64,000 nucleotides of DNA from assembly GCF_000818015.1 (NCBI RefSeq), contig NZ_CP007511.1, positions 3,757,501 to 3,821,500 of the forward strand, written 5' to 3'. The position numbers and the translations under genes were made by a program. Source of the DNA: Stutzerimonas balearica DSM 6083. Lineage in GTDB: Bacteria > Pseudomonadota > Gammaproteobacteria > Pseudomonadales > Pseudomonadaceae. Each line of letters opens with the position of its first letter. The first letter of the stretch is position 1. Below the pieces are notes generated by a model. It was not told the DNA's origin. It searched no databases and worked only from the letters and a program-made list of their open reading frames with translations. Positions 1 through 64,000 of the stretch are shown piece by piece.

Positions 1-17
1 CGAATTGCTTGATTCAG

Positions 18-29
18 TTGTTAAAGAGC
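18..29 (-). promoter_or_regulatory. rRNA operon boxA antitermination element
   Basis: Read on the minus strand this is GCTCTTTAACAA, the boxA sequence found in rRNA leaders, where the NusB/S10 antitermination complex assembles. It lies downstream of three sigma70-type promoters on the same strand. A 16S rRNA gene would therefore be expected just left of position 1, outside the window. Confidence 0.85.
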
Positions 30-66
30 GTTTCGATCAAGCCTTTCGTCTCGACCGAGGCCGCGC

Positions 67-94
67 ATTCTACAGCGGCCTTTCAACCTGTCAA
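67..94 (-). promoter_or_regulatory. rRNA promoter, proximal (P3)
   Basis: On the minus strand a perfect -35 TTGACA (89-94) is followed after 16 bp by -10 TAGAAT (67-72). GC-rich discriminator sequence (GCGCGG) follows, as is usual for stringently controlled rRNA promoters. Confidence 0.85.
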
Positions 95-172
95 GCTCTT
101 TTTCGAAAATTTCTTTTCTACTCAATCGCTTGCCGCCTCGCCGAACCTACAACCTCTCGAAGCGGGAGGCGA

Positions 173-200
173 ATCATACAGCGTCAATTTCCGCTGTCAA
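173..200 (-). promoter_or_regulatory. rRNA promoter, middle (P2)
   Basis: On the minus strand -35 TTGACA (195-200) and -10 TATGAT (173-178) are separated by 16 bp, the same spacing as the two neighbouring promoters. It is the second of three tandem promoters reading out of the left edge. Confidence 0.8.
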
Positions 201-276
201 CCGCCTTTTTCACCACCTCGATCGATTCGACCGAGACACCAGCAGCGCCACAACCTCCGCCCTGCCAGCGCGGCGC

Positions 277-304
277 ATTCTACTCGAATCCGCCACCTTT
301 GCAA
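277..304 (-). promoter_or_regulatory. rRNA promoter, distal (P1)
   Basis: On the minus strand -35 TTGCAA (299-304) and -10 TAGAAT (277-282) are separated by 16 bp. The -10 and following GCGCCGC resemble those of the proximal promoter. It lies about 110 bp downstream of the tyrS stop codon. Confidence 0.7.
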
Positions 305-411
305 GCCCTTTCAGCTATCTAACCTCTTGATTCAAAAGGTCTTTTTGCTGCAGTTCGCTGCGAAAGTGGTGCGCATTATAGGGGGCTTTGGCTGGGCGTC
401 AATAGCGACAT

Positions 412-1617
412 TCAACTTTTCTCGGCGTCCACGCGTATCTTGGCAAACGCCTTCTTACCGGCCTGACAGAGATACTCAACTCCCAGCTCGAACATAAATG
501 TACGATCCACTACCGCCCCATCAACCTTAACGCTCCCAGCACTCAGCAGGTCGCGAGCCGCCGCGGCGTTCTTGACCAGACCAGCCTTGTTGAGCACAGC
601 AGAGACTGGCATCGACTCATCGGCCAGTAGATTGATCATCGGCAAGTCTTCCGGCACCTCTCCTTCTTTAAGGCGATTGCCCGCGGAGCGATGGGCAGCA
701 GCTGCGGCCTCCTCTCCGTGGAAGCGCGCAACGATCTCTTCGGCAAGCTTGATCTTGATGTCGCGAGGGTTTGCCCCCGCCTCGACATCCCGGCGAAACT
801 CAGCGACCTCCTCGACCGAACGAAAGCTCAGCAACTCGAAGTAGCGCCAGATCAGCGTATCAGGCATCGACACCAGCTTGCCGTACATCACTCCCGGCGG
901 CTCTTGGATGCCGACGTAATTGCCCAGCGACTTGGACATCTTCTTCACGCCATCAAGGCCTTCCAACAGCGGCATGGTGACAATGCACTGACTTTCCTGG
1001 CCATAGCCCCGCTGCAGCTCGCGCCCCATCAGCAGATTGAATTTCTGATCGGTACCACCAAGCTCCACGTCCGCGCGCAGCGCTACCGAGTCGTAGCCTT
1101 GTACCAACGGATAGAGAAACTCGTGGATAGCGATTGACTGATTGGTTTCGTAACGCTTCTTGAAGTCATCTCGCTCAAGCATTCGCGCAACCGTGTACTG
1201 GGACGCCAGCCGGATGAAGTCAGCTGGACTCAGCTGATCCATCCAGGTCGAGTTGAATGCCACCTCGGTCTTTTGAGGATCGAGAATCTTGAATACCTGA
1301 GCCTTGTAGGTTTCAGCGTTCTCCAACACCTGATCTCGAGTGAGCGGCGGCCGCGTCGCACTCTTGCCGCTGGGGTCACCGATCATGCCAGTGAAGTCAC
1401 CGATCAGAAAGATGACCTGGTGCCCCAGATCCTGAAACTGCCTGAGCTTATTAATAAGCACGGTGTGCCCCAGATGGAGGTCGGGCGCGGTGGGGTCGAA
1501 CCCTGCCTTGACCCGCAACGGCTGACCGCGCTCGAGCTTGGTGATCAGCTCCGACTCCACGAGGACCTCATCGGCGCCGCGCTTTATGACGGACAACTGC
1601 TCCTTAACTGACCTCAT
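412..1617 (-). CDS. tyrS: Tyrosyl-tRNA synthetase
   Basis: Cytosolic class I aminoacyl-tRNA synthetase that charges tRNA-Tyr. The 401-residue product carries the HIGH-type motif HLGH at residues 48-51 and KMSKS at 226-230. A C-terminal S4-like RNA-binding segment follows ([19 protein letters not shown] region). This is the shorter HLGH/KMSKS bacterial TyrRS subfamily rather than the longer E. coli type. Its 3' end faces an rRNA operon leader, an arrangement known in Pseudomonas. The ATG at 1617 is the only sensible start and gives the usual length. Confidence 0.97.
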
Positions 1618-1786
1618 TTACAGTCTCACCCAAGAAAATCGAAGGCTGTAACGTTACAAGAACAGGGCCGAAATACAAAGCAGCCGACCTGCCAAGCGGT
1701 AGGCGAAATGAGGGCTTCAGGGTTGCCCCGGCCAGGCTTTGCTTATATTTTAGGCAGTTATTTCCGAGCACAAATGCCAGACGCTA

Positions 1787-4267
<2,481 letters not shown>

Positions 4268-4269
<2 letters not shown>

Positions 4270-4301
4270 AAAAGCCGCGCCCAGCAGAGCGCGGCTTTCT
4301 T
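4268..4301. terminator. Bidirectional rho-independent terminator between anmK and erpA
   Basis: A 9-bp perfect stem (AAGCCGCGC 4272-4280 with GCGCGGCTT 4289-4297) is preceded by an A-run and followed by T-rich sequence. It can therefore end transcripts from both anmK (plus) and erpA (minus), which converge here. Confidence 0.88.
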
Positions 4302-4317
4302 CCGTTCGGCCGTCAGC

Positions 4318-4668
4318 TCAGATAGAGAACGACTGACCGCAACCGCAGGTAGTGGTGGCGTTCGGATTCTTGATGATGAACCGCGAACCCTCCAGGCCTT
4401 CCTGATAGTCGACTTCCGCACCGGCGAGGTACTGGTAGCTCATCGCATCGACCACAAGGCTGACACCCTCTCGCTCGATGATAGTGTCATCGTCGGCGAC
4501 GTCCTCATCGAAGGTGAAGCCGTACTGGAAACCGGAACAGCCGCCACCCGTCACGAACACCCGCAATTTGAGCCGGGGATTACCCTCTTCCTCGACCAGA
4601 TTCTTCACTTTGCTCGCAGCCCCCTGAGTGAACTGGATAGCCATGGGCGTGAAGGATTCGACACTCAT
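4318..4668 (-). CDS. erpA: Iron-sulfur cluster insertion protein ErpA
   Basis: A-type Fe-S carrier of 116 residues that delivers clusters to apoproteins. The three conserved cysteines of the family are present: one in [10 protein letters not shown] and two in the C-terminal CGCGQSFSI. The length is standard. It lies downstream of argC on the same strand with about 110 bp between them and probably has its own promoter there. Confidence 0.96.
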
Positions 4669-4780
4669 TCGGTTCTCCTAGCGTGCACGACGCCAAACTG
4701 CCTGATGCTGGGCATTATCCGCTTACCCAAGCGAAATGATCAACTATTCAAAGGCCAGCCGTCGGTCGGCACTGGCTCAC

Positions 4781-5815
4781 TCACGGCAGCAGGGCCGGGG
4801 CCATAAGGCCCAACCGCTCATCGAGCCCGAAGAGGATATTCATGTTCTGGATCGCCTGTCCCGACGCCCCTTTGACCAGGTTGTCGATCACCGAGAGCAC
4901 CACCACCAGATCGCCACCCTGCGGCCGGTGCACGGCTATCCGGCACAGATTCGCCCCACGCACGCTTCGCGTCTCCGGATGGCTGCCCGCTGGCATCACA
5001 TCGACGAACGGCTCGTTTGCGTAGCGCTGTTCGTACAACGCCTGCAGATCGGCCGAGCGATCCGCAACGGTCGCGTACAGCGTCGCGTGAATTCCCCGGA
5101 TCATCGGCGTCAGATGCGGCACGAAGGTCAGCCCGACGTCGCCGCCAGCGGCACGCCGCAGCCCCTGGGTGATCTCCGGCAAATGGCGATGCCCCTTGAC
5201 CGAATAGGCCATCATGCTCTCGCCCGCTTCGGTGAACAGCGACCCGATCTTGGCGGCTCGCCCGGCACCGCTGACACCCGACTTGCAGTCGGCAATCAAA
5301 TGCGCAGCGTCGGCCAGGCCGTTCTCCAGCAATGGCAGGAAGCCCAGTTGCGTGGCGGTCGGATAACAACCTGGCACCGCAATCAGCCGAGCCCCCTTGA
5401 TCTGCTCGCGATTCACTTCCGGCAGCCCGTACACGGCCGACTCGAGCAATTCAGGCGCGCCGTGCGGCTGTCCGTACCACTTGGCCCACTCGTCGGCATC
5501 CCGCAGACGAAAGTCTGCCGAGAGGTCGATTACCCGGGTGCCCGCCGCTAGCAGTTCGCCAGCCAGCGCATGCGCTACGCCATGTGGCGTCGCGAAAAAC
5601 ACCACGTCGCAGCTGCCCAGCGTCTTCGCGTCGGGAACACTGAAGGCCAGCTCGTCATAGTGCCCGCGCAAGTTGGGGAACATGTCTGCGACCTTAACGC
5701 CCTCTTCCGAACGCGAGGTAATGACCGCCACCTCTGCCTGCGGGTGCTGTGCCAGTAGGCGCAACAACTCCACACCGGTGTAGCCCGTCCCGCCGACGAT
5801 ACCGACCTTGACCAT
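4781..5815 (-). CDS. argC: N-acetyl-gamma-glutamyl-phosphate reductase
   Basis: NADPH-dependent reductase of arginine biosynthesis, 344 residues. The N-terminal [12 protein letters not shown] is the nucleotide-binding loop, and C150 in the PGCYPTA motif is the catalytic nucleophile. I chose the ATG at 5815 (MVKVGIVGG) because the open frame upstream to 5938 has no homology-like content and would precede the Rossmann strand. It stands alone, between erpA and the divergent hemJ. Confidence 0.95.
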
Positions 5816-5949
5816 GCACTGCCTCGCGAACAAAAGCGCCATTGAAGGGCGTGATGATAAAGCCGCTTTGTACAGGGGCCAACCGCCGGGATGACGAGCA
5901 GTCACCCGAACCACTACTATCGCCCGCTCCGACCTCAAGGATCGCCCCG

Positions 5950-6378
5950 ATGCTCTATCTGTGGATCAAGGCGCTGCATGTGATCGCCATCGTCTGCTGG
6001 TTTGCCGGCCTTTTCTACCTGCCGCGCCTGTTCGTGTACCACGCCATGAGTGAGGACGTGCCCAGCCGGGAGCGCTTCAAGGTGATGGAACGCAAGCTGT
6101 ATCGGGGCATCATGGTGCCATCGATGATCGCCACCCTGATCTTCGGGATCTGGATGATCGTGCTCAACCCGGCGCTTTTCGCCACCGGCGGCTGGCTGCA
6201 CGCCAAGCTGGCGCTGGTCGTATTGTTGATCGGCTATCACCACCTGTGTGGCGCGCAGCTCAAACGCTTTGCACGGGACGAGAACACCCGTGGCCATGTG
6301 TTCTATCGGTGGTTCAACGAGGTGCCGGTACTGTTTCTGATCGCGATCGTCATCCTGGTGATCGTCAAACCTTTCTGA
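5950..6378 (+). CDS. hemJ: Protoporphyrinogen IX oxidase HemJ
   Basis: Inner-membrane protein of 142 residues with four predicted helices. In the HemJ family it oxidises protoporphyrinogen IX to protoporphyrin IX in heme synthesis. The N-terminal [20 protein letters not shown] segment and the following [10 protein letters not shown] with conserved histidines are diagnostic. I chose the ATG at 5950 over an earlier frame start because the family begins at MLYLW. It is divergent from argC. Confidence 0.92.
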
Positions 6379-6412
6379 GGCGCGCCTGCCTCCCCTGTGA
6401 CATGGATGCCAC

Positions 6413-7312
6413 ATGACCCAATCGACCTATCGGATCGTCTTTTCCGGCCAGTGCGCGTCGGGCACCGCCCCCGAGGATGTGAAACGCAATCTCGCGACGC
6501 TGTTCAAGACCGATGAAGCACGCTTCGCCGCGTTCTTCGACGGCGCCGAACGGGTATTGAAAAAAGGCCTGAGCGCCGACCAGGCGGCGCGTTACCTGGC
6601 CGCCCTGCAGCACGCCGGTGCCTTGGCGCGTCGCGAAGCGGAAGCGCCGCCGCCATCGCTCAGCCTTATGACCATCGAAGCGTCGACCGAAGCCGGTCCC
6701 GGCCGGCGCATGACCTGTCCGAAATGCCAGACCGAGCAGCCACAGGCCGAGCAGTGCTCGCACTGCTCGATCTTCATCGACAAGTATCTTGCCAGGCAGG
6801 CGGCGCTCTCCCAGACCGCTGCTGCCGCCACGTCAGACTCGCCCTATGCACCTCCTCGCACACAGCTGGACGAGCCCCCCGCTGGCTTTGCCGAGCTAAA
6901 GGTATTTTCGCTTAAGGGCCGTATCGGTCGCCTGCGCTACCTGGCCTGGTCGCTGGTCGCGATGATGGCGCTGGTCGCGCTAGTCCTGGCAATCATGCCG
7001 CTGTTCGCATGGCTGGCGCCCGCGGCGATCGTTCTGGCGGTTGTCATCATCAGCGCGGCGGCTGTGGTCAACGTCCAGATTGGCGTGCAGCGGCTGCACG
7101 ACATGAATCTCTCCGGCTGGCTCATGCTGTTGCACTTCGTGCCGGTCGTCGGCAGCCTCATGCCGCTGGTGCTGGCAGCTGTACCGGGCAAAGCCGGCAT
7201 CAACCGATTCGGCGCGCCGCCTCCACCTAACGGCACGGCAGTCAAGGTGCTGGCCGCCCTATGGTTGCTGGTATTGATTGGCGCCTTCTTCACGGGCACG
7301 CAGCACGGCTAG
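6413..7312 (+). CDS. DUF805 family membrane protein with zinc-ribbon
   Basis: A 299-residue protein of unknown function. Residues 1-75 form a soluble domain. A four-cysteine zinc-ribbon-like segment follows (CPKCQTEQ...CSHC, about residues 102-121), then a low-complexity linker and a C-terminal DUF805 region of several helices starting at FSLKGRIGRLRYLAW (about 165). The RIGRLRYLAW and VQRLHDMNLSGWL motifs are typical of DUF805. It follows hemJ by 34 bp. Confidence 0.85.
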   Translation: MTQSTYRIVFSGQCASGTAPEDVKRNLATLFKTDEARFAAFFDGAERVLKKGLSADQAARYLAALQHAGALARREAEAPPPSLSLMTIEASTEAGPGRRMTCPKCQTEQPQAEQCSHCSIFIDKYLARQAALSQTAAAATSDSPYAPPRTQLDEPPAGFAELKVFSLKGRIGRLRYLAWSLVAMMALVALVLAIMPLFAWLAPAAIVLAVVIISAAAVVNVQIGVQRLHDMNLSGWLMLLHFVPVVGSLMPLVLAAVPGKAGINRFGAPPPPNGTAVKVLAALWLLVLIGAFFTGTQHG

Positions 7313-7317
7313 CCGCG

Positions 7318-8796
7318 CTAGTCGGCCATGACCGTACGCCCCGCGGCCCACGCGCGCAGGGCTGCGATCTCCTCGGCCATCACCACGGACAACGGCGCAG
7401 TGGCACTGATGCAGCTCAGCAGCATGCCCTGGGTCACAGCCTGGCGCTGCGCCTGCCCGGCATAAACCGCACTGACGACCGCCTGTTCGATTTCCGCCCC
7501 GGAGAACCCCTCGCTCGCCGCGGCCAGAGCCTCCAGGTCGAACGCCGTGCTGTCCAGCTCGCGCCGAGCCAGGTGAATGCGAAAGATGTCCGCGCGCACC
7601 TGGCGATCAGGCAGGTCGACGAAAAACAGCTCGTCGAAACGACCCTTGCGCAGCAGCTCTGGGGGCAGACGGTCGATCGCGTTGGCCGTCGCCACCATGA
7701 ACACCGGCGCAGTGCGCTCGGCCATCCAGGTCAGGAGCGTCCCCAGCACGCGCTGGCTGACCCCGCCATCCATCTCGCCGGTAGCCAACCCCTTCTCGAC
7801 CTCATCCATCCACAGTACGCAAGGCGCCATCTGCTCGGCCAGACGCAGCGCCTCACGCAGGTTGCGTTCCGTTTCGCCGAAATACTTGTTGTACAGGCAA
7901 CCAAAATCCAGGCGCAGCAACGGCAGCCCCCAGAGCCCCGCAACTGCCTTGGCGGCCAGGCTCTTGCCGCTTCCCTGCACACCGACCAGCAGGACACCCC
8001 GCGGCAGGTCCGAACCCTGACCGGAAAGAAAGGCCCCTTGCCGCTCGCCCAGCCAGCGCTTGAAGGTGCGCAGACCACCAACCTCGGCGAACCGCGCGGT
8101 TTCGTGCTCGAACCCCAGCACGCCGTCCATGTCCAGCAGACGAAACTTCGCACGGTTGAGCTCCGGCAGGTCTTCCTGGGTGATCGCTCCGTCATCGCAG
8201 ATCAGAGTGCGCGCCAGGCTACGCGCCTCGCCGTGCCCCATACCGCGCAAGTTCTTCACTACCTGCTGCAGGGTGAGGTTGTCGGTTTTCACGCGCAGGC
8301 CCTGATTGCGCTCGCTCCAGCGCGCCGCCTCTTCGCGCACGATCGCCAACAGGTCGTCATCACCCGGCAGCGCAAGGGAGAAATGCGCGGCCAGACGCTG
8401 GACCTCCGCCGGCAACTTCAGCGCATGCGATACCAGCACAAGCGTGGGCGCATCGACCGCCTGGGCCAGCGCGATTTCCTTGATCAAGCGCACGATGCGT
8501 GGATCGTCGAGGAACGGGTGCAGATCGCAAAAGGCATAGAGCCCGGCCTGGGGCGCTCTCCGCAGCCGTTTCAACGCCACCTCCGGCGCCGTACTGTCTT
8601 CGTCGCCCAGCGGCTCACCGTCGAACCCAAGGCGGCGCAGCCCTTCGGTCACCGACCAGACGCACAGCCCGGTGCCCCGTTTGATCGCCAGCCCGGTCAG
8701 CAGCTCCAAGACCCGCGGTTCGTCCCAGGACTCGATGACCACCAACCGCACGCGAGACTCGAGCACCAGGCTCAGATCGTGAATGTCATTGCGCAA
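7318..8796 (-). CDS. AAA+ ATPase (Ycf46/FtsH-like class)
   Basis: Cytosolic AAA ATPase of 492 residues. The N-terminal half is a non-catalytic region resembling Ycf46-type ATPases. The C-terminal half has Walker A GVQGSGKSLAAKA (about 270), Walker B CVLWMDEVEKG and sensor/arginine-finger elements (ATANAIDRLPPELLRKGRFDE). No protease or membrane domain is present. Its 5' end slightly overlaps the upstream region of the divergent HIT gene. The substrate is unknown. Confidence 0.88.
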   Translation of the reverse strand: MRNDIHDLSLVLESRVRLVVIESWDEPRVLELLTGLAIKRGTGLCVWSVTEGLRRLGFDGEPLGDEDSTAPEVALKRLRRAPQAGLYAFCDLHPFLDDPRIVRLIKEIALAQAVDAPTLVLVSHALKLPAEVQRLAAHFSLALPGDDDLLAIVREEAARWSERNQGLRVKTDNLTLQQVVKNLRGMGHGEARSLARTLICDDGAITQEDLPELNRAKFRLLDMDGVLGFEHETARFAEVGGLRTFKRWLGERQGAFLSGQGSDLPRGVLLVGVQGSGKSLAAKAVAGLWGLPLLRLDFGCLYNKYFGETERNLREALRLAEQMAPCVLWMDEVEKGLATGEMDGGVSQRVLGTLLTWMAERTAPVFMVATANAIDRLPPELLRKGRFDELFFVDLPDRQVRADIFRIHLARRELDSTAFDLEALAAASEGFSGAEIEQAVVSAVYAGQAQRQAVTQGMLLSCISATAPLSVVMAEEIAALRAWAAGRTVMAD

Positions 8797-8875
8797 CGCC
8801 CGCCTCCCTGTCGAGATTCATCGGCTCCGTGACGGGCTGATACACTGTCTGGCATTCGAGCACCGGAGAAACACG

Positions 8876-9217
8876 ATGGATTGTCTGTTCTGCAAGATCG
8901 TGGCGGGCGACATACCTGCGCGCAAGCTCTACGAGGACGACGATGTGATCGCCTTCCATGACATCGCTCCTCAGGCCCCGGTCCACTTCCTGGTCATTCC
9001 GAAAAAGCACATCCCCACGCTGCATGACCTGAGCGAAGAGGACGACAAGCCGCTCGCCGGCCACATCCTCTTCACGGCACAGCGCCTGGCCGAGCAGCTT
9101 GGCTGCGAGGACGGCTTTCGCGTGGTGATGAACTGCAACGACCTCGGCGGCCAGACGGTCTACCACATCCACATGCATGTACTTGGTCAGCGCCAGCTGC
9201 ACTGGCCACCGGGCTGA
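8876..9217 (+). CDS. HIT family protein (histidine triad nucleotide-binding)
   Basis: Small purine nucleoside phosphoramidase-like protein of 113 residues. The zinc-ligand-like MDCLFCKI start and the C-terminal histidine triad HIHMHVLG are clear. The ATG at 8876 follows a GGAG at 8865-8868 and gives the standard family length, whereas the longer frame adds 31 unrelated residues. Confidence 0.94.
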
Positions 9218-9266
9218 GCGGCCACATCTACCGCATGCCCAAGGTAATGACTATCGGGAGCCCAGC

Positions 9267-9914
9267 ATGACAAGCCAGCGTCATTATTCACCCGTCGATC
9301 GCCTGCTGATGCAGGCCGACTCAGCCCTGCGCACCCTGCTGCCGTTCAGCGGGCAGCCCGGCCGCCCCTCGCCCGCCGTGATCAAGCCGGACGCCGAACT
9401 GAGCGAAAGCGAAGCTCGCCACGTGGCCGGCCTCATGCGCATCAACCATACCGGCGAGGTCTGTGCCCAGGCGCTCTATCAGGGCCAGGCGCTGACTGCG
9501 CGCCTGCCGCGTGTGCGCGAATCGATGGAAAAGGCGGCCGACGAGGAGGTCGACCACCTGGCCTGGTGCGAACAGCGCATCCGCCAGCTCGGCAGCCATA
9601 CCAGCGTGCTCAACCCCCTCTTCTATGGCCTGTCCTTCGGTATCGGCGCCTCCGCCGGCCTGATCAGCGACCGCATCAGCCTGGGGTTCGTTGCGGCGAC
9701 GGAGGATCAGGTGTGCAAGCACCTCGACGAACATCTGCAGCAGCTGCCGACTCAAGACGAGAAGTCACGGGCTATCCTCGAGCAGATGCGCGAGGATGAA
9801 GCCAAGCACTCCACCTCGGCGCTCGACGCCGGAGGCTTGCGCTTCCCGGCGCCGGTCAAATTCGGCATGAGCCTGGTCGCCAAAGTGATGACCAAGACTA
9901 CCTACCGGATCTGA
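9267..9914 (+). CDS. coq7: 2-polyprenyl-3-methyl-6-methoxy-1,4-benzoquinone monooxygenase
   Basis: Di-iron hydroxylase of ubiquinone biosynthesis, 215 residues. The ligand motifs of the carboxylate-bridged di-iron fold are visible: [20 protein letters not shown] and EDEAKHS. The ATG at 9267 follows GGGAG at 9255-9259. The gene ends in a strong terminator. Confidence 0.96.
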
Positions 9915-9922
9915 ACCGCTAG

Positions 9923-9957
9923 CAAAAAAAAAGACCACGCCTAGGCGTGGTCTTTTA
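9923..9957. terminator. Terminator after coq7
   Basis: A 24-bp perfect palindrome (9931-9954, arms AAGACCACGCCT and AGGCGTGGTCTT) is flanked by a run of A on the left and TTTT on the right. This is a classical intrinsic terminator for coq7 that also works in the other direction. Confidence 0.92.
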
Positions 9958-10221
9958 CTTCGAGGGGTTGGCCGTGGATAACGGCATCTTCGGCAGCGCC
10001 GTAGTGAGGCGGTGCAGCTCCGGAATGCGAACCCTTGTGAGGCGAGCATGGGACACCAGCGGGTTAGCCTGTGTCGCGTTCTGCCGGAAGCGGAAGTTGG
10101 GAGTAGCTTACGCGCCGCGGCGCGACAGGTGTTTGCTAAAATTGCTGCCCTACAGATAAATTGCGCAATAAATCTCTACAGAGATAGATTCTGCACAATA
10201 AATTTCCATCAGTAGGCAAGC
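9958..10221 (+). promoter_or_regulatory. Upstream region of the Lrp/AsnC gene with direct repeats
   Basis: No gene is seen here. Close to the start codon, GCGCAATAAAT (10163-10173) and GCACAATAAAT (10193-10203) form direct repeats exactly 30 bp apart, about three helical turns. A possible promoter has -35 TTGCGC at 10161-10166 and -10 TAGATT at 10185-10190. Such phased repeats would suit autoregulation by the Lrp-type protein encoded next; that role is inferred. Confidence 0.45.
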
Positions 10222-10701
10222 ATGAGCAAACTCGATCGCTACGACCTGCGTATCCTCGCGGAATTGCAACGCGATGCGCGTATCTCCAACCAGGAACTGG
10301 CCGAACGCATCGGCCTATCCGCCTCGCCCTGCTCGCGCCGCGTCAAGCAGCTCGAAGATGACGGCTACATCGCCCGCCAGGTCGCCCTGCTCGAACGCAA
10401 GAAACTCGGCCTGACACTGACCGCCTACGTGCTGATCGGCATGGACCGGCATACGCCGGAACGCTTCGAGCATTTCGAAGGCGTGATCGGCAAATGCCCC
10501 GAGGTACTCGAGTGCAGCCTGGTCACCGGTATGGACGCCGACTACCAGCTCAAGGTCGTGGTGCCGGATATGGACCACTACCAGCAGTTCCTGCTTGGCA
10601 CGCTGACGCGCATCGAAGGCGTCTCCAGCGTGCGCTCCAGCTTCGTGCTGCGCCAGGTGGTCTCCAGCACCGAACTTCCGCTCGAGCATTTGCGAAGCTG
10701 A
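10222..10701 (+). CDS. Lrp/AsnC family transcriptional regulator
   Basis: DNA-binding regulator of 159 residues. The N-terminal helix-turn-helix covers about residues 5-55 (LDRYDLRILAELQRDARISN, then LAERIGLSASPCSRRVKQLE). A RAM/ligand-sensing domain occupies the C-terminal half. Proteins of this family sense amino acids and often regulate themselves. The specific ligand cannot be told from sequence. Confidence 0.94.
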   Translation: MSKLDRYDLRILAELQRDARISNQELAERIGLSASPCSRRVKQLEDDGYIARQVALLERKKLGLTLTAYVLIGMDRHTPERFEHFEGVIGKCPEVLECSLVTGMDADYQLKVVVPDMDHYQQFLLGTLTRIEGVSSVRSSFVLRQVVSSTELPLEHLRS

Positions 10702-10843
10702 GACCGGGCGCACAGCACATCCCTGGCATTCGAAGGGCTACTGCCTATAATCCGCGCCCTTCTGCGCCGGTCCGCCTGTTATCGACCGGCCACCGTCGCG
10801 CGCCCAGACGCGCTGCAACAACCCTTCGTGCCCAGGAAAGACC

Positions 10844-11236
10844 ATGAAAGACACCAACCGCGTCATGCAGAGCTATGGCCGCTGCTGCGCGAGCGCAGGC
10901 TTTTTCGACGACTTCTACGCTGCCTTTCTCGCCAGCTCGCCCGCCGTGCGCGAAAAATTCGTGCGTACCGACATGACTGCGCAGAAGCAGCTGCTGCGCG
11001 CCGGCATTCTCAACCTCGTGTTGTTCGCCCGCGGCATGCCAGACACCAAGCTTCGCGCGCTGGGCCAGAGCCACTCACGCGCAGGCCTGGATATCCGCCC
11101 AGAGCTCTACGACCTGTGGGTCGAAGCCCTTCTCAAGACCATAGGCCAGCACGACAGGCAACTCGAACAGGCGGACCTGCAAGCCTGGCGCCTGGTGCTG
11201 AACAAAGGCATCGACGTGATCAAGGCGAGCTACTGA
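10844..11236 (+). CDS. Globin family protein
   Basis: A 130-residue single-domain globin-like heme protein. The segment FFDDFYAAFLASSPAVREKF is typical of the B/C helices of bacterial globins. The histidine in LGQSHSRAGLDIRPELYDLW fits the proximal heme ligand followed by the G helix. It could bind O2 or NO or act as a sensor; no partner domain is fused. The ATG at 10844 is preceded by AGGAAAG. Confidence 0.85.
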   Translation: MKDTNRVMQSYGRCCASAGFFDDFYAAFLASSPAVREKFVRTDMTAQKQLLRAGILNLVLFARGMPDTKLRALGQSHSRAGLDIRPELYDLWVEALLKTIGQHDRQLEQADLQAWRLVLNKGIDVIKASY

Positions 11237-11390
11237 ACGCCAACCGCCAGCCAGCGGCCACACCGAACGCTGCATGACCACGACCGTCCAACCAGCGGAC
11301 GCACCTGCCGGCTGCGGCAGGCGTATACTGCCCCGTTTTCGCGCCCGGCCTGCCACGGGCGCCGTCGTCGAAGTCAGTCAGGAGAACCCT

Positions 11391-11609
11391 GTGGATCCCG
11401 AAGTTTTCGAAAAGTGGATGATGATCGTGCTGGTCGGCGGGCTGATGGCCTTCATGGCCTTCATCATCTGGGACCTGGCCAAGAAGTCGAAGGCCGGGCG
11501 CCTTGGCACCGCCATCCTCTTCCTCGGTCTCGGCCTGTGCCTGTTCGCGTTTCTCGCCAAGCCGGTCATCGGATACATCATCGAAGTGACTCAGGGCATC
11601 CCGCACTGA
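11391..11609 (+). CDS. DUF2788 family small membrane protein
   Basis: A 72-residue protein with two transmembrane helices (about residues 9-25 and 38-60), matching the DUF2788 family of pseudomonads; function unknown. The start is GTG at 11391, chosen because AGGAG at 11379-11383 lies at proper distance and the frame upstream is not conserved-looking. Confidence 0.8.
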   Translation: MDPEVFEKWMMIVLVGGLMAFMAFIIWDLAKKSKAGRLGTAILFLGLGLCLFAFLAKPVIGYIIEVTQGIPH

Positions 11610-11630
11610 GTTGAGGCACCGGCCGGCGCG

Positions 11631-12260
11631 CTACAGCTGCGCCGGCACTTCCCGCCACTCGCCCGGCTGCAGGCCGTCCAGCGCCCAGGGGCCGATGCGC
11701 ACCCGTACCAGGCGCAAGGTCGGCAAGCCAACCGCCGCCGTCATGCGCCTGACCTGGCGATTGCGCCCTTCGCGAATCACCAGCTCTAGCCAGCTGGTCG
11801 GTACGCTCTTGCGAAAGCGCACCGGCGGATTGCGCGGCCACAGCTCGGGCTCATGGAGCTGCCGCGCTTCGGCCGGTAGGGTCATGCCGTCGTTCAGCTC
11901 GACGCCCTGACGCAGCCGCTCCAGCTGTGTCTCGTCCACCTCGCCTTCCACCTGCACCCAGTAGGTCTTGGGCAGCTTGTGCTTCGGGTCGGCGATACGC
12001 GCCTGCAACCGACCGTCGTTGGTCAGCAGCAACAGACCCTCGCTGTCGCGATCCAGGCGCCCGGCGGGGTAGACGCCCGGCACCGAGACGAAGTCCTTCA
12101 AGGTCGCACGACCATCGGCATCGGCGAACTGCGTGAGCACGTCGAACGGCTTGTTCAGCAGCAACAGCCGCGGCTCGGCCGGCGGCGCCTTGGCGACGCG
12201 CCGCGGCGCAGGCGCTCTGGCAGGCGATCGCGAGGATGGAGAACGCGGTGGACGGGGCAT
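11631..12260 (-). CDS. rluE: 23S rRNA pseudouridine synthase (RluE-type)
   Basis: RsuA/RluB-family pseudouridine synthase of 209 residues without an N-terminal S4 domain, like RluE, which modifies U2457 of 23S rRNA. The catalytic aspartate lies in [17 protein letters not shown]. The C-terminal [11 protein letters not shown] motif is also present. The first 25 residues are a basic, Pro/Arg/Ala-rich tail of low complexity. Confidence 0.9.
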
Positions 12261-12541
12261 GGCGAGGGGTCTCGGAGCGGGCCGGCCATGCTAGAAGCCA
12301 GGCCCGCAACGGGCAAGTGGCGGGCCGGCACCGAAATCGGGCAAAGCGGACCCTGGCAGTGCACCACGCGCCCTGCGATGCACCAGCATGGCTCACCTAG
12401 AAAGCTGCCCGATCGCCCCCGGATCGGCGCAAAGCGGCGTCGCAGAAGGCTTTGCGCCATTTGGCACGGATGCTGCCATTGCTCCTGGCGTTCCGATGTT
12501 TTCAGCCCACAGTTGCGCACGGACAGCCAAGGAGCCCCACA

Positions 12542-13810
12542 ATGAAACGCCGTCCTCTGATCAAGACCACCCTCGCCGCCAGTGCCCTGATGCTCAGCGG
12601 CCTGTTCCCGTTCACCCTGCAGGCCGCCGAAACCATCAAGGTCGGCATCCTGCATTCGCTGTCCGGCACCATGGCCATCTCCGAGACCTCGCTCAAGGAC
12701 ATGGCGCTGATGACCATCGATGAGATCAACGCCAAGGGCGGCGTGCTCGGCAAGCAGCTCGAACCGGTGGTGGTCGACCCGGCTTCCAACTGGCCGCTGT
12801 TCGCCGAGAAGGGCCGTCAGCTGCTGACCCAGGACAAGGTGGCGGTGACCTTCGGTTGCTGGACTTCGGTATCGCGCAAATCCGTGCTGCCGGTCTATGA
12901 AGAGCTCAACGGCCTGCTGTTCTACCCGGTGCAGTACGAAGGCGAGGAACTGTCGCCGAACGTCTTCTACACCGGCGCCGCACCGAACCAGCAGGCCATC
13001 CCCGCCGTCGAGTACCTGATGAGCGAAGACGGCGGCAGCGCCGAGCGATTCTTCCTGCTCGGTACCGACTACGTCTACCCGCGCACCACCAACAAGATCC
13101 TGCGCGCCTTCCTGATCAGCAAGGGCGTGCCGGAATCCAGTATCGAAGAGGTCTACACGCCGTTCGGTCACAGCGATTACCAGACCATCGTCGCCAGCAT
13201 CAAGAAGTTCTCCGCCGGCGGCAAGACTGCCGTGGTGTCGACCATCAACGGCGACTCCAACGTGCCCTTCTACAAGGAGCTGGCCAACCAGGGCCTGGAC
13301 GCCACCGACGTTCCGGTCGTCGCCTTCTCGGTCGGCGAGGAAGAACTGCGTGGCATCGACACCAAGCCGCTGGTCGGCCACCTGGCCGCCTGGAACTACT
13401 TCCAGTCGGTGGAGAACCCGGTCAACGAAGCCTTCGTCAGCAAGTGGAAGGCCTACGCCAAGGCCCAGAACCTGCCAGGCGCCGACAAGGCGGTGACCAA
13501 CGACCCGATGGAAGCCACCTACGTCGGCATCCACATGTGGGCGCAGGCGGTCGAGAAAGCCGGCAGCACCGAGGTGGACAAGGTGCGCGATGCCCTCGCC
13601 GGGCAGACCTTCGAGGCGCCGAGCGGCTACACCCTGACCATGGACGAGAAGAACCATCACCTGCACAAGCCGGTAATGATCGGCGAGGTTCAGGAGGATG
13701 GTCAGTTCTCGGTGGTCTGGGAAACCGAAAGCCCGGTCCGCGCCCAGCCGTGGAGCCCCTACATCCCGGGCAACGACAAGAAGCCGGATTACGCGGTGAA
13801 GTCGAACTAA
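12542..13810 (+). CDS. urtA: Urea ABC transporter, periplasmic substrate-binding protein
   Basis: Periplasmic urea-binding protein of 422 residues, first gene of the urtABCDE importer. A Sec signal peptide covers about residues 1-27 (MKRRP, hydrophobic core, LQA-AE cleavage). The mature protein starts IKVGILHSLSGTMAISE, the hallmark of branched-chain-amino-acid/urea binding proteins. The ATG at 12542 follows AAGGAG at 12530-12535. Confidence 0.96.
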   Translation: MKRRPLIKTTLAASALMLSGLFPFTLQAAETIKVGILHSLSGTMAISETSLKDMALMTIDEINAKGGVLGKQLEPVVVDPASNWPLFAEKGRQLLTQDKVAVTFGCWTSVSRKSVLPVYEELNGLLFYPVQYEGEELSPNVFYTGAAPNQQAIPAVEYLMSEDGGSAERFFLLGTDYVYPRTTNKILRAFLISKGVPESSIEEVYTPFGHSDYQTIVASIKKFSAGGKTAVVSTINGDSNVPFYKELANQGLDATDVPVVAFSVGEEELRGIDTKPLVGHLAAWNYFQSVENPVNEAFVSKWKAYAKAQNLPGADKAVTNDPMEATYVGIHMWAQAVEKAGSTEVDKVRDALAGQTFEAPSGYTLTMDEKNHHLHKPVMIGEVQEDGQFSVVWETESPVRAQPWSPYIPGNDKKPDYAVKSN

Positions 13811-13825
13811 CCGCTGCGGTCGTCA

Positions 13826-13904
13826 TGGTGGATGGGTGACGCACCGATTTCGCGTCCCGATCCACCCCACGATCGCTCGGCTTTCGTTGGGCGGTTCGGG
13901 ACGC
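13826..13904. repeat. Inverted repeat between urtA and urtB
   Basis: The 176-bp gap holds GGTGGATGGG paired with GATCCACC. CGCGTCCCGA (about 13850) is also paired with TCGGGACGCG (about 13896). These resemble the other GGTGGA-type palindromes of this region and may form an intra-operon RNA structure that reduces expression of urtB-E relative to the binding protein. Confidence 0.5.
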
Positions 13905-13986
13905 GTAGTCGAGACGTTCTCATCCGCCTGCCCACCGCCGCCAGCTCCGCTAAGAGAGCACCCGGCGCCCCCTGGGGAATGCACAG

Positions 13987-15558
13987 ATGAACACTGCCCT
14001 GCACCGATTATTGCTGCTGCTCCTACTGGTTCTGCCCTGGGCAGCCCAGGCCGGAGTCGCGGCCGACTACGCCAAGGCCAGTCCGGCCAAACAGGCCAGA
14101 CTGCTGGAAAGCTGGGCCGCCGCGCCGGCGCCTGAGCGGCTGCCGCTGATCGAAGCGCTGCGCGCCAATCGCGTGGCCATCGACCAGAACAAGACGCCCT
14201 TCATCGAGGAAAACGGAGCCTACCGTGCCCTCGAAGGTGATATCGAGCCGGTCGGCACGCCGAAGAAGCTGCGCCTGAACAACCGCCTGCGCGGCCTGCT
14301 CAACACCGCTCTGGCGAGCCACCAGCTGTTCGCCGAAGACCCCGCGCAGCGCCTCGCCGCGGCCAAGCGCCTGCAGCGCAGCGGCAAGCCGGAACAGCTC
14401 GAGCTGCTCCAGCAGCGCCTGAACGCCGAGGACGATGCCGCCGTCAGCGAAGCGCTGACCCTGGCGCTGGCCAACCTGCAGCTGACCGCGAGCGACCCCG
14501 CCGTACGCCTCGCCGCGGTGCGCCTGCTCGGCGAAACCGGCGCGCCCATGGCCCGGGTGCGCCTGGAGAACCTGCTGGCCGACGAGGCGGAAACCGACGC
14601 CAACGTGCGCAAGGCCGCCGAGACCAGCCTGGCCCAGGTCAAGCGCAAGCTCCTGATCGGCGAGCTGCTCGGTCAGGCCTTCAGCGGTCTGTCGCTGGGC
14701 TCGATCCTGCTGCTCGCCGCCCTCGGCCTTGCGATCACCTTCGGCCTGCTCGGGGTGATCAACATGGCCCACGGCGAGATGCTCATGCTCGGGGCCTACA
14801 CCACCTACATGGTGCAGGTGCTGATGGCGCGGCTCGCCCCGGAAGCCCTCGCCTTCTACCCCCTGGTGGCGTTGCCGGTGGCCTTCTTCGTCACCGCCGC
14901 GATCGGCATGGCGCTGGAGCGCACGGTGATCCGCCATCTGTACGGCCGCCCGCTGGAAACCCTGCTGGCGACCTGGGGCATCAGCCTGATCCTGATCCAG
15001 CTGGTGCGGGTGCTGTTCGGCGCGCAAAACGTCGAGGTCGCCAACCCGGCCTGGCTGTCCGGTGGCCTGCAGGTGCTGCCGAACCTGGTGCTGCCGTACA
15101 ACCGCATGGTGATCATCGGCTTCGCGCTGTTCGTGGTGCTCCTGACCTGGCTCTTGCTGAACAAGACGCGCCTGGGCCTGAACGTGCGCGCGGTAACGCA
15201 GAACCGCAACATGGCCGCCTGCTGCGGCGTTCCCACCGGGCGCATCGACATGATGGCCTTCGGGCTGGGCTCCGGCATCGCCGGGCTCGGCGGCGTGGCC
15301 CTGAGCCAGATCGGCAACGTCGGCCCGGACCTCGGCCAGAGCTACATCATCGATTCCTTCCTGGTGGTGGTGCTCGGCGGTGTCGGCCAGCTGGCCGGCA
15401 GCATCTTCGCCGCCTTCGGCCTCGGCATCGCCAACAAGATCCTCGAACCGCAGATCGGCGCCGTGCTGGGCAAGATCCTCATCCTCGCGCTGATCATCCT
15501 CTTCATCCAGAAGCGTCCGCAGGGACTGTTCGCGCTGAAAGGGAGGGTGATCGATTGA
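13987..15558 (+). CDS. urtB: Urea ABC transporter, permease UrtB
   Basis: Inner-membrane permease of 523 residues. As usual for UrtB, it has a signal peptide (to about residue 20) and a roughly 200-residue periplasmic, HEAT-like helical region before the LivH-type membrane domain, which starts near residue 225 (GLSLGSILLLAALGLAITFG). It pairs with UrtC to form the channel. It is co-transcribed with urtA and separated from it by a palindrome-rich gap. Confidence 0.96.
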   Translation: MNTALHRLLLLLLLVLPWAAQAGVAADYAKASPAKQARLLESWAAAPAPERLPLIEALRANRVAIDQNKTPFIEENGAYRALEGDIEPVGTPKKLRLNNRLRGLLNTALASHQLFAEDPAQRLAAAKRLQRSGKPEQLELLQQRLNAEDDAAVSEALTLALANLQLTASDPAVRLAAVRLLGETGAPMARVRLENLLADEAETDANVRKAAETSLAQVKRKLLIGELLGQAFSGLSLGSILLLAALGLAITFGLLGVINMAHGEMLMLGAYTTYMVQVLMARLAPEALAFYPLVALPVAFFVTAAIGMALERTVIRHLYGRPLETLLATWGISLILIQLVRVLFGAQNVEVANPAWLSGGLQVLPNLVLPYNRMVIIGFALFVVLLTWLLLNKTRLGLNVRAVTQNRNMAACCGVPTGRIDMMAFGLGSGIAGLGGVALSQIGNVGPDLGQSYIIDSFLVVVLGGVGQLAGSIFAAFGLGIANKILEPQIGAVLGKILILALIILFIQKRPQGLFALKGRVID

Positions 15559-15588
15559 AAAGCCTCCACCTCTCGCCGCGTTGTCCCC

Positions 15589-15666
15589 GTAGGAGCGAGC
15601 TTGCTCGCGAACCAGAGCTTGCCGACACCCGCGTGTTTACCCTTTCGCGAGCAAGCTCGCTCCTAC
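15589..15666. repeat. Pseudomonas REP-type inverted pair between urtB and urtC
   Basis: Two 23-bp arms (15589-15611 and 15644-15666) are exact inverted copies built around GTAGGAGCGAGCTTGCTCGC, separated by 32 bp. This is the familiar extragenic palindrome of Pseudomonas genomes. It sits inside the operon, directly before the urtC ribosome-binding site. Confidence 0.9.
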
Positions 15667-15679
15667 AGGAGAGCTGCGC

Positions 15680-16755
15680 ATGAACCAGCCACTCGCAATC
15701 ACCGCTGCGCGGAAGGCCGGCCCGACACTCACCGCCGTGGCGCTCGGCGTGGTCCTAGCCGTCCTCGTCGCCATGCCGCTGCTGCACCTGCTGCCGGCCG
15801 AGCATGCCCTGCACGTCTCGGCCTACACCCTGACCCTGGTGGGCAAGATCCTCTGCTACGCCATCGTCGCCCTGGCGCTGGATCTGGTCTGGGGTTACGC
15901 GGGGCTCTTGTCCCTCGGCCACGGCCTGTTCTTCGCCCTCGGCGGTTACGCCATGGGCATGTACCTGATGCGCCAGAGCGCCGGTGACGGCCTGCCGGCA
16001 TTCATGAGCTTCCTCGCCTGGAACGAGCTGCCCTGGTACTGGTACGGCACGTCGAGCTTTCTCTGGGCCATGTGCCTGGTGGTGCTGGTACCCGGCGTGC
16101 TGGCCTTCGTCTTCGGCTTCTTCGCCTTCCGCTCGCGGATCAAGGGCGTGTACTTCTCGATCATGACCCAGGCGCTGACCTTCGCCGGCATGCTCCTGTT
16201 CTTCCGCAACGAGACCGGCTTCGGCGGCAACAACGGCTTCACCGATTTCAAGACCATCCTTGGTTTCTCGATCTCGGCGCCGGCGACCCGCGCCACGCTG
16301 TTTCTCGCCACCGTGGCGCTCCTGGCCGGCAGCCTGTACCTGGGCTTTCGCCTGGCGCGCAGCAAGTTCGGCCGGGTGCTCACCGCCCTGCGCGATGCCG
16401 AGAACCGGCTGATGTTCTGCGGCTACGACCCGCGCGGCTACAAGCTGTTCATCTGGACGCTGTCAGCGGTGCTCTGCGGCCTGGCCGGCGCGCTCTATGT
16501 GCCGCAGGTGGGGATCATCAACCCCAGCGAGATGGCGCCGACGCAATCCATCGAGGCGGCCGTCTGGGTCGCCCTCGGCGGACGCGGCACGCTGATCGGC
16601 CCCCTGCTCGGCGCCGGCCTCGTCAACGGCATGAAGAGCTGGTTCACCGTGGCCTTCCCCGAATACTGGCTGTTCGCCCTCGGTGCGCTGTTCATCGTCG
16701 TCACCCTGTACCTGCCCAAGGGCGTCATCGGCCTCATCAAGCGGAGGGGCGAAGA

Positions 16756-16759
<4 letters not shown>
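15680..16759 (+). CDS. urtC: Urea ABC transporter, permease UrtC
   Basis: Second permease of the urea importer, 359 residues with about ten helices of the LivM type (DLVWGYAGLLSLGHGLFFAL signature near residue 72). An AGGAG at 15667-15671 precedes the ATG. Its TGA overlaps the urtD ATG in ATGA, indicating translational coupling. Confidence 0.95.
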
Positions 16760-17607
<848 letters not shown>

Positions 17608-17614
17608 GCAAAAA

Positions 17615-17686
17615 GGTGGATGGCTTCGGCCATCCACCCTACGCCCGTCGAATCGTAGGGTGGATAACGCCGCAGGCTTATCCACC
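17615..17686. repeat. Tandem GTAGGGTGGA palindromes between urtD and urtE
   Basis: Two hairpins occur in tandem, GGTGGATGG/CCATCCACCCTAC (17615-17642) and GTAGGGTGGATAA/TTATCCACC (17655-17686). They belong to a repeat family seen several more times in the next 15 kb. Confidence 0.85.
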
Positions 17687-17737
17687 GAAAGCGGCGCAGC
17701 CTTTTCCACGCGTCACAAAAGAAACAAGGACATCGAC

Positions 17738-18436
17738 ATGCTGCAAGTCCAGCAACTGCACCAGTACTACGGCGGCAGCCATATCCTGCGCGGCCTCTCG
17801 TTCGAGGCGAAGGTCGGCGAAGTCACCTGCCTGCTCGGACGCAACGGCGTCGGCAAGACCACCCTGCTCAAGTGCCTGATGGGCCTGATCCCGGCCAAGG
17901 AAGGCGCGGTGAACTGGGAGGGCAAGCCGATCACCGGCTTCAAGCCGCACCAGCGCGTGCACGCCGGCATCGCCTACGTGCCGCAGGGGCGCGAGATCTT
18001 CGGCCGCCTGACCGTCGAGGAAAACCTGCTGATGGGCCTGTCCCGCTTCAACGCCAGGGAAGCCAAGGAAGTACCCCTGTTCATCTACGAGCTGTTCCCG
18101 GTTTTGCAGGAAATGAAGCACCGTCGCGGCGGCGACCTCTCTGGCGGCCAGCAACAGCAGCTCGCCATCGGCCGCGCGCTGGCGAGCCAGCCGCGCCTGT
18201 TGATCCTCGACGAACCCACCGAAGGCATCCAGCCCTCGGTGATCAAGGAGATCGGCGCGGTGATCAAGAAGCTCGCGGAGCGCGGCGACATGGCGATCCT
18301 CCTGGTGGAGCAGTTCTACGACTTCGCCGCCGAACTGGCCGACCAGTACCTGGTGATGAGCCGCGGCGAGATCATCCAGCAGGGCCGTGGCGAAAACATG
18401 GCCGCCGAGGGTGTGCAACGCCTGGTGGCGATCTAG
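17738..18436 (+). CDS. urtE: Urea ABC transporter, ATP-binding protein UrtE
   Basis: Second ABC ATPase of the importer, 232 residues, LivF-type. Walker A GRNGVGKTT, signature LSGGQQQQLAIGRAL and Walker B LLILDEPTEGI are intact. The ATG at 17738 is preceded by AAGGA at 17726-17730. It closes the urt operon, followed by a GC-rich hairpin. Confidence 0.96.
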   Translation: MLQVQQLHQYYGGSHILRGLSFEAKVGEVTCLLGRNGVGKTTLLKCLMGLIPAKEGAVNWEGKPITGFKPHQRVHAGIAYVPQGREIFGRLTVEENLLMGLSRFNAREAKEVPLFIYELFPVLQEMKHRRGGDLSGGQQQQLAIGRALASQPRLLILDEPTEGIQPSVIKEIGAVIKKLAERGDMAILLVEQFYDFAAELADQYLVMSRGEIIQQGRGENMAAEGVQRLVAI

Positions 18437-18446
18437 CCTTGCTGCA

Positions 18447-18464
18447 GCGCCCCCACGGGGGCGC
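18447..18464 (+). terminator. GC-rich hairpin after urtE
   Basis: GCGCCCCC and GGGGGCGC form an 8-bp perfect stem with a CA loop, 11 bp after the urtE stop. There is no T-tract, so it may stabilise the 3' end or terminate only weakly. Confidence 0.45.
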
Positions 18465-18539
18465 CTGATCGGTGTCAATCTCCGGTTCTCCCGCCGGGCC
18501 GATGATTGACAGCGTTGGCTCCAGCAGGGGGTGCACGGC

Positions 18540-21500
18540 ATGCACGATGCGTTCGACTCTTCCGCCCCGACCGAACATGCCAGGCCGCTGATCTGGCTGT
18601 CCTGGCTGTTGGGCGCGGCCATGCTCGGCGCGCTGGTGGTCGGCGTCCTGCAGTTGGCCGACGCCAGCCACTTCGCCCTGGTTCTCAGCCAGGCCGAGCC
18701 GGCCTGGCTGCTGGTCGCCATCGCGCTGCAGGGGCTGACTTACGTCGTCCAGGGCCAACTGTATCGCCAGGTACTGACGGCCGCGGGCACGTCGCTGCCG
18801 TTGTGGGACGCCACCAAACTCAGCCTGACCAAGCTGTTCATCGACCAGGCCCTGCCTTCCTCCGGATTCAGCGGAGCGGTGGCAGTGGTCGCCCTGCTGC
18901 AACGCCGCGGCATCGCTGCGTCTCAGGTTTCCAGCTGCTTCATCGTCAGCGTGTCGGCCTATTTCGTGGCCTACCTGCTGGCGCTCGGCGCCGCCCTCTT
19001 CATCGCGATCGACAGCGGCCATGGCAGTCTCGCCGTGATCGCCACCAGCGCAGCCTTCATGCTGTTTTGCGGCCTCATGGCGATCGCCGCGCCGCTGATC
19101 GCCGGGCTGCCGCAGGGCGCCCTGGCCAGGCGCCTGCAACACGTGCGCTGGATGCAACGCCTGCTGGCGATGGTGTTCGCGGCCGAGCCCCGGCTCACGC
19201 GCAATCCGCGCCTGCTGAGCTGGGCCAGCGGCTATTCACTGCTGATCATCCTGCTTGACGCCCTGACCCTCTGGGCGCTGCTTCACGCGGTCGGCCACGC
19301 GGCGCCCTTCGCCGGCATCTTCGCCAGCTTCATGCTGGCCAGCGTGTTGCGCAGTGTCGGCATCGTGCCGGGTGGGCTGGGGGCGTTCGAGGCCGCCGCG
19401 GTGGCGACCCTCAGCTGGGCCGGCGTGCCGCTGGCGGCCGGCCTGTCGGCAACGCTGCTGTTTCGCGTATTGAGCTTCTGGCTGCCGATGCTGCCCGGCT
19501 TCTGGCTCTCCCGGGACGCCTTGCGGGCCGGGGCCGCAGACCACCACGAGACGGTCACGCCGGACTACTGGAGCCAGCCGCTGGATGAGCTCTACGCCAG
19601 CCTGAAGAGCGGCCCGGGCGGGCTCGCCAGCGACGCTGCCGCCGCGCGTCAGCCGTCGGTCAGGCGTACGTACCGGCCGAACCTGGCGCGGCAGTTCGGC
19701 GCCTCGCTGCTGCGCCAGCTGTCCAGCCCGCTGGTGCTGATCCTGTTGATCGGCGCGCTGGTGGCGCTGATCGCCCATGACTGGCTGGATGCCCTGATCG
19801 TGCTGGCCATCGTCATCGCCAGCGCGCTGGTCGGCAGCCTGCACGAGGTCCGTTCCAACCGCGCGATTGCGCGCCTGCGCGAACAGGTGGCCAGCCGCGC
19901 CGATGTCTGGCGCGACGGGCGCCTGCAGAGCCTGGCCGCGGATGAAGTGGTGCCCGGCGATATCGTCGAGCTCTCGGCCGGCAGCCTGATTCCGGCCGAT
20001 GGCCGGCTGGTCGAGGCGCGCGACTGCTTCGTCAACCAGGCCCTGCTGACCGGCGAGACCTTTCCGGTGCAAAAGCAGGCGATCCGGGTCGCCAGCGACG
20101 CCGCCCTGGTGCAGCGCGACAACTGCCTGTTCCGCGGTACCTCGCAGCGCAGCGGCACGGCGCGCCTGCTGGCCGTGCGCTGCGGCCTGCATACCGAGCT
20201 GGGCCATATCGAGCGCTCGCTGGTGCTGCGCCCGCCGGAAACCGAGTTCGAGCGCGGCCTGCGCCAGTTCGGCGGTCTGCTGCTGCGGGTGATGCTGGTG
20301 ATGGTCACGGCGGTGCTCGGGCTCAACCTGTTCCTCGACCGACCGCCGCTGGACACCCTGATGTTCGCCATCGCCCTGGCCGTCGGGCTGTCGCCGGAGC
20401 TGTTGCCGGCGATCCTCAGCGCGACCCTTTCGGCCGGCGCGCGACGCATGGCGGGGCGCGGCGTGATCGTGCGCCATCTCAACGCCATCGAGAATCTCGG
20501 CGCGATGGACACACTCTGCACCGACAAGACCGGCACCCTCACCCGCGGCGTGGTGGCCCTCGACGGCGCGCTGGACGCCGACGGCCAGCCCAGCAGCAGG
20601 GTGCTGCGCATGGCCTGGCTCAACGCATCGCTGCAGACTGGCCTGCACAACCCGCTGGACGAGGCGATCGGCGACTACGCCCGCGACAAGGCGCCGGCCA
20701 TGACTGGCGCCGACAAGCTCGATGAAATTCCCTACGACTTCGTCCGCAAGCGCCTGAGCGTGCTCTTGCGCGACGCTAGCGAGCCCGCGCCACGGCTGAT
20801 CTGCAAGGGTGCGCTGGATAACGTGCTGCAGGTGTCGGCATTCGTGCAACAGGGCGATGCCGTGCTGCCGTTGACCGCCGAGCGGCGTGAGGCGCTGGCG
20901 GCCCGCTTCGCCGCCTGGAGCGCCGCCGGCTATCGGGTGCTCGGCCTTGCCTGGCGCTCCATGGAAGGCGAGCGCTGTACCGTCGATGATGAGCAGGCGC
21001 TGGTCTTCGCCGGCTTCCTGCTGTTCTTCGACCCACCCGAGCCCGGTGTGCGCGAGGAGCTGGCGGCGCTGCGCGAGCTGGGCGTGGCGGTGAAGATCAT
21101 CAGCGGCGACAACCGCCTGATCGCCCGGCAGGTGGCCGAGAGCGTCGGCATCGATGTCGAGCGCGTCATCACCGGCGCCGAGATCGGGCAGATGCGCGAC
21201 GAGGCGCTGATCAACCTGGCGCCGCGGGTCAGCCTGTTCGCCGAGGTCGATCCCAACCAGAAGGAGCGCATCATCCGTGCGCTGCAGAAGACCGGCCACG
21301 TGGTGGGCTTTCTCGGTGACGGCATCAACGACGCGCCGGCACTGCATGCCGCGGACGTCGGCATCTCGGTGGACAACGCGGTGGACGTGGCCAAGGAGGC
21401 GGCCGATTTCGTCCTGCTGCGCCACGAGCTGGGCCTGGTCCGTCAGGGCATCGACGAAGGCCGGCGTACCTTCGCCAACACGCTGAAGTACATCTACCTG

Positions 21501-22088
21501 ACCACCAGCGCCAACTTCGGCAACATGATCAGCATGGCCGTGGCCTCGTTCTTCCTGCCCTTCCTGCCGCTGCTGGCCAAGCAGATCCTGCTCAACAACT
21601 TTCTCTCCGACATTCCGGCCATCGGCATCGCCGGTGACCGCGTCGATGCCGACTGGTCACGCACGCCGCATCGCTGGGACATCGGCGAGGTGCGCCGCTT
21701 CATGATCCAGTTCGGCCTGATCAGCTCGGCCTTCGATCTGCTCACCTTCGGCGTGCTGCCGTACCTGGTAGGCGAGCATCCGGAGCTGTTTCGCAGCGGC
21801 TGGTTCGTCGAATCGCTGATCACCGAACTCGTGATCATCTTCGTGGTGCGCACGCACAAGCCGTTCTACCGCAGCCGGCCGGGGCGCTTCCTGCTGGTCA
21901 GTTCACTGCTCATCGCGCTGCTGACCGTGCTGCTGCCCTACACGCCAATCGGCGGTTGGTTCGCCCTGCAGCCACTGCCGGCATCGGTGCTCGGCGCGGT
22001 TCTGCTGATCACGCTGCTCTATGCGGCCTGTTCGGAATGGACCAAGCAGCGCTTCTTCGCTCAGGCCAGCGGTTCGCGGCAACCCTGA
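18540..22088 (+). CDS. Fusion of flippase-like (UPF0104/LPG-synthase TM) domain with MgtA-like P-type ATPase
   Basis: A 1182-residue inner-membrane protein. Residues 1 to about 320 form a multi-helix domain of the UPF0104/lysylphosphatidylglycerol-synthase TM type, with the [17 protein letters not shown] motif. From about 335 a complete P-type ATPase follows: actuator LLTGETFPV, phosphorylation motif DKTGTLT (D662), P-domain [10 protein letters not shown] (about 926) and C-terminal helices. The ATPase half resembles magnesium-translocating MgtA/MgtB enzymes. I chose the ATG at 18540 because AGGGGG lies 8 bp upstream; GTG at 18531 is an alternative. Transported ion or lipid is unknown. It interrupts the urt and ure operons. 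Confidence 0.85.
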
Positions 22089-22266
22089 GCGCCGACGCCT
22101 CATTTCGGGGCACCGCTTGGCGTGCGCAGATATCCCGCACCAGCACGGTGCAAGACCTACCCCGCCGCACCTCAACCAGCCAGCGTTCGGGCCCGCCGCG
22201 TGGGCCAGCGCCGGCGAAGGCACGACTATTGCTGTCTGCCCAGTCAACAACCACTGGCAGCCAGGC

Positions 22267-23100
22267 ATGACCGTTCTGACTCACCCCTTCACCCCGCACT
22301 GGCAGGCCGAACTCGAGCTCGGCTATACCCGCATCGGCGACGCGACGCGCCCGGTGCTGCGCCGCCATAGCGGACCGTTACGGGTGCAGAAGCATCTGTA
22401 TCCCGAAGGGCCGGAAGTCTGCCAGCACATCATCGTCCACCCCCCGGGCGGCATCGCCGGCGGGGATCGGCTAGACATCAGCGTCACGCTCGGCCCCGGC
22501 GCCTGGGCGCAGCTGACCAGCCCCGGTGCAGCCAAGTGGTATCGCGCCGCCAGCCCGGCCTTTCAGGACCTGCGCCTGCGCGTCGAAACCGGTGCCACGC
22601 TGGAATGGCTGCCGCAGGAGACCATCGTCTATTCCGCGGCTCAGGCCGGGCTGAACACTCGCATCGAGCTGCACGGCGACGCCCGGCTGTTCTACTGGGA
22701 CATCGTCGCCCTTGGCCGGCCGGCAGCAGGCGAGCGCTTCGACGCCGGGCAATTCCAGGCGCGCCTGGATATCCGTCGCGACGACCGGCTGATCTGGCAC
22801 GAGCGCCAGCGCATCGCCGGCGCCGATGCGTTGCTCGACTCACCGATCGGCCTCGACGGGCGTTCGGTGTTCGCGACCCTCATCGCCAGCGGCGAGCTCG
22901 ACGCGGACCTGCTGGAACGCTGCCGTGAATTGCCCAGCCGCGTGCGCGGTGACCTGACGCAACTGCCGGGGCTCATCGTGGCGCGCTGTCTGGCCGACGA
23001 GGCGCTGCACGCCCGCGCCTGGCTGATCGACCTGTGGCGGCTGTTGCGCCCCGAACTGCTGGGCCGCGAAGCGGTACCGCCGCGAATCTGGAGTACCTGA
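22267..23100 (+). CDS. ureD: Urease accessory protein UreD
   Basis: Scaffold protein of the UreDFG complex that delivers nickel to apo-urease, 277 residues. Family motifs include [14 protein letters not shown] and [14 protein letters not shown]. The ATG at 22267 (MTVLTHPF) gives the expected length; the frame extends upstream without support. First gene of the ureDAB-C cluster. Confidence 0.95.
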
Positions 23101-23174
23101 ATAATCGGTGGGCACGGCTGCGCCGCTGCCCTCCCTACGCCGGCGCCCCGGCGTGCGCGCACTATCTGGTAATC

Positions 23175-23206
23175 GTAGGGTGGAAAACCGCGCAGCGTTT
23201 TCCACC
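23175..23206. repeat. GTAGGGTGGA palindrome between ureD and ureA
   Basis: GTAGGGTGGAAAAC pairs with GTTTTCCACC around a short loop. Same family as the elements at 17615, 24456, 26283, 32105 and 32188. Confidence 0.85.
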
Positions 23207-23269
23207 GATACGGACCGAACAACAACACGACGGGCGCGGCATCGCTCCCGTCAGCGACTGGAAGCCACG

Positions 23270-23572
23270 ATGGACCTCACACCCAGAGAAAAAGACAAGC
23301 TGCTGATCTTCACCGCCGGCCTGGTGGCCGAGCGCCGGCTGGCCCGCGGTGTGAAGCTCAACTACCCGGAGGCCATGGCCTACATCTCCGCAGCACTGCT
23401 CGAAGGCGCGCGCGACGGCCAGACGGTCGCCGAGCTGATGCACTACGGCACCACCCTGCTCACCCGCGAACAGGTCATGGAAGGCGTGCCGGAGATGATT
23501 CCGGAGATCCAGGTCGAGGCGACCTTCCCGGACGGCACCAAGCTGGTCACGGTGCATCAACCAATCGCCTGA
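23270..23572 (+). CDS. ureA: Urease subunit gamma
   Basis: Smallest structural subunit of urease, 100 residues, beginning [17 protein letters not shown] as is standard. The ATG at 23270 gives the canonical length. With UreB and UreC it makes the (abc)3 enzyme that hydrolyses urea to ammonia and carbamate. Confidence 0.98.
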
Positions 23573-23628
23573 AATATCGGTCAATGTCTACTGCCCACGA
23601 CCTTGAACCGTTCTTGAAGGAAACCAAC

Positions 23629-24138
23629 GTGCAGATACGCGACGCCCTGGACACCGACCTCGAAGGCATCCTGCAGATCTACAACGACGCGGTGCAGAAC
23701 AGCACGGCGATCTGGAACGACCACTGCGTCGACCTCGCCAACCGCCAGGCCTGGCTGGCCGAGCGTCACGCGCAGGGCTACCCCGTGCTGGTCGCCATCG
23801 ACGAAGGGGGCCGCGTGGCCGGCTATGCCTCCTTCGGCCCCTGGCGCCCCCACGACGGCTTTCGTCATACCGTGGAGAACTCGGTGTACGTGAGCCCCGA
23901 CCATCGCGGCAGCGGCATCGGCCGCAGCCTGATGAAGGCGCTGATCGAGCGCGCCCGCATGCTCGACAAGCACGTGATGGTCGCCTTCATCGAAAGCGAG
24001 AACCGCGCCTCGGTGCATATGCACCAGCAACTGGGCTTCATCCATGTCGGCCAGATGCGCCAGGTCGGCTGCAAGTTCGGCCGCTGGCTGGACCTGACCA
24101 TGATGCAACTGACCCTGAACAGGACGTCCCAACCATGA
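23629..24138 (+). CDS. GNAT acetyltransferase (phosphinothricin/methionine-sulfoximine type)
   Basis: Acetyl-CoA-dependent N-acetyltransferase of 169 residues, embedded between ureA and ureB. Motif A with the acetyl-CoA loop [17 protein letters not shown] and the C-terminal HMHQQLGF region are clear, and the protein resembles bacterial Pat/MddA enzymes. I prefer the GTG at 23629 because GAAGGA ends 7 bp before it; an ATG at 23584 in the same frame would add 15 residues. The stop overlaps the ureB ATG, so it is translationally coupled to urease. Confidence 0.88.
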
Positions 24139-24440
24139 TTCCCGGCGAATACCAGATCCAGGACGGCGAGATCGAACTCAACGCCGGCCGCCGCACCCTG
24201 ACCCTCTCGGTTGCGAACAGCGGCGACCGGCCGATTCAGGTCGGCTCGCATTACCACTTTTTCGAAACCAACGACGCCCTCACCTTCGACCGCGCCGCCA
24301 CGCGCGGCATGCGCCTGAACATCCCGGCCGGCACCGCGGTGCGCTTCGAACCGGGACAGAGCCGAGAGGTCCAGCTGGTCGAGCTGGCCGGCGAGCGCCG
24401 GGTGTTCGGCTTTGCCGGGCGGATAATGGGCGCGCTCTAG
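24135..24440 (+). CDS. ureB: Urease subunit beta
   Basis: Urease structural subunit of 101 residues, starting [18 protein letters not shown] and containing [13 protein letters not shown] and [15 protein letters not shown], all typical. The start codon overlaps the stop of the acetyltransferase gene in ATGA. Confidence 0.98.
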
Positions 24441-24455
24441 GGCACAGCGCTTTTC

Positions 24456-24527
24456 GTAGGGTGGAAAACGCCGAAGGCTTTTCCACCGTGAACAGGATCG
24501 GTGGATGGCTTCGGCCATCCACCCTAC
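24456..24527. repeat. Paired GTAGGGTGGA palindromes between ureB and ureC
   Basis: Two hairpins in inverted arrangement: GTAGGGTGGAAAACG/CTTTTCCACC (24456-24486) and GGTGGATGG/CCATCCACCCTAC (24500-24527). The arrangement matches that between urtD and urtE. Confidence 0.85.
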
Positions 24528-24541
24528 GCGAGACGATACGG

Positions 24542-26242
<1,701 letters not shown>

Positions 26243-26282
26243 CCCTGGCTGTTCTGAACTGGCGCCGCCGCAACCCCGACTC

Positions 26283-26304
26283 GGTGGGCTGAAGCCCACC
26301 CTAC
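26283..26304. repeat. GGTGGGCTGAAGCCCACCCTAC palindrome
   Basis: A member of the GTAGGGTGG family, 40 bp after the ureC stop. A related half-element lies at 26443-26465. It can form an 8-bp stem (GTGGGCTG..., AGCCCACC). Confidence 0.75.
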
Positions 26305-26349
26305 GAAGCTGGAATAACCTGCTCAGCGGCTCCGCCGGACACCGCCCCC

Positions 26350-26409
26350 GTAGCAGCAGGCTTGCAGGCGAAGCGCTCGAGCCCTGATCGCGAGCAAGCT
26401 CGCTCCTAC
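26350..26409. repeat. REP-type inverted pair downstream of ureC
   Basis: GTAGCAGCAGGCTTGCAGGCGAA and, inverted, TCGCGAGCAAGCTCGCTCCTAC are degenerate arms of the same element found at 15589-15666. The region 26243-26488 contains only repeats and no gene. Confidence 0.7.
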
Positions 26410-26488
26410 AAACAGCAAACAGCGGCCGCTCCGGGTGATCCAGTAGGCTGGGTTTCAGCCCACCCGGGCAGGGTGTCGCTCGCGCCGT

Positions 26489-26755
26489 TCAGCGCAGCTG
26501 GCTGTCCTTGCTGCCGCGGCGGTTGTAGCCGCTGAACTTGGCTTCCTGCTTGTCCAGCTCGGCCTGGCATTTCACGCACAGCCGCACCCCCGGCACGGCC
26601 TGGCGCCTGGCCTCGGGGATCTTCGCGTCGCATTCCTCGCAACGCGTCAGGCTCTCACCTCGCCCGAGCCGGCTGCGCGCACGTTGCACCGCATCCTCGA
26701 TGGTACTGTCGATCTGGTCCTGCACCGCGCCGTCGCCGGCCCAACCAGTGGCCAT
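26489..26755 (-). CDS. DksA/TraR family C4-type zinc finger protein (YbiI-like)
   Basis: An 88-residue protein with a CxxC-x(17)-CxxC zinc finger (CEECDAKIPEARR... LCVKCQAELD), the C-terminal half of the DksA/TraR fold without the long coiled coil. Similar short proteins may bind RNA polymerase. I chose the ATG at 26755 (MATGWAG), preceded by GGGAGGAGGC, over the longer frame. Confidence 0.88.
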   Translation of the reverse strand: MATGWAGDGAVQDQIDSTIEDAVQRARSRLGRGESLTRCEECDAKIPEARRQAVPGVRLCVKCQAELDKQEAKFSGYNRRGSKDSQLR

Positions 26756-26944
26756 GGCTGCCTCCTCCCGCTCGGGTCTCGTCACCTCTTCGATAGAGTC
26801 CGCCAGCACGCCCCATTCGTCGAGCGGCCCGCTGGCAATCGACGAACGGAGCCCGCCATGCGGCCTCGCTGGTTATCCTCTGACCGCTCTGCCATGCGGC
26901 TTGACGCCGCCTGATCACGCTCTGAAACGACCTTCGCCGGGACC

Positions 26945-27667
26945 ATGACCAGGATTCTTTTGCCGCTCTGCCTCGCCGCCCTGGCCGGTTGCGCCACCGA
27001 TACGCGGGTGATCGAGCGCGACCTGGGCGAGTTCGATCTCAAGCTTGGCACGGCGCCGACCCGCAGCATGGCCCAGGGCCTGGTCGCACCGACCACCGCC
27101 GGTGCCTTTCATGGCGGGCTGGACCTCAGCCATGCCAGCGGCTGGTACGTCGGCCAGTGGTCGCCGAGCGCGGGCATCAGTGCCGACCACCAGCTCGAGC
27201 TCAATTCCTATCTGGGCTACGCCACGCAACCGCAGAGCGGCGCACCGGGCTATGAGCTGGGGCTCATCCGCTACAGCTTTCCTGAAGTGCAAAGCTGGGA
27301 CCGCAACGAGTACTACGCCGGCCTGACCCTGGACGAAAGGCGTATCGGCGCGGCCCTGAGCGACGCCGCCGGGCGCACCGACAGCACGCTGTACCTGGAC
27401 CTTGGCCGGGTGACGCCCTTTGCCGTGGGCGTGCGCATGAAGTACGCAGCCCACGCGCTGGAGGCTCCGCACCTGCTGCCCGGCGGCGACCAGGTCCGCA
27501 TGTTCAGCGACTGGTCGCTGAACCTCTCGCGCCCCTGGCTGGGCATCCAGCTGGACCTGTCCTACACCGACTCCAACCTGCGCCCCCACGAGTGCGGTGC
27601 CTACTCGGGGATGAATGCCGAATGCGGTGAGGTGATCACCTTCCGCGCCGAGCGCCTGCTGTTCTGA
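26945..27667 (+). CDS. TorF family putative porin / outer-membrane protein
   Basis: A 240-residue exported protein, with an N-terminal signal ending in a lipobox-like LAGC (residues 14-17). The body has alternating short beta-strands (GLDLSHASGWYVGQWSPSAG, SYLGYATQPQ) and ends in an aromatic residue, as in the TorF/TIGR02001 family of putative outer-membrane proteins. The substrate is unknown. The cysteine could also make it a lipoprotein. Confidence 0.75.
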   Translation: MTRILLPLCLAALAGCATDTRVIERDLGEFDLKLGTAPTRSMAQGLVAPTTAGAFHGGLDLSHASGWYVGQWSPSAGISADHQLELNSYLGYATQPQSGAPGYELGLIRYSFPEVQSWDRNEYYAGLTLDERRIGAALSDAAGRTDSTLYLDLGRVTPFAVGVRMKYAAHALEAPHLLPGGDQVRMFSDWSLNLSRPWLGIQLDLSYTDSNLRPHECGAYSGMNAECGEVITFRAERLLF

Positions 27668-27675
27668 GAGGCCGG

Positions 27676-28539
27676 CTATTCCTTGACCTGCATGAATTCC
27701 TCGGCCCAGACCATGTATTCGTCGGCCGTCGAGTACTTGACCGAGAGTTCCGAGGCGCTGAGGTCGCTGGCGTCGATCTGGCGCTGCTCGCGCAGGCAGT
27801 CGTAGGTCGCCTTGATCGCGGCGAAGTAGGCGGCGTGACCGTTGACCACGATGCGTACGCCGAGCGCCGCCAGCCGTGCGCTGTCACGCAGACGCGGATT
27901 GCCATAGGTGACCAGCATCAGCGGCACGCTGACCTTTTCGGCGATGCGTTCCAGGTGTTCGAAGTCCTCCACGCCGACCACGCAGATGCCGTCGGCACCG
28001 GCGTTTTCATAGGCCTGCGCGCGGGCGATGACCTCTTCCACGCCAATCACCGCGGCATTGGTCCGCGCAATGATGGCCAGCTCCGGATCGACCCGCGCTT
28101 CGATCGCCGCGCGGATCTTGCCGACCGCCTCGAACATGCCGATCAGGTCCGTGGACTTGCGGCCGAATTTGGCCGGCAACAGGGTGTCTTCGATGGTCAG
28201 CGCGGCGATGCCGGCGCGCTCCAGCTCGATCACCGTGCGCATCACGTTCAGCGCGTTGCCATAACCGTGGTCGGCGTCGGCAATGATCGGCAGACGCGCA
28301 ACGCGGCCGATGCGCGTGGCCTGCTCGACGAATTCGCTGAGGGTGATGAGCGCGAAGTCCGGCGCGGCGAGCACCTGCAGCGAGGCGACCGAGCCGCCGA
28401 GAATGCCGACTTCGAAGCCGAGGTCGGCGGCGATGCGCGCCGACATGGGGTCGAACACCGAAGCCGTCGAATAGCAACGGTCGGAAGCCAGCAGCTGGCG
28501 GAAGTCGCGGCGCAGGCTGTGGTGGGAATGTCTTTGCAT
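27676..28539 (-). CDS. Isocitrate lyase/PEP mutase superfamily enzyme (oxaloacetate decarboxylase type)
   Basis: A 287-residue TIM-barrel enzyme. Metal-site and substrate-loop motifs are visible: [20 protein letters not shown] and [12 protein letters not shown]. It is most like the Pseudomonas oxaloacetate decarboxylase of this superfamily, which occurs in the same ureC-ureE interval in P. aeruginosa. I chose the ATG at 28539 ([11 protein letters not shown]) because the first 52 residues of the longer frame are non-homologous-looking. Confidence 0.87.
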
Positions 28540-28704
28540 TGTTCTGGTTACCTGAATTGAACTACCACGCAAGGCGGGCCGCGCCGTTATGCTCGCTCCG
28601 GCCGCGGCCGGCGGGTGAATGCCGGAGCCAACCGAATGCGGGGCGCGGGCCCATGTTCTGTCTACTGGGAAGCTGTCCGGACGGTCAAAAGACACAATCC
28701 GCGC

Positions 28705-29589
28705 TCAGCCTCCCGATGCCGTCAACCGCCGGGCCTGCGCCCGCTGTACCCAGGCCATGCACAACCCACTGACGATGATGATCACCATGCCCAGCAGCGC
28801 ACCCCGGTCCGGCACGTGACCGAAGGCGATCAGGCCGACCAGCCCGGCGAACAGGATCTGCCCATAGGTGAACGGCGCCAGGGTCGCGGCGCTGGCGAAG
28901 CGGAAGGCATTGGTCAGCAGCAGATGGCCGAGCATCGCCATCGCCCCGAGCAGGCCCATTGCCAGCGCGTCCTGCGGCGTCGGCGTACGCCAGTTGAAGA
29001 TCACCAGCACGCTCAGCACCAGGGTGCCCACCAGGCTGGTGAGCAGGTTGCTCGTCACCGCATGATCGGTTTCGGCCAGGCGGCGCGTCACCAGTTGGTA
29101 GCAGGTGAAACACAGCGCCGCGGCGAACGGCAGCAGCACCGCAGGCGTGAACAGCGCACCGCCGGGGCGCACCACGATCAGTACGCCGACGAACCCCACC
29201 GCGACGGCCAGCCACTGCGCGGCGCTGACCTTCTCGCCCAGCCAGGCCGAGGCGATGGTGACCAGCAGCGGTGTCAGGAAGATGACCGCCGTGGCCTCGG
29301 CCAGCGGGATGTAACGCAGGCCACTGATGAAGGTCAGGCTGACACCCACCAGGCTCAGCCCACGCAGCAGCTGCGGCCAGGGCCGCCGGGTCTGCAGCAG
29401 GCGCCGCCCCATGCGCGGCGTGAACAGCACGAACATCAGCAGCGTCTGCGACAGATAGCGGGCCCAGACCACGAGAAACACCGGATAGAACTGGGTGAGG
29501 TGCTTGGAGAGTCCGTCGTGGCTGGCCAGCACCAGCCCGGACAGCAGAATCAGCAGCACGCCGTAAAGCGGATGGCGGTTTTCAATCAA
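28705..29589 (-). CDS. DMT superfamily transporter (EamA domains)
   Basis: Inner-membrane protein of 294 residues with ten predicted helices arranged as two EamA repeats, the drug/metabolite transporter fold. Typical motifs are YIPLAEATAVIFLTPLLVT and AMAMLGHLLLTNAFRFASAA. The substrate is unknown. It is transcribed toward the PEP-mutase-family gene and is divergent from the GNAT gene. Confidence 0.88.
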   Translation of the reverse strand: MIENRHPLYGVLLILLSGLVLASHDGLSKHLTQFYPVFLVVWARYLSQTLLMFVLFTPRMGRRLLQTRRPWPQLLRGLSLVGVSLTFISGLRYIPLAEATAVIFLTPLLVTIASAWLGEKVSAAQWLAVAVGFVGVLIVVRPGGALFTPAVLLPFAAALCFTCYQLVTRRLAETDHAVTSNLLTSLVGTLVLSVLVIFNWRTPTPQDALAMGLLGAMAMLGHLLLTNAFRFASAATLAPFTYGQILFAGLVGLIAFGHVPDRGALLGMVIIIVSGLCMAWVQRAQARRLTASGG

Positions 29590-29778
29590 GGCACTGGACC
29601 GTCGATGTCGATAGGCGACTAACGATTATGCCCTCATCAGGCTGTCACGTCAGGCGGCGATCATTCCGTTTGGCGGATCGGTGGCCCGGCCCGCCGACAC
29701 CCGCGCGGCGGAATCGGCTATCATCGCCGCCCTTTGCCGGGCCGCGCGGCCATCCAGCGGTGTTCGAGTAGCAAAGCG

Positions 29779-30282
29779 ATGTACGAGTTGAGACCCATGC
29801 AGGAGGGCGACATTCCTGCCGTGCTGCGCATTCAGGCCCAGGTCTATGCAGCCGAAGTTCTGGAAGACGAAGCGGTGATTCGCAGCCGTCTGCAAGCCTT
29901 TCCCCAGCTGGCCTGGGTTGCCGAAGACGCCGACGGCGTGTGTGCCTACCTGTTCGCCTACCACTCGCGGGTCGGCAAGGTGACCCCGCTGGACGGCGAG
30001 TTCGAGCAATACGACGAACCGAACTGCCTTTATCTGCACGACCTCGCGGTAGCGCCACGCGCCGGCGGCCGCGGCGTCGGCCCGGCGCTGGTACGGCGCA
30101 ATCTCGAGCAGGCCCGGAGCAGCCGGTTGCGCTATTCGGCGCTGGTCTCGGTGCAGGATTCCGAGGCCTTCTGGTCGCGCCAGGGCTACGAGCCCCACGA
30201 GGCGCTCGATTCGCGGCAGCAGGCGCATCTGGCCAGCTACCGCATCCCGGCGGTGTACATGGTGCGCAGCCTGCACCAGTAA
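29779..30282 (+). CDS. GNAT family N-acetyltransferase
   Basis: A 167-residue acetyltransferase. The GNAT beta4-alpha3 region YLHDLAVAPRAGGRGVGPAL is clear, with Gly-rich acetyl-CoA binding. The ATG at 29779 (MYELRPMQEGD) is the natural start at the first beta-strand. Substrate unknown; it lies before ureE. Confidence 0.87.
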   Translation: MYELRPMQEGDIPAVLRIQAQVYAAEVLEDEAVIRSRLQAFPQLAWVAEDADGVCAYLFAYHSRVGKVTPLDGEFEQYDEPNCLYLHDLAVAPRAGGRGVGPALVRRNLEQARSSRLRYSALVSVQDSEAFWSRQGYEPHEALDSRQQAHLASYRIPAVYMVRSLHQ

Positions 30283-30453
30283 GGGGCGCTTGGCAGCCGG
30301 CCTGCCGAAGGCCGCACCAAAACGACACAGCCCCGGCCTCCGCGGCAGGACAGCCGTGCCCCGTCGAGGGCCATGGGCGCCCGATTGGCGGGCGCTGCGG
30401 CGGCTTGGCAAGCCGCTTGCTGTATCACCGGCATCTCAACGACGGATGCCCCC

Positions 30454-30954
30454 ATGCTGGTGATACACAGCCGCACCCCTGCCTGCGACAGCTGGCAGGC
30501 CGAACTCGAACTGACCTACGACGCACGCAGCAAGAGCCGCCTGCGCTGCTTCAGCAGCAGCGGTGAAGAAGTCGGTCTGTTCCTCGAGCGCGGCCAGGCG
30601 CCGCTCGCCGACGGTGAGTGCCTGCTGGCCAAGGACGGGCGCATCGTCCGGGTGCGGGCACGCGCCGAGCAGCTGCTGCATGTGACCTGCCGCAGCGCCT
30701 TCGAGCTTACCCGCGCCGCCTACCACCTCGGCAACCGCCATGTCGCCCTGCAGATCGGCGACGGCTGGCTGCGCCTGCTCGACGATTACGTACTCAAGGA
30801 CATGCTGCTGCAGTTGGGGGCGACCGTCGAATCGATCGAGGCACCCTTCCAGCCCGAGCACGGCGCCTACGGTGGCGGCCATCACCATTCACATGCCGGC
30901 GAGGCGGAATTCAGCTACGCGCCACGGCTGCACCAGTTCGGAGCGCACAGGTGA
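30454..30954 (+). CDS. ureE: Urease accessory metallochaperone UreE
   Basis: Nickel-binding dimeric chaperone of 166 residues. The central motif TRAAYHLGNRHVALQ is diagnostic. The C-terminal tail is His-rich (GGGHHHSHAG), suiting nickel binding. The ATG at 30454 gives the standard N-terminus. The stop overlaps the ureF GTG in GTGA. Confidence 0.96.
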   Translation: MLVIHSRTPACDSWQAELELTYDARSKSRLRCFSSSGEEVGLFLERGQAPLADGECLLAKDGRIVRVRARAEQLLHVTCRSAFELTRAAYHLGNRHVALQIGDGWLRLLDDYVLKDMLLQLGATVESIEAPFQPEHGAYGGGHHHSHAGEAEFSYAPRLHQFGAHR

Positions 30955-31631
30955 ACAGCCCGGCGGCCTGGGGCCTGTTGCGCTTGGCCAGCCCGCAGCT
31001 GCCGATCGGCGGCTACAGCTATTCGCAGGGGCTGGAAATGGCGGTCGAACAAGGCCTGGTCGCCACGCCGGAGCAGGCCGCCACCTGGCTCGAGGATCAA
31101 CTGCTGCTGAACCTGGCGCGCTTCGAGGCGCCTCTGCTGCTCGCGCATTGCGAAGCCGCAGCACGCGAGGACTGGTCGGCCCTCGCCGAGCTCGCCGAAC
31201 GCCATCGCGCCAGCCGAGAAACCCGGGAGCTGCAGCTGGAAAGCCGGCAGATGGGCTATTCACTCGGCCAGTTGCTCGACGGCTTGCCGGAGCTGGACGG
31301 GCCAGCCCGTGCCCTGCTCGCCCGCACTCGCGAGCCCGGCCTGGCGCTGACCTGGGCATTGGCCGCCCGCGCCTGGCGCATCCCGCCGAGCGAGGCGCTG
31401 GCCGCCTGGTTGTGGGGCTGGCTGGAGAACCAGCTCGCCGTACTGATGAAGACCCTGCCGCTGGGGCAGCAGGCGGCGCAGCGGTTGACTTCGCGGCTGT
31501 TGCCGGTCCTGAGCCAGGCGCAGCGGGAGGCCCGCGAACTGCCGGAGCGGGAATGGGGCAGCGCGCCGTTCGGGCTGGTGCTGACCAGCATGGCGCATGA
31601 GCGGCAGTACAGTCGGTTGTTCAGGTCATGA
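30951..31631 (+). CDS. ureF: Urease accessory protein UreF
   Basis: Mostly helical UreDFG complex subunit of 226 residues that gates the UreG GTPase. It starts at GTG 30951, overlapping the ureE stop, with the family start NSPAAWGLLRLASPQLPIGG and the YSQGLE motif. The open frame begins earlier, but that part is the ureE sequence in another phase. Confidence 0.95.
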   Translation: MNSPAAWGLLRLASPQLPIGGYSYSQGLEMAVEQGLVATPEQAATWLEDQLLLNLARFEAPLLLAHCEAAAREDWSALAELAERHRASRETRELQLESRQMGYSLGQLLDGLPELDGPARALLARTREPGLALTWALAARAWRIPPSEALAAWLWGWLENQLAVLMKTLPLGQQAAQRLTSRLLPVLSQAQREARELPEREWGSAPFGLVLTSMAHERQYSRLFRS

Positions 31632-31784
31632 GTGGATCGAGTCCGGCTTTGCCGTGCGCGTCTGCAGGAGCGAGCGCTGCTCACGAGGCCGGGGGTCACT
31701 CGTGGCGCACGGTGTTCACCGAACCAACGCGAAGGAATCTAGGCCGCGAAACTGTTGGCTTTCTGCCTGAGTGCCGGCGCGCCG

Positions 31785-32057
31785 CGCTTTCCTCGGCGCG
31801 AGCGACAGGCTGCGCCTCTCAGGGCGCCTTGCTTTGCTTTGCTCGCGCAAAGAAAAGCAAGCAAAAGAAGGTGCGCCCCTGCATCCAGCCCTGCGCTACG
31901 CGCAGGGTTCGTTCACTCCCTCGCCGCTTCAGCGGCCGGCTTACAAGAGCCATCCAGGGCCCTTTAAGCGGGGACGCCTCAGTCCTTTCGCCGCATCCAT
32001 GCGGCTCATCCCCTTACGCAACGATTCCGCTCAGCCTCCTGACGGGGAATCGGGTCC
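31785..32057 (+). repeat. Left copy of large imperfect inverted repeat
   Basis: It starts CGCTTTCCTCGG, contains AAAGAAAAGCAAGCAAAAG and CCCCTGCATCC, and ends CCTCCTGACGGGGAATCGGG. Each block recurs, in the same order and with substitutions, in the reverse complement of 32338-32590. Confidence 0.75.
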
Positions 32058-32104
32058 TGCCTGCCAGCCCGCGGATGGATAAGCGAACGCCAGTGCGACG
32101 CAAT

Positions 32105-32217
32105 GTAGGGTGGAAAACTGCGCAGCATGTTCCACCGCTGGCTACAAGCAAGTTCTCGCCCGGCCGTGGCGTATTACTTTTCAAACCGGTGGGTAAGCTC
32201 CGCGTTACCCACCCTAC
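32105..32217. repeat. Two GTAGGGTGG palindromes between the inverted copies
   Basis: GTAGGGTGGAAAACTG/ATGTTCCACC lies at 32105-32136. GGTGGGTAAGC/GTTACCCACCCTAC lies at 32188-32217, in opposite orientation. Confidence 0.8.
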
Positions 32218-32337
32218 GGACTTCACGCCCCTCCACGCGGAATCCATTCGGCCTATTTTTGCGTCGCCTGTTAGTCCGCACTCACGCAAACAAGCAAAGC
32301 GTTTCGCTTCCCTTGCTTCATATCCTCCAGACGACTC

Positions 32338-32590
32338 GGTCCCGAATCCCCTTCAGGAGGCCGAGCGTAGGTGCTGCGCAGGGGGACGCGAGGCAGGACG
32401 CCGAGCGAGGAGTGAAGGGACAGGGACGCCCTTCGCGACGGCCCCCGGAGTAACGCCGGAGGGAGCGGAGTTTTGCGCAGCAAAACCCGGATGCAGGGGT
32501 GGCCTTCTTTTTGGTTACTTTTTCTTGGCCACACAAGAAAAAGTGACGCGCCGTGCGAGGCGCAACCTGCAGTCCCAGCCGAGGAAAGCG
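32338..32590 (-). repeat. Right copy of large imperfect inverted repeat
   Basis: Read on the minus strand it begins CGCTTTCCTCGGCTGGGA, continues with CAAGAAAAAGTAACCAAAAAG and CCCCTGCATCC, and ends CCTCCTGAAGGGGATTCGGG. This parallels the left copy. Confidence 0.75.
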
Positions 32591-32798
32591 CAGCGCCTGA
32601 CAACGCTGCGTACGCCACCATCCACCATCCAAGCCCGAACTTTATCCAAGGCGCTCTGCGCCTTGCGCGGTGCTACGCAGAGCGCGGCTACGATCCCCCC
32701 TCACCCAACGAATCCCAACCCCCTGCCCCAATCGGCAGCGGCCCACCCTTCGCATCAACCCCGAGGCAGCTCACACCGCCATCCAGAGGAGACCACCC

Positions 32799-33413
32799 AT
32801 GAACACCCAACCCCTGCGCGTCGGTATCGGCGGCCCGGTCGGTTCCGGCAAGACCGCGCTGACCCTCGCCCTGTGCCAGGCCCTGCGCGATCGCTACAAC
32901 ATCGCCGTGGTCACCAACGATATCTACACCCAGGAAGACGCCCAGTTCCTCGTGCGCAATGAGGCGCTGGCGCCCGAGCGGATCATCGGTGTCGAGACCG
33001 GCGGCTGCCCGCACACGGCGATCCGCGAGGATGCTTCGATCAACCTTGAGGCGGTCGAGCAGCTCAATCGGCGCTTCCCGGGGCTGGACCTGATCATCGT
33101 CGAATCCGGCGGCGACAACCTCTCGGCCACCTTCAGCCCGGAGCTGTCGGACCTGACGCTCTATGTCATCGATGTCTCGGCTGGCGACAAGCTGCCGCGC
33201 AAGGGCGGGCCGGGCATCTGCAAGTCCGACCTGCTGGTGATCAACAAGGTCGATCTGGCGCCCATGGTCGGCGCCTCGCTGGAGGTCATGGACCGCGACG
33301 CCCGCAAGATGCGCGGCGACAAGCCGTTCGTGTTCAGCAACCAGAAGGTCGGCCAGGGGCTGGACGAGATCATCGCCTTCATCGAGACGCAGGGGATGCT
33401 CAGCGCCGCCTGA
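32799..33413 (+). CDS. ureG: Urease accessory GTPase UreG
   Basis: SIMIBI-class GTPase of 204 residues that energises nickel insertion into urease. The P-loop GPVGSGKT, the [19 protein letters not shown] metal/switch region (CPH nickel ligands) and VINKVDLAP are intact. The ATG at 32799 ([10 protein letters not shown]) follows AGAGGAG. Confidence 0.97.
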
Positions 33414-33499
33414 CCCCATCGCATCGGGAGGCGCCATGCCCGAACCGAGTCGGCCAGGCGACGCGAGCAGACTCGCGCGGCTATAGGCACCGCGCCACC

Positions 33500-33562
33500 G
33501 TGGGGGCGAGCTTGCTCGCCAATAGCAAGGTTAAAGCCCTGCGCCAGCAAGCTGGCGCCTAC
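33500..33562. repeat. REP-type inverted pair after ureG
   Basis: GTGGGGGCGAGCTTGCTCGCCAA faces GCGCCAGCAAGCTGGCGCCTAC. These are two degenerate arms of the Pseudomonas extragenic palindrome seen at 15589. Confidence 0.75.
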
Positions 33563-33620
33563 AGAGATGAATCGCGAAGCCTCGCCACAATTCGCACGCA
33601 CACAACGGACGGAACACCAA

Positions 33621-34196
33621 ATGAACATGAACAGAAAAATCCTTATTGCCACCACCCTGCTGCTCAGCCCGGCGCTGGCCTTCGCCCACCCCGGGCATGA
33701 CCACGCCGGCGTCATGTCGGGCCTCGCGCATCCACTCTTCGGCCTCGACCACCTCCTGGCGATGCTCGCTGTCGGGCTCTGGGCCGCGCAGCAGCAGGGC
33801 GCCGCGCGTTGGGCGCTGCCGCTGACCTTCGTCGCCACCATGCTGTTTGGCGGGCTGCTCGGCTTTGCCGGCATCGAGATGCCGCTGATGGAAACCGGCA
33901 TCGCCGGCTCGGTGCTGGCGCTGGGCTTGCTGGTCGCGCTGGCGGTACGCCCGCCGGTGGCCATCGCGGCGGGGCTGACCGCGCTGTTCGCCGCCAGCCA
34001 TGGCGTCGCCCACGGCCTCGAGCTGCCGGCGCTGTCGAGCCCCTGGGGTTATGCCGCCGGCTTCGTTGCCGCCACCGCCGCCCTGCATGCCGCCGGCTAT
34101 GCCGTGGCACGCAGCCTGCCACAGGCCGCCGCGCCACTGGTACGCATCGCCGGCGTCGCCTCTGCCCTGACGGGCGCCTGGCTGCTCGCGGCCTGA
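33621..34196 (+). CDS. HupE/UreJ family protein (putative nickel permease)
   Basis: A 191-residue membrane protein with a signal-like N-terminus ending ALAFA, followed by HPGHDHAG and HPLFGLDHLLAMLAVG, the His-rich hallmark of HupE/UreJ. A GLTALFAASHGVAHGLE motif is further along. Its place right after ureEFG supports nickel or cobalt uptake for urease; direction and metal are inferred. Confidence 0.9.
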   Translation: MNMNRKILIATTLLLSPALAFAHPGHDHAGVMSGLAHPLFGLDHLLAMLAVGLWAAQQQGAARWALPLTFVATMLFGGLLGFAGIEMPLMETGIAGSVLALGLLVALAVRPPVAIAAGLTALFAASHGVAHGLELPALSSPWGYAAGFVAATAALHAAGYAVARSLPQAAAPLVRIAGVASALTGAWLLAA

Positions 34197-34314
34197 TCGG
34201 ACACAAATCGAAACATTCACGGAACTCGAGCCTCCCTCCCGGACCCCAAACCTGAGTCACCCCGTCGGCGCCGCCGACGGCGGCTCATCCACCGGTTACA
34301 GGAGGAGGTGCCAC

Positions 34315-34686
34315 GTGCCTGCATCGCCCCACGCCCAGGGCTTCACCTACTGGGCACTGAAAATCTTTGCGCTCATCGTCGCCCTGTTCGGCCTCGCGCT
34401 CGCCGCGGGCGGGCTCTGGCTGATCACCCTGGGCGGCTCCTGGTACTACCTGCTCGCCGGCGCCGGCATGCTGGCCTCCGGCGTGCTGCTGTTCCTGCAG
34501 CGCCTAAGCGGCGTCTGGCTGTATTGGCTGGTGTTCATCGGCACGCTGGTCTGGGCGCTCTGGGAGGTCGGGCTCGATCCCTGGGCCTTGCTGCCGCGCG
34601 TGCTGGCGCTCGCCGTGATCGCCCTGCTCAGCCTGGCCTTCGTCCCCTGGCTCCGCCGCCACAACGCGCGGGAGGTGCACGCATGA
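34315..34686 (+). CDS. Membrane domain partner of PQQ-dependent dehydrogenase
   Basis: A 123-residue protein with four predicted transmembrane helices, resembling the N-terminal membrane anchor of the glucose/quinate/shikimate PQQ dehydrogenase family but encoded separately. It starts at GTG 34315 after CAGGAGGAGG. Its TGA overlaps the ATG of the catalytic gene (ATGA), so the two are coupled and probably form one complex passing electrons to ubiquinone. Confidence 0.82.
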   Translation: MPASPHAQGFTYWALKIFALIVALFGLALAAGGLWLITLGGSWYYLLAGAGMLASGVLLFLQRLSGVWLYWLVFIGTLVWALWEVGLDPWALLPRVLALAVIALLSLAFVPWLRRHNAREVHA

Positions 34687-36752
34687 AGCGCATCGCCACC
34701 TGCCTGAGCCTGTTGACATTCGCCTGGCTGCCTCTCGGGCATGCCCAGCAACCCGCTGCCGATCCGGGCCTGGAGCCGAGCACGACCCTCGCACCGGCTA
34801 CGACCGGCAAACCGCCAGCAGGCGACTGGACCGCCTACGGCCGCGACAAGGCCGCCACGCGCTATTCGCCACTTGACCTGATCAACCGCGACAACGTCGC
34901 CGAACTCAAGCCGGTGTGGGGCTATCGCACCGGCAACCTGCCCGAGCAGGCGGTGCTCGACAAGAAGTGGGCGCCCGAGACCACACCGCTGAAGGTGGGC
35001 GACAACCTCTACCTGTGCGACGCGCTGAACGTGCTGGTCTCGCTCGATGCCGGCACCGGACGGGAGCGCTGGCGCTACGACCCCAAGGTATCGACCGACC
35101 ACATCCCCTACTCGGCGACCTGTCGCGGCGTGAGCTACTACGAAGTCCCGGACGCACCCTCGGACGCGGCCTGCAAGCGCCGCATCATCGAGGGCACGCT
35201 CGATGCCGAGCTGGTCGCGGTCGATGCCGACACCGGCCAGCCCTGTGCCGACTTCGGCGATGGCGGCCACGTTGACCTGATGGAGGGCATGGGCGACTCG
35301 GTGCCTGGCTACGTCGCCGTGACCTCGCCGCCCACCATCGTGCGCGGCGTGGCCGTGGTCGGGCACCAGGTGCTCGACGGGCAGAAAGAGGATGCCCCGT
35401 CCGGGGTGATCCGCGGTTATGACGCGGTGACCGGCGAGCTGGCCTGGGCCTGGGACATGGGCCGCCCCGGCAAGACCGGCCTGCCGGAAGGCGACGAGGT
35501 GTATACCCGCGGCACGCCGAACGCCTGGACCAGCTTTACCGGCGACGACGCGCTCGGCCTGGTCTACGTGCCGATGGGCAACTCCGCGGTGGATTACTGG
35601 AGCGGCAACCGCCGCGAGTTCGAAAAGCCGTACTCCACCGCGCTGGTCGCGCTCGACGTCACTAGCGGTGAGGTGCGCTGGGTGTTCCAGACCGTGCACA
35701 ACGACGTCTGGGACTATGACCTCGGCTCGCAGGGCACACTGGTCGACTTCCCGGCGCAGGACGGCCGCACCTCACCGGCGTTGATCCTGCCGACCAAGCA
35801 GGGCGACATCTTCGTCCTCGACCGCCGCACCGGCGAACCGTTGACCGCGGTGCAAGAGCGCCCGGTGCCGGCCAGCAGCCTGCCTGACGAGAAGCTGTCG
35901 CAGACCCAGCCAGTCTCCACCGGGATGCCGAGCATGCCGCGAGCGGAGCTGACCGAGGCCGATGCCTGGGGCGTCACGCCGCTGGACCAGCTGTGGTGCC
36001 GCATCCAGTTCAAGCGCGCCAACTACCAGGGCATGTACACACCACCGAGCGCCGACCAGGCCTTCATCCAGTGGCCGAGCTACAACGGCGGCAACGACTG
36101 GGGCGGCGCGGCGGTCGACACCGCGCGCAACATCCTGGTGCTGAACTACAACCACATCGCCATGCATGACCAGCTCATCCCGCGCGAGGAGGCTGACAAG
36201 CGCGGCATGGTGCCGCTCGGCGTACCCGGCGGCACCACCTCCTCGGGCGGTTCGGTGCCCCAGTCGGGCTCGCCCTATGCGGTGTCGATCCAGGCCTGGC
36301 GCAACAGCTTCACCGGCGTCCCCTGCACGGAGCCGCCGTTCGGCGGGATCATGGCCATCGACCTGCAGACGCGCAAAGTGCTGTGGAACGAGCCGCTCGG
36401 CACCGCACGGCGCAACGGGCCGTTCGGCATCGCCTCGCATCTGCCGGTGACCATCGGCACACCCAACAACGGCGGCCCGGTGGTGACGGCGGGTGGGCTG
36501 ATCTTCATCGCGGCGGCGACCGACAACCTGATCCGTGCCATCGACATCGACACCGGCGAAGTGGTCTGGGAAGACGCGTTGCCCGCCGGTGGCCAGGCCA
36601 CGCCGATGACCTACGAGGTCGACGGACGCCAGTTCCTGGTCATCGTCGCCGGCGGCCACCACTTCATGGAAACGCCGCCAGGCGACTATGTGATCGCCTA
36701 CAGCCTGCCGGCCAAAGGCGACCCGAAACTGCCCGACTTCCTCAAGGAATGA
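34683..36752 (+). CDS. PQQ-dependent dehydrogenase, periplasmic catalytic subunit
   Basis: Quinoprotein dehydrogenase of 689 residues, closest to the membrane-bound glucose/quinate/shikimate family. A Sec signal (residues 1-21, ending GHAQ) exports it. The body is an eight-bladed propeller with repeated AxDxxTGxxxW-type motifs (SLDAGTGRERWRYDPK, GYDAVTGELAWAWDMG, AIDIDTGEVVWEDAL). It ends GDYVIAYSLPAKGDPKLPDFL, as in Gcd. It would oxidise a sugar or cyclic polyol in the periplasm using PQQ. The substrate is not determinable here. Confidence 0.88.
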   Translation: MKRIATCLSLLTFAWLPLGHAQQPAADPGLEPSTTLAPATTGKPPAGDWTAYGRDKAATRYSPLDLINRDNVAELKPVWGYRTGNLPEQAVLDKKWAPETTPLKVGDNLYLCDALNVLVSLDAGTGRERWRYDPKVSTDHIPYSATCRGVSYYEVPDAPSDAACKRRIIEGTLDAELVAVDADTGQPCADFGDGGHVDLMEGMGDSVPGYVAVTSPPTIVRGVAVVGHQVLDGQKEDAPSGVIRGYDAVTGELAWAWDMGRPGKTGLPEGDEVYTRGTPNAWTSFTGDDALGLVYVPMGNSAVDYWSGNRREFEKPYSTALVALDVTSGEVRWVFQTVHNDVWDYDLGSQGTLVDFPAQDGRTSPALILPTKQGDIFVLDRRTGEPLTAVQERPVPASSLPDEKLSQTQPVSTGMPSMPRAELTEADAWGVTPLDQLWCRIQFKRANYQGMYTPPSADQAFIQWPSYNGGNDWGGAAVDTARNILVLNYNHIAMHDQLIPREEADKRGMVPLGVPGGTTSSGGSVPQSGSPYAVSIQAWRNSFTGVPCTEPPFGGIMAIDLQTRKVLWNEPLGTARRNGPFGIASHLPVTIGTPNNGGPVVTAGGLIFIAAATDNLIRAIDIDTGEVVWEDALPAGGQATPMTYEVDGRQFLVIVAGGHHFMETPPGDYVIAYSLPAKGDPKLPDFLKE

Positions 36753-36784
36753 CGGGCCTTCCGGTCGCCAGCACGGCGAGCCGC

Positions 36785-38260
36785 CTAGCGGAACGGCGGC
36801 TCGTCGAAGCTGCGCAGCTTGCGCGAATGCAGCGAGTTGAGCTGGCAGCGCAACAGCTCCAGCGCGCAGATGCCGATCTTCAGGTGCTGGGTCACCGCGC
36901 GCTCGTAGAACGCGTTGGCCGAGCCCGGCAGCTTGATCTCGCTGTGCAGCGGTTTGTCCGACACGCACAGCAAGGTGCCGTACGGCACCCGCAGGCGGTA
37001 GCCCTGAGCGGCAATGGTGCCGCTTTCCATGTCCACCGCCACGGCCCGCGACAGGTTGATGAACGGCCGTTCCTGCGCCCAGCGCAGCTCCCAGTTGCGG
37101 TCGTCGTAGGTCAGCACCGTGCCGGTGCGCAGACGCTTCTTCAGCGCATCACCCTGTTCGCCGGTGATCTGCGCGGCGGCGTTCTGCAGCGCCAGCTGCA
37201 CCTCGGCCAACGCGGGCAGCGGAATGTTCGGAGGCAGCACGCGATCGAGAATCCCGTCGCGGCGCATGTAGGCGTGCGCCAGCACGTAGTCGCCGATCGA
37301 CTGCGACTGCCGCAGGCCGCCACAGTGGCCGATCATCAGCCAGCAATGCGGGCGCAGCACGGCGAGGTGATCGGTGATGTTCTTCGCGTTGGACGGCCCG
37401 ACGCCGATGTTGACCAGGGTGATGCCATGGCCGTCCTCGGCGATCAGGTGGTACGCCGGCATCTGGTAGCGATGCCAGAGCACGCCGCCAATGATCGCCT
37501 GCGCCTCGCCTTCGTCCATGCCGCGTTCGACCACGACGTTGCCCGGCAGCACCATGCGCACGAAGCGACTGTCCTCACGCAGCACGTCGAGGCCGTGGCG
37601 GATGAACTGATCGACGTAGCGGTGGTAGTTGGTCAGCAGGATCCATGGCTGCACATGGCGCCAGCCGCTGCCGGTGTAGTGCACCAGCCGGCGCAGCGAG
37701 AAATCCACCCGCGCCGCATCGAACAGCGCCAGCGGGTAGGGATCGGCATTCTCCCAGTCGTACAGGCCGTCGGCGATGTCATCGGTGGCCGCCGACAGGT
37801 CGGTGCTGGGAAACACCCGTGCGAGCTCGGCGGCGGTCACGCCGCTGCCGGCCAGCTCGTCGCCCTGCTCGATCACGTAGGGATAGGGGATGTTGCGCTC
37901 GCTCATGCCCACTTCGACCTGCACGTTGAAATCGCGCATCAACGGGCGCAGCTGATCGAGCAGGTAATTGCGAAAGGCGGCCGGCTGGGTGACCGTCACA
38001 GCGTAGACGCCCGGTGCCTGGACCTTGGCATAGGCACGCGTGGAGGCCGGCACCTCGCCATGGCACTGGTAGGTCAGCCGCAACTCCGGGTAACGGAACA
38101 GGCTGCGCTCGGCCGCGTTGGGCTCGGTACGCGCGGAGATATAACGCTTGAGCGCCTGATTCAGCGCCGTCGTCGCCTGGGCATGCAGCTCGGCCAGCTG
38201 GTCGACGGCCGCCTCGGCACTCGCGGCAACGGTAAAGGTTCTGGATTCGATAGCAGTCAT
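36785..38260 (-). CDS. amn: AMP nucleosidase
   Basis: Cytosolic enzyme of 491 residues that splits AMP into adenine and ribose-5-phosphate. The N-terminal Amn-specific domain and the C-terminal nucleoside-phosphorylase-like domain (MIGHCGGLRQSQSIGDYVLA, AVDMESGTIAAQGYR) are both complete. Length matches the family. Confidence 0.94.
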   Translation of the reverse strand: MTAIESRTFTVAASAEAAVDQLAELHAQATTALNQALKRYISARTEPNAAERSLFRYPELRLTYQCHGEVPASTRAYAKVQAPGVYAVTVTQPAAFRNYLLDQLRPLMRDFNVQVEVGMSERNIPYPYVIEQGDELAGSGVTAAELARVFPSTDLSAATDDIADGLYDWENADPYPLALFDAARVDFSLRRLVHYTGSGWRHVQPWILLTNYHRYVDQFIRHGLDVLREDSRFVRMVLPGNVVVERGMDEGEAQAIIGGVLWHRYQMPAYHLIAEDGHGITLVNIGVGPSNAKNITDHLAVLRPHCWLMIGHCGGLRQSQSIGDYVLAHAYMRRDGILDRVLPPNIPLPALAEVQLALQNAAAQITGEQGDALKKRLRTGTVLTYDDRNWELRWAQERPFINLSRAVAVDMESGTIAAQGYRLRVPYGTLLCVSDKPLHSEIKLPGSANAFYERAVTQHLKIGICALELLRCQLNSLHSRKLRSFDEPPFR

Positions 38261-38361
38261 GACAAGTCCCGGCTAGATACCTGCGCCTATCTTGGCTGCA
38301 TTTGGTGACGGATGTATACGCGCCAGCCCGGCCAATGCCGGCAATGCCCGGCGCCGTTCGG

Positions 38362-38400
38362 GCAAAAAAAATCCGACGCCAGCGATTGGCGTCGGATCTT
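38362..38400 (-). terminator. Terminator of the acetyl-CoA hydrolase gene
   Basis: On the minus strand ATCCGACGCC and GGCGTCGGAT form a perfect 10-bp stem with a 7-nt loop, followed by a run of eight T. It is placed about 50 bp after the stop of the gene at 38448. Confidence 0.92.
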
Positions 38401-38447
38401 GCAGCACACCGGCTCGGCAGCCTGCTCTCGCAGGCCGCCGTTCACGG

Positions 38448-39959
38448 TTACTTGTCCATCAGCATGGTGCCGTGCTCGGCAAAATGGCGATGCCAGGAGA
38501 AGGCCTTCTCCAGCACGTGCGGGGTGTGCCCACCGCGCTGCTTCGCTTCCTCGAGGTAAGCCAGCGCCTGCGGTTTGTAGTCCGGGTGCATGCAGTTCTC
38601 GATGACCCGCGCCGCAGCCTCGACCGGCGCCAGGCCACGCAGGTCCGCATAGCCCTGCTCGGTGATGATGACGTCGACGTCGTGGTTGGTGTGGTCCACG
38701 TGGGTGACGAACGGCACGATCGAAGAAACCTTGCCGTCCTTCGCCGTCGAGGTGGTCACGAAGATGCTGATACGCGCGTTGCGGGCGAAGTCACCCGAAC
38801 CGCCGATACCGTTCATCATGTGCGTACCGTTGACGTGCGTGGAGTTCACGTTGCCGTAGATGTCCGCCTCCAGCGCCGTGTTGAAGGAGATGATGCCCAG
38901 GCGACGAATCACTTCCGGGTGGTTGGAAATTTCCTGCGGACGGAACACCACCTTGTCGGCGTACTTGGCCATGTCGGTGGCGAGGGTTTCCACGCGCTTC
39001 TTCGACAGCGAGAAGGCCGTCCCCGCGGCGAACTTCACCACACCGGCATCGATCAGGTCGAACACACCGTCCTGCAGCACTTCGGAAGCGACAGTCAGGT
39101 CCTTGAACTCGGAGGTCTTCATGCCGGCCAGCACCGCGTTGGCCACCGAGCCGACGCCGGACTGCAGCGGCGCCAGGCTGTTGGTCAGACGGCCGAGCTT
39201 CACCTCTTGGCGCAGGAAATCCAGCAGGTTGTCGGCGATCTTCTGGGTCTCGGCGTTCGGTTCGAACAGCGGCGACGGGATATCCGGCTCGCTGGACAGG
39301 ACGATGCCGCGCACCTTGGCCGGGTCGACCGGAATGCCGATGGAGCCGATACGCTTGCTGACGTTGTAGACCGGGATGTCCTTGCGGCTATCCTCGCCGG
39401 CCGGGCCGGGGATGTAGATGTCGTGCATGCCTTCGTACTCGCGCGGAGCGGACGTGTTCAGCTCGATGATCACGTGCTTGGCGTTCTGTACGAAGATCGG
39501 CGAGTTGCCCACCGAACCGGTCGGGATGATCTGCCCGTCCTCGGTGATCGCGGCCGCTTCGATCACGGCGTAATCGACCTGCGGCAGCACGCCCTGGCGC
39601 AGCAGCTCGGCGGTGTGCGACAGGTGCTGGTCGATGTAGAGAATCTCGCCGGCGTTGATCTTCTTGCGCTGAACCGCGTTGCCCTGATACGGGATGCGCT
39701 TGTTGATGATGCCGGCTTCGGCCATGGACTGGTCAGCGGCGGGCCCCATGGAGGCACCGGTGAACAGGTTCACCTTGAACTTTTCATGCTGGCCACGCTC
39801 GGACAGCGCCTTGGGAAACACCTTCGGCTCACCGAACAGGGTGAAGCCGCTCATGCCCAGCGTCATGCCGTCCTCGATCCAGGAGGCCGCCTCTTGGGCG
39901 GATACCACCTTGTCGATGAACGCAGCATTGCGAATGTACTTGCTCAAATCCGTTGCCAT
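38448..39959 (-). CDS. Acetyl-CoA hydrolase/transferase family protein
   Basis: A 503-residue CoA-transferase family I enzyme, probably succinyl-CoA:acetate CoA-transferase or acetyl-CoA hydrolase. The SGFTLFGEPK start region, GASMGPAAD and GVGSVANAVLAGM motifs are typical. The ATG at 39959 (MATDLSKYIRN) follows AGAGGTG; the longer frame to 40109 lacks family similarity. Confidence 0.92.
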   Translation of the reverse strand: MATDLSKYIRNAAFIDKVVSAQEAASWIEDGMTLGMSGFTLFGEPKVFPKALSERGQHEKFKVNLFTGASMGPAADQSMAEAGIINKRIPYQGNAVQRKKINAGEILYIDQHLSHTAELLRQGVLPQVDYAVIEAAAITEDGQIIPTGSVGNSPIFVQNAKHVIIELNTSAPREYEGMHDIYIPGPAGEDSRKDIPVYNVSKRIGSIGIPVDPAKVRGIVLSSEPDIPSPLFEPNAETQKIADNLLDFLRQEVKLGRLTNSLAPLQSGVGSVANAVLAGMKTSEFKDLTVASEVLQDGVFDLIDAGVVKFAAGTAFSLSKKRVETLATDMAKYADKVVFRPQEISNHPEVIRRLGIISFNTALEADIYGNVNSTHVNGTHMMNGIGGSGDFARNARISIFVTTSTAKDGKVSSIVPFVTHVDHTNHDVDVIITEQGYADLRGLAPVEAAARVIENCMHPDYKPQALAYLEEAKQRGGHTPHVLEKAFSWHRHFAEHGTMLMDK

Positions 39960-40403
39960 GCAACACCTCTGAAATTGTTCTGAATTCGTCCGTGGTCGGT
40001 TCTCGATACCCTTTGCATAACCTGACGGCGTATGGCCGAGTGCCGCGGCAGACCTGCCCGGCTCGCCTTTAAAGGTTCGCTCCGCCCCCTGGCGGAACGC
40101 GCCGATCACAACCCCATTCTAGGGACCCGGGCCATTTCGACAGCTATACCAAGGTCGACCGTCCCGCTGAGCCCCGGCGAGCACGCCGTCACCGGCAGCT
40201 AAGCACAAGACGCCAGGCAGAAAAATTACCGCGGACAAGAACGCCCACGAGGCAGCGTTTTCCGCCCAGCGCATCGAGTGTAGCCGCGCCAGCACCACCG
40301 CGCGGCCGATGCCTCCGGGCGGCCAATGGAAACGCTACACCGAGCCTCGCTCCGCCATGGACACGCCCGCGGCTCGAGGTAGACACGGGGTCGCCAGCCT
40401 CTT
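39960..40403. other. Gap between the CoA-transferase gene and CRISPR array 1
   Basis: This 444-bp stretch has no convincing gene. It holds the upstream region of the CoA-transferase gene (minus strand) and the trailer side of array 1, since the array's degenerate terminal repeat is at 40404. I see no cas gene remnant here. Confidence 0.6.
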
Positions 40404-43400
40404 GAATTCATCCCCGCGCCTGCGGGGAACGCGTGCCCGCCTTGCGGAACGAGCGCCACACCGTCGGTTCATTCCCGCGCCTGCGGGGAACGCGAAACCT
40501 GCCCCATCCACCGGCGCAGGCCAGCCGGTTCATCCCCACGCCTGCGGGGAACGCATGGCCTCGGCCTGAGCCGCGTCGGCACGAGCCGGTTCATCCCCGC
40601 GCCTGCGGGGAACGCCGCCTCGAGCTGGTCGAGCGCAGGGCTCATGTCCGGTTCATCCCCGCGCCTGCGGGGAACGCTCAGCCGTCAATTCACCCTGTGC
40701 CGCCATCTCCGGTTCATCCCCGCGCCTGCGGGGAACGCCCCTACCCGGCTTGGGTTGCCTTCGACGCGGACGGTTCATCCCCGCGCCTGCGGGGAACGCG
40801 ATTGAGCTGCCACACCGAGAATCGATGATGGCGGTTCATCCCCGCGCCTGCGGGGAACGCGGAGCGACGGAATATGCGGTTATTGTTATTACGCGGTTCA
40901 TCCCCGCGCCTGCGGGGAACGCTCGAGTGTGCGGACGTAGCCCTTGTCGAGCTGCGGTTCATCCCCGCGCCTGCGGGGAACGCTCGACGATGGCGGCCTG
41001 CTTGCCGGCGCTATCCGGTTCATCCCCGCGCCTGCGGGGAACGCACGCGAGTGACCGCACTGGAGCCGGTACCCGCCGGTTCATCCCCGCGCCTGCGGGG
41101 AACGCCAGGCGGCAATGATGAACATAAGGGCCGCGCCCGGTTCATCCCCGCGCCTGCGGGGAACGCGTTCGAGAGAAACACCGCATTCATATGGTTGGCG
41201 GTTCATCCCCGCGCCTGCGGGGAACGCGCAAAGATTCTGGTTGCGCTTGGCATTGGGATCGGTTCATCCCCGCGCCTGCGGGGAACGCCTCTCCGATGGT
41301 CATGGCACGTTCCTGCTGGTCGGTTCATCCCCGCGCCTGCGGGGAACGCAACGAGCGCCACACCGCCTGCGCATCGGCGGCCGGTTCATCCCCGCGCCTG
41401 CGGGGAACGCAGCTCGCGCACCGTATCCGCGCCGATCAGCTTCGGTTCATCCCCGCGCCTGCGGGGAACGCTGCTCGGGCGTATCGAACTCAACCCATTT
41501 TGACGGTTCATCCCCGCGCCTGCGGGGAACGCACGATATCGCCAGCGGTCAGTTCCTCAGCCGCCGGTTCATCCCCGCGCCTGCGGGGAACGCCCCTTGA
41601 TGGCAGAAACTGCCGACTTACCGAGCGGTTCATCCCCGCGCCTGCGGGGAACGCGATCCGCGCGCCGTGGCCGTGCCCGTGGGTGACCGGTTCATCCCCG
41701 CGCCTGCGGGGAACGCAACTTCTCCAGCGGCCGGATGGGCTGGCTGCACGGTTCATCCCCGCGCCTGCGGGGAACGCATCTTCAAGGATGTGCAGGACAA
41801 GGTCGGCGACGGTTCATCCCCGCGCCTGCGGGGAACGCTTCTGGAATTCAGTGGTCGATGACCCGGCAACCGGTTCATCCCCGCGCCTGCGGGGAACGCC
41901 TGAGTGGTGGCAGCCGGATTGTCACGTTCCGCGGTTCATCCCCGCGCCTGCGGGGAACGCATGATCTTGCGGTAGCCGTCCAGGGTCGACGCCGGTTCAT
42001 CCCCGCGCCTGCGGGGAACGCACGAAACCTGACAGGTCAGTCCTGCTGCTCGGCGGTTCATCCCCGCGCCTGCGGGGAACGCGATCAAGTAGTCCAGCAG
42101 ATCAAACACGGCATCGGTTCATCCCCGCGCCTGCGGGGAACGCTCAACCAGGAGGTGTACGGGCTGCCGGAGTGGCGGTTCATCCCCGCGCCTGCGGGGA
42201 ACGCTCCTTGCCCTCCTCGTCCGGGCGGCCAAACAGCGGTTCATCCCCGCGCCTGCGGGGAACGCGGTGAATTTCGTGAGCGAACGGCGAACGGTGACGG
42301 TTCATCCCCGCGCCTGCGGGGAACGCATAATCAACGCTACATTAAATCGGCCCCGGAGCGGTTCATCCCCGCGCCTGCGGGGAACGCGGATGCCGCCACC
42401 GGGACCAGCACTGGGCGAACGGTTCATCCCCGCGCCTGCGGGGAACGCGAGCTGCTCGAGGAGGCCTTCCGCGACAGTTGCGGTTCATCCCCGCGCCTGC
42501 GGGGAACGCCAGCAAAGGATAGCGAATGGCTCAAGGATCGGCGGTTCATCCCCGCGCCTGCGGGGAACGCTGCCCGCTCATCAATGATTGGGTCCGGCCT
42601 GTTGGTTCATCCCCGCGCCTGCGGGGAACGCGTTTCCAGCCGGCTTCTCGCCACCAGAAGCGACGGTTCATCCCCGCGCCTGCGGGGAACGCGAAGACGA
42701 CATCGACGGCAGCAAGGTCTGGGACGGTTCATCCCCGCGCCTGCGGGGAACGCGATCAGGCAGCGGATCAGGTCAAGCTCAATGTCGGTTCATCCCCGCG
42801 CCTGCGGGGAACGCGCCACGCGCACGGTACAGCACAGCGGCATGGGCGGTTCATCCCCGCGCCTGCGGGGAACGCGGAAACACGAACTCCGAAACCCTAG
42901 GCATCGACGGTTCATCCCCGCGCCTGCGGGGAACGCTCGGCGGTCACTGCGGCCTGAGACGCTTCAGCCGGTTCATCCCCGCGCCTGCGGGGAACGCCGC
43001 ATCGCATCGCGCGAACGGGCAACCAGCGTCGGTTCATCCCCGCGCCTGCGGGGAACGCTTGCACAGCCAAATGCCAAACGGGGCTATGTGCGGTTCATCC
43101 CCGCGCCTGCGGGGAACGCGGCTGTATGCGCAGGCGGCTGTAGATCGTTTCCGGTTCATCCCCGCGCCTGCGGGGAACGCATCGCTCGTCAGGAACAGAT
43201 GGGGACCTACAGCGGTTCATCCCCGCGCCTGCGGGGAACGCGATCAGTGCCGAAGAGTTCGGCGCCAACTGGCCGGTTCATCCCCGCGCCTGCGGGGAAC
43301 GCGTGGCGCCGGTAGCGATGCCGTCGAGCTTCGTCGGTTCATCCCCGCGCCTGCGGGGAACGCGCCACAACCCCGCTACCCAACCTGACGACCGCCGGTT

Positions 43401-44583
43401 CATCCCCGCGCCTGCGGGGAACGCGGCACCTGGAACGTGATTGCGCAGGCGATGGGCGGTTCATCCCCGCGCCTGCGGGGAACGCGTCAATGGCAAGATC
43501 GCCGAGATTCGCCAGCGCGGTTCATCCCCGCGCCTGCGGGGAACGCTCTGAGCCAGCTCAACCGCCGCCAGCGCGATACGGTTCATCCCCGCGCCTGCGG
43601 GGAACGCTGGTATTGGGCAAGCGCGTAGACGCCCAACGGCGGTTCATCCCCGCGCCTGCGGGGAACGCTCGAGAAGTATTGCTCCCGTACTGGTGAGCGC
43701 CGGTTCATCCCCGCGCCTGCGGGGAACGCTTGGGGGAATCGCACGTGTGCTGCCAGGTGTACGGTTCATCCCCGCGCCTGCGGGGAACGCAAGCGCCTCG
43801 GGAATGCCCGCAATGCTCAGAACGGTTCATCCCCGCGCCTGCGGGGAACGCCAATCATGAGAACAACCCGGCGCGCTTATGCGCGGTTCATCCCCGCGCC
43901 TGCGGGGAACGCGCACCAATAAGCGCCGCCAGAATAACAAGCGGCGGTTCATCCCCGCGCCTGCGGGGAACGCAAATTAGAACGCGCAGAAACACAACGT
44001 CAAGTCGGTTCATCCCCGCGCCTGCGGGGAACGCAAGTCGGCCGGGGCTAACTCCAGTGGCGTCTGCGGTTCATCCCCGCGCCTGCGGGGAACGCCGCGC
44101 CGGACTCCATTCCGCTTTCCACCCATGCGGTTCATCCCCGCGCCTGCGGGGAACGCGCAGTGGCGATTCACCCAATCGCTCAGCATCGCGGTTCATCCCC
44201 GCGCCTGCGGGGAACGCCCTACCTTTGCGGCGCCGAGCGCTTGCAGAACCGGTTCATCCCCGCGCCTGCGGGGAACGCTAGCGGGCAGCTGATCTTCGTC
44301 ATTCCGCACGCGGTTCATCCCCGCGCCTGCGGGGAACGCCAGCCGCAGCCCTGCTCAAACCGGACGGCCGCCGGTTCATCCCCGCGCCTGCGGGGAACGC
44401 ACGGCCGTCTCTACCGGGTTCTCCATCTTTGGCGGTTCATCCCCGCGCCTGCGGGGAACGCGCCGACTCGAGGCGCTTCTGCTCGCTGGCCAACGGTTCA
44501 TCCCCGCGCCTGCGGGGAACGCGCGGCGCTCCCAGCGCTCGAGGGCGCCGAGGCCGGTTCATCCCCGCGCCTGCGGGGAACGC
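40404..44583 (-). CRISPR. CRISPR array 1, type I-E, 69 repeats
   Basis: There are 69 repeats of 29 bp with 68 spacers. The period is 61 bp, except for three 33-nt spacers (before repeats starting at 40649, 40894 and 41688). In crRNA sense (minus strand) the repeat reads GCGTTCCCCGCAGG, then CGCGGGGATGAACCG, the I-E hairpin repeat. The left-most copies carry substitutions: 40404 has GAATTCA for CGGTTCA; those at 40465 and 40526 have single changes in the stem region. The right half is almost uniform; the copy at 42603 has one change. The degenerate end is therefore the trailer and the leader is on the right, next to cas2e. Confidence 0.98.
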
Positions 44584-44648
44584 ACCAAACGTAACCGATT
44601 GTCCTACAAGAAGAAAATCGGCCACGAAAAATCTACCGAGTTCTTTTG
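44584..44648 (-). promoter_or_regulatory. Leader of CRISPR array 1
   Basis: AT-richer 65 bp between the cas2e stop and the first repeat. On the minus strand it contains CGGTAGATT (44630-44638), GATTTTC (44613-44619) and GTTACGTTTGGT next to the repeat. The same blocks occur at the same distances beside array 2, and they resemble the start and end of the E. coli I-E leader as I recall it. Confidence 0.8.
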
Positions 44649-45874
<1,226 letters not shown>

Positions 45875-45875
45875 G

Positions 45876-46688
45876 TCACTCGACCTCGCCTGCTGACAAC
45901 CGCGCAACCAGGACACGCATCTGCCGGATGGCGAGTTCGTTCAACCTCTTGAGTCGCTCGGCCTGGCTCAGGCCCTGCTCGATGAAATGCGCATTCATCG
46001 ACTCCAGGTTCGCCAGGCAGACCAGCTGGTGCACGTTGGCGTGGTCGCGGATGTTGCCCTTGAGCGCCGGGTTGGCGTCCCGCCACTCACGCGCGGTGAC
46101 GCCGAACAGCGCCACGTTGAGCAGGTCCGCCTCGCTGGCGTAGACCTGGCTGGTCTGCTGTGGCATCAGGGTGTCCGGGATCAGGTTTTCCCGAATGGCA
46201 TCGGTGTGGATCAGGTAATTGACCTTGGCCAGGTTGCGCCGGATATCCCAGCCCAGCTGCTGGAACTCCTGCTCCTTTAGCCGCTGGAATTCCTTGATGA
46301 GATAGAGCTTGAACTCCACCGAGATCCAGCTGGCGAACTCGAAGGCGATGTCCTTCTGGGCGAAGGTACCACCGTAGCGCCCGGCCCGGGAGATCAGGCC
46401 GATGGCGCCGGTCTGCTCGATCCATTGCTTGGGCGTGAGGGTGAAACTGTTGAGGCCAGCCTGTTTTTTAAAGTCATCGAATTCGATGACTTTAAAATCC
46501 GGATTATTGAGTTGCTCCCAGATACCCAGAAATTCGATGGTATTCCGGTTGCGCAGCCAGTTTCCGATGATCACACCGGTTCTATCCGCATTTTTGAAGC
46601 GCGCGATGTCGGTGATGTTGATGTACTCGATGCCGTCCTTGGTGGTGGTACCGATCTGCTGGTCGAGGACCTGGAGTTTGGCTTTCAT
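45876..46688 (-). CDS. KilA-N domain protein encoded inside the cas operon
   Basis: A 270-residue protein with an N-terminal KilA-N domain (about residues 15-125: YINITDIARFKN, IIGNWLRNRNTIEFL, GRYGGTFAQKDIAFEFASWI). KilA-N is a DNA-binding domain common in phages and mobile elements. The C-terminal half is helical with no domain I recognise. It lies 23 bp after cas6e and 1 bp before cas1e, on the same strand, with GGGAAGA before its ATG, so it is co-expressed with Cascade and Cas1-2. Parts are notably AT-richer than the cas genes, suggesting later acquisition. It is not a standard I-E component. Confidence 0.9.
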   Translation of the reverse strand: MKAKLQVLDQQIGTTTKDGIEYINITDIARFKNADRTGVIIGNWLRNRNTIEFLGIWEQLNNPDFKVIEFDDFKKQAGLNSFTLTPKQWIEQTGAIGLISRAGRYGGTFAQKDIAFEFASWISVEFKLYLIKEFQRLKEQEFQQLGWDIRRNLAKVNYLIHTDAIRENLIPDTLMPQQTSQVYASEADLLNVALFGVTAREWRDANPALKGNIRDHANVHQLVCLANLESMNAHFIEQGLSQAERLKRLNELAIRQMRVLVARLSAGEVE

Positions 46689-46711
46689 GAATTCTTCCCT
46701 GATATAGGTTG

Positions 46712-47374
46712 TTAAACCCGCCTGACAAGCAACAAGCCGCAGCCGAACCCTTTGCTGTGTCCAACCCCTTCGAGCAGCGCCTTGGTCAGTCGGTCCGGAT
46801 CGATCACCTTGGCCATGCCCTGGTAATCCAGGCTGGAGTACTCGATGCCTTTGCCTTTTCGCCGAAGCCGCTGCTGGCGATAGCCGTTCTGCAGAACGCT
46901 GTCTTCGCGCACCGCCAATCCCCACTGTTCGGCACGTGCCAATAGCCAATCCTTGCCTGCCGTCTCGAGCACCTGAGCCAACTGATCACGCTGGTCAGAA
47001 GGCACGCTGCGCTTGGCATGCATCAGCACATCATGTCGCCGGGAACGTCCGTCTTCACGACGAACACTGATCGTGGGATTGGCGCGCAGGTCGAAGCGCA
47101 CCCACTCGCCACATTCCAGCAGTGGTGCATAGGGCTTGGTCTGCACTTGAAACAGGTCGGAGTTCGGAACAGGTGGGCGGGCCGAGACCACATAGAAGCT
47201 GCGCTCATCCTCAAGATGCCGAAAAACGAAATCGCGCGGCATTCCATCGCCGGGAAACAAACGCCAGATCAGGGCATGGTCGCGATAGGGTTCGCCATGG
47301 CGAGCCAGATCACGCAGCCAATCATCCTGGCGCGGCGTGGCGAGCAATCGCGCACAGGAAAAATAATGAGTCAT
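46712..47374 (-). CDS. cas6e: CRISPR pre-crRNA endoribonuclease Cas6e
   Basis: Cse3/CasE-type RNase of 220 residues that cuts each repeat 3' of its hairpin and stays bound to the crRNA. The C-terminal glycine-rich loop GVGHSKGFGCGLLLVRRV is the RAMP signature. The ATG at 47374 overlaps the cas5e stop (ATGA). Confidence 0.96.
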   Translation of the reverse strand: MTHYFSCARLLATPRQDDWLRDLARHGEPYRDHALIWRLFPGDGMPRDFVFRHLEDERSFYVVSARPPVPNSDLFQVQTKPYAPLLECGEWVRFDLRANPTISVRREDGRSRRHDVLMHAKRSVPSDQRDQLAQVLETAGKDWLLARAEQWGLAVREDSVLQNGYRQQRLRRKGKGIEYSSLDYQGMAKVIDPDRLTKALLEGVGHSKGFGCGLLLVRRV

Positions 47375-48135
47375 CCCTGCTCTCCTCCGCTCAAGGCCAC
47401 CCATTCACGCCGCGGGGCGAATTGCCAGCGGCTGCGCGACAGCGGCTGGTCGTGCCGCCAACTGTCGAAGCTGGCTTTCATTCCTGCCTCCATGCCGTCC
47501 TCCCAGTAATAGCGAATCTGCCCGGGGCGGAGATATTGACGGTCTTGCCGGGACGGCCAGACCTGCGCGGCATCCTGATCCAGCAGCCCCAGAAGCGACG
47601 GAAACTCCGCGGTATCCAGCGCCTCACGCACACTGGCGGCCGCTACCTTTCGTGGTAGCAGCGGCAATGCCAAAGGGCAGGATTTGCGCCCGAGATAGAG
47701 GGAAAAGCTCGGCTCACGCAGCGCTTGAGCGAGGGCATCGAGATCGACGGGCGCGCTCGGCAAGGCTTCCACTGCCACCAGCGCGAGGCTGTCGCAGCGG
47801 TACTCCCGAGCCGAAAGAATGGTCTCGACCTTGGCCGCGGACAGCTCCTGACGCCGCGAGCGAAAGCGGAACTTGCGCGGCGGGACGCCGACCTGGACCG
47901 TGTGATAGTCGCGCATTGGCGATCCGGTACATTCGAGCCTGATCCCGAAACGGTAACCCTCGATCAACGCGCGCTGACCGGCCTCGTCGGTACGCTCGAT
48001 GCCTAACGCCGCGCCGAGCAGGCCCAGCAAGGCGGAGCGCGACGGATGCACCGCCGAGTGCCGCGACTCGCCCACCGCAATTTCGCCCCAGCTCGCCAAC
48101 GGGCCGTACAGACGCAACAGCAGATAGTCCGCCAT
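47371..48135 (-). CDS. cas5e: Cascade subunit Cas5e
   Basis: CasD-type subunit of 254 residues that holds the crRNA 5' handle. The start MADYLLLRLYGPLASWG is the usual Cas5e N-terminus. I chose the ATG at 48135; a GTG at 48141 overlapping the cas7e stop is an alternative. Confidence 0.96.
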   Translation of the reverse strand: MADYLLLRLYGPLASWGEIAVGESRHSAVHPSRSALLGLLGAALGIERTDEAGQRALIEGYRFGIRLECTGSPMRDYHTVQVGVPPRKFRFRSRRQELSAAKVETILSAREYRCDSLALVAVEALPSAPVDLDALAQALREPSFSLYLGRKSCPLALPLLPRKVAAASVREALDTAEFPSLLGLLDQDAAQVWPSRQDRQYLRPGQIRYYWEDGMEAGMKASFDSWRHDQPLSRSRWQFAPRREWVALSGGEQG

Positions 48136-48137
48136 GT

Positions 48138-49172
48138 TCACTCCGCTGCGACGAAATCGAGGAAGTCAGCGACCGAACCCTCCCCGGCCAGCACGTTGAA
48201 CTGGTTGTGGCTGTCGGCACAGGCGCCGTAGACCTTGTCCATGTTGGCACGCACGCGCTCGAGCACCGTCACCGCTTCGCTGGCGTAATCGCCTCCGCTG
48301 ACCGGCTTGACGAACGCGAGCGAAAGCGAACGCGGCTGTTGGCTGCCTTTCTCCGCCAGGCCGAAATGGGCATAAGCCCGGCTGGCGAAGCTGTTTTGTT
48401 TGCCGTTGGGTCCAACGGTCAGGGCCGCCTGGGCGAGGGCCCGCAGCGCCTTTTGCGTCAGTGCCTCGTCGCCGCCGAGATTTCTCTTCAGGAGGTCCCG
48501 GTCGATACACAGGTATTGATAAAAGACAGCGGCGGCGAAACCGGACTCACCGATATGCGCGGCACCTGGGTCAGTGCTGTTGAGGTCGTCAACGGCGGTG
48601 AAATAGTCATCCTCGACGGCCGAGGCATGCACGCCGATGGCATGGGCCACCTGCACGGCCGCCTCGCCGTTGAACTCGGTTTTCGCGGCGAGCATGCGGC
48701 CGAACATGGCGATGTCCACTGCAGTCTGGGCATGCAGCAGCGCATCGAGCTCTTCATCGCTGGGGCCGCGCTTTTCCCGCGCCAGGGTAGCAACCAGCGC
48801 ATCGAGCGTAGCCCGCTCCTGCGGTGCAATGTGGACCAGTTGCTCGATCTCCAGCGGGTTGTCCTTCTTCACCGCCCCGTAGACCTTAGCCATCTGTCCG
48901 GCCCATTCCTTCGCCTGCTTCTCGCCGACACCTGCGGCAATCAGCGCATCGAATGCTTCCACCCCTAGCCGCTTGGTTCGCGTCCCGATATTGCCGGCCA
49001 AGGCCTGTTGAAACAGCTCTGAGGTGCGCCAGGCGCGCTTGAGGCTTTGCGAAGAAACCCGCAGCCGTTCGACGCCACCCAGACGCGCGGTTTTCGGATT
49101 GCCCAAGTCATCGCGGTTGAGGTTGGAAGGCGGATAGGAGGTGAGCAGGTGCAGTTGGACGAATCGGGTCAT
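48138..49172 (-). CDS. cas7e: Cascade backbone subunit Cas7e
   Basis: CasC/Cse4-type subunit of 344 residues; six copies form the crRNA backbone and their thumbs flip out every sixth guide base. The N-terminal MTRFVQLHLLTSYPPSNLNRD and RVSSQSLKRAWRTSELF are diagnostic. The start overlaps the cas11e stop by 4 bp. Confidence 0.97.
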   Translation of the reverse strand: MTRFVQLHLLTSYPPSNLNRDDLGNPKTARLGGVERLRVSSQSLKRAWRTSELFQQALAGNIGTRTKRLGVEAFDALIAAGVGEKQAKEWAGQMAKVYGAVKKDNPLEIEQLVHIAPQERATLDALVATLAREKRGPSDEELDALLHAQTAVDIAMFGRMLAAKTEFNGEAAVQVAHAIGVHASAVEDDYFTAVDDLNSTDPGAAHIGESGFAAAVFYQYLCIDRDLLKRNLGGDEALTQKALRALAQAALTVGPNGKQNSFASRAYAHFGLAEKGSQQPRSLSLAFVKPVSGGDYASEAVTVLERVRANMDKVYGACADSHNQFNVLAGEGSVADFLDFVAAE

Positions 49173-49807
49173 TGAGCAATCTCCTTGTTGGATTCGGTTT
49201 GATCGATGGCAGCCCGATCCCGGGCGCTCAGGTAGTAATCGCAGGCCCAGCGAAACTTGACGCCATCGCTGGCGCGAACAGTCGAGTGCCCCAGCTCGAT
49301 CTGCCAGCTGAGCAGATCGTCGGCCAGCCTCGCCACGTCCACGTCGCGATCGGCCAGCTGCACGGCCCTGCGCCAGTGGCGAAAAAGGTCGGGTACGCCA
49401 GGGCTGCGCTGCATCGCTTTGAAGCGCAACTCACTCATCTTCGGCCGATCGTGCCCGGCGCCATGACCAAGGCGCCACGCCAGGCTCTTGCCGTCGCGGG
49501 CGTCATTCTTGACCATCGCCAGCACACCAGCGATCCAAGCCAGCCGTTCATAGCTGTAAGGCTCATCGGGCAAGCAGCCGCCCTCGTCCAAGGCGATCAG
49601 ACGTTCAGCTAACAGCAGCGTGGAGGCATGCCCAAGCAATTCGTCCACATCCGCGCACCGGCGCAATTGGGCACGCTCGCCACGCCCCATCGTCCAGAGC
49701 GGACCTGGCAAGGGTGCGTCGCCTTCGCCTCGGGGTTGCAACGCGCGCCACCAGTCGCGCACCCAATGCTGCTGCGCGTCATTCAACTTCAGCTTTCTTG
49801 GCCTCAT
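49169..49807 (-). CDS. cas11e: Cascade small subunit Cas11e (Cse2)
   Basis: CasB/Cse2-type subunit of 212 residues, present as a dimer in Cascade. The RRCADVDELLGHAS region and AWRLGHGAGHDRPKMSELRFKAMQ are typical. It is somewhat longer than the common 160-190 residues. The start overlaps the cas8e stop. Confidence 0.95.
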   Translation of the reverse strand: MRPRKLKLNDAQQHWVRDWWRALQPRGEGDAPLPGPLWTMGRGERAQLRRCADVDELLGHASTLLLAERLIALDEGGCLPDEPYSYERLAWIAGVLAMVKNDARDGKSLAWRLGHGAGHDRPKMSELRFKAMQRSPGVPDLFRHWRRAVQLADRDVDVARLADDLLSWQIELGHSTVRASDGVKFRWACDYYLSARDRAAIDQTESNKEIAQ

Positions 49808-51357
49808 GCCGGCTCCCTGTCATACCGGTTGACGATTTCCCATAGCGGCTTCATGGCCTTGCCTGCATTGAGCTCCTTGGCAAGGTCGGCGCGCGCTTTC
49901 ACGATGCGCTGCATGTCCTGATCCTCGAGCGGGCCGCTGAGCACCCAATGATCGAATAGCGCCAGCACCTGTTGCCGGGTGTCTCGCAACCAGCGGCGGT
50001 ACATAGGAACGACTTTCCTGTCGCCGTCGAAGTCCAGCGCGGCAAGCTCGTTCAGCAGGTGATAGAAGGTGGGTTCGGTGGCCTGCCAGAAGCTTTGCAG
50101 CACCGCAGGCTCGCTACCGGTATCGCCTGGGCGACGAAACCAGGCAGCCTTGACTTGCTTGTGCAGCGCGCTCGCCATCGACTCGGCGGAGTCGAGCAGC
50201 CGCTTGACGCTCTTGGTGAAGTCGCGCAGCACATCTGTACCAATGGAATGCACCGGCAACATGCTGTCGTACCAGCAGAGCGCCTTCATGTTCGACATTG
50301 AGAAGCCGAAGCACCACAGGCGCACCCGCGGCATGCCAGGCCGGGCGTTAAAACGGGAAACCGCAAGCGCCGCATCCGGCTGGTGGTCTTCGTTGCCCAG
50401 CACCAACCCCAACCAATCGCGATAACCCCGTCCTGCCTGATGTCCTTTGCAGGAAATCGGCGGCTTCTCGCCCTTTGCGTCGAGGTGATAGGGCGTCAAC
50501 GGATGCATCCAATTGCCCGTGTAGTTGGTGCCCCCATGCCGGGTTCGGTAGTGATGGATCAGCCGCACATCCTTGGCAGCGCATATCGCGCAGTCGCCCT
50601 GACCTACCGTGGACTGATCTAACCGGATCCGACGCGGCATGCCCCAGTACGCCTGCAGCGGATGGACCGACTCGGGTGGCGTATCCGCCCCGCCCTTGTC
50701 ATCGCTGGTACGCGTCGGTGCCAGCCAAGGCAGCACATCGCTCAGGGATGTGATGGGCGGGTAACCGAGCGCGTCCTGCGGTATCACGTTCAGCCAGAGT
50801 TTTTGCCAGAGACTGGCCTGCTCATCCGCCGGACGCAGCAAGGTAGTCAGCGGGCCGCCACCGCGAAGCGAGGTACGCACGCCGCGACCACCGGCCGGTG
50901 CGTTCAGTTGGAGGGTCAACACGGCCTGAGCGAAGCAGTGCTCGCATAGCCCGTGATCGGCTGCCGGCTTGTTGAAGTACAGGTTGCTGGACGACCCCGC
51001 ATCGATCAGCAGCTCCAGCACCGGCAGCTGATTGGCTTCGTCCGGCAGTGCAAGATCCTGCATGAACGCCGGGCCATCGTTTCCCAGCAAAAAGGCATGG
51101 CGATAGGGTCCAAACGCGGCTTCCAGCTCATCCCGGCTTGGCGGATTTGCGTAGCGATCGCGCCATTCCTGCAGGTCTTGCGGTGCATAGGCGGTTTGCA
51201 GCAAGCCGATCAGGAACTGATACAGCGCGCCGCGGAAGTCGGGTCGTTCCGTTACTAGCTCACACCAATTCACTTCGCCCAGCTCAGCAACTGAAATGCT
51301 ATTGACCTTCTCGGAGCGGCCCGAAGCCTTCAACCAACGATTAAGCAACAAATTCAC
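49804..51357 (-). CDS. cas8e: Cascade large subunit Cas8e (Cse1)
   Basis: CasA/Cse1-type subunit of 517 residues that recognises the PAM and recruits Cas3. It begins MNLLLNRWLKASGRSEKVN and contains GRGVRTSLRGGGPLTTL and the four-cysteine-like CEHC / CAIC elements. The start is 3 bp after the stop of the small membrane protein gene, implying coupling. Confidence 0.96.
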   Translation of the reverse strand: MNLLLNRWLKASGRSEKVNSISVAELGEVNWCELVTERPDFRGALYQFLIGLLQTAYAPQDLQEWRDRYANPPSRDELEAAFGPYRHAFLLGNDGPAFMQDLALPDEANQLPVLELLIDAGSSSNLYFNKPAADHGLCEHCFAQAVLTLQLNAPAGGRGVRTSLRGGGPLTTLLRPADEQASLWQKLWLNVIPQDALGYPPITSLSDVLPWLAPTRTSDDKGGADTPPESVHPLQAYWGMPRRIRLDQSTVGQGDCAICAAKDVRLIHHYRTRHGGTNYTGNWMHPLTPYHLDAKGEKPPISCKGHQAGRGYRDWLGLVLGNEDHQPDAALAVSRFNARPGMPRVRLWCFGFSMSNMKALCWYDSMLPVHSIGTDVLRDFTKSVKRLLDSAESMASALHKQVKAAWFRRPGDTGSEPAVLQSFWQATEPTFYHLLNELAALDFDGDRKVVPMYRRWLRDTRQQVLALFDHWVLSGPLEDQDMQRIVKARADLAKELNAGKAMKPLWEIVNRYDREPA

Positions 51358-51360
51358 GAC

Positions 51361-51600
51361 TCACTCCTTGTCGACCTGAATGAAGATCCGAACACGCTTG
51401 ACACGAGACAGAATTAGCAGCAGTAGAAACCCCATCAACCCAGCCCACCAGTCACCCCATAGTTCTCTACCGCCTGCGCAATCAGTGCCATAGCCGCACT
51501 CATACCGACCTCCCCAAGGTTTGACAGGAGGCAGTAAAGCAGCCAAAAGTAAAAACCACAAGGCTTGCTGTTTTTTCTTAAACCATCTCTTGCACTCCAA
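51361..51600 (-). CDS. Small two-helix membrane protein, first gene of the cas8e operon
   Basis: A 79-residue hypothetical protein. A basic start (KRWFKKKQQ) is followed by a hydrophobic helix (about 13-26), a polar Gly/Trp/Cys-containing loop, and a second helix (about 53-65) ending in RVKRVR, the pattern of an inserted two-pass membrane protein. The start appears to be TTG at 51600, with GAGG 5 bp upstream; no ATG fits. It ends 3 bp before cas8e. I do not recognise a family. Part of its 5' end is the target of the crRNA-like element described below, so the start could also lie further in. Confidence 0.6.
   Translation of the reverse strand: MECKRWFKKKQQALWFLLLAALLPPVKPWGGRYECGYGTDCAGGRELWGDWWAGLMGFLLLLILSRVKRVRIFIQVDKE
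51560..51585 (+). promoter_or_regulatory. Putative Cascade regulatory target: AAG PAM plus partial protospacer
   Basis: AAG at 51560-51562 is followed by 51563-51585, which matches the pseudo-spacer beginning at 51657 at 18 of 23 positions (mismatches at 6, 9, 12, 13 and 18). On the minus strand the same bases include a possible -10 TTTAAG (51577-51582) for the cas8e operon. Cascade bound here would block transcription into the membrane protein gene and cas8e. Confidence 0.75.
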
Positions 51601-51627
51601 AACTGCCTCGCAGCCCGCTAAGATGCG

Positions 51628-51706
51628 TTGCCGCCTTCCCTCGAAGGAATGAACCGGCTTGATGGTTGCTCTTCAACCAGTTCCCCGCCAATGCGGGGCG
51701 TCGGGC
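51628..51706 (+). ncRNA. Mini-CRISPR encoding a crRNA-like regulatory RNA (CreA/CreR-like candidate)
   Basis: Pseudo-repeat 1 (51628-51656) has a diverged stem but ends in ATGAACCG, the exact 8-nt handle of the arrays' crRNAs. The pseudo-spacer starts at 51657 (GCTTGATGGTTG...) and is only about 21-23 nt. Pseudo-repeat 2 (51678-51706) keeps GTTCCCCGC-CAAT-GCGGGG, a perfect 6-bp Cas6e-type stem with a four-base loop, but has lost the 3' handle, which is not needed for one crRNA. It reads opposite to the cas genes. A weak -10 TAAGAT (51619-51624) is the only promoter hint. Alternative: four consecutive hairpins acting as a cas3 terminator or attenuator. Confidence 0.75.
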
Positions 51707-51715
51707 AAGGACGCC

Positions 51716-54448
51716 CTACCAACTCAGCCCGCTTTCCCGGTCATAGCGCATCTCGACCAACCGGCCGCGCGCATCCAAAACCTTGGCTATCAACGCCCCG
51801 CCCTCCGCAGCCAGCGGCAAGACGAATGCCGGCTCCTCGAGCAACCTGTAGCCCTTTCGCAGACGCTCCACCGCGCCACCGAAGCGCTGCTGCCAATCCG
51901 GAGCCAGCGCACGCGCCTGCTCCGCCCGGACGTTTACGGCCGAGCGCTCCCAGCAGTACAACCCGGAGTCGCACAGCGGCTGCAACTCTCCGTCGCGCCA
52001 GAGGGCGAGATAAAGCGTCTGGGTTTCATCGCCAAGCCGGGTTGGCACTTGATTGTCCTCATACCAGCGCGCACTGCTGTCGATGCAGTACCCCATGTCC
52101 AGCTTCAAGGCGTTGAAGTGCGCCTGGCTTTGCATCGCCATGCCTTCGCCAATCTGATCCCGACTGGACTTTTGCAGCGCCTCGGGCACGGACTGTTCAT
52201 CCACGCCATACACCGCCTCGACCAACTCCCGCACAGCACCGGCCTGCCCCGCTTCGCCCGGCGTGACGAGGTGGCCGGCCGCCAACAACGCTCGTGCGCC
52301 GAGCCATAGCTTTCCGGCGTCCGGATAGACGAAGCAGCCCTTGGGAAACATCGAGGCGTACCAATCGGCCTTCGGTTCATCGACGGGTTCAGGTGTCAGC
52401 AGATACAGCATCGGCGCGGCACGTTGCTCGACACCGTCGGCTGCCGGATCGCCATTAGCCTGCCGTGCGTGCCGCTGCAAACGCCCGGCACGTTGAATCA
52501 CGAGATCAATGGGGGCGAGATCGGACACCATCAGATCGACGTCGAAATCGAGACTCTGCTCAAGCACTTGGGTGCCGACCAGCACTCTGCCTTTGCGCTG
52601 CGCAGCCGACGAGTGCTTGCCGAAACGGGCCAGCACGGCATTTTCGATATCCAGGCGATCGCCCATCGCGTAGCGGCTGTGGAACAGCATCACGTCCGAA
52701 GCCTGCATCCGTTCGGTCAGCAGGGCGTGCGCACGGCGCGCATCGCTCACGGTGTTGCGAATCCAGGCAATGCAGCGGCCCGCCCGCGCTTGCTCAGCGA
52801 TGAGAGCCAGTACCGATTCCTCGTCATGCAATGCACTGACCTGAACTTTCCGACGCACCTGGGGCCGCGTTGCGCAGGCGTAGCTGTGCAACTTCTGGCC
52901 GGCCTGCACGGCCAATGGATAACGCGCGTCGCCCAGATCTTCTCCATCGCCGCATCCCAGCCCTGAACGATAGGCTTGCAACAACTGGTTCCGAACATCG
53001 AGCGGCAGCGTCGCCGAGAGCAGGATCACGCTGCCACACTGACGGGCATGAGCAATCAACAGATTTTTTAGTAGCGACAACATGTACGGGTCGTAGGCGT
53101 GCACCTCGTCGACCAGCAAGACCTTGCCCGCCAGGCCCAGGAGCCGCAGCGATTGGTGCCGAGCGGGCAAGACGGCCAGCAGCGCCTGATCGAGCGTGCC
53201 GACACCCACATCGGCCAGCAAAGCCTTCTTGCGGTTGTCGGCAAGCCATGCATTGCATTGCGCGCTGGCCGTTCCTTCATCTGACTTATAGCGGCCGTCG
53301 TCCGGTTGGTCGGAAGCATGCAACACGCTTTGCCGATAGCCTTCGACCAGTTGCCGGGCCCCATGGGACAGAACGAGCGATGGAAGCGCGCCTGGAGCAT
53401 AAAGGCGCCGGTAGATACTGCCGACCCGCTGGTACATCTGGTTGGCGGTGGCCATGCTCGGCAGCGCGAAATACAGGCCGTGCGCCAAACCGTTCTGCAT
53501 GAGGCGCTGACTGAGGATCAGTGCAGCCTCGGTCTTTCCCGCGCCCGTCACGTCTTCCAACAGGAACAGCTGAGGCCCGCCTTCTAGCTCGACCGTAGCG
53601 GCGTACTGCTGCAATGGGGTCGGATCGGTGAGGTAATCGAACAGTTGCTGCGGATGGGGCCAGTGGCGAATCGCGTGCCACTCCAGCCCAGCGGAGGTTA
53701 CAGCCTCCCGCGCCTGTTGCTGGGCATGCAGCCAGTAGTCAGTCAGGACCGTCGGGTCGCTTCGGTAGGGGAAGTGCACCTGATTGGAGCCCAACCAATC
53801 CGCGAGGACCGCCAAGCCTGCCAGCCGCCAGGCGTGCCGCTTCAACACCACCAGTTGTTTACGTTCGGGGGGCGGGATTTCTCTCGGGCACAGCCAGCTC
53901 GCGAGCTCGTCAACGAAGGCGTGTGCAGCGCGCCGGTCCGAGCGCAGAAAGTGTTCGCTCGCGTCGAACGCGATCAGGCCACCTGACTCATGCTCCTGCG
54001 GAGGCTTGCCGTGATGACCGACCACTGCACGTAGCCAAACACCCCAGAACTCATGAGAGGCATCTGGCAAGAACGCAGTCTCTGATTCGCTCGCAAAATC
54101 CTCGCACCAGAGCATCCAGCCCAAGGTGTCGTGTCGCTTCGTATAGGGCTTGTCACGGTCTGCCGGAACTAAATCGGGGGAAAGGTCGGTAACTAGCCCT
54201 TGGAAGGATCGGGCGAACTTACCCAGGTCATGCAGTGCCAGGAACAGCACGAACAGCGATTCGACCTGGCTCAGCGGCCAGCCCAGCTCACGAGCCAAAG
54301 GCTGCAGGGAAAAATGCGGCAGCTTAATCAGAGTCTGGCCGCAGGCCGCCACATCAAGGGAATGAAAAGGCAAAAGGTGAAAGCGCTCGCCACTCTCACC
54401 CTGCGCGGATGCCTTTCCCCAATAAGCAAAGAAAGATGGGACCGTCAC
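51716..54448 (-). CDS. cas3: CRISPR-associated helicase-nuclease Cas3
   Basis: Effector nuclease of 910 residues recruited by Cascade. The N-terminal HD nuclease shows H29 and the HD pair at 73-74 (ALHDLGKFARS). The superfamily 2 helicase has Walker A VTGAGKTEAAL (about 297), DEVHAYDPY, SATLP and the QRAGRLQRH motif. It starts at GTG 54448 after AGGGAG. It is separated from the cas8e operon by 115 bp and probably has its own promoter in the gap before array 2. Confidence 0.97.
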   Translation of the reverse strand: MTVPSFFAYWGKASAQGESGERFHLLPFHSLDVAACGQTLIKLPHFSLQPLARELGWPLSQVESLFVLFLALHDLGKFARSFQGLVTDLSPDLVPADRDKPYTKRHDTLGWMLWCEDFASESETAFLPDASHEFWGVWLRAVVGHHGKPPQEHESGGLIAFDASEHFLRSDRRAAHAFVDELASWLCPREIPPPERKQLVVLKRHAWRLAGLAVLADWLGSNQVHFPYRSDPTVLTDYWLHAQQQAREAVTSAGLEWHAIRHWPHPQQLFDYLTDPTPLQQYAATVELEGGPQLFLLEDVTGAGKTEAALILSQRLMQNGLAHGLYFALPSMATANQMYQRVGSIYRRLYAPGALPSLVLSHGARQLVEGYRQSVLHASDQPDDGRYKSDEGTASAQCNAWLADNRKKALLADVGVGTLDQALLAVLPARHQSLRLLGLAGKVLLVDEVHAYDPYMLSLLKNLLIAHARQCGSVILLSATLPLDVRNQLLQAYRSGLGCGDGEDLGDARYPLAVQAGQKLHSYACATRPQVRRKVQVSALHDEESVLALIAEQARAGRCIAWIRNTVSDARRAHALLTERMQASDVMLFHSRYAMGDRLDIENAVLARFGKHSSAAQRKGRVLVGTQVLEQSLDFDVDLMVSDLAPIDLVIQRAGRLQRHARQANGDPAADGVEQRAAPMLYLLTPEPVDEPKADWYASMFPKGCFVYPDAGKLWLGARALLAAGHLVTPGEAGQAGAVRELVEAVYGVDEQSVPEALQKSSRDQIGEGMAMQSQAHFNALKLDMGYCIDSSARWYEDNQVPTRLGDETQTLYLALWRDGELQPLCDSGLYCWERSAVNVRAEQARALAPDWQQRFGGAVERLRKGYRLLEEPAFVLPLAAEGGALIAKVLDARGRLVEMRYDRESGLSW

Positions 54449-54612
54449 TTTCTATCTCCCTGAAAGCGTGTCTCACCGTTTGCTGGCAAGACCTAAGGTA
54501 GCCATTTGATATCGCAGCCTAGCGGCTTGCCGCGCCATGGCGGAATACTGGACGTGCGAACAGGTAAAGTTTTCATGTATGCCAAGGAAACTCGTGACTA
54601 TAGGCCCGTCAG

Positions 54613-54946
54613 CGGTTCATCCCCGCGCCTGCGGGGAACACTTCACGCCAGAGCGGAGGCGAGCATTCCAAGCCGGTTCATCCCCGCGCCTGCGGGGAAC
54701 ACTCCAGGTGGGGGAGGTTGGTCTCGATCCAGGCCGGTTCATCCCCGCGCCTGCGGGGAACACCCGAAGGCCCTGGTGCTGCATGACGTGCTGAACGGTT
54801 CATCCCCGCGCCTGCGGGGAACACTGCCAAAGCTTGGAAGTCCAAAACAGGTACCGCGGTTCATCCCCGCGCCTGCGGGGAACACGCATTGGCATGACGA
54901 ATATGACTGCTACGTCGCGGTTCATCCCCGCGCCTGCGGGGAACAC
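54613..54946 (-). CRISPR. CRISPR array 2, type I-E, 6 repeats
   Basis: Six identical 29-bp repeats at 54613, 54674, 54735, 54796, 54857 and 54918 with five 32-nt spacers. In crRNA sense the repeat reads GTGTTCCCC where array 1 has GCGTTCCCC, one base different in every copy; the remainder including the ATGAACCG handle is the same. No copy is degenerate. The leader lies at the right end. Confidence 0.98.
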
Positions 54947-55015
54947 TCCAATCGTAAGCGTCTGATGGGCAATGGAAAATCCCTATCGCCGCAATCTACC
55001 GCGCCTGCCGGTCGG
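54947..55015 (-). promoter_or_regulatory. Leader of CRISPR array 2
   Basis: On the minus strand CGGTAGATT (54993-55001) lies 47-55 bp from the repeat, exactly as in array 1. GATTTTC (54975-54981) and CTTACGATTGG by the repeat are also shared in place. Only 69 bp separate the array from the stop of the acyl-CoA dehydrogenase gene. Confidence 0.78.
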
Positions 55016-56659
55016 TCAGTCCGGGCTGGAGCGGTCGAGGATTGGCGGCAGTGCGATGCCGCGCGGCAGGGTGCCGTAGGCACGGCGGCTGGTGGCCAGG
55101 CGGCTGGCGATGAAGGCGTCGCTCACGGCGCTGTTGCCGGCTTCGAGCAGTAGCTTGGCCTGCAGCGCGATGGCCATGTCTTCGGTGAGCTGGCGGGCGC
55201 GGTATTGGATGTCGTCGGTGTCGTGCAGGTCGCGCTTGAGGCGGGCGATATGCGCCGCCAGATCGCGGTCGCCCTGGCCGTCACCGAGCTCGGCGAAGAA
55301 GACGTCGAGCACACCGGCCTCCTTCGACAGTGCGCGCAGCACGTCCAGGCATTGCACGTTACCCGAGCCCTCCCAGATGGAGTTGACCGGCGCCTCGCGG
55401 TAGAGGCGCGGCAGGATGGTTTCCTCGACGTAGCCGGCACCACCCAGGCACTCGCTGGCCTCGGCGATCATTTCCGGGGCGCGTTTGCAGATCCAGTACT
55501 TGCCCACCGCGGTGACCAGGCGGGCGAACTTGTCCTGGGCCTCGTCGGCCCGGTTGTCCAGTGCGTGCCCCATGCGCAGGGTCAGCGCCAGCGCCGCTTC
55601 ACTCTCCAGCGCCAGGTCGGCGAGCACGTTCTGCATCAGCGGCTGGTCGAGCAATGCGCGGCCGCCGACCAGCCGATGCCGGCAATGGTGCAACGCCTGG
55701 GTCAGCGCCTGGCGCATGAGGGAGCTGGAGCCGATCATGCAGTCGAAACGGGTCGAGGCGACCATCTCGATGATGGTCGGCACGCCGCGGCCCTCGTCGC
55801 CGACCATCCAGGCCAGCGCGCCGCGAAACTCCACTTCGCTGGAGGCGTTGGCCCAGTTGCCGAGCTTGTTCTTCAGGCGCTGGATCTGGAACGCATTGCG
55901 CGTGCCGTCCGGGCGATGGCGCGGCAGCAGGAAGCAGGACAGGCCCTTGTCGGTCTGCGCCAGGGTCAGGAAGGCGTCGCACATCGGCGCCGAGCAGAAC
56001 CACTTGTGGCCGACCAGCTCGTAGGCCTGCCCCGGTCCACCGGCACCGAGCGGCAAGGCGCGGGTGGTGTTGGCGCGCACGTCGGTGCCGCCTTGCTTCT
56101 CGGTCATCGCCATGCCGATGGTGACACCGGCCTTGTCCTCCATCGGCACGTTGCGCGGGTCATATTCGGTGGCAAGGATCTTCGGCAGCCAGCGCTCGGC
56201 AAGGTCTGGCTGCAGGCGCAGCGCCGGCACGCTGGCGTAGGTCATGGTCAGAGGGCAGCTGGTACCGGCCTCGGCCTGATTGTGCAGGTACATCAGGCCG
56301 GCGCGCGCGACCTGCGCACCGGGCTGGGGGTTGGCCCAGGGCAGCGAGGGGATGCCGTGCTCGACGGCGCAGCGCATCAGCTCGTGGTAGGCCGGGTGGA
56401 AGTCGACCTGGTCGATGCGATGGCCGTAGCGGTCATGACTGCGCAGCACCGGTTTGTTCTCGTTGGCGAGAAAGCTGGCGCCCATCAGCGGTCCACCGGC
56501 GAGCGCGCCGTAGGCGTCCAGCCGCTGCTCGGCCCAGCCGCCGCCGAAGCGCGCGATCCACTGTTGCAACGGCACGTCGAGGCGGTAGAGGTTGGCCCCG
56601 TCCAGTGGCGGCACCTGGTTGGTGACCTCGTGGGTATCGGCGCAGGCGTTGTGCAACAT
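55016..56659 (-). CDS. Acyl-CoA dehydrogenase family protein (AidB-like)
   Basis: FAD-dependent protein of 547 residues of the AidB/isovaleryl-CoA-dehydrogenase-like branch. Visible motifs are GMAMTEKQGGTDVRANTT (FAD-binding), KWFCSAPMCDAFL, FQIQRLKNKLGNWANASSEV and ECLGGAGYVEE. E. coli AidB relatives are linked to alkylation stress, but the metabolic substrate here is unknown. Confidence 0.9.
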   Translation of the reverse strand: MLHNACADTHEVTNQVPPLDGANLYRLDVPLQQWIARFGGGWAEQRLDAYGALAGGPLMGASFLANENKPVLRSHDRYGHRIDQVDFHPAYHELMRCAVEHGIPSLPWANPQPGAQVARAGLMYLHNQAEAGTSCPLTMTYASVPALRLQPDLAERWLPKILATEYDPRNVPMEDKAGVTIGMAMTEKQGGTDVRANTTRALPLGAGGPGQAYELVGHKWFCSAPMCDAFLTLAQTDKGLSCFLLPRHRPDGTRNAFQIQRLKNKLGNWANASSEVEFRGALAWMVGDEGRGVPTIIEMVASTRFDCMIGSSSLMRQALTQALHHCRHRLVGGRALLDQPLMQNVLADLALESEAALALTLRMGHALDNRADEAQDKFARLVTAVGKYWICKRAPEMIAEASECLGGAGYVEETILPRLYREAPVNSIWEGSGNVQCLDVLRALSKEAGVLDVFFAELGDGQGDRDLAAHIARLKRDLHDTDDIQYRARQLTEDMAIALQAKLLLEAGNSAVSDAFIASRLATSRRAYGTLPRGIALPPILDRSSPD

Positions 56660-56780
56660 GGCGGGCTCCTCTCGATCGACCGGGGCGATCAGATGAGTGA
56701 AGCACGATCACCGAGAGGGCTGAAGCGAGGTTTCGGCCAAAGCGCCCGGCGATCCCCCGCTGGCGGATGCGCCTCGCGTC

Positions 56781-58769
56781 TCAGGCGACCCGCTCGTTGC
56801 AGCGCTCGGCACCGCAGGCCACGGCGCTATGCGGCAGGCTCAGGCTGAGGGCGAAGCAACTGCCGGCGCCCGGGCTCGAGCGATGTTCGAGCTGCCCGCC
56901 CAGCACCCTGGCCAGCAGGCTGCTGATCGCCAGGCCGATACCCAGGCCGCCATGGCGTCGGGTCAGCGAGCCGTCGAGCTGGCGGAAATGCTCGTAGACC
57001 AGCCCGTCGCCCTCCGCCGCGGCGAAACCGATCCCGCTGTCGATCACCTCCAGACGCACCGACAACGCCTCGCCCTGCTCGGCCAGACAGACCAGGCGCA
57101 GGGTCACACCGCCGTGGTCGGTGAACTTGATGGCGTTGTCCAGCAGGCGGGTCAGGCATTGCCGGATGCGCTCTTCGTCACCGACGAGCGTCTCGTCCAG
57201 GCGCGCATCGCATTCGACTCGCAGGATCAGCCCCTTGGCCTGGGCCAAGCCCTCGAATCGCTGGCGCAGCCCGTCGCCGAGCGCACGCAGGGAGAACACC
57301 ATCGGCCGTGGCGATACCCGGTTGGCGCGCAGCTCGCAGAGCAGCAGCAGGTCGTCGATCATGCCCAGCATGGTGGCGGCCGAGCCTTCGGCAATGCCCT
57401 GGAACTGCTCGCGCTCCTCGGCGCTATCGGCTTCGGGCAGCAGCTGCAGGGCCCCGGTCACGCCCATCATCGGCGTGCGCAGCTCATGGCTGACGGTCGA
57501 GAGGAACTCGTCCTTGAGGCGGTTGCTTTCGGCCAGCTGGCGGTTGAGCGAGGCCAGCTCGGCGCCGGTCGCCTCGAGGATCGCCGTGCGCTCATCGCGC
57601 AGCGTATTGATACGGTCGGCCAGGGCGAGGGAAAGCAGCGCCACTTCGATCGCCGAGCCGATCTGGCTGGCGTACATGGTGAAGAAGCTGTGCGGCAGGT
57701 AGCCCAGCACCATCAGGGTGTTGATCTGCCCGCCGACGAGCAGCGCACTCCAGGCGATGACGAAATAGCGTGCCATGCGCATGCCGCGGACCCAGGCGGC
57801 GATGCCCGCGGCGAATACCACGAGCGTGAACAGCAGGGCCAGCAATGTCGCCGCACGCAGCGACAGGCTGTAGTCGACCCACACCGCCAGCGCCATGACC
57901 ACCGCCGCCATGGCCATCATCAGGATCAGCAGGCGATCGATCCACGGGCTGTGCCGATCGGTCTGCAGGAAGCTGCGGGTGAACTGGCAGCCGAACAAGC
58001 CCGCGGCGCCGATCAGCAGGGGTGTGGCGAGGTTCGCCCAGTGCGGGTTGTCGGGCCAGAAGTACTGTACGCCGGCGCCGTTGACTGACACCTGATAGAG
58101 ACCAAAGGCAGCGATGTAGGCGATGTAATAGAGGTAGCTGATGTCGCGGATGCTGAGGTAGACGAACAGGTTGTACACCAGCATCACCAGCAGCACGCCG
58201 TAGATCAGCCCGAGCACATAGATCCGGCCTGGCTGCTGTTCGAGATAGGCGTTTTCGGTCCAGAGGGTCAGCGGCACCTGCACCGATCCCTGGCTTTGCA
58301 CGCGCAGGTAGACGCGCTGCGGCTGCGCCGGCTGCAGATCGAGTGCGAACAGGTAGTCGGCCTGGCGGAACTGCCGACTGTCGAACGGGTGGGTGTCGCC
58401 GGTTCGCCAGGCCAGGCGATAGCCGCCCTCGGCCGCCGGGACGAAGAGCTGGATGTCATCCAGCGGCGGATAGGCCAGTTCCAGCAGCCAGCGCCGCGCG
58501 CTGTCGGCCACCTCGGGACGGTAGGTCAGGTCCAGCCGCAGCCAGAAGGCCGAGCGCGAGTAGCCGGCATTGAGCACCGGCCGCTCGTTGGCCGTGAACC
58601 GTTCGTCAGGCAGGGCGCTCACCTCGGTGATGTCGGCCTTTCCGCTGGGGTCCTCGAACACCTGCAGATGGTGGCCGAGCGGCAGACGACCGACATGCTC
58701 GTCGAATTCGACCGCCACGGCGGGCGTCGACAGCAAGCCGAGCAGGAAGATGAACAACAGACGTCCCAT
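56781..58769 (-). CDS. Hybrid-free sensor histidine kinase with 7TMR-DISM input
   Basis: Inner-membrane kinase of 662 residues. A signal peptide (1-20) is followed by a periplasmic 7TMR-DISMED2-like domain (about 30-165), seven helices (about 180-385) and a coiled segment. HisKA has the phosphoacceptor H in STVSHELRTPMMGV, and the HATPase domain has N-box LLDNAIKFTDHGG and G-boxes DSGIGF and HGGLGIGLA. No receiver domain and no neighbouring response regulator are visible, so the partner is elsewhere. Confidence 0.92.
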   Translation of the reverse strand: MGRLLFIFLLGLLSTPAVAVEFDEHVGRLPLGHHLQVFEDPSGKADITEVSALPDERFTANERPVLNAGYSRSAFWLRLDLTYRPEVADSARRWLLELAYPPLDDIQLFVPAAEGGYRLAWRTGDTHPFDSRQFRQADYLFALDLQPAQPQRVYLRVQSQGSVQVPLTLWTENAYLEQQPGRIYVLGLIYGVLLVMLVYNLFVYLSIRDISYLYYIAYIAAFGLYQVSVNGAGVQYFWPDNPHWANLATPLLIGAAGLFGCQFTRSFLQTDRHSPWIDRLLILMMAMAAVVMALAVWVDYSLSLRAATLLALLFTLVVFAAGIAAWVRGMRMARYFVIAWSALLVGGQINTLMVLGYLPHSFFTMYASQIGSAIEVALLSLALADRINTLRDERTAILEATGAELASLNRQLAESNRLKDEFLSTVSHELRTPMMGVTGALQLLPEADSAEEREQFQGIAEGSAATMLGMIDDLLLLCELRANRVSPRPMVFSLRALGDGLRQRFEGLAQAKGLILRVECDARLDETLVGDEERIRQCLTRLLDNAIKFTDHGGVTLRLVCLAEQGEALSVRLEVIDSGIGFAAAEGDGLVYEHFRQLDGSLTRRHGGLGIGLAISSLLARVLGGQLEHRSSPGAGSCFALSLSLPHSAVACGAERCNERVA

Positions 58770-59036
58770 GAGGCCTCTCGGCGGGCTGGTCGAACAACAG
58801 GGTGTGACATTAGCGCCGCAGTTATCAAAGTGGAATCACGAAAAACCCGTCGGGACGGACGGACGCTTTTCGCCACCAGGTAGGCTCAGACTACCGCCGC
58901 CGGTGTTGCGGCACATCGCCAGCCCGCGACCGGCCAGCGGGGTTTGATGATAAGCTCTCGCGCCATGTCAGTCCCCGCCCGCCAGCGCAGGCATGCTTTG
59001 CCGGTGCGGCGCGGCCCAGCGCAGGAAAACAGCCGC

Positions 59037-59831
59037 ATGACCACCCCCACGTCGCGCCCCGTCGTTCTCTGCCTGTCCGGCCATGACCCGGTCGGCGGCG
59101 CCGGCCTGCAGGCCGACATCGAGGCGCTGCTGGCGCAGCAGTGCCACGCTGCACCGGCGGTCACCGCGCTGACCGTGCAGGACACCGTCGACGTTTCCGA
59201 TTTTCGCGTACTGGATCGCGCCTGGGTGCTGGCCCAGGCCGAGGCGATCATCGCCGACCTGCCGGTCGCGGCGGTCAAGCTCGGCATGCTCGGTTCGGTG
59301 GAAATGGTCGAGACGGTGCTCGAGATCATGCGCCGCCTGCCTGGCGTGCCACTGGTCTGCGACCCGGTGCTGCGCGCCGGCGGCGGCGGCTCGCTGGGCA
59401 AGGACGAAGTCGGCTATGCCCTGCGCGAGCGGCTGTTCCCGGCGTCGACCATTGCCACACCAAACCTGCCCGAAGCGCGCATCCTCGCCGAGCTGCCCGA
59501 GGGCACGGCAGACGAATGCGCCGAGCGGCTGTTGCCGCACATCGAGCACCTGCTGATCACTGGCGGCCATGGCGACGAGCATGAAGTGCACAACCGGCTC
59601 TACAGTCGTGATGGCAGCCGTCACGACTTCACCTGCGCGCGCCTGCCGGGCAGCTATCACGGCTCCGGCTGCACACTGGCCAGCGCCCTGGCCGGCCGCC
59701 TGGCGCTCGGCCAGGACGTCGCCGGAGCCGTGCGCAGCGCGCTCGACTACACCTGGCGCACGCTGCGCGATGCCGAAGCGCCGGGACGTGGGCAGTACAT
59801 CCCGCGGCGCCTGCCGCTGGATCTGGAGTGA
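59037..59831 (+). CDS. thiD: Hydroxymethylpyrimidine/phosphomethylpyrimidine kinase
   Basis: Thiamine pathway kinase of 264 residues that phosphorylates HMP and HMP-P. The [18 protein letters not shown] start and C-terminal [16 protein letters not shown] anion-hole/catalytic region are typical. The ATG at 59037 gives the family N-terminus. It lies 11 bp before thiE and 267 bp from the divergent kinase gene. Confidence 0.94.
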
Positions 59832-59842
59832 GGCAGCCCGTA

Positions 59843-60475
59843 ATGAAAACGCTTCGTGGCCTCTATGCCATCACCGACAGCCATCTGCTTGCCGACGGTC
59901 GCCTGCTGCCCTACGCCGAGGCGGCGCTGCGCGGCGGCGCACGGCTGCTGCAGTACCGCGACAAGTCGCCTGAAGAACAGCGCCGTTTGCGCGAGGCTCA
60001 GGCGCTGCAGGCGCTCTGCGAACGCTACGGCGCCGAGCTGATCATCAACGATGACGCCGAGCTTGCCGCACGCCTGGGCGTCGGCCTGCACCTGGGCCAG
60101 GACGACGGCTCGCTGTCGGCAGCACGAGCCCTGCTCGGCCGCCAGGCGGTCATCGGCGCGACCTGCCATGCGCGCCTGGAACTCGCCGAGCAGGCGGCCA
60201 GCGAAGGCGCCAGCTATGTCGCCTTCGGCCGCTTCTTCGACTCACGCACAAAGCCGGGTGCGCCTGGCGCCGATCTCGCCCTGCTCGAGCAGGCTCGCCG
60301 CCGGCTGCACCTGCCGATCGTCGCCATCGGCGGCGTCACCCTGGATAACGCCACATCCCTCATCGCTGCCGGCGCCAGCCTGGTGGCGGTCATCCATGCG
60401 CTGTTCGCCGCCGACTCGGCCGCCGAGGTCGAGCGCCGCGCGCGCGCGTTCAGCCAGTTGTTCGAACCCATCTGA
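59843..60475 (+). CDS. thiE: Thiamine-phosphate synthase
   Basis: TIM-barrel enzyme of 210 residues coupling HMP-PP with thiazole phosphate. Motifs are [33 protein letters not shown] and [12 protein letters not shown] chose the ATG at 59843 ([12 protein letters not shown]); a GTG at 59828 overlapping thiD is possible but gives an unusual extension. Confidence 0.94.
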
Positions 60476-60521
60476 CCATCCGCGGCGGTCGTCACCGCCG
60501 CTGTTTTCCGCGAGGCCCCGC

Positions 60522-61805
60522 ATGTCCCGTTCCGAAGCGCTTTTCAACCAGGCCCAGACCCACATCCCCGGCGGCGTGAACTCGCCGGTTCGTGCTTTCC
60601 GCAGCGTTGGCGGCACGCCGCTGTTCCTCAAGCATGCCGAGGGCGCCTATGTCATCGACGAGGACGACAAGCGCTATGTGGATTACGTCGGTTCCTGGGG
60701 GCCGGCGATCCTCGGTCACAGCCACCCACAGGTCCTCGATGCCGTACGCCGGCAACTTGACCACGGCCTGTCCTATGGCGCGCCGACTGCGATGGAAACG
60801 GCGATGGCCGAGCGCGTTTGCGCGCTGGTGCCGTCGATGGAGATGGTGCGCATGGTCAGCTCCGGCACCGAGGCGACCATGAGCGCCATCCGCCTGGCCC
60901 GTGGCTACACCGGGCGCGACGCGATCATCAAGTTCGAAGGCTGCTACCACGGCCACTCCGACAGCCTGCTGGTCAAGGCTGGCTCCGGTGCCCTGACCCA
61001 GGGCGTGCCGAGCTCGGCCGGCGTGCCGGCGGACTTCGCCAAGCACACCCTGACCCTGGCCTACAACGATCTGGCCGAAGTCCAGGCCACGCTCGAGGAG
61101 AAGGGCGAGCAGGTCGCCTGCATCATCGTCGAGCCCGTGGCTGGCAACATGAACTGCGTGCCGCCGGCGCCGGGCTTCCTCCAGGGCCTGCGCCGCCTGT
61201 GCGACGCGCATGGCGTGGTATTGATCTTCGACGAGGTGATGACCGGCTTTCGCGTCGCCCTCGGTGGTGCCCAGGCCTATTACGGCGTGACACCGGACCT
61301 GTCGACCTTCGGCAAGATCATCGGCGGCGGCATGCCGGTCGGCTGTTTTGGCGGCAAGCGCGCCATCATGGAAAAGATCGCCCCGCTCGGCCCGGTCTAC
61401 CAGGCCGGTACGCTGTCAGGCAATCCGCTGGCGATGGCCGCCGGCCTGACCACGCTGGAGCTGATCAGCCGCCCCGGCTTCCACGCCGAACTGAGTGACT
61501 ACACCACGCGCATGCTCGATGGCCTCAAGGCACGCGCCGACGCGGCGGGCGTCGCCTTTGTCACCACCCAGGTCGGTGGCATGTTCGGCCTCTATTTCAG
61601 CGAGGCGAGCGAGATCGTTACCTTCGCCGACGTCATGGCCAGTGATGTGGAGCGCTTCAAGCAGTTCTTCCACCTGATGCTCGAAGGTGGCGTCTATCTC
61701 GCCCCGAGCGCCTTCGAGGCGGGCTTCACCTCGATCGCGCATGGCGCGGCAGAGCTGGAAATCACCCTCGATGCCGCCGAGCGTGCGTTCGCCAAGCTGA
61801 AATGA
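60522..61805 (+). CDS. hemL: Glutamate-1-semialdehyde 2,1-aminomutase
   Basis: PLP enzyme of 427 residues forming 5-aminolevulinate in the C5 heme pathway. [20 protein letters not shown] is the family start, [11 protein letters not shown] binds PLP and the lysine lies in [14 protein letters not shown]. The ATG at 60522 avoids a long overlap with thiE. The TGA overlaps the next start (ATGA). Confidence 0.97.
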
Positions 61806-62413
61806 GCGCGTTGCCGCAGGTGCTCGCGGCCGCCGCCCTGGCGCTCACCGCTGGCGCCTCGACATTGGCGGTCGGCTGCCTGCGCCGTCAGGCGGGCGAG
61901 GCCGAGCGGCCGGCGCTGTTCTGCGCCCTGCTCGGCCTCGGGCTGGCAACCGCGCTCGGCGCCTGCCGCCTGGCCAGCAGCATCGGCATAGCCACCGGGG
62001 CGGTGCAGGTCTGGTTCGAGCAGGCCACGCTGCAGCTCGGCGTACCGCTGATTGCGCTGGCCTGCCTTGCCAGCGCACGCGGCTGGCATTGGAGCGGGCC
62101 GACCTGGGGCCGCCTGCTGCTGGGGCTGTGCGCGTTCTTCGAGCTGGCGCGCCAGTTCGGCGCCAGCGAACCATACGCACTTGGCCTGAGCCTGCTCAGC
62201 GCACTGCTGGTGACCTACGCCGGCCTCGTCCGCTGGCCGGATCGGCATGCGGCCCTGGCGGGCGCGCTGGGCGGGCTGCTTCTACTGGCGGCGGCGTGGG
62301 CCGGCCCGCACGGGGACGTCGCGGCGACTTTTGCGCTGGCGCTGGCGGCCCCACTGTTGGCACTGCTGCTACGCCGCCTCGGCCGGTCGGCGGAGCCGCT
62401 GGCAAATGGCTGA
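61802..62413 (+). CDS. Hypothetical multi-pass membrane protein
   Basis: A 203-residue, Ala/Leu-rich protein with about six predicted helices, translationally coupled to hemL through an ATGA overlap. No signature motif or charged functional cluster stands out; I do not recognise a family. Pseudomonas genomes commonly carry an uncharacterised membrane protein gene near hemL. Confidence 0.7.
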
Positions 62414-62525
62414 ACGACTGCCCGAAAGGCTTTGTAAGCTGTCGGCAGCTTATCCATAATGTGACAGCCGACGCGTTTGCCCGGCAGTTCGTTAAAACGC
62501 CCTGATCCTCGAGGCGCTCCAATTG

Positions 62526-63062
62526 ATGACCCGCACCGGCCGCATCCTGTCTTTGGGCTGTCTGCTCCTCGCGTTACCGACGATGACGATGGCCGGTGGC
62601 AATTCGCTGCTGGTGCCCGCGACGGCACGCTGTGCGCTCAATGCGTTGCCCGAGGAACTGCCGACGGCGCTGCGCGCCTGCCAGCAGGCGGCTAGCGAAG
62701 GCGACGCCCAGGCGGCCTTCGAACTGGGCGAGTTCTACCATGACGGCAAGCGTGCCCCACGCGACCTGAACAAGGCGCTGTACTGGTTCGAGCAAGCCTC
62801 GCTCAAGGGCCATGCCACCGCGCAGCATCGCCTGGGCATCATGTTCTTTCGCGGCGAGGGCGTACCGGCCAACAACGTGCAGGCCTACATCGTGCTGAAG
62901 ATGGCGGCGGTCAACGGCGACGAGGATGCGCTGGACACCGCCGACCGCGTCTCGACGCAGATGCGCCGTGACGAGCTGGAGATCGCCACCCAGGTGCTCG
63001 GGCAGATCTTCCGCGAGTACCTGCTGGAACTGCAGGCCGCCGACTCGCCGTTCGCGCCCTGA
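62526..63062 (+). CDS. Sel1-repeat (TPR-like) exported protein
   Basis: A 178-residue protein with a signal peptide (about 1-22, ending TMAGG) and two Sel1-like repeats: AAFELGEFYHDGKRAPRDLN and AQHRLGIMFFRGEGVPANN. Such repeats serve protein-protein contacts in the periplasm. The ATG at 62526 is preferred over the TTG at 62523. Confidence 0.85.
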   Translation: MTRTGRILSLGCLLLALPTMTMAGGNSLLVPATARCALNALPEELPTALRACQQAASEGDAQAAFELGEFYHDGKRAPRDLNKALYWFEQASLKGHATAQHRLGIMFFRGEGVPANNVQAYIVLKMAAVNGDEDALDTADRVSTQMRRDELEIATQVLGQIFREYLLELQAADSPFAP

Positions 63063-63148
63063 CGGCCAGGCGACGATCGCGCGCTTTCCCCCTCCCCTGC
63101 GGACGCTTATAATCGCCGGTCATTTTTTGAACAACGCCGGCCCGTAAC

Positions 63149-64000
63149 ATGTCCCGCAAGCTTTTCATCGAAACCCACGGCTGCCAGATGAACGAGTACG
63201 ACAGCTCGCGCATGGCTGACCTGCTGGGCGAACACCAGGCCATGGAGATCACCGAGAACCCGGCCGATGCCGACGTGATCCTCCTCAACACCTGCTCGAT
63301 CCGCGAGAAGGCCCAGGAAAAGGTCTTTTCCCAGCTCGGCCGCTGGCGCGAGCTGAAGCAGGAGAACCCGCAACTGGTGATCGGCGTCGGCGGTTGCGTG
63401 GCCAGCCAGGAAGGCGCAGCCATCCGCGATCGTGCACCCTACGTGGACGTCGTGTTCGGCCCGCAGACGCTACACCGCCTGCCGGAGATGATCGATGCGG
63501 CGCGCAGCACCCGCACGCCGCAGGTGGACATTTCCTTCCCCGAGATCGAAAAGTTCGACCGCCTGCCCGAGCCCCGGGTCGACGGCCCGAGCGCCTTCGT
63601 CTCGGTCATGGAAGGCTGCAGCAAGTACTGCACCTTCTGCGTGGTGCCCTACACCCGCGGCGAGGAAGTCAGCCGGCCGTTACCGGACGTGCTTGGGGAA
63701 ATCCTCCACCTGGCCGAAAACGGTGTGAAGGAAGTGACGCTGCTCGGCCAAAACGTCAACGGCTACCGCCATGACGGCAGCGATTTTGCCGATCTGCTGC
63801 ACGCCGTCGCGGCGATCGAGGGCATCGAGCGCATTCGCTACACCACCAGCCACCCGCTGGAATTCTCCGATGCGATCATCCAGGCACATGCCGAGATTCC
63901 GCAGCTGGTGAAGTACCTGCACCTGCCTGTGCAGTCGGGCTCGGACCGGGTGCTGGCGGCAATGAAACGCAACCACACGGCGCTCGAATACAAGTCGCGC
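63149..64000 (+). CDS. miaB: tRNA-2-methylthio-N6-dimethylallyladenosine synthase (5' part)
   Basis: Radical-SAM methylthiotransferase modifying A37 of tRNAs. Only 284 codons are in the window; the gene runs past the right edge. The UPF0004 domain with cysteines in [15 protein letters not shown] and GVGGCVA binds one cluster, and the radical-SAM CxxxCxxC is in GCSKYCTFC. The C-terminal TRAM domain would lie outside. Confidence 0.97.

Follow-up and report, generated by a model that had tools for sequence, protein, structure and literature searches.

A CreR-like one-spacer mini-CRISPR that likely parks Cascade before the cas8e promoter region of a type I-E system in Stutzerimonas balearica

Stand-alone repeat pairs forming crRNA-like mini-arrays near cas8, with guides partly matching cas8 promoters, were reportedly described by Shmakov and colleagues in 2023, and single-guide autorepression of Cas9 is said to have been found by Workman and colleagues in 2021. 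The closest described relative of the locus considered here is CreR, a cas-regulating RNA (Liu et al. 2023, Cell Host Microbe 31:1481, as presented in the accessible parts of the reviews PMC13131331, PMC12737573 and PMC12948488). In the same portions of these reviews, CreRs are listed for types I-B, I-E and V-A (PMC13131331), are generally uncoupled from toxin genes (PMC12737573) and exert a repression that yields to competing crRNAs and anti-CRISPRs (PMC12737573, section 3.2). CreA of the CreTA modules consists of two divergent pseudo-repeats, yielding a 5' handle of 8 nt and a 3' handle of 22 nt, according to the available sections of PMC8501985 and PMC9458426.

The window, i.e. the whole 64,000-nt stretch of the S. 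balearica DSM 6083 genome that was analysed, contains a full type I-E cas set with every Cascade gene and cas3 (Table 1). Its 358-bp cas3-cas8e gap holds, on the plus strand and opposite to all cas genes, two CRISPR-repeat-like elements around one guide. On the basis of sequence comparison we consider it highly probable (about 0.88) that this unit is a one-spacer mini-CRISPR of the CreR kind, whose guide likely parks Cascade before the predicted cas8e promoter and thereby lowers the amount of Cascade. As CreR is portrayed in the accessible review parts, the two have in common a mini-CRISPR in the cas locus and a guide partly complementary to a cas promoter, and would have in common autorepression via Cascade. 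Set beside CreR, the unit has a very degenerate first repeat, and transcription from the predicted promoter would extend to tiny leader ORFs and a KilA-N gene; set beside the array guides, the guide measures 21 instead of 32 nt, about two Cas7 steps less. Since CreRs are already in print for type I-E (PMC13131331, in its accessible part), the locus counts as a further case of a known kind: the first-pass annotation, which had proposed an undescribed I-E member, was right in that the locus itself is new, but the kind had been reported. Between the two precedents which that annotation had named, the autoregulator is preferable to CreA, the antitoxin, since the guide aims at the promoter region of the cas operon itself and no separate toxin unit was seen. 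The stand-alone repeat pair and the partial match to a cas8 promoter also recall the mini-arrays reportedly found near cas8, and the use of an RNA to turn the effector onto its own cas promoter recalls the autorepression said to exist for Cas9, although the latter reportedly concerns type II, Cas9 and an unrelated RNA architecture. With CreA, as described in the available sections of PMC8501985 and PMC9458426, the unit shares a first repeat more diverged than the second and a partial pairing to a promoter, whereas its guide aims at the promoter region of the cas8e operon instead of a creT toxin RNA gene standing by itself; what follows the predicted promoter is cas8e, with tiny ORFs in the leader and no separate transcription unit seen. 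CrePA likewise associates a KilA-N protein with a cas locus and a crRNA-like guide (PMC12737573, section 3.3), but here the KilA-N gene lies inside the cas operon, between cas6e and cas1, without a guide of its own, and the window holds no other unit that would place it behind its own guide-repressed promoter.

Table 1. Features of the cas3-cas8e gap and of the adjoining cas genes (positions counted from the first base of the window)
Feature	Position	Strand	Details and basis
cas1 and cas2	44649-45916	-	PF01867, PF09707
KilA-N domain gene	45876-46688	-	PF04383, E 7e-19; PADLOC PDC-S22, E 1.1e-129
cse2, cas7e, cas5e, cas6e	46712-49807	-	PF09485, PF09344, PF09704, PF08798
cas8e (cse1)	49804-51357	-	PF09481, E 1.5e-101; first gene of the Cascade operon, proposed target of repression
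Leader ORF 2	51361-51435	-	24 aa, MGFLLLLILSRVKRVRIFIQVDKE; its start and the ORF 1 stop overlap (TGATG); putative coding
Leader ORF 1	51435-51503	-	22 aa, MSAAMALIAQAVENYGVTGGLG; Shine-Dalgarno-like stretch 5/6; putative coding
Predicted -10 TTTACT, cas8e operon promoter	51533-51538	-	17-bp spacing
Predicted -35 TTGTGG, cas8e operon promoter	51556-51561	-	overlaps the PAM; weak score, supported by the register in relatives
AAG PAM of the target	51560-51562	+	guide scan
Target (protospacer)	51563-51585	+	18/23 identical to the guide; mismatches at 6, 9, 12, 13, 18
Predicted -10 TAAGAT, putative CreR gene	51619-51624	+	RNA would then start at ~51631; inferred
First pseudo-repeat	51634-51656	+	diverged 5-bp hairpin, one A, 8-nt handle
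First-repeat hairpin	51634-51647	+	CCTTC 51634-51638, loop CCTC, GAAGG 51643-51647; fold prediction
5' handle ATGAACCG	51649-51656	+	same as the final 8 bases of the array repeat
Guide (pseudo-spacer)	51657-51677	+	21 nt; identity to the target extends to 51679
Second pseudo-repeat	51678-51698	+	Cas6e-type stem CCCCGC-CAAT-GCGGGG; no 3' handle follows
cas3 with HD nuclease domain	51716-54448	-	PF18019, PF22590

Direct reading of the letters bore out the layout given in the first-pass annotation. The diverged first repeat ends in a handle, ATGAACCG, that it shares exactly with the array repeat of the window (GCGTTCCCCGCAGGCGCGGGGATGAACCG), and the pseudo-spacer starts right behind it. The second repeat-like unit reads GTTCCCCGC-CAAT-GCGGGG (51680-51698); its stem arms are the same as those of the window's arrays, the loop alone differing (CAAT vs AGGC), and the bases behind it, CGTCGGGC, form no handle. 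The predicted mature RNA begins with AUGAACCG at 51649 and would comprise 8 + 21 + 21 = 50 nt, compared with 8 + 32 + 21 in an array crRNA. Diverged repeats and a guide that matches the host's own intergenic DNA set the unit apart from a canonical array. When both strands of the whole 64 kb were scanned for a handle matching in at least 7 of 8 positions and followed 14-45 nt on by a TTCC hairpin, 71 array units, two degenerate end units of the main array (40464 and 40525, minus strand) and the unit at 51634-51698 were returned, and no others. No Rfam family reached its gathering score on the unit. The sole gathering-level Rfam match in the window is a 5' ureB sRNA (RF02514, 24691-24974, minus strand, E 2.6e-32).

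In many relatives a -10-like hexamer stands at a similar distance before the first pseudo-repeat (judged by eye, uncounted); a good -35 was not seen for the putative CreR gene, and a consensus promoter scan of the window returned 0 promoters. The guide is predicted to be capable of folding on itself, which counts against the CreR reading, and cutting by Cas6e at the first pseudo-repeat is uncertain, because its badly degenerate stem has 5 bp and is shifted by one base from the usual register. Directly behind the cas3 stop (51716) lie the second pseudo-repeat and, by eye, a GGGCGTC/GACGCCC stem, which could also be taken to mean that the hairpins mainly terminate the cas3 transcript and that the guide match is incidental. 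This explanation is very unlikely: a T-run is missing, a terminator scan found none, and the handle, the PAM, the guide match and the recurrence described below would be left unexplained.

The strongest evidence for the unit is a target site that went unnoticed in the first-pass annotation. The guide scan of the window yielded a single outstanding site, 94 bp from the guide and with a perfect AAG PAM. According to the available parts of PMC5965380, type I-E Cascade keeps positions 6, 12, 18, 24 and 30 flipped out and unread; since the mismatches at 6, 12 and 18 fall on bases that Cascade skips, 18 of 20 readable positions match, against 14 of 20 at the second-best site in the 64 kb. The chance that 6, 12 and 18 all fall among five random mismatches of 23 is 0.0056. 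The 4.38-Mb genome was searched with A[A/T]G and the first 17 guide positions, N being placed where guide and target differ, and the zero mismatches of the target itself are thus there by construction; elsewhere the best sites have 2 mismatches and none has fewer, and at up to 3 mismatches there are 45 sites vs 13 for a backward control. At blastn level, the same intergenic DNA is absent from all other 55 genomes of the genus.

Several other origins of the match were considered. Plain duplication of promoter DNA is unlikely, because the mismatches concentrate at positions 6, 12 and 18, and a chance origin is ruled out by the guide-swap, shuffle and held-out controls given below. A search for handle plus seed gave 15 matches in viral contigs as candidates for phage-borne guide mimics; 13 of them have no TTCC[CT] motif within 30 nt behind the match, the remaining two (L134 and L135) do not look like repeat stems by eye, and all 15 were treated as chance.

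A search of related genomes, proposed in the first-pass annotation as a check on conservation, revealed that the design recurs between cas3 and cas8e. The best 80 of 98 loci encoding a related Cas8e were combined with 30 of the 34 Cas8e matches among 298 genomes of the family, and the 110 loci, in which the window replaces its own duplicate L091, were scanned by a target-blind rule; 46 of them contain a unit. For 34 of the 46 units an AAG site scoring at least 12 of 17 readable positions lies within the upstream 1.4 kb, whereas this score is reached in 33 of 2,070 guide-swap controls, homologous pairs included. All 34 scored units are antisense to cas8e (the duplicate genome L089 having been dropped). 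The relatives have unrelated guides that fit a local site, so the locus shows the same-place design with differing, locally fitting guides that characterises CreR. Guide lengths are bimodal, with 19-22 nt in 10 of 34 and 31-33 nt in 24 of 34, about two Cas7 steps apart. With its handle and Cas6e stem intact, one fitting site, and recurrence antisense to cas8e, the unit supports the first-pass reading of a crRNA-like regulatory RNA.

The pattern of matching follows the bases that Cascade reads. The 35 units scoring at least 11 reduce to 25 non-redundant ones, in which positions 1-5, 7-11 and 13-14 each match in 23-25 of 25 (290/300 cells) and positions 6, 12 and 18 in 4, 5 and 4 of 25 (13/75 cells); positions 15-17 match in 14-18 of 25, and matching fades past 18. 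Giving equal weight to positions 1-17 led to the same site in 25 of 25 cases. This structural signature, in which every sixth base is ignored, points to Cascade as the likely reader of the RNA. A held-out set of 26 further Cas8e loci from 293 genomes of the order, treated by the same rules, contained a unit in 14, ten with new guides; six of these ten score at least 12, compared with 1 of 90 swaps. Among the seven held-out units scoring at least 11, guide and target agree in 34 of 35 cells at positions 1-5, in 2/7 at position 6 and in 1/7 at position 12, while position 18 matches in 3/7, no lower than its neighbours. Guide/target pairs show 224 compensated, 6 guide-only and 7 target-only cells at readable positions 1-14, and 1, 35 and 13, respectively, at positions 6 and 12, but this co-variation carries no weight, because the targets were found by matching and the result is partly built in. 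The second-repeat stem matches the array of its own locus in 21 of 29 cases, with 14.8 expected on swapping, which is suggestive only.

Counting the units scoring at least 11 and five lower ones (L004, L005, L006, L008 and L048), a unit is found in 35 of 39 loci where cas3 and cas8e are at least 250 bp apart, in 2 of 24 with 100-249 bp, in 0 of 14 with shorter gaps and in 0 of 3 loci without cas3 upstream. Of the 46 units, 12 remain below a score of 12, among them those of L044, L045 and L107, which look like false picks. In a second and more varied group (L004, L006, L008, L009, L048 and L086) the unit lies no more than about 150 bp from cas8e, and a seed match of about 10 nt is preceded by AAG, ATG or AAC. 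In L005 (gamma proteobacterium HdN1) a CreR-like unit stands at -183 with an internally duplicated guide, for which a target was not found upstream of cas8e.

These results also bear on the possibility that the unit is a functionless, decaying array remnant or a repeat-like stretch that arose by chance. Both of its repeats are diverged, and the main array has degenerate end repeats too. Such a remnant, however, would not retain both handle and stem, nor a single AAG site beside a promoter, and would neither skip positions 6, 12 and 18 nor recur with unrelated guides in dozens of loci; we regard this explanation as scarcely credible.

The CreR reading further involves the promoter that the guide would occlude. 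The target site abuts the predicted cas8e -35. The consensus score of the window's cas8e promoter is 6.2 against a shuffle mean of 6.3, and since this is no better than shuffled DNA, the assignment rests on the relatives; the TTTACT hexamer is common to the window, L002 and L011. For 17 of 23 non-redundant minus-oriented targets, the -35 of the best sigma-70-like promoter near the site on the cas8e strand lies at -3 to 0 or +8 to +11 from the PAM (shuffle control: mean 1.2, maximum 6 in 300), the two bins having been chosen after the first promoter results were known, and in 6 of 23 it lies outside both. The -35 starts at -2 or -1 in nine loci, the window included, and at +8 to +10 in eight. 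In the held-out set it stands at -2 in 4 of 7 and outside in 3 of 7, with none at +8 to +10. The two registers are about 11 bp apart, which is about one helical turn. Such a spacing would suit a requirement that Cascade and RNA polymerase meet on the same side of the helix.

According to the proposed mechanism, a plus-strand RNA from about 51631 would be cut by Cas6e to the 51649-51698 product, on which a Cascade shortened because of the 21-nt guide (instead of 32 nt) would assemble. This complex would recognise the AAG and the target on the plus strand, where the match itself is observed, and, once bound, would keep RNA polymerase away from the -35 and from the upstream contact region, since the site abuts the predicted -35 in a register that recurs in relatives. 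By analogy with the CreRs of the reviews, array crRNAs or anti-CRISPRs occupying Cascade would relieve the block and cas expression would rise. Cutting by Cas3 would presumably not follow, the guide being too short here and the longer guides of relatives too mismatched in the PAM-far part, to judge by published type I-E and I-B experiments. In E. coli, as reported in the accessible parts of PMC5904413, an AAG and five seed pairs are enough for Cascade binding, affinity peaks with up to 18 PAM-proximal pairs, and mismatches at 19-32 keep binding while abolishing interference and priming; in type I-B, guides of 21-24 nt repress strongly without interference or priming (PMC10989794, accessible part). 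Long-guide relatives mostly cease matching after about 17 nt, and both this and the 21-nt guide of the window fit binding without cutting. The short guide alone may not exclude self-cutting, because the accessible part of PMC7296934 describes type I-E as less strict than I-F1 about the R-loop length at which cleavage is initiated. Natural guides may thus offer two possible ways to bind without cutting, either through a guide of only 19-22 nt or through one of full length whose far end is mismatched. With guide, site, register and relevant bases named, type I-E self-control becomes testable across many genera.

Leader micropeptides hint that the repressed set exceeds the cas genes. In the window, the two leader ORFs and the KilA-N gene lie in the operon behind the predicted promoter at the guide's target. 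Leader ORF 2 has a hydrophobic stretch and a basic tail (KRVRIFIQVDKE), like, by eye, the leader peptides of L011 (KRVRFSIRIDRD) and L002 (KRFRLTISIDRD); a protein homologue search with the L011 leader peptide gave no candidate. Of 35 unit loci, 14 have a short ORF with a Shine-Dalgarno sequence and a TM-like stretch on the way from the target to cas8e, compared with 0.6 expected from shuffles, one of the 14 (L046) possibly being a chance ORF. With the same filter, such an ORF occurs in 0 of 75 loci without a scored unit, a count limited to the Shine-Dalgarno filter and to within 300 nt of cas8e, because L016 has a micropeptide and no unit was found there; in L018, L019, L020 and L023 the micropeptide is present but outside the filter. 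A single-TM-like micropeptide of 36-44 aa with the pattern ..NxxSPxPxAlIaLALv.. is seen between the CreR target (where found) and cas8e in L016, L017, L018, L019, L020, L022, L023, L024, L027, L032, L035, L041 and L079. An alignment of eight copies shows as shared features a stretch at the N-terminus, a (Ser/Ala)-Pro turn and a single hydrophobic helix. Seven copies of the Methylomonas/Methylobacter type, with dN 0.01-0.26 and dS 0.18-3.7 or saturated, indicate by these rates that the micropeptide is under purifying selection. Six micropeptides gave best E values of 0.057 and 0.039 against PHROGs and NCBIfam, taken as noise, two had no convincing match in PADLOC, and the homologues of the L079 copy form one cluster of 3 sequences. 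Among the matches listed in searches of the open-access literature, which were aimed at small toxins only in part, the leader micropeptides were not seen, and they may nevertheless be in print; together with the KilA-N gene in the window's cas operon, they may be the newer findings.

By tblastn, 13 of 80 loci gave a KilA-N match; it lies between cas6e and cas1 in 12, the matches in L016 and L019 being partial, and elsewhere in L004. KilA-N (PADLOC candidate PDC-S22) stands between cas6e and cas1 in several genera (L002, L003, L005, L011, L016, L019, L042, L047, L050, L053-L055). The start of the window's copy at 46688 is a chosen codon, and the open frame extends further up.

These genes are what could make the guide an antitoxin of the CreA type, repressing a toxic product of the same promoter, i.e. 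the leader peptides or KilA-N, so that loss of Cascade would harm the cell. Two tiny ORFs do follow the target promoter region in the window, a purifying-selected single-TM micropeptide is present in many relatives, and CreP is typically a KilA-N protein (PMC12737573, section 3.3), like the product encoded here between cas6e and cas1. However, the likely start of KilA-N is 23 bp behind cas6e with no unit of its own beside it, and KilA-N loci carry a CreR with target just somewhat oftener than others (7/12 vs 25/68, raw counts), an excess too weak to make KilA-N the specific client of the guide; L003, L047 and L050 even have KilA-N without a unit. In L037, L043 and L067 the target leaves no space for a leader ORF before cas8e, and the leader ORFs of the window are short and in two frames. 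An antitoxin role is rather unlikely. It is intriguing, if equally speculative, to suppose that one guide restrains an alarm cassette of membrane peptide, Cascade and KilA-N, whose release by anti-CRISPRs would halt the cell; were this doubtful idea true, type I-E autorepression and abortive infection would be one switch, and the CreR-linked single-TM micropeptides of relatives would be an undescribed family.

Further small genes were noted before cas8e. The leader of L002 has two frames related by -1 that meet, by eye, at a T TTT TTG slippery-like heptamer, and a programmed frameshift is possible there. In L007 (Pseudomonas jinjuensis), where a CreR was not found, a Phd/PIN-like toxin-antitoxin pair, recognised by eye, lies between cas3 and cas8e, within about 840 bp upstream of the latter. 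Similar basic peptides of 43-45 aa (..KYGLKAWPI..) stand just upstream of cas8e in L042, L053, L054 and L055, which are other CreR loci. Likewise by eye, a hicB-hicA-like toxin-antitoxin pair is seen upstream of cas8e in L020, L022, L025, L026, L027 and L032, situated between the micropeptide or cas3 and cas8e, and L024 shows its first gene.
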